Of a stretch of DNA of 15,590 nucleotides, positions 1 through 15,590 are shown piece after piece. The translations under genes were made by a program, and so were the position numbers. Source of the stretch: a bacterium. Lineage in GTDB: Bacteria > Thermosulfidibacterota > Thermosulfidibacteria > Thermosulfidibacterales > Thermosulfidibacteraceae. The notes beneath the pieces are model-generated. The model was not told the origin of the DNA. It saw only the letters and a program-made list of their open reading frames with translations, and did not search any database. Position 1 is the first letter of the stretch. Every line of letters begins with the position of its first letter. Where the stretch lies: assembly GCA_027022065.1 (NCBI GenBank), contig JALVZS010000155.1, positions 8,203 through 23,792 of the forward strand, in the 5' to 3' direction.

Positions 1-247
1 CTGCTTCTATCTCAGTCAACCTTTTTTTTAACTTAAAATACTCCCAGGCGATTTTCAAGAGTAGAGAAAAAAGATGCCTATCCTCCAAAACCGTGGAGGC
101 AACCACCTTTGCAGGTCCAGGTCCACAGGTATCAACAAAAACATCCTCCAGATACCTCTCAAGCTCCTTCCTCTCCTCCTCTGTCATATCGGGCCCTTTA
201 ACCCTGCGCCTCTCACCGAAAATGCTTATAACATACTCCTCAGCCAA
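1..247 (-). CDS. ZapA-like cell-division protein, 3' end outside window
   Basis: About 82 codons are visible before the left edge and the gene runs out of the window. The start is taken as TTG at 247, because stops lie just upstream in frame and AGAAGGG sits at a good distance; the next ATG would remove the first strand. The N-terminus (YVISIFGERRRVKG) looks like the beta-hairpin of ZapA, and the visible C-terminal helix (LLLKIAWEYFKLKKRLTEIE) resembles the ZapA helix that leads into its coiled coil. The middle, with a Gly/Pro-rich DTCGPGPAK stretch, is not typical. ZapA binds FtsZ and cross-links protofilaments at the Z-ring. The gene overlaps the end of the coiled-coil gene by 8 nt, so translation is probably coupled. 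The ZapA call rests on fold pattern and neighbours only. Confidence 0.5.
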   Translation of the reverse strand, partial: MAEEYVISIFGERRRVKGPDMTEEERKELERYLEDVFVDTCGPGPAKVVASTVLEDRHLFSLLLKIAWEYFKLKKRLTEIEA

Positions 248-476
248 GGTACTGTCCCTTCTCTATTACCCTCTCAAGATCCTCTATATACCTGAGTAGC
301 TTCTCCAATCTCTCCCTGATCCTGTCCCTCTCCTCCTCAAGGGAAACCACCCTGCCCTTCATCCTCTCAAGCTCAGCCTTTAGCTCTTCCTTCTCCTCCT
401 TGAGCTTTTCAACCACATCGCCTATCTCTGCAAGAAGCACCAAAAGTCTATTGACTTTTTCCAGTAGCCGTTGCAT
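240..476 (-). CDS. Small coiled-coil protein, ZapB-like
   Basis: This 78-residue protein is almost one continuous coiled coil: from about residue 2 to 72 Leu/Ile/Val recur with heptad spacing among Glu, Lys and Arg (for example EKLKEEKEELKAELERMKG). There is no signal peptide or membrane segment, so it should be cytosolic. Size and composition match ZapB, the coiled-coil partner of ZapA at the division ring, but such sequences also match many unrelated short coiled coils. It starts at ATG 476 inside the last 29 nt of the TPR gene and ends 8 nt into the ZapA-like gene. The neighbouring ZapA-like gene is the main argument for a division role. Confidence 0.6.
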   Translation of the reverse strand: MQRLLEKVNRLLVLLAEIGDVVEKLKEEKEELKAELERMKGRVVSLEEERDRIRERLEKLLRYIEDLERVIEKGQYLG

Positions 477-720
477 TCACCACGCCCATTCTCACCAGAT
501 CGGCAAGCCTCTGCATGGCCGCCCTGTTGTATGGATCAAGCTCAAACGCCTTCTTAAACTCCTCATAGGCAGCCCTATACCTGCCCTCCCTAAAGAACCT
601 TTCGCCTACCCTGTAGTGGATGTAACTGGGAGAGAAGTAACTTTTGCTGTATAAAAAAAGGGCAAAAAGTATAAGAAGCACAACAAAAAGGGCAGACACA
701 ACCTTAACCCCTCTCACCAC
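448..720 (-). CDS. Membrane-anchored TPR protein
   Basis: This is a 90-residue protein with one N-terminal hydrophobic segment (about residues 6-24, VVSALFVVLLILFALFLY) preceded by Arg and Lys, which suggests a signal anchor leaving the rest outside the cytoplasm. Residues about 33-70 form one tetratricopeptide repeat (YRVGERFFREGRYRAAYEEF, then KKAFELDPYNRAAMQRLADL), a fold that binds other proteins. It starts 17 nt inside the end of the lytic transglycosylase gene and its last 29 nt hold the start of the coiled-coil gene, so all are likely made from one mRNA. Its partner cannot be named; the context suggests it might recruit the transglycosylase or a division protein. I do not recognise a named family. 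Confidence 0.75.
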   Translation of the reverse strand: MVRGVKVVSALFVVLLILFALFLYSKSYFSPSYIHYRVGERFFREGRYRAAYEEFKKAFELDPYNRAAMQRLADLVRMGVVNATATGKSQ

Positions 721-1927
721 CTACTCCAACAAGCAGAATCTTCAACTTCTGTCCAGGCCTCAGCGTGCTTCCGTAAGGAATACCATTTATCCTGGCAATA
801 AGCTTCGGATCCGTTCCGAAAACCTTTGCAAGCTTCCACAGAGTATCCCCCCTCCCCACACGATAAACTATAAGTCCCCTCTCCTGCCTTACAATCCTCT
901 CCGCCAGAATTCTCGTAGGTATAAGAAGCACATCTCCGGGCCTTATGAATCTGCCCCTTAATCTGTTGAGCACCCTCAAAATGGAAGGCGAAACCCCAAA
1001 GGTCCTAGCTATACTCCAAAGGGAATCCCCCTTCCTCACAACATAGGCAAACCAGTATCCCCTGTACTTGGTTATTCCAAGCCTTTTAGCCCTGTTTGCG
1101 GCAAGCACCCAGGAAAGGGCGCTTCTCACCCTTGCCACCATAGTAACAGGCACATAGAGGTAAGCCCCCCAGGGAGGGGTCACTCCCCTTCTCAAAAAAG
1201 AGTTAAGCTGAGAAAGTGTGCTATAACTAACACCTGCTATACGGGCAATACTTTTCAGGCTAATTCCACCAGAAACATAGACTTTTGCGAGCCTTACAGG
1301 CCTTATTTCCCCAAGTCCCAGAGCCTTTGAGTGCCTGACTATCCATAAAAGCGCATAGAACCTGGGAACAAACTCCCTAACCTGCTTGTTTAAGATTCCC
1401 AGCCTGGACAACAACCAAAAGTCCTTTATTCCTGTCCTCTCAATGCTTCTTTTAATGTATCCCTCTCCCCCGTTGTAAGCTGCAAGGGCAAGCTCCCAGT
1501 CGTTAAACATTGAGTATAGTTTTTTAAGGTATCTTGCAGCGGCTCTCGTGGCCCTTTCAATATGGGACCTCTCGTCTATCCACCTGCTCACTCCCAACCC
1601 GTAAAGCCTTGCCGTTGACCTCATAAACTGCCAGTAACCAACAGCTCCAGAGCGGGAAACCGCTTTACCGTTATAACCGCTTTCCAGAATGGGAAGAACC
1701 GAAAGCTCCTCAGGAAGACCGTAACCTCTAAGTATCCTCTTAACCAGGATAACGTAATAGGAATATCTCTTTAACGCCCTGGCAACCCACTCCCTATCTC
1801 TGGTAAGGTATAGATCCAGAAAATACCTCACCTCGGGCTTATCCACAGGAACATCTATACGATGAGACCAAGCAGGAATCTGGCTTAAAACACAGATAAA
1901 AAGAAAACACACTAAAACCCTTTTCAT
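704..1927 (-). CDS. mltD: Lytic transglycosylase, MltD-like, with three LysM repeats
   Basis: The protein cleaves the MurNAc-GlcNAc bond of peptidoglycan to form 1,6-anhydro-MurNAc ends and acts outside the membrane. From ATG 1927 it is 407 residues with a classic signal peptide (MKRVLVCFLFICVLSQIPAW). The SLT domain covers about residues 55-190, with catalytic Glu82 in PILESGYN, GAVGYWQFM at 94-102 and AAYNGG at 149-154. Three LysM-type segments follow: a degenerate one near 222-270, then two clear ones (YVVRKGDSLWSIA and YRVGRGDTLWKLA). This order is that of MltD. An alternative TTG start at 1948 adds seven residues; it has AGAGG very close upstream, whereas ATG 1927 has no obvious ribosome site. 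The gene leads an overlapping operon with TPR, coiled-coil and ZapA-like genes, suggesting septal wall remodelling. The symbol is by similarity. Confidence 0.9.
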   Translation of the reverse strand: MKRVLVCFLFICVLSQIPAWSHRIDVPVDKPEVRYFLDLYLTRDREWVARALKRYSYYVILVKRILRGYGLPEELSVLPILESGYNGKAVSRSGAVGYWQFMRSTARLYGLGVSRWIDERSHIERATRAAARYLKKLYSMFNDWELALAAYNGGEGYIKRSIERTGIKDFWLLSRLGILNKQVREFVPRFYALLWIVRHSKALGLGEIRPVRLAKVYVSGGISLKSIARIAGVSYSTLSQLNSFLRRGVTPPWGAYLYVPVTMVARVRSALSWVLAANRAKRLGITKYRGYWFAYVVRKGDSLWSIARTFGVSPSILRVLNRLRGRFIRPGDVLLIPTRILAERIVRQERGLIVYRVGRGDTLWKLAKVFGTDPKLIARINGIPYGSTLRPGQKLKILLVGVGGERG

Positions 1928-1940
1928 GGGTATTGATTTT

Positions 1941-1995
1941 ATGAGCAAAGCCTCTGAGGGTCAAGCTGGCCTTTTCTTGACATAGAGGCTCTCAT
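1941..1995. promoter_or_regulatory. Composite interrupted inverted repeat in divergent promoter region
   Basis: Three nested complementary pairs line up in order: ATGAG (1941-1945) with CTCAT (1991-1995), AGCCTCT (1949-1955) with AGAGGCT (1984-1990), and GTCAAG (1960-1965) with CTTGAC (1976-1981). The loop is ten bases, with small bulges between the pairs. That gives 18 base pairs of possible stem. In the minus-strand transcript the structure includes the AGAGG and the TTG alternative start of the transglycosylase gene. In the DNA it covers the TTGACA that may serve nfnA. It could be an RNA hairpin controlling translation or a pair of operator half-sites; the sequence alone does not decide. 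Confidence 0.5.
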
Positions 1996-2003
1996 TAAAT
2001 AAT
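1977..2003 (+). promoter_or_regulatory. Candidate sigma-70 promoter for the nfnA-nfnB-dapL operon
   Basis: A perfect TTGACA at 1977-1982 is followed after 15 bp by AATAAT at 1998-2003, five of six matches to the -10 consensus. The spacer is shorter than the ideal 17 bp, which lowers confidence. Transcription would begin near 2010, giving a leader of about 35 nt that contains the palindrome at 2021-2034. Confidence 0.4.
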
Positions 2004-2020
2004 TAGTGTTCAGCTTTAAA

Positions 2021-2034
2021 TCTCTAATTAGAGA
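2021..2034. repeat. 14-bp perfect palindrome in the nfnA leader
   Basis: TCTCTAATTAGAGA is self-complementary over all 14 bases and ends in the ribosome-binding site of nfnA (AGAGGGG, 2032-2037). It could be a repressor operator just downstream of the transcription start, or a weak 5-bp RNA hairpin hiding the ribosome site. Confidence 0.45.
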
Positions 2035-2043
2035 GGGGTGATT

Positions 2044-4309
<2,266 letters not shown>

Positions 4310-4310
<1 letters not shown>

Positions 4311-5461
4311 TGCTGGAGTGGGCCTCCAGACTAAAGAAACTTCCGCCTTATCTGTTTGCTGAGCTTGACGAGAAGAAAGAAAAGAAGCTTGCAGAAGGAG
4401 TTGATGTGATAGATATGGGGGTGGGAGATCCCGACATGCCCACCCCTAGCCCCATAATTGAGGCCATGAAGAAGGCCCTTGAAAAGCCCGAACACCACAG
4501 ATACCCCACATACAACGGGATGAAGTCCTTTAGAGAAGCCGTAGCAAGATGGTACAAGAAACGCTTCAATGTGGAGCTTGACCCAGAAACCGAGGTTGTG
4601 GCCCTGATAGGTTCAAAAGAAGGAATTGCTCATCTACCTCTTGCCTTTATTGAAGAGGGTGATGTGGTTCTGGTTCCCGATCCAGGGTATCCTGTTTACC
4701 ACTCCGCCACTGTGCTTGCCGGAGGAGAGCCCTATCACTTCCCATTAAGAGAAGAAACAGGCTTTTTGCCTGATGTAGAGGCCATACCAGAAGACATTCT
4801 CAAAAAGGCGAAAATAATGTTCCTTAACTACCCCAACAATCCCACATCTGCCTGTGCTACAAAAGAAACCTTTGAAAAGCTTGTCAAGCTTGCGAAAGAG
4901 TACAAGTTTATAATTGCTCACGATGCAGCCTATAGCGAGATCTACTACGAGGATCCCCCTATAAGCATCCTAGAGGTGCCAGAAGCAAAAGATGTGGCCA
5001 TAGAGTTCCACTCCCTCTCTAAAACCTTTAACATGACGGGATGGCGCATAGGAATGGCTGTGGGTAATTCAGAGATCCTAAAAGGGCTTCTCAAAGTAAA
5101 AACCAACATAGACTCAGGGGTATTCCAAGCAGTTCAGGAGGCTGCTATTTTTGCCCTGGACAACCAGCCAGAAATAGAGAATATAAGAAACACCTACAAG
5201 AGAAGAATAGATATCTTTGTAAGTAGACTCAAAAAGGCAGGTATAAACGTCAATCCTCCAAAGGCCACATTTTATGTGTGGTTTAAGGTGCCTGAAGGCT
5301 ACACATCCATGGAGTTTGCAAATACTGCTCTGGAAAAGGCGGGAGTTCTGCTAACTCCGGGTATAGGCTTTGGGAAATACGGGGAAGGCTTTGTAAGAGC
5401 TGCCCTTTGTATGCCTGATGAGCGCATTGAGGAAGCTGCTAATCGTCTTGCTGGTCTTTAG
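4310..5461 (+). CDS. dapL: LL-diaminopimelate aminotransferase
   Basis: This PLP-dependent class I/II aminotransferase should convert tetrahydrodipicolinate and glutamate directly to LL-2,6-diaminopimelate, the short route to lysine and peptidoglycan cross-links. The 383 residues contain YPTYNGMKSFREA (65-77), GSKEG (101-105), NYPNNPT (173-179), DAAYS (205-209) and the PLP lysine Lys238 in SLSKTFNMTGWR. IDMGVGDPDMPTP near the N-terminus is typical of the DapL group, although close relatives include other aspartate-family aminotransferases. ATG 4310 shares one base with the nfnB stop and has AGGAG seven bases upstream; the in-frame GTG at 4304 lies too close to that site. Co-translation with nfnAB is striking, since that enzyme sets the NADPH pool. 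The last 44 nt also encode the start of the next gene. Confidence 0.88.
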
Positions 5462-5981
5462 CCTGCAAGTTGGGGCCTCCCATGCCTTTGACAGGGAAAA
5501 AGTCATCTTTCGGGAGGCCCTCAGCTTATACACCACAGGGCAGTTCAATTACGCATTCAACATACTTAAGAAGCTAGAAAAATCAGCCAAATACCCAAAA
5601 ACCTTCCTCCTTCTAGGATATCTATACGAGCTAAAAGGAGATTTCCAAAAGGCACGAAATACCTTGGGCACTTTTCTAATCAAAGGCACATCAAACCATC
5701 TGAAACTTTACGTCGCTACAGAAAAGGCCGCCATAGAAGATGCTGCGCTGGACAATGCCCTTGCAGCCTCAATAACACTTGATATAACAAAGCAAAGAAC
5801 CCGCTTAAACGAGGAAGACATGTGTATACTGCTTTTCAACAGCTACCTACTCAAAAGAAAGCTCGGTATATCAGCAGATAAAACCCTAAGTGAATTTAAG
5901 AACTTATGCTACAATAGCTGGATCTTGCAGCTTATTCCCCAAAGTATGTGGCACACGCAGAATCAGACTCCCACACAGTAA
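5418..5981 (+). CDS. Secreted TPR-like protein of unknown function
   Basis: The 187-residue protein begins with a signal peptide (residues 1-23, MSALRKLLIVLLVFSLQVGA, then SHA, a likely cleavage site). About residues 27-92 resemble two tetratricopeptide helices pairs (FREALSLYTTGQFNYAFNIL and LGYLYELKGDFQKARNTL). The C-terminal half is helical with two Cys and no motif I know. It starts inside the last 44 nt of dapL and has only a weak ribosome site, so it is probably reinitiated from dapL translation; an in-frame TTG at 5427 is a possible start. Its last 50 nt lie antisense to the end of queD. I do not recognise a family; export and protein binding are inferred. Confidence 0.72.
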   Translation: MSALRKLLIVLLVFSLQVGASHAFDREKVIFREALSLYTTGQFNYAFNILKKLEKSAKYPKTFLLLGYLYELKGDFQKARNTLGTFLIKGTSNHLKLYVATEKAAIEDAALDNALAASITLDITKQRTRLNEEDMCILLFNSYLLKRKLGISADKTLSEFKNLCYNSWILQLIPQSMWHTQNQTPTQ

Positions 5982-6303
5982 CACTGTGCACTCTCACTTC
6001 CTCAGGAAGCCTTTTTTTCACTTCTTCAAATATGTACCTTGCCAAGTTTTCGGATGAGGGATTGACTCTGTCAAAAGGGGAAAGCTCGTTCACAAGGCAG
6101 TGATCCAGCCTGTCAATAACCTCTCCTAAAATTCTTTTTAGATCTTTAAAATCCATAAGCAATCCCATTTCATCCAACCTGTCCCCTTCAACCTCCAGCT
6201 CCACACGCCAGTTGTGTCCATGAAGCCTTTCGCATTTTCCATGATAATTCCTCAAAAAATGAGCGGCAGAAAAGCTATTTTTTACCTTTAACCTCCAAGG
6301 CAT
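5932..6303 (-). CDS. queD: 6-carboxy-5,6,7,8-tetrahydropterin synthase (QueD)
   Basis: QueD converts 7,8-dihydroneopterin triphosphate to 6-carboxytetrahydropterin, the second step toward the 7-deazapurine preQ0 and tRNA queuosine. The 123-residue protein shows the zinc histidines His15 (FSAAHFL), His28 and His30 (LHGHNW), the catalytic Cys24 (GKCERLHGH), DF at 51-52, the LDHCLVNEL segment (66-74), PSSENLA (83-89) and Glu112. The start at ATG 6303 is supported by a strong AGGAGGGG just upstream; a 34-residue upstream extension is possible in frame but is Cys-rich and unlike the family. No other que gene is in the window. The distinction from sepiapterin-type homologues is made from length and the CxxxHGH motif. 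Confidence 0.92.
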   Translation of the reverse strand: MPWRLKVKNSFSAAHFLRNYHGKCERLHGHNWRVELEVEGDRLDEMGLLMDFKDLKRILGEVIDRLDHCLVNELSPFDRVNPSSENLARYIFEEVKKRLPEEVRVHSVTVWESDSACATYFGE

Positions 6304-6420
6304 AGACCCCTCCTTTGCGTAAGTAGATACCACAAATCCAAACAAATACAAGCATTCAGCCATATTAAAACATAAGTTGCTACAAAGACATGGGCAAAGA
6401 TACAAAATAGTGTTTTGATA

Positions 6421-6479
6421 CTTAAACAGATTTTATATTATGTAGTTACACAAATTTTAGTGGGCCTTAACAGATTTAA
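6421..6479 (+). repeat. Imperfect direct repeat upstream of satP
   Basis: CTTAAACAGATTTTA at 6421-6435 and CTTAACAGATTTAA at 6466-6479 share CTTAA and AACAGATTT and differ by single-base length changes. The copies are about 45 bp apart, roughly four helical turns, upstream of the candidate satP promoter. They could be activator half-sites or chance AT-rich similarity. Confidence 0.35.
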
Positions 6480-6501
6480 TTTTTAAAGTCATGATACAAT
6501 C

Positions 6502-6529
6502 TTGACAAGCTGTTCTATTAATGTTTAAC
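6502..6529 (+). promoter_or_regulatory. Candidate sigma-70 promoter of satP
   Basis: A perfect TTGACA at 6502-6507 is followed after 16 bp by TTTAAC (6524-6529), four of six matches to the -10 consensus. Transcription would start near 6536, giving a leader of about 107 nt before satP. The -10 element lies within the inverted repeat at 6511-6543. Confidence 0.45.
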
Positions 6530-6543
6530 TTTTAAATAGAACA
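6511..6543. promoter_or_regulatory. Inverted repeat, candidate operator over the satP promoter
   Basis: TGTTCTATT (6511-6519) and AATAGAACA (6535-6543) are perfect 9-bp inverted copies separated by 15 bp. The pair spans the promoter spacer, the -10 element and the predicted start site, which is the usual place for a repressor. Centre-to-centre distance is 24 bp, a little over two helical turns. No regulator gene is adjacent. Confidence 0.5.
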
Positions 6544-6555
6544 AATGGCAAGGAG

Positions 6556-6630
6556 GTGGTGGCTCTTGAGAGCGTGAAGGGAAGTGGCTTTGTTTTTAAC
6601 CTTATATCGGTAATAACACTATTTTACTAA
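6556..6630 (+). CDS. Possible small leader peptide upstream of satP
   Basis: An open frame of 24 codons starts at tandem GTG codons (6556, 6559) next to AAGGAGG and ends at TAA 6628-6630, abutting the satP ribosome site. The product would be ALESVKGSGFVFNLISVITL followed by Phe-Tyr, with a hydrophobic C-terminal half. The ribosome site overlaps or nearly touches the GTG codons, which is poor spacing. A ten-residue alternative starts at ATG 6545 in another frame and reads MARRWWLLRA. Either could be chance. Confidence 0.2.
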   Translation: MVALESVKGSGFVFNLISVITLFY

Positions 6631-6642
6631 GGAGGTGGGAAA

Positions 6643-7221
6643 ATGGCAGAATTTAGACCCTTGGCAAATCCAGCTCCATTGGGGTTGGGAGGCTTTGCCT
6701 TAACAACCTTTGTGCTCAATGTTCATAACGCCGGTATTTTGGCCGATGTAGGAACCGCTTTGCCCTTGGGGCTATTCTACGGTGGTCTTGCACAGTTGTG
6801 TGCAGGACTGCTAGAATTTGGAACGGGTAACACCTTTGGGATGTGCGCCTTTGGATCATACGGTGCGTTTTGGATTGCTCTGGCAACATTGGTATACTTC
6901 CAAGCAAACCATGTGGGACCTGCATTCAAAGACTTTCATGGAGCGCTACTTTGGACGCTTATTGCTTGGACCATATTCACATTCATACTTACAATAGCAA
7001 CCTTCAAGAAGGCCAAAGCGCTTCAGGTAATATTTGTGTCTTTGTTGATACTCTTCATCCTACTTGATGTGCATCTTATTACTGGAAGCAAAGCCCTTGG
7101 TAGGCTAGCTGGTTGGGAAGGAATATGGACAGCATTTACCGCTTGGTACCTCATGGCTGCTGAGATAATCAACCCTGCCTTTGGTAGGGAGGTCCTTCCT
7201 ATTGGAGCACCCAAGCAGTAA
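6643..7221 (+). CDS. satP: Acetate/succinate transporter, GPR1/FUN34/YaaH family
   Basis: This inner-membrane protein is a member of the acetate uptake transporter family (SatP/YaaH), which moves acetate and succinate with protons or forms an anion channel. It is 192 residues long with six predicted hydrophobic helices, matching the family. Diagnostic features are NPAPLGL at 9-15 near the first helix and the [13 protein letters not shown] segment (about 66-78). The strong AAGGAGG site sits six bases before ATG 6643. It is preceded by the window's longest regulatory region and followed after 12 nt by a terminator-like hairpin, so it may be regulated as a single unit. In an anaerobe it could take up or release acetate; direction is not visible. 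Confidence 0.92.
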
Positions 7222-7233
7222 TGAAGATATCAT

Positions 7234-7271
7234 GGGGAGGGAGGCCCAATGAAGCTTCCCTCCCCCTTTTT
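7234..7271 (+). terminator. Terminator-like hairpin that also encloses the next gene's ribosome site and start codon
   Basis: GGGGAGGGAGGC (7234-7245) pairs with GCTTCCCTCCCC (7254-7265) through 12 base pairs with one G-U, around the 8-nt loop CCAATGAA, and is followed by C and five T (7267-7271). This has the form of a Rho-independent terminator for satP. The 5' arm contains the GGAGGGAGG ribosome site and the loop contains ATG 7249 of the next gene, so folding would both end transcription and hide that start. Confidence 0.7.
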
Positions 7272-7821
7272 AATACCAATTATTGCCTATATTCTGCTTC
7301 CTTTTTGGATTCTGATTCTTCATTTACTTTTTTCCCGTATAGTAATAGCCTATTCAGGCAGGAAGTTTCTTCTATCATTTATAAACCTGCTAGTATATCC
7401 CGCATTCTTCTCGTCACTTCTCTCCTTTGTCTACTCCTTCTTGCTACAAAAGCAGTGGTTGCTAAACTCCCTCATGGGAGGCCTTATAGGATACTATTCT
7501 TCTCTAGTTCTATCCTTAATGCCCGTTCCAGGAATACACCACTTTTTTGCAGAGCTTGACATAGAGTTCCTACTTCTAAATCTGGGATGTGCCTTAGGAG
7601 TTGTGCACCCGCTAAATCTAAAGGATATTGCAATACCTGTAACATTAACTTTCCTAGCTTCGGTGATATTCTCTTTAGCCGTAAAGCAAAGCACAAAGGG
7701 ACTGCTACTTTCCAGCACAGAAAAGCTTGATATGCTCAAGAACATGATGCTTATATATAGTCTGTGCTGTGCTGCTGTAAGTGTTCCTGTTTCTATATTC
7801 TTCGTTAAAGCCTGTTTGTAG
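7249..7821 (+). CDS. Polytopic membrane protein of unknown function
   Basis: I do not recognise this 190-residue protein. It is very hydrophobic with five or six likely membrane helices (about residues 7-28, 41-66, 73-91, 104-120, 129-146 and 166-188), few charges and a His-His pair in GIHHFFAELD (95-104). MKLPSPFL leads directly into the first helix, so ATG 7249 is the likely start; no later start keeps that helix. The ribosome site and ATG lie in the hairpin at 7234-7265. The next gene starts 13 nt after its stop. Regular membrane topology supports a real gene although homology is not evident. A link with acetate transport is only suggested by position. Confidence 0.72.
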   Translation: MKLPSPFLIPIIAYILLPFWILILHLLFSRIVIAYSGRKFLLSFINLLVYPAFFSSLLSFVYSFLLQKQWLLNSLMGGLIGYYSSLVLSLMPVPGIHHFFAELDIEFLLLNLGCALGVVHPLNLKDIAIPVTLTFLASVIFSLAVKQSTKGLLLSSTEKLDMLKNMMLIYSLCCAAVSVPVSIFFVKACL

Positions 7822-7834
7822 GGGAGAAAAGAGC

Positions 7835-8284
7835 ATGGCCTTTGAGGACATGGATATTAAAAAACTTAGAATAATAATCATAACGGCCCTCGTCCTCTTC
7901 TTCGTAGGTTGCCTCGTCCTCATAAAGATCGGAGCCGAAAAGATGGGCATAAGCGGCGGAGAACCTCCACTTTTAAAGCTTATGGAAGAAAGCAAAGTGA
8001 TACGGGGAACCAACATAAAGGCCCTTAATGAAAACCTGGGCAAAGAGGTAACCGTTAGAGATACAATTGAAGATATAAAGATACAAAACGGCACATGGGT
8101 GCTAAAGCTCCACTATCTCTCTGTTCCTCTACAGGGAAACCTGCTTAAATCCTTTAAACACAGCTATAAGCCCAGCGAGTTAAAGGGAAAAACCGTGAAA
8201 ATCACAGGGGTCATTAAAATAACCTCCGAAGCAGGCCTCTCTATAGTGCCCAAGCAAACCAAGGACATAAAAGTGCTTGACTAA
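7835..8284 (+). CDS. Membrane-anchored protein of unknown function, possible OB-fold
   Basis: From ATG 7835 (with AGGGGAG upstream) the protein has 149 residues; an in-frame ATG at 7781 would add 18 residues inside the previous gene and has no good ribosome site. One hydrophobic helix at about residues 11-31 (LRIIIITALVLFFVGCLVLI) is followed by an extracytoplasmic domain. Residues about 72-147 alternate strands and turns (GKEVTVRDTIEDIK, GTWVLKLHYLSVP, LKGKTVKITGVIKIT), which recalls a small OB-fold; this is a guess from pattern. It lies 13 nt after the unknown polytopic membrane protein and is probably co-expressed with it. No catalytic motif is visible. Confidence 0.72.
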   Translation: MAFEDMDIKKLRIIIITALVLFFVGCLVLIKIGAEKMGISGGEPPLLKLMEESKVIRGTNIKALNENLGKEVTVRDTIEDIKIQNGTWVLKLHYLSVPLQGNLLKSFKHSYKPSELKGKTVKITGVIKITSEAGLSIVPKQTKDIKVLD

Positions 8285-8338
8285 AGCTTCCTCTGAAGGT
8301 AATTACTCAAGGCCAAATCTCTCAAAAGAGGTGAAGTC

Positions 8339-8533
8339 ATGGCTAGAAGGTGCGAGATCTGTGGTAAACAGACGGTATTTGGACACAGGATAAGCCACGC
8401 CCACAACGTAAGCAGTCGTAAATTCTGCCCAAATATACAGAAAGTTAAAGTTAGGCTACCAAATGGGCAGGTGAAGAGGATCAAAGTGTGCACCAAGTGC
8501 CTCAAGGCTGGTAAAGTTGAGAAGGTGGTCTAA
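8339..8533 (+). CDS. rpmB: 50S ribosomal protein L28
   Basis: L28 is a small structural protein of the large ribosomal subunit. The 64 residues match the family throughout: MARRCEICGKQTVFGHRISH, then SSRKFCPNIQKVKVRL and a C-terminal RIKVCTKCLKAGKV. Cys5, Cys8, Cys51 and Cys54 form two CxxC pairs, the zinc-binding form of L28, which is ancestral relative to the Cys-lacking paralogues. Cys30 is an extra cysteine. GAGGTGA lies at good spacing before ATG 8339. It is 54 nt after the unknown membrane-anchored gene and its TAA overlaps the bioF stop codon on the other strand, with no room for a terminator. Confidence 0.96.
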   Translation: MARRCEICGKQTVFGHRISHAHNVSSRKFCPNIQKVKVRLPNGQVKRIKVCTKCLKAGKVEKVV

Positions 8534-9693
8534 ATCACTTCCTCTGCCACTTTTTTAAAGGCATCTATGGCCCTTTCTATATGCTCTTTTGTATGAGTAG
8601 CCATTAAAGTAACTCTAAGACGTGAGGTGCCCTTAGGCACCGTGGGAGGTCTTATAGCAGCCACATAAACTCCCAACTCAAACAGCCTTCTGCTAAACGC
8701 CAGGCACTTTTTCTCATCACCTATTATAACGGGAACAATGGCCGTGCCGTTGTCCTTCACATCAAGTCCTATAGATCTCAATCCCTCAACGAAGCAGACC
8801 ACATCTTCCCTCAACCTTTTAACAAGGCCGGGGTCCTCCTCCAGTATCTTAATTGACTCAACAGCCGCGGCCACAACAGGCACAGGTAAGGCAGTGGTGT
8901 ATATAAAGGGCCGGCACTTATTTATGAGATAGTCTATAATCACCCTGCTTCCGCAAACAAATGCACCAAACCCCCCCAAGGCCTTTCCCAGGGTGCACAT
9001 CTGAATGTCAATCTCTCCCCATAAATCCCAGTACTCGCAGGACCCCCTTCCCGTTTCTCCTATAACACCAGTGGCGTGAGCGTCGTCCACCATTACCAAA
9101 GCACCGTATTTCCTGGAAACCTCTACGATCTCTCTTAGAGGCGCTATATCCCCATCCATGCTGAAAACCCCGTCCACAACCACCAGCTTCCTTCTCGCCT
9201 TCTTCGCTTTTAAAACCTTTTCAAGATGCTCCACATCGTTATGCCTAAATGTGGCAAAGCGAGCCTTTGAAAGCATAAGGCCGTCAATGATTGAGGCGTG
9301 ATTCAGCTTGTCAGAAACCACCAAGTCTTCTGCACTATCACAGATGGAACTGATAACCCCTACATTGGCCATATATCCACAGTTAAAGAGAAGAGCCCTT
9401 TCGCACTTTTTAAAGTCAGCGGCTTTTCTTTCAAACTCCTCATGGATAGTCATGTTCCCCGAAACAAGTCTTGAGGCAACAGCCCCGTATCCGTAAATAT
9501 CCATGGCCTTTTTCGCCGCATCTATTACGCGAGGATGGTTGGCAAGACCAAGGTAGTTGTTGGAACACATAAGAATAACTTTTCTCCCGTTTATGACAAC
9601 CTCAGGTCCCTGAGTGGAGTCTATCCTTATAAGGTTTCTATAAAGATTCCTCTTCTTTAGCTCTTCAAGCTCTTTCTCAAACGCTTCCAGCAT
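8530..9693 (-). CDS. bioF: 8-amino-7-oxononanoate synthase-type alpha-oxoamine synthase
   Basis: This PLP enzyme should condense pimeloyl-CoA or pimeloyl-ACP with L-alanine to 8-amino-7-oxononanoate, the first ring-forming precursor of biotin. In 387 residues I see MCSNNYLGL (42-50), the cofactor-stacking His132 ([11 protein letters not shown]), DDAHATG (203-209), the PLP lysine Lys237 in [10 protein letters not shown], and [22 protein letters not shown] near the C-terminus, which favours BioF over 2-amino-3-ketobutyrate CoA ligase (Kbl). SRLVSGN at 74-80 also fits BioF. No other biotin gene is in the window, so substrate is inferred from family. The start overlaps coaD by 17 nt, and its stop overlaps that of rpmB. 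Confidence 0.85.
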
Positions 9694-10186
9694 TTTTAGA
9701 GGCGAGTTTTTCTTTCAACCTCTCCGCCACTTTCGGCGGAACAAGGCAGGAAACACTACCTCCGTACATGGCAATCTCTTTCACTATGCGGGAACTCACA
9801 TAGGTGTACTGTTCACTAGGCATCATAAAAAAAGTTTCAATGCTGGGATAGAGCTTTCTATTCATAAGCGCCATCTGAAACTCATACTCAAAGTCGGAAA
9901 CCGCCCTAAGGCCCCTTATAATGACCCTTGCACCTTTGCTTTTGGCATACTCAATCAAAAGGCTGTCAAAGGACTCCACAGAAACATTGTTAAGACCCAT
10001 TTCTTCTACACATTCCTCAATCATCCGAACCCTTTCATCAACGGAAAATAGAGGACCCTTTCTCTCGTTGTTTGCTACAGCTATTATGACCTTGTCAAAT
10101 ATACTCGCAGCCCTCTTCAGTATGTCAAGATGCCCGTATGTTATAGGATCAAACGTCCCCGGGTATATGGCCACCTTTTCGCTCAT
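9677..10186 (-). CDS. coaD: Phosphopantetheine adenylyltransferase
   Basis: CoaD joins 4'-phosphopantetheine and ATP to give dephospho-CoA, the penultimate step of coenzyme A synthesis in the cytosol. The 169-residue protein has the nucleotidyltransferase start [18 protein letters not shown] (6-23) with the TxxH motif at His19, the substrate-binding [19 protein letters not shown], and [11 protein letters not shown] near the C-terminus, equivalent to the usual SSSxxKE motif. Length is normal. Its ATG overlaps the rsmD stop by four bases and its end overlaps bioF by 17 nt. The rsmD-coaD pairing is a common bacterial arrangement. Confidence 0.97.
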
Positions 10187-10725
10187 CCCTCCTCCAAGAA
10201 GATGAATGTAAGTTGGTTTTCACCTGCTTTCTTTTCTTTTAACCTCATATCGGCAGGAAAATCAAACCTGCTTTTATGATGATGCTGGATAACCAAAACG
10301 CCAGAAGGAGACAAAAAGGGAAGATAAAGGTGTGGAAGTTTTTCAATTCCTTTAATACCATAAGGAGGGCCGAGAAAGATAACATCAAAGGGAGAATAGG
10401 ACTCCAAAAACGCCGGTCTAAAGGCATCCTTAACCAACACTGCAGCTTTGTCCACATACCCCAGCATGCTTAAATTCTCCCTTATAAGCCTTGCAACCTT
10501 AGGATCCTTCTCAACAAATACCACAAAAGAAGCCCCCCTGCTTAAAGCTTCAATACCCACAGTTCCAACCCCTGCAAAAACGTCCAAAACCTTTGCCTCC
10601 CAAATCCTCTCACCCAGTGTGTCAAAAAGCACTTTTCTCAAGCTTGCGATAATGGGTCTTGTCTTTAAACCAGGAGGGCTTTTTATCTTTCTCCCCTTGG
10701 CTTCCCCTCCAATTATTCTAATCAT
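10183..10725 (-). CDS. rsmD: 16S rRNA (guanine(966)-N(2))-methyltransferase RsmD with altered catalytic motif
   Basis: RsmD methylates N2 of G966 in 16S rRNA using S-adenosylmethionine. The 180-residue protein starts [20 protein letters not shown] with the usual RPI ([13 protein letters not shown]) and has the SAM-binding [20 protein letters not shown] region and the acidic VEKDPK. The catalytic motif IV, normally DPPY, reads LGPPY (about residues 119-123): the codon is GGC where GAC would give Asp. Everything else is ordinary for the family. It overlaps miaA by eight bases and coaD by four. The enzyme may still work, since the two prolines and Tyr that shape the pocket are kept, but the missing Asp deserves checking. 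Confidence 0.9.
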
Positions 10726-11605
10726 TAAGCCACTCCTCTACCTTTCTGAAGATTTTATCCTTGTCTGAAGCATCAAAGAACAGAAAGCCTTCACCCTTGA
10801 ACCAGGTCCTCTGCCTTTTAGAGTATTTATAGGTTCTCTTTTTTATCAAACTCACCGCTTCTTCCAGGTCCAATTCTCCCTTCAAACACAGCAAAAGTTC
10901 CCTGTATCCCAGCGTGCTATTAAGCACCCTGTTGTCCCATCCGTATTTTTTAACAAGCTCCTCAACCTCCCTAAGCCAGCCCGCCTGAATCATCTCATCA
11001 ACCCTTCTGTATATTCTCCTTTTAAGTTCTTCCCTTGGCCTGTCCAAAGCTATTTTAAGAGCATCCCATCTACACTCACCACTCCAGCTAAAAGAAGAAG
11101 CGGGCATTCCTGTAGCAAAGCATATTTCAAGCGCCCTCACTACACGCTTCTTATCTTTGGGGTGGACTCCCACCGCCCTTGCTGGATCAAGTCTCTTAAG
11201 CCAGCGATAAAGCTCTTCGCAGGGAATGTCCCACAAAACTTTCCTAAGCTTTTCATTTTTAGGGACATCCTCAGGAACGCCTTCAAGCACCCCCTTTATA
11301 TAAAAACCGCTTCCCCCCACAAGTATAGGAAGCTTACCCCTTTCCCATATATCCTCCAAAACCTTTAAAGCCTCCCGCTCATAGCGCTTCACATCCCAAG
11401 GATCATCACACTCGGCAACGCTGAAGAGATGATGGGGCACCTCTTTAAAGAAGCTCTCTGGAGGCTTCGCTGTACCTATGTCCATGCCCCTATAGATCTG
11501 AGCAGAATCCGCATTGACTATTTCGCCATTAAACCTTTTCGCAAGCTCTAGAGAAAGCTCCGTTTTTCCCGTAGCGGTAGGACCTCCCAAAACTAGAACC
11601 TTCAT
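10718..11605 (-). CDS. miaA: tRNA dimethylallyltransferase
   Basis: MiaA transfers the dimethylallyl group to N6 of A37 in tRNAs that read codons starting with U, the first step to ms2i6A. The 295 residues include the P-loop [10 protein letters not shown] (7-16), [18 protein letters not shown] (31-48) with the conserved Asp and Ser, [13 protein letters not shown], and the C-terminal [17 protein letters not shown] and [14 protein letters not shown] segments that bind tRNA. It is the first gene of a four-gene minus-strand run (miaA-rsmD-coaD-bioF) with overlaps of 8, 4 and 17 nt. It is divergent from era across 100 nt. No strong promoter was seen in that gap. Confidence 0.97.
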
Positions 11606-11657
11606 AAACCGAAAAGCTAGCTTTAAGTTTTTAATAGGTCAATATTGAAGCAGGCAA

Positions 11658-11702
11658 ATGTGCATGATACTCAAAAGAGGTCTCTCGCATTCAAGGAGGT
11701 AA
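11658..11702 (+). CDS. Possible 14-residue leader peptide before era
   Basis: An open frame from ATG 11658 (or the in-frame ATG 11664) encodes MCMILKRGLSHSRR and its TAA at 11700-11702 overlaps the end of the era ribosome site (AAGGAGGT, 11693-11700). Only a weak AAGCAGG precedes it. Such an arrangement could couple translation to era, but a frame this short can arise by chance. Confidence 0.15.
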   Translation: MCMILKRGLSHSRR

Positions 11703-11705
11703 AGA

Positions 11706-12611
11706 GTGGAGACACCCAAAGGATACAAGGCTGGCTTTGTCTCCTTCATAGGAAGGCCCAATGTGGGAAAATCAAGCCTATTAAACGCCATATTGGGACA
11801 TAAAGTTGCCATCGTATCAGACAAGCCCCAAACCACAAGAAACAGGATACTGGGCGTAAAGCACCTTGAAAACGGACAAATAATATTCCTTGACACCCCT
11901 GGAATCCACAAGCCTCAGCACAAGCTCAACGAGTACATGGTTGAGGTAGCGGTTAGGGCGCTTAAAGATGTTGATGCTGTGGTGCTTGTTGTGGACTGCA
12001 AAGAAGGCCTCACGGAAGAGGACGATCTGGTAATTGAACGCTTAACAGAGGTAAAATGCCCTATAGTTTGTGCACTTAACAAGATTGACCTAACAAACCT
12101 TGAAAGGGCAGAGTCCATAAGAGAACAGATAGAACAGGTGCTAAAGCTTGAAGCGGCCATCCCCACATCCGCCGTCACAGGAGAAGGGCTACGGGAGCTG
12201 GTTGATAAACTATTTGAGCTAATGCCCGAAGGCTATCCTTTCTACCCCGAGGATATGATAACCGACCAGCCAGAGCACTTTATGGCCGCCGAAATCATAA
12301 GAGAAAAGATCTTTCATCTCACAAGGCAGGAGATACCCTACAGCACGGCTGTGGTGGTGGAGGACATTAAGGACAAGGGCGATGTGGTTGTAATTGATGC
12401 GTATATATTTGTTGAAAAGGACTCTCAAAAAGGCATAGTTATAGGAAAAGAAGGCCGCATGCTCAAAAAAATAGGCCAGTTTGCAAGAGAAGAGCTTGAA
12501 AGAATATACGGTAAGAAGGTTTACTTAAATCTTTGGGTAAAGGTTAAGGAGAAATGGAGACGCAAAGAAGGGAGCCTGAGAGAGCTGGGATATTACCTGA
12601 AGAAGGAGTAG
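11706..12611 (+). CDS. era: GTPase Era
   Basis: Era is an essential GTPase that binds the 3' end of 16S rRNA and assists 30S assembly. The 301-residue protein has G1 GRPNVGKSS (16-24), the Era-type switch PQTTRN (41-46), G3 DTPGIHKP (63-70), G4 NKID (125-128) and G5 TSAVTGEG (about 154-161), followed by a C-terminal KH domain with GIVIGKEG and the closing [20 protein letters not shown] typical of Era. The start is GTG 11706, five bases after an ideal AAGGAGGT. The last 58 nt overlap the start of mgtE. No defect seen. Confidence 0.97.
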
Positions 12612-13960
12612 AGCAGGGAACCAAAAATAAGGCCATACTCCTTGCAACAGTAAGAAGGTTTTTGAGAAAAGGTGCGTACACGCATCTAAGAAAACTTATC
12701 CTCAAGCTGCATCCTGCCGATATAGCATATCTTCTTAAAAACTTAGGGAGGACAGAAAGGGAAAGCATACTTAAGATCCTATCCCCAGAGGAAATAGCCA
12801 ATGTTCTCCCCAAGTTGGACTCATTAACCCTGGTGGAGATCCTTGACCGCATCCCCATTGAAGAACTTGCGAAGTACCTTGAGCACATGCCGCCAGATGA
12901 CGCCATAGCCATAATAGACACCCTCTCAAAGGAGAAAAAGGACAAGCTCACTCCTCTTCTGGAAGAGTACCCAACCCTATGGAAGCTGCTCCAGTACAAG
13001 GAAGAAACCGCTGGTCGCATAATGTCCACCGAGTTTGTGGCACTCCACGAAGACCTCACCGTGGAAGAAGCCATAGAACAGATAAGAAACTTTAAAGAGA
13101 AAGAGGTGTTTTACATATATGTTGTGGACTCCAGAAATCACCTGGTAGGGGTATTATCTCTGAGGCAACTGATACTTTCAGATCCCCAGAAGAAGCTCAA
13201 AGAGCTTATGAATCCCGATGTGATATACGTAACGGTGGATACGGATCAGGAGGAAGTGGCCCGTATAGTTAGAAAATACGATCTTCTCGCCGTTCCCGTG
13301 GTAGATGAGGATAAGAAGCTGGTGGGAATAGTAACTGCGGACGATGTGATAGACATCATCGTTGAGGAAACCACGGAAGATATCTACAAGATGGTGGGAA
13401 CCTCGGATGAGGAGCTCTGGGAAAGATCCCTCTTTAAAATAGCCATGTACAGGCTTCCCTGGCTGAGCTTCAGCCTTATAGGAGAACTTGTATCAGGATA
13501 CATCATACACTTTTACAACCACACCCTGAAGCAGTTCATGGCTCTTTCCTTCTTCATACCATTGGTGATGGCCCTTGCAGGTAATGTGGGCAACCAATCC
13601 CAAACCATCATGGTAAGAGCCTTAGCCACAGGCAGAGTAGACACGGACAAACCCTGGAAGATAATAGCAAGACAGGTAGGCGTTGGGTTCATAATGGGAC
13701 TGATAGCAGGGCTTGCAGCAGCAGTCATGATCTACTTCATACAGAAAAATCCTCTGCTCAGCTTCATAATAAGTATATCTATACTCACCTGCATGATCAT
13801 AACCGCCACAGTGGGTTCTCTCACCCCTTTAATTTTCAAAAAGCTCAACATAGACCCTGCTTTGCCATCTGGACCCTTCATAACCACATTCAGCGATATC
13901 CTGGCAAACTTTGTCTATCTTTCTTTTGCCACAATCTTAATAATGGAGTTCAGCAAATAG
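12554..13960 (+). CDS. mgtE: Magnesium transporter MgtE
   Basis: MgtE is a dimeric, Mg2+-gated channel for Mg2+ uptake in the inner membrane. The 468 residues show the full layout: N-terminal superhelical domain (about 30-135, with [13 protein letters not shown]), two CBS domains (about 140-265, ending [20 protein letters not shown]), a plug-helix region and five membrane helices from about 296. The pore-region signature appears as [16 protein letters not shown] and the conserved Asp is kept in [12 protein letters not shown] near residue 448. ATG 12554 lies within the era gene; AAGGAG is only two bases before it, so the exact start is uncertain, but no better start precedes the conserved domain. 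Its end overlaps the opposing reductase gene by 11 nt. Confidence 0.95.
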
Positions 13961-15590
13961 CCTCCCCACTCTCAAAGGGCCAGGCGATAAGCCCTCCCTC
14001 CAGCACCTTTACATTCTTAAACCCAGCCGCTTTAAGTATACAGTAGGCTTCATACCCCCTCGTTCCGCTTTTGCAAAGGACCACTATCTCCTTATCCCTG
14101 GGTACTTCATCCAGCCTTCTTCTCAACTGTCCTAGAGGTATGTTCAGCACCTTAAGCGGAAGGTTTAACTGTCTGCACTCCCAGGGAGCCCTGACATCAA
14201 GAACGAGTATGTCTTCCCCTCTATCAATCCTCTCCTTCAGCTCCACGCTGGTAATTCCCTCCAGGAAGCCTGTGAACTTATTCTCCATGGTCCACGCAGC
14301 CTTAATAAGGTTATCCACGGCGGGAGCAAAAGGAGGAGCATAGGCAAGATCCACCCCCATAAGATCCCATATGGTTGACTTGAAGTAAAGCAAAGTTGCA
14401 GCAACATCTATGCGCTTGTTCACATCACCAAGACCCACAGCTTGAACGCCCAAGATCCTTCCCGTCTTTTTATCGGCTATAAGCTCAAGTATGAGAGGCT
14501 TCGCTTGAGGCATGAACTCAGGCTTATCTGGTCCTGAAATAATCACTCTTTCGGGAACAAATCCCGCCTCCCGTGCCTCCCTCATACCCAAACCGCAGCG
14601 GGCCACCGTTATATCAAAAACCTTAAGTATAAGCGTTCCCACAACCCCTGGGAAAACAGCATTACCACCGCATATGTTTATGGCAGCCACCCTTCCCTGT
14701 TTGTTGGCAGTGGAACCAAGAGGCACAAAAACCCTCTTACCCGTTATAATATTAACGGTTTCCGCACAGTCCCCCACTGCATATATGTAAGGATCAGATG
14801 TCTGCATCCCCTCGTTCACCCATATAGCCCCAGTCTCCCCTATCTTTAGACCAGCCTCTTTGGCCAGCTCCACATTGGGCCTAACCCCTGTGGACAAAAG
14901 CACCATATCCGCAGGAATCTCCCCTTTATCGGTAACAACCTTGGCCACATGCCCCTCACCATCGTCCTCAAACCTCAAAACCTTTGTGCTAGTAAGCACC
15001 CTAACACCCTTATCCTCCAAGTGCTTCTGAACCACAAAGGCTATTTCAGGCTCCACTGGTGGAAGCACATGGGGAAACATCTCAACCACTGTAACTTCTG
15101 CTCCTCTAACTTTAAAGGCCTCTGCCATCTCAAGACCTATAGCTCCTCCACCAACAACCACCACCTTCGCTCCGGGGTGCTCCTGCAAAAACCTATCTAT
15201 GGCTATGGCATCCTCAGGGGTTCTGGCCTGAAAGATGTTCCTAAACTCCACCCCCTCAATAGGAGGGACAACTGGACGGGCACCTGTTGCAAGCACAAGG
15301 TAGTCGTAGGAAAGGCCATAGGTGTCTCCAGATACCATGTCCCTAACCTTAACCTCCTTTCTCTCCCTGTCTATAGATACCACCATGGATTGGGTTCTCG
15401 CATCTATGTCCTTCACCTCTCTGAAAAAGACCCTGTCCCTAATAACTCCCGTGCTGGTCTTCATAAGGTCCTCAATGTCCTTGACCTCTCCCTCTATAAA
15501 GTAGGGAAATCCACAGGAGCCAAAGGAAAGGTACCTTCCCTTCTCAAGGATTATCACTTCGGCATCTGGATCAAGCCTTTTTATTTTGGC
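13950..15590 (-). CDS. CoA-disulfide / persulfide reductase with C-terminal rhodanese domain, 5' end outside window
   Basis: The frame stays open to the right edge (AKIKRLDPDAE precedes the GTG at 15557), and the missing start should be the FAD-binding GGxAAG segment, so the gene is truncated only by the window. The visible part has the active-site Cys in SFGSCGFPY, the NAD(P)H-binding VVVGGGAIGLEMAEAF, the second FAD site PYIYAVGDCAE, and DLAYAPPFAPAVDNL of the dimer domain with the conserved Tyr. The last 90 residues are a rhodanese domain with ILVLDVRAPWE and the catalytic Cys in CKSGTRGY. Such fusions reduce CoA disulfide or CoA-persulfide and other persulfides with NAD(P)H, tying the enzyme to sulfur metabolism or redox defence. 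Substrate preference cannot be read here. Confidence 0.92.
   Translation of the reverse strand, partial: AKIKRLDPDAEVIILEKGRYLSFGSCGFPYFIEGEVKDIEDLMKTSTGVIRDRVFFREVKDIDARTQSMVVSIDRERKEVKVRDMVSGDTYGLSYDYLVLATGARPVVPPIEGVEFRNIFQARTPEDAIAIDRFLQEHPGAKVVVVGGGAIGLEMAEAFKVRGAEVTVVEMFPHVLPPVEPEIAFVVQKHLEDKGVRVLTSTKVLRFEDDGEGHVAKVVTDKGEIPADMVLLSTGVRPNVELAKEAGLKIGETGAIWVNEGMQTSDPYIYAVGDCAETVNIITGKRVFVPLGSTANKQGRVAAINICGGNAVFPGVVGTLILKVFDITVARCGLGMREAREAGFVPERVIISGPDKPEFMPQAKPLILELIADKKTGRILGVQAVGLGDVNKRIDVAATLLYFKSTIWDLMGVDLAYAPPFAPAVDNLIKAAWTMENKFTGFLEGITSVELKERIDRGEDILVLDVRAPWECRQLNLPLKVLNIPLGQLRRRLDEVPRDKEIVVLCKSGTRGYEAYCILKAAGFKNVKVLEGGLIAWPFESGEAIC

Follow-up and report, generated by a model that had tools for sequence, protein, structure and literature searches.

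In the stretch of DNA analysed here (15,590 nucleotides, hereafter the window), the gene for an acetate uptake transporter, satP, is followed at 7234-7271 by a hairpin of the intrinsic-terminator type. It encloses an SD sequence and an ATG at which the next gene, coding for an uncharacterised membrane protein, would start. Judged from sequence and predicted fold, both the terminator reading and the placement of the membrane gene start inside the hairpin are likely right. We hold it to be somewhat better than an even bet (about 55%) that this is the satP intrinsic terminator, lying within a conserved satP-membrane protein-gene3 block and acting as an attenuator of fixed setting, with no regulated switching. 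The element would be of an ordinary kind with an unusual overlap, the significance of which is unproven; termination, a read-through fraction and low translation at this site are what we infer from it.

satP and the hairpin at its 3' end

All features described here are on the + strand. The satP gene (6643..7221, stop codon 7219-7221) encodes a protein of 192 aa that is matched by Pfam PF01184 (2.6e-41) and, above the cut-off, by NCBIfam AceTr_1 (2.5e-52). Upstream lies a probable sigma-70-type promoter (6502..6531) comprising TTGACA, an 18-nt spacer and TAACTT, of which TTGACA and TTAATG..TAAC are kept in genomes G005, G006 and G008. The promoter-like block (window 6502-6531; L049, L050, L051) is strongly conserved, reading TCTTGACAAA.CGTTTGATTAATG.CTAAC in the g5 genomes versus TCTTGACAAGCTGTTCTATTAATGTTTAAC in the window, and could perhaps include a regulator site. 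For a small leader ORF ahead of satP no clear counterpart was found in the relatives, and a non-exhaustive look showed no promoter like that of satP for the membrane gene.

Twelve nucleotides (7222..7233) separate the satP stop from the stem; in the relatives the stems begin about 8-34 nt past the stop. The 5' arm, GGGGAGGGAGGC (7234..7245), contains the Shine-Dalgarno (SD) sequence GGAGGGAGG (7236-7244), for which the duplex with the anti-SD is predicted at -14.2 kcal/mol. The 8-nt loop, CCAATGAA (7246..7253), holds an ATG (7249-7251) that is the only canonical in-frame start, and the 3' arm, GCTTCCCTCCCC (7254..7265), acts as the anti-Shine-Dalgarno strand and doubles as membrane protein codons (residues KLPSP). 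Five T follow at 7267..7271. The original prediction of a 12-bp GC-rich stem with the SD in its 5' arm and the start codon in an 8-nt loop is thereby confirmed, as is the tract of five T; its one inaccuracy is that the T residues do not directly follow the stem, since a single C (C7266) intervenes.

All 12 pairs form in the predicted fold; nine are G-C and one, 7243·7256, is G·U. The minimum free energy of 7215-7290 is -32.2 kcal/mol (z = -4.6), which none of 200 shuffles equalled. A stem of at least 12 bp with a loop of 3-9 nt and no more than one G·U occurs only here in the 15.6 kb, where dinucleotide shuffles yield a mean of 0.025. Terminator-like sites as a class are no more numerous in the window (18) than at the shuffle level, and the satP hairpin has the highest G-C pair count among them. 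The element combines the make-up of an intrinsic terminator, a G+C-rich hairpin and then a T tract (with one C between), with that of a structure sequestering a ribosome binding site, having in its predicted fold a paired SD, an enclosed start and a stable stem.

The hairpin and the membrane gene start in related genomes

The comparison set consisted of nine genomes of a small phylum of uncultured bacteria; the source genome is itself a fragmented assembly of 1.57 Mb. A hairpin is carried by the satP 3' flank in all nine, most with a T-rich tail, and its sequence differs between genera. Across the three genomes of g5 the core of 15 pairs is intact throughout, with both sides altered in three pairs, and shifting the partners cuts the pairing to 47-62%. 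These values, from n=3 sequences, were equalled by 37 of 500 shuffles, so that the kept pairing is supportive, not strong. Presence in nine of nine genomes despite changed sequence, together with the pairing kept in g5, indicates that the hairpin belongs to the satP 3' end.

In the g4 genomes (L009, L010) the stem 3' of satP is 12 bp or longer and lacks any T tract, hinting at a role beyond intrinsic termination there; termination cannot, then, be the function everywhere. The g4 stems fit a different account, in which the chief role of the hairpin would be to shield the processed satP 3' end or to set it apart, as in selective RNA processing and stabilization, instead of ending transcription. 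Intergenic stem-loops of Clostridium are known to set operon stoichiometry in this manner (PMC8219983, PMC4423207), and they resemble the satP hairpin in being stable and in following one gene of an operon. The satP hairpin differs from them in its T tract. Protection alone would not need the T-rich tail that directly follows the stem in the window and in most relatives, and we consider this account improbable.

The order satP-membrane protein-gene3 is conserved, with identities of 71-92% for satP and 30-42% for the membrane protein. The latter (7249..7821, 190 aa) is encoded in all nine phylum genomes examined, and no homologue was found among 377 genomes outside the phylum. Neither Pfam nor NCBIfam matches it, no PDB fold does so significantly, and its invariant residues, for example F-x-E-x-D-x-E-F, stand in no recognisable family or fold. 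Downstream, gene3 (7835..8284) encodes a protein with an N-terminal hydrophobic stretch, found by tblastn at 36-46% in five relatives, and similar N-termini occur downstream in g4. Two conserved uncharacterised proteins thus stand beside satP in this phylum.

The reading frame is open across the hairpin, and before the conserved part of the membrane protein is reached it offers a single ATG, GTG or TTG codon, the ATG of the loop, which argues that the ribosome site truly lies within the stem. Residues 1-7 fall outside that conserved part. Because the orthologues align from residue 8, where the first helix of the AlphaFold model also begins (mean pLDDT 86), the seven extra residues look like a by-product of a start inside the hairpin.

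Looking for the same arrangement ahead of the orthologues, the check put forward with the original prediction, gave a mixed picture. Pairing is kept in all relatives, and two of the three g5 genomes have an in-frame start in the loop, ATG in L004 and GTG in L006, each after TGGGGAGGC (-10.7 kcal/mol); the ATG 3' of the hairpin in these two has no SD. In the third, L003, the distance from hairpin to ATG differs by 2 nt, which breaks the frame of the loop, and there is no loop start; where the 5' arm ends there is only a GTG, with a weak SD (-5.6). The arrangement is absent from g2 (the sister genus), g4 and f2. In g2 and g4 the start is 3' of the hairpin without a good SD, and L010 of g4 has a further in-frame ATG inside the 5' arm (-5.6). 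In f2 (L008, genome G003) the terminator lies 34 nt past the satP stop and the membrane gene begins more than 100 nt further with its own SD. Between the two is a 19-codon ORF, MPVETRMVKTEPFERLDEL, whose stop overlaps the membrane gene start (ATGA); the other phylum genomes differ from this.

The orthologues, which begin at the residue-8 position and whose post-hairpin ATGs also lack an SD, bear on the possibility that translation in the window does not use the enclosed start as drawn. The membrane gene might have its own transcription start point in or beside the hairpin, giving a short leader from which part of the 5' arm is missing, so that the start stays open; alternatively, an ATA or ATT past the T tract might serve as a non-canonical start. 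The sequence TATCAT (7228-7233) has five of the six bases of a -10 box, from which an RNA would begin near 7240. However, it has no good -35 partner at 16-18 nt, the promoter scan called no site there, and a similar box is missing in most relatives. As for ATA and ATT, such start codons are very rare, and the strong SD belongs to the loop ATG. Both variants together seem rather unlikely. The start of the membrane protein is nevertheless uncertain across the whole phylum.

Probable attenuation and the proposed switch

In the reading that we favor, a fixed attenuator, a very short intergenic gap would have placed the membrane gene's ribosome binding site, along with its start codon, inside the satP terminator. 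The majority of satP transcripts would terminate at T7267-7271, giving much SatP, and a fraction would read through into the membrane gene and gene3. Read-through would be expected since the stem starts just 12 nt past the stop, where a trailing ribosome can hinder its folding. In E. coli, ribosomes strongly repress terminators that lie near a stop codon, and full efficiency is attained only beyond about 27-30 nt (PMC4824070); partial or large repression of such stop-proximal terminators allows for read-through past the satP hairpin. On the read-through RNA the refolded hairpin would cover the SD and AUG, so that the membrane protein would be made at a low, constitutive level.

Operon-internal terminators that lower the expression of downstream genes are documented (PMC10450193). 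The intra-operon intrinsic terminators and attenuators of Methanococcus maripaludis (ioTTS; PMC10450193) and E. coli (PMC4824070) resemble the satP hairpin in separating two neighbours within a conserved gene block, right past the stop, and in the expectation of more upstream product. In contrast to these, the satP stem additionally contains the next gene's SD together with its start codon, and termination here is a prediction; the archaeal sites, moreover, use another termination factor. The case of vmlR in Bacillus subtilis (PMC9226507) is similar in that a terminator and an SD-hiding hairpin limit the next gene. There, however, two separate hairpins (SL-3 and SL-4) and an inducer are involved, whereas at satP a single hairpin would take on both roles, and neither an inducer nor an antiterminator was seen.

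Two observations sit less well with a fixed attenuator. With a stem of -25 kcal/mol covering the start, translation may be shut off almost completely, which is hard to square with a gene kept in nine of nine genomes, and the orthologues lack the seven extra N-terminal residues.

The original prediction had gone further, proposing that one element both ends the satP transcript and represses the next gene as an on/off switch opened by a ribosome, a protein, a small RNA or high temperature. What is supported of this is a terminator-type hairpin belonging to satP with the ribosome site within its stem; the switch itself is unsupported. Heat is not the trigger, since the predicted stem energy, -25.0 kcal/mol at 37 C, is still -12.6 at 70 C and -8.8 at 80 C, and the stem remains the best fold even at 90 C (foldings spanned 37-95 C); an RNA thermometer was rejected on these values. 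An antiterminator in the upstream satP sequence was likewise rejected: across all contexts folded (95-350 nt) the stem dominates, with pair probabilities of at least 0.74 and means of at least 0.977. No riboswitch or other known cis-regulatory RNA was matched in Rfam at the gathering score. Nor would translational coupling by ribosome melting apply, because satP translation ends at 7221, 12 nt before the stem at 7234, so the satP ribosome does not enter the hairpin and is not expected to melt it.

A regulated form, in which the hairpin is opened by a protein, by a small RNA or through a ribosome event and so permits read-through as well as synthesis of the membrane protein, would draw on the true enclosure of SD and AUG and on the SD-preceded in-frame loop starts of L004 and L006, which belong to another family. 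Set against it, besides the stability and folding results above, are the absence of the arrangement from g2, g4 and f2 and the length change of 2 nt in L003; a switch of importance to the gene would lead one to expect better conservation. We regard a regulated opening as distinctly improbable.

Frequency and origin of the overlap

The background was surveyed in about 287 kb of genome G000 and 451 kb of genome G005, which contain 13 and 33 terminator-like sites, respectively. Several of these hairpins sit 0-20 nt past a stop with a gene start soon after. Only the two satP hairpins in the surveyed sequence combine a start inside the hairpin with an SD energy of -10 or better, a rarity that speaks for the regulated form just considered. 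Because the window case was chosen for its overlap, only g5, one of the four other lineages, counts as independent evidence, and with a background rate of a few percent for each hairpin the recurrence there is suggestive, not significant. Given the family labels, and with g2 in the window's own family, two separate origins are no less likely than a single origin followed by several losses.

A selected overlap would make the single hairpin both the satP terminator and a lock on the next start, kept, or arisen twice, by selection in two families; the position of the ribosome at the satP stop would then set both read-through and access to the start, and thereby how much transporter is made relative to the membrane protein. 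We think this unlikely. If the overlap is functional, one very compact element sets the ratio of two proteins of an operon through transcription and translation at once, and it also illustrates how shrinking intergenic space can draw a start site into a terminator. If it is not, it is a clear case of purine-rich terminator arms imitating ribosome sites. The literature searched yielded no direct precedent for a terminator overlapping a start codon, which does not prove that there is none.

A general excess of SD-ATG-antiSD elements was considered and rejected. Across the nine genomes, the pattern GGGAGG-N-ATG-N-CCTCC is about as frequent as, or modestly more frequent than, its reversed-pattern control and more frequent than the AGT control, with no clear excess, and none of four examples inspected is a convincing gene start. 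In G005, one hairpin sequence, GGGAGGGAAGAAAAATGGCCTTCCCTCC, recurs near the ends of two contigs (C2:235-262 and C41:83-110; L109) and is probably a repeat at an assembly break.
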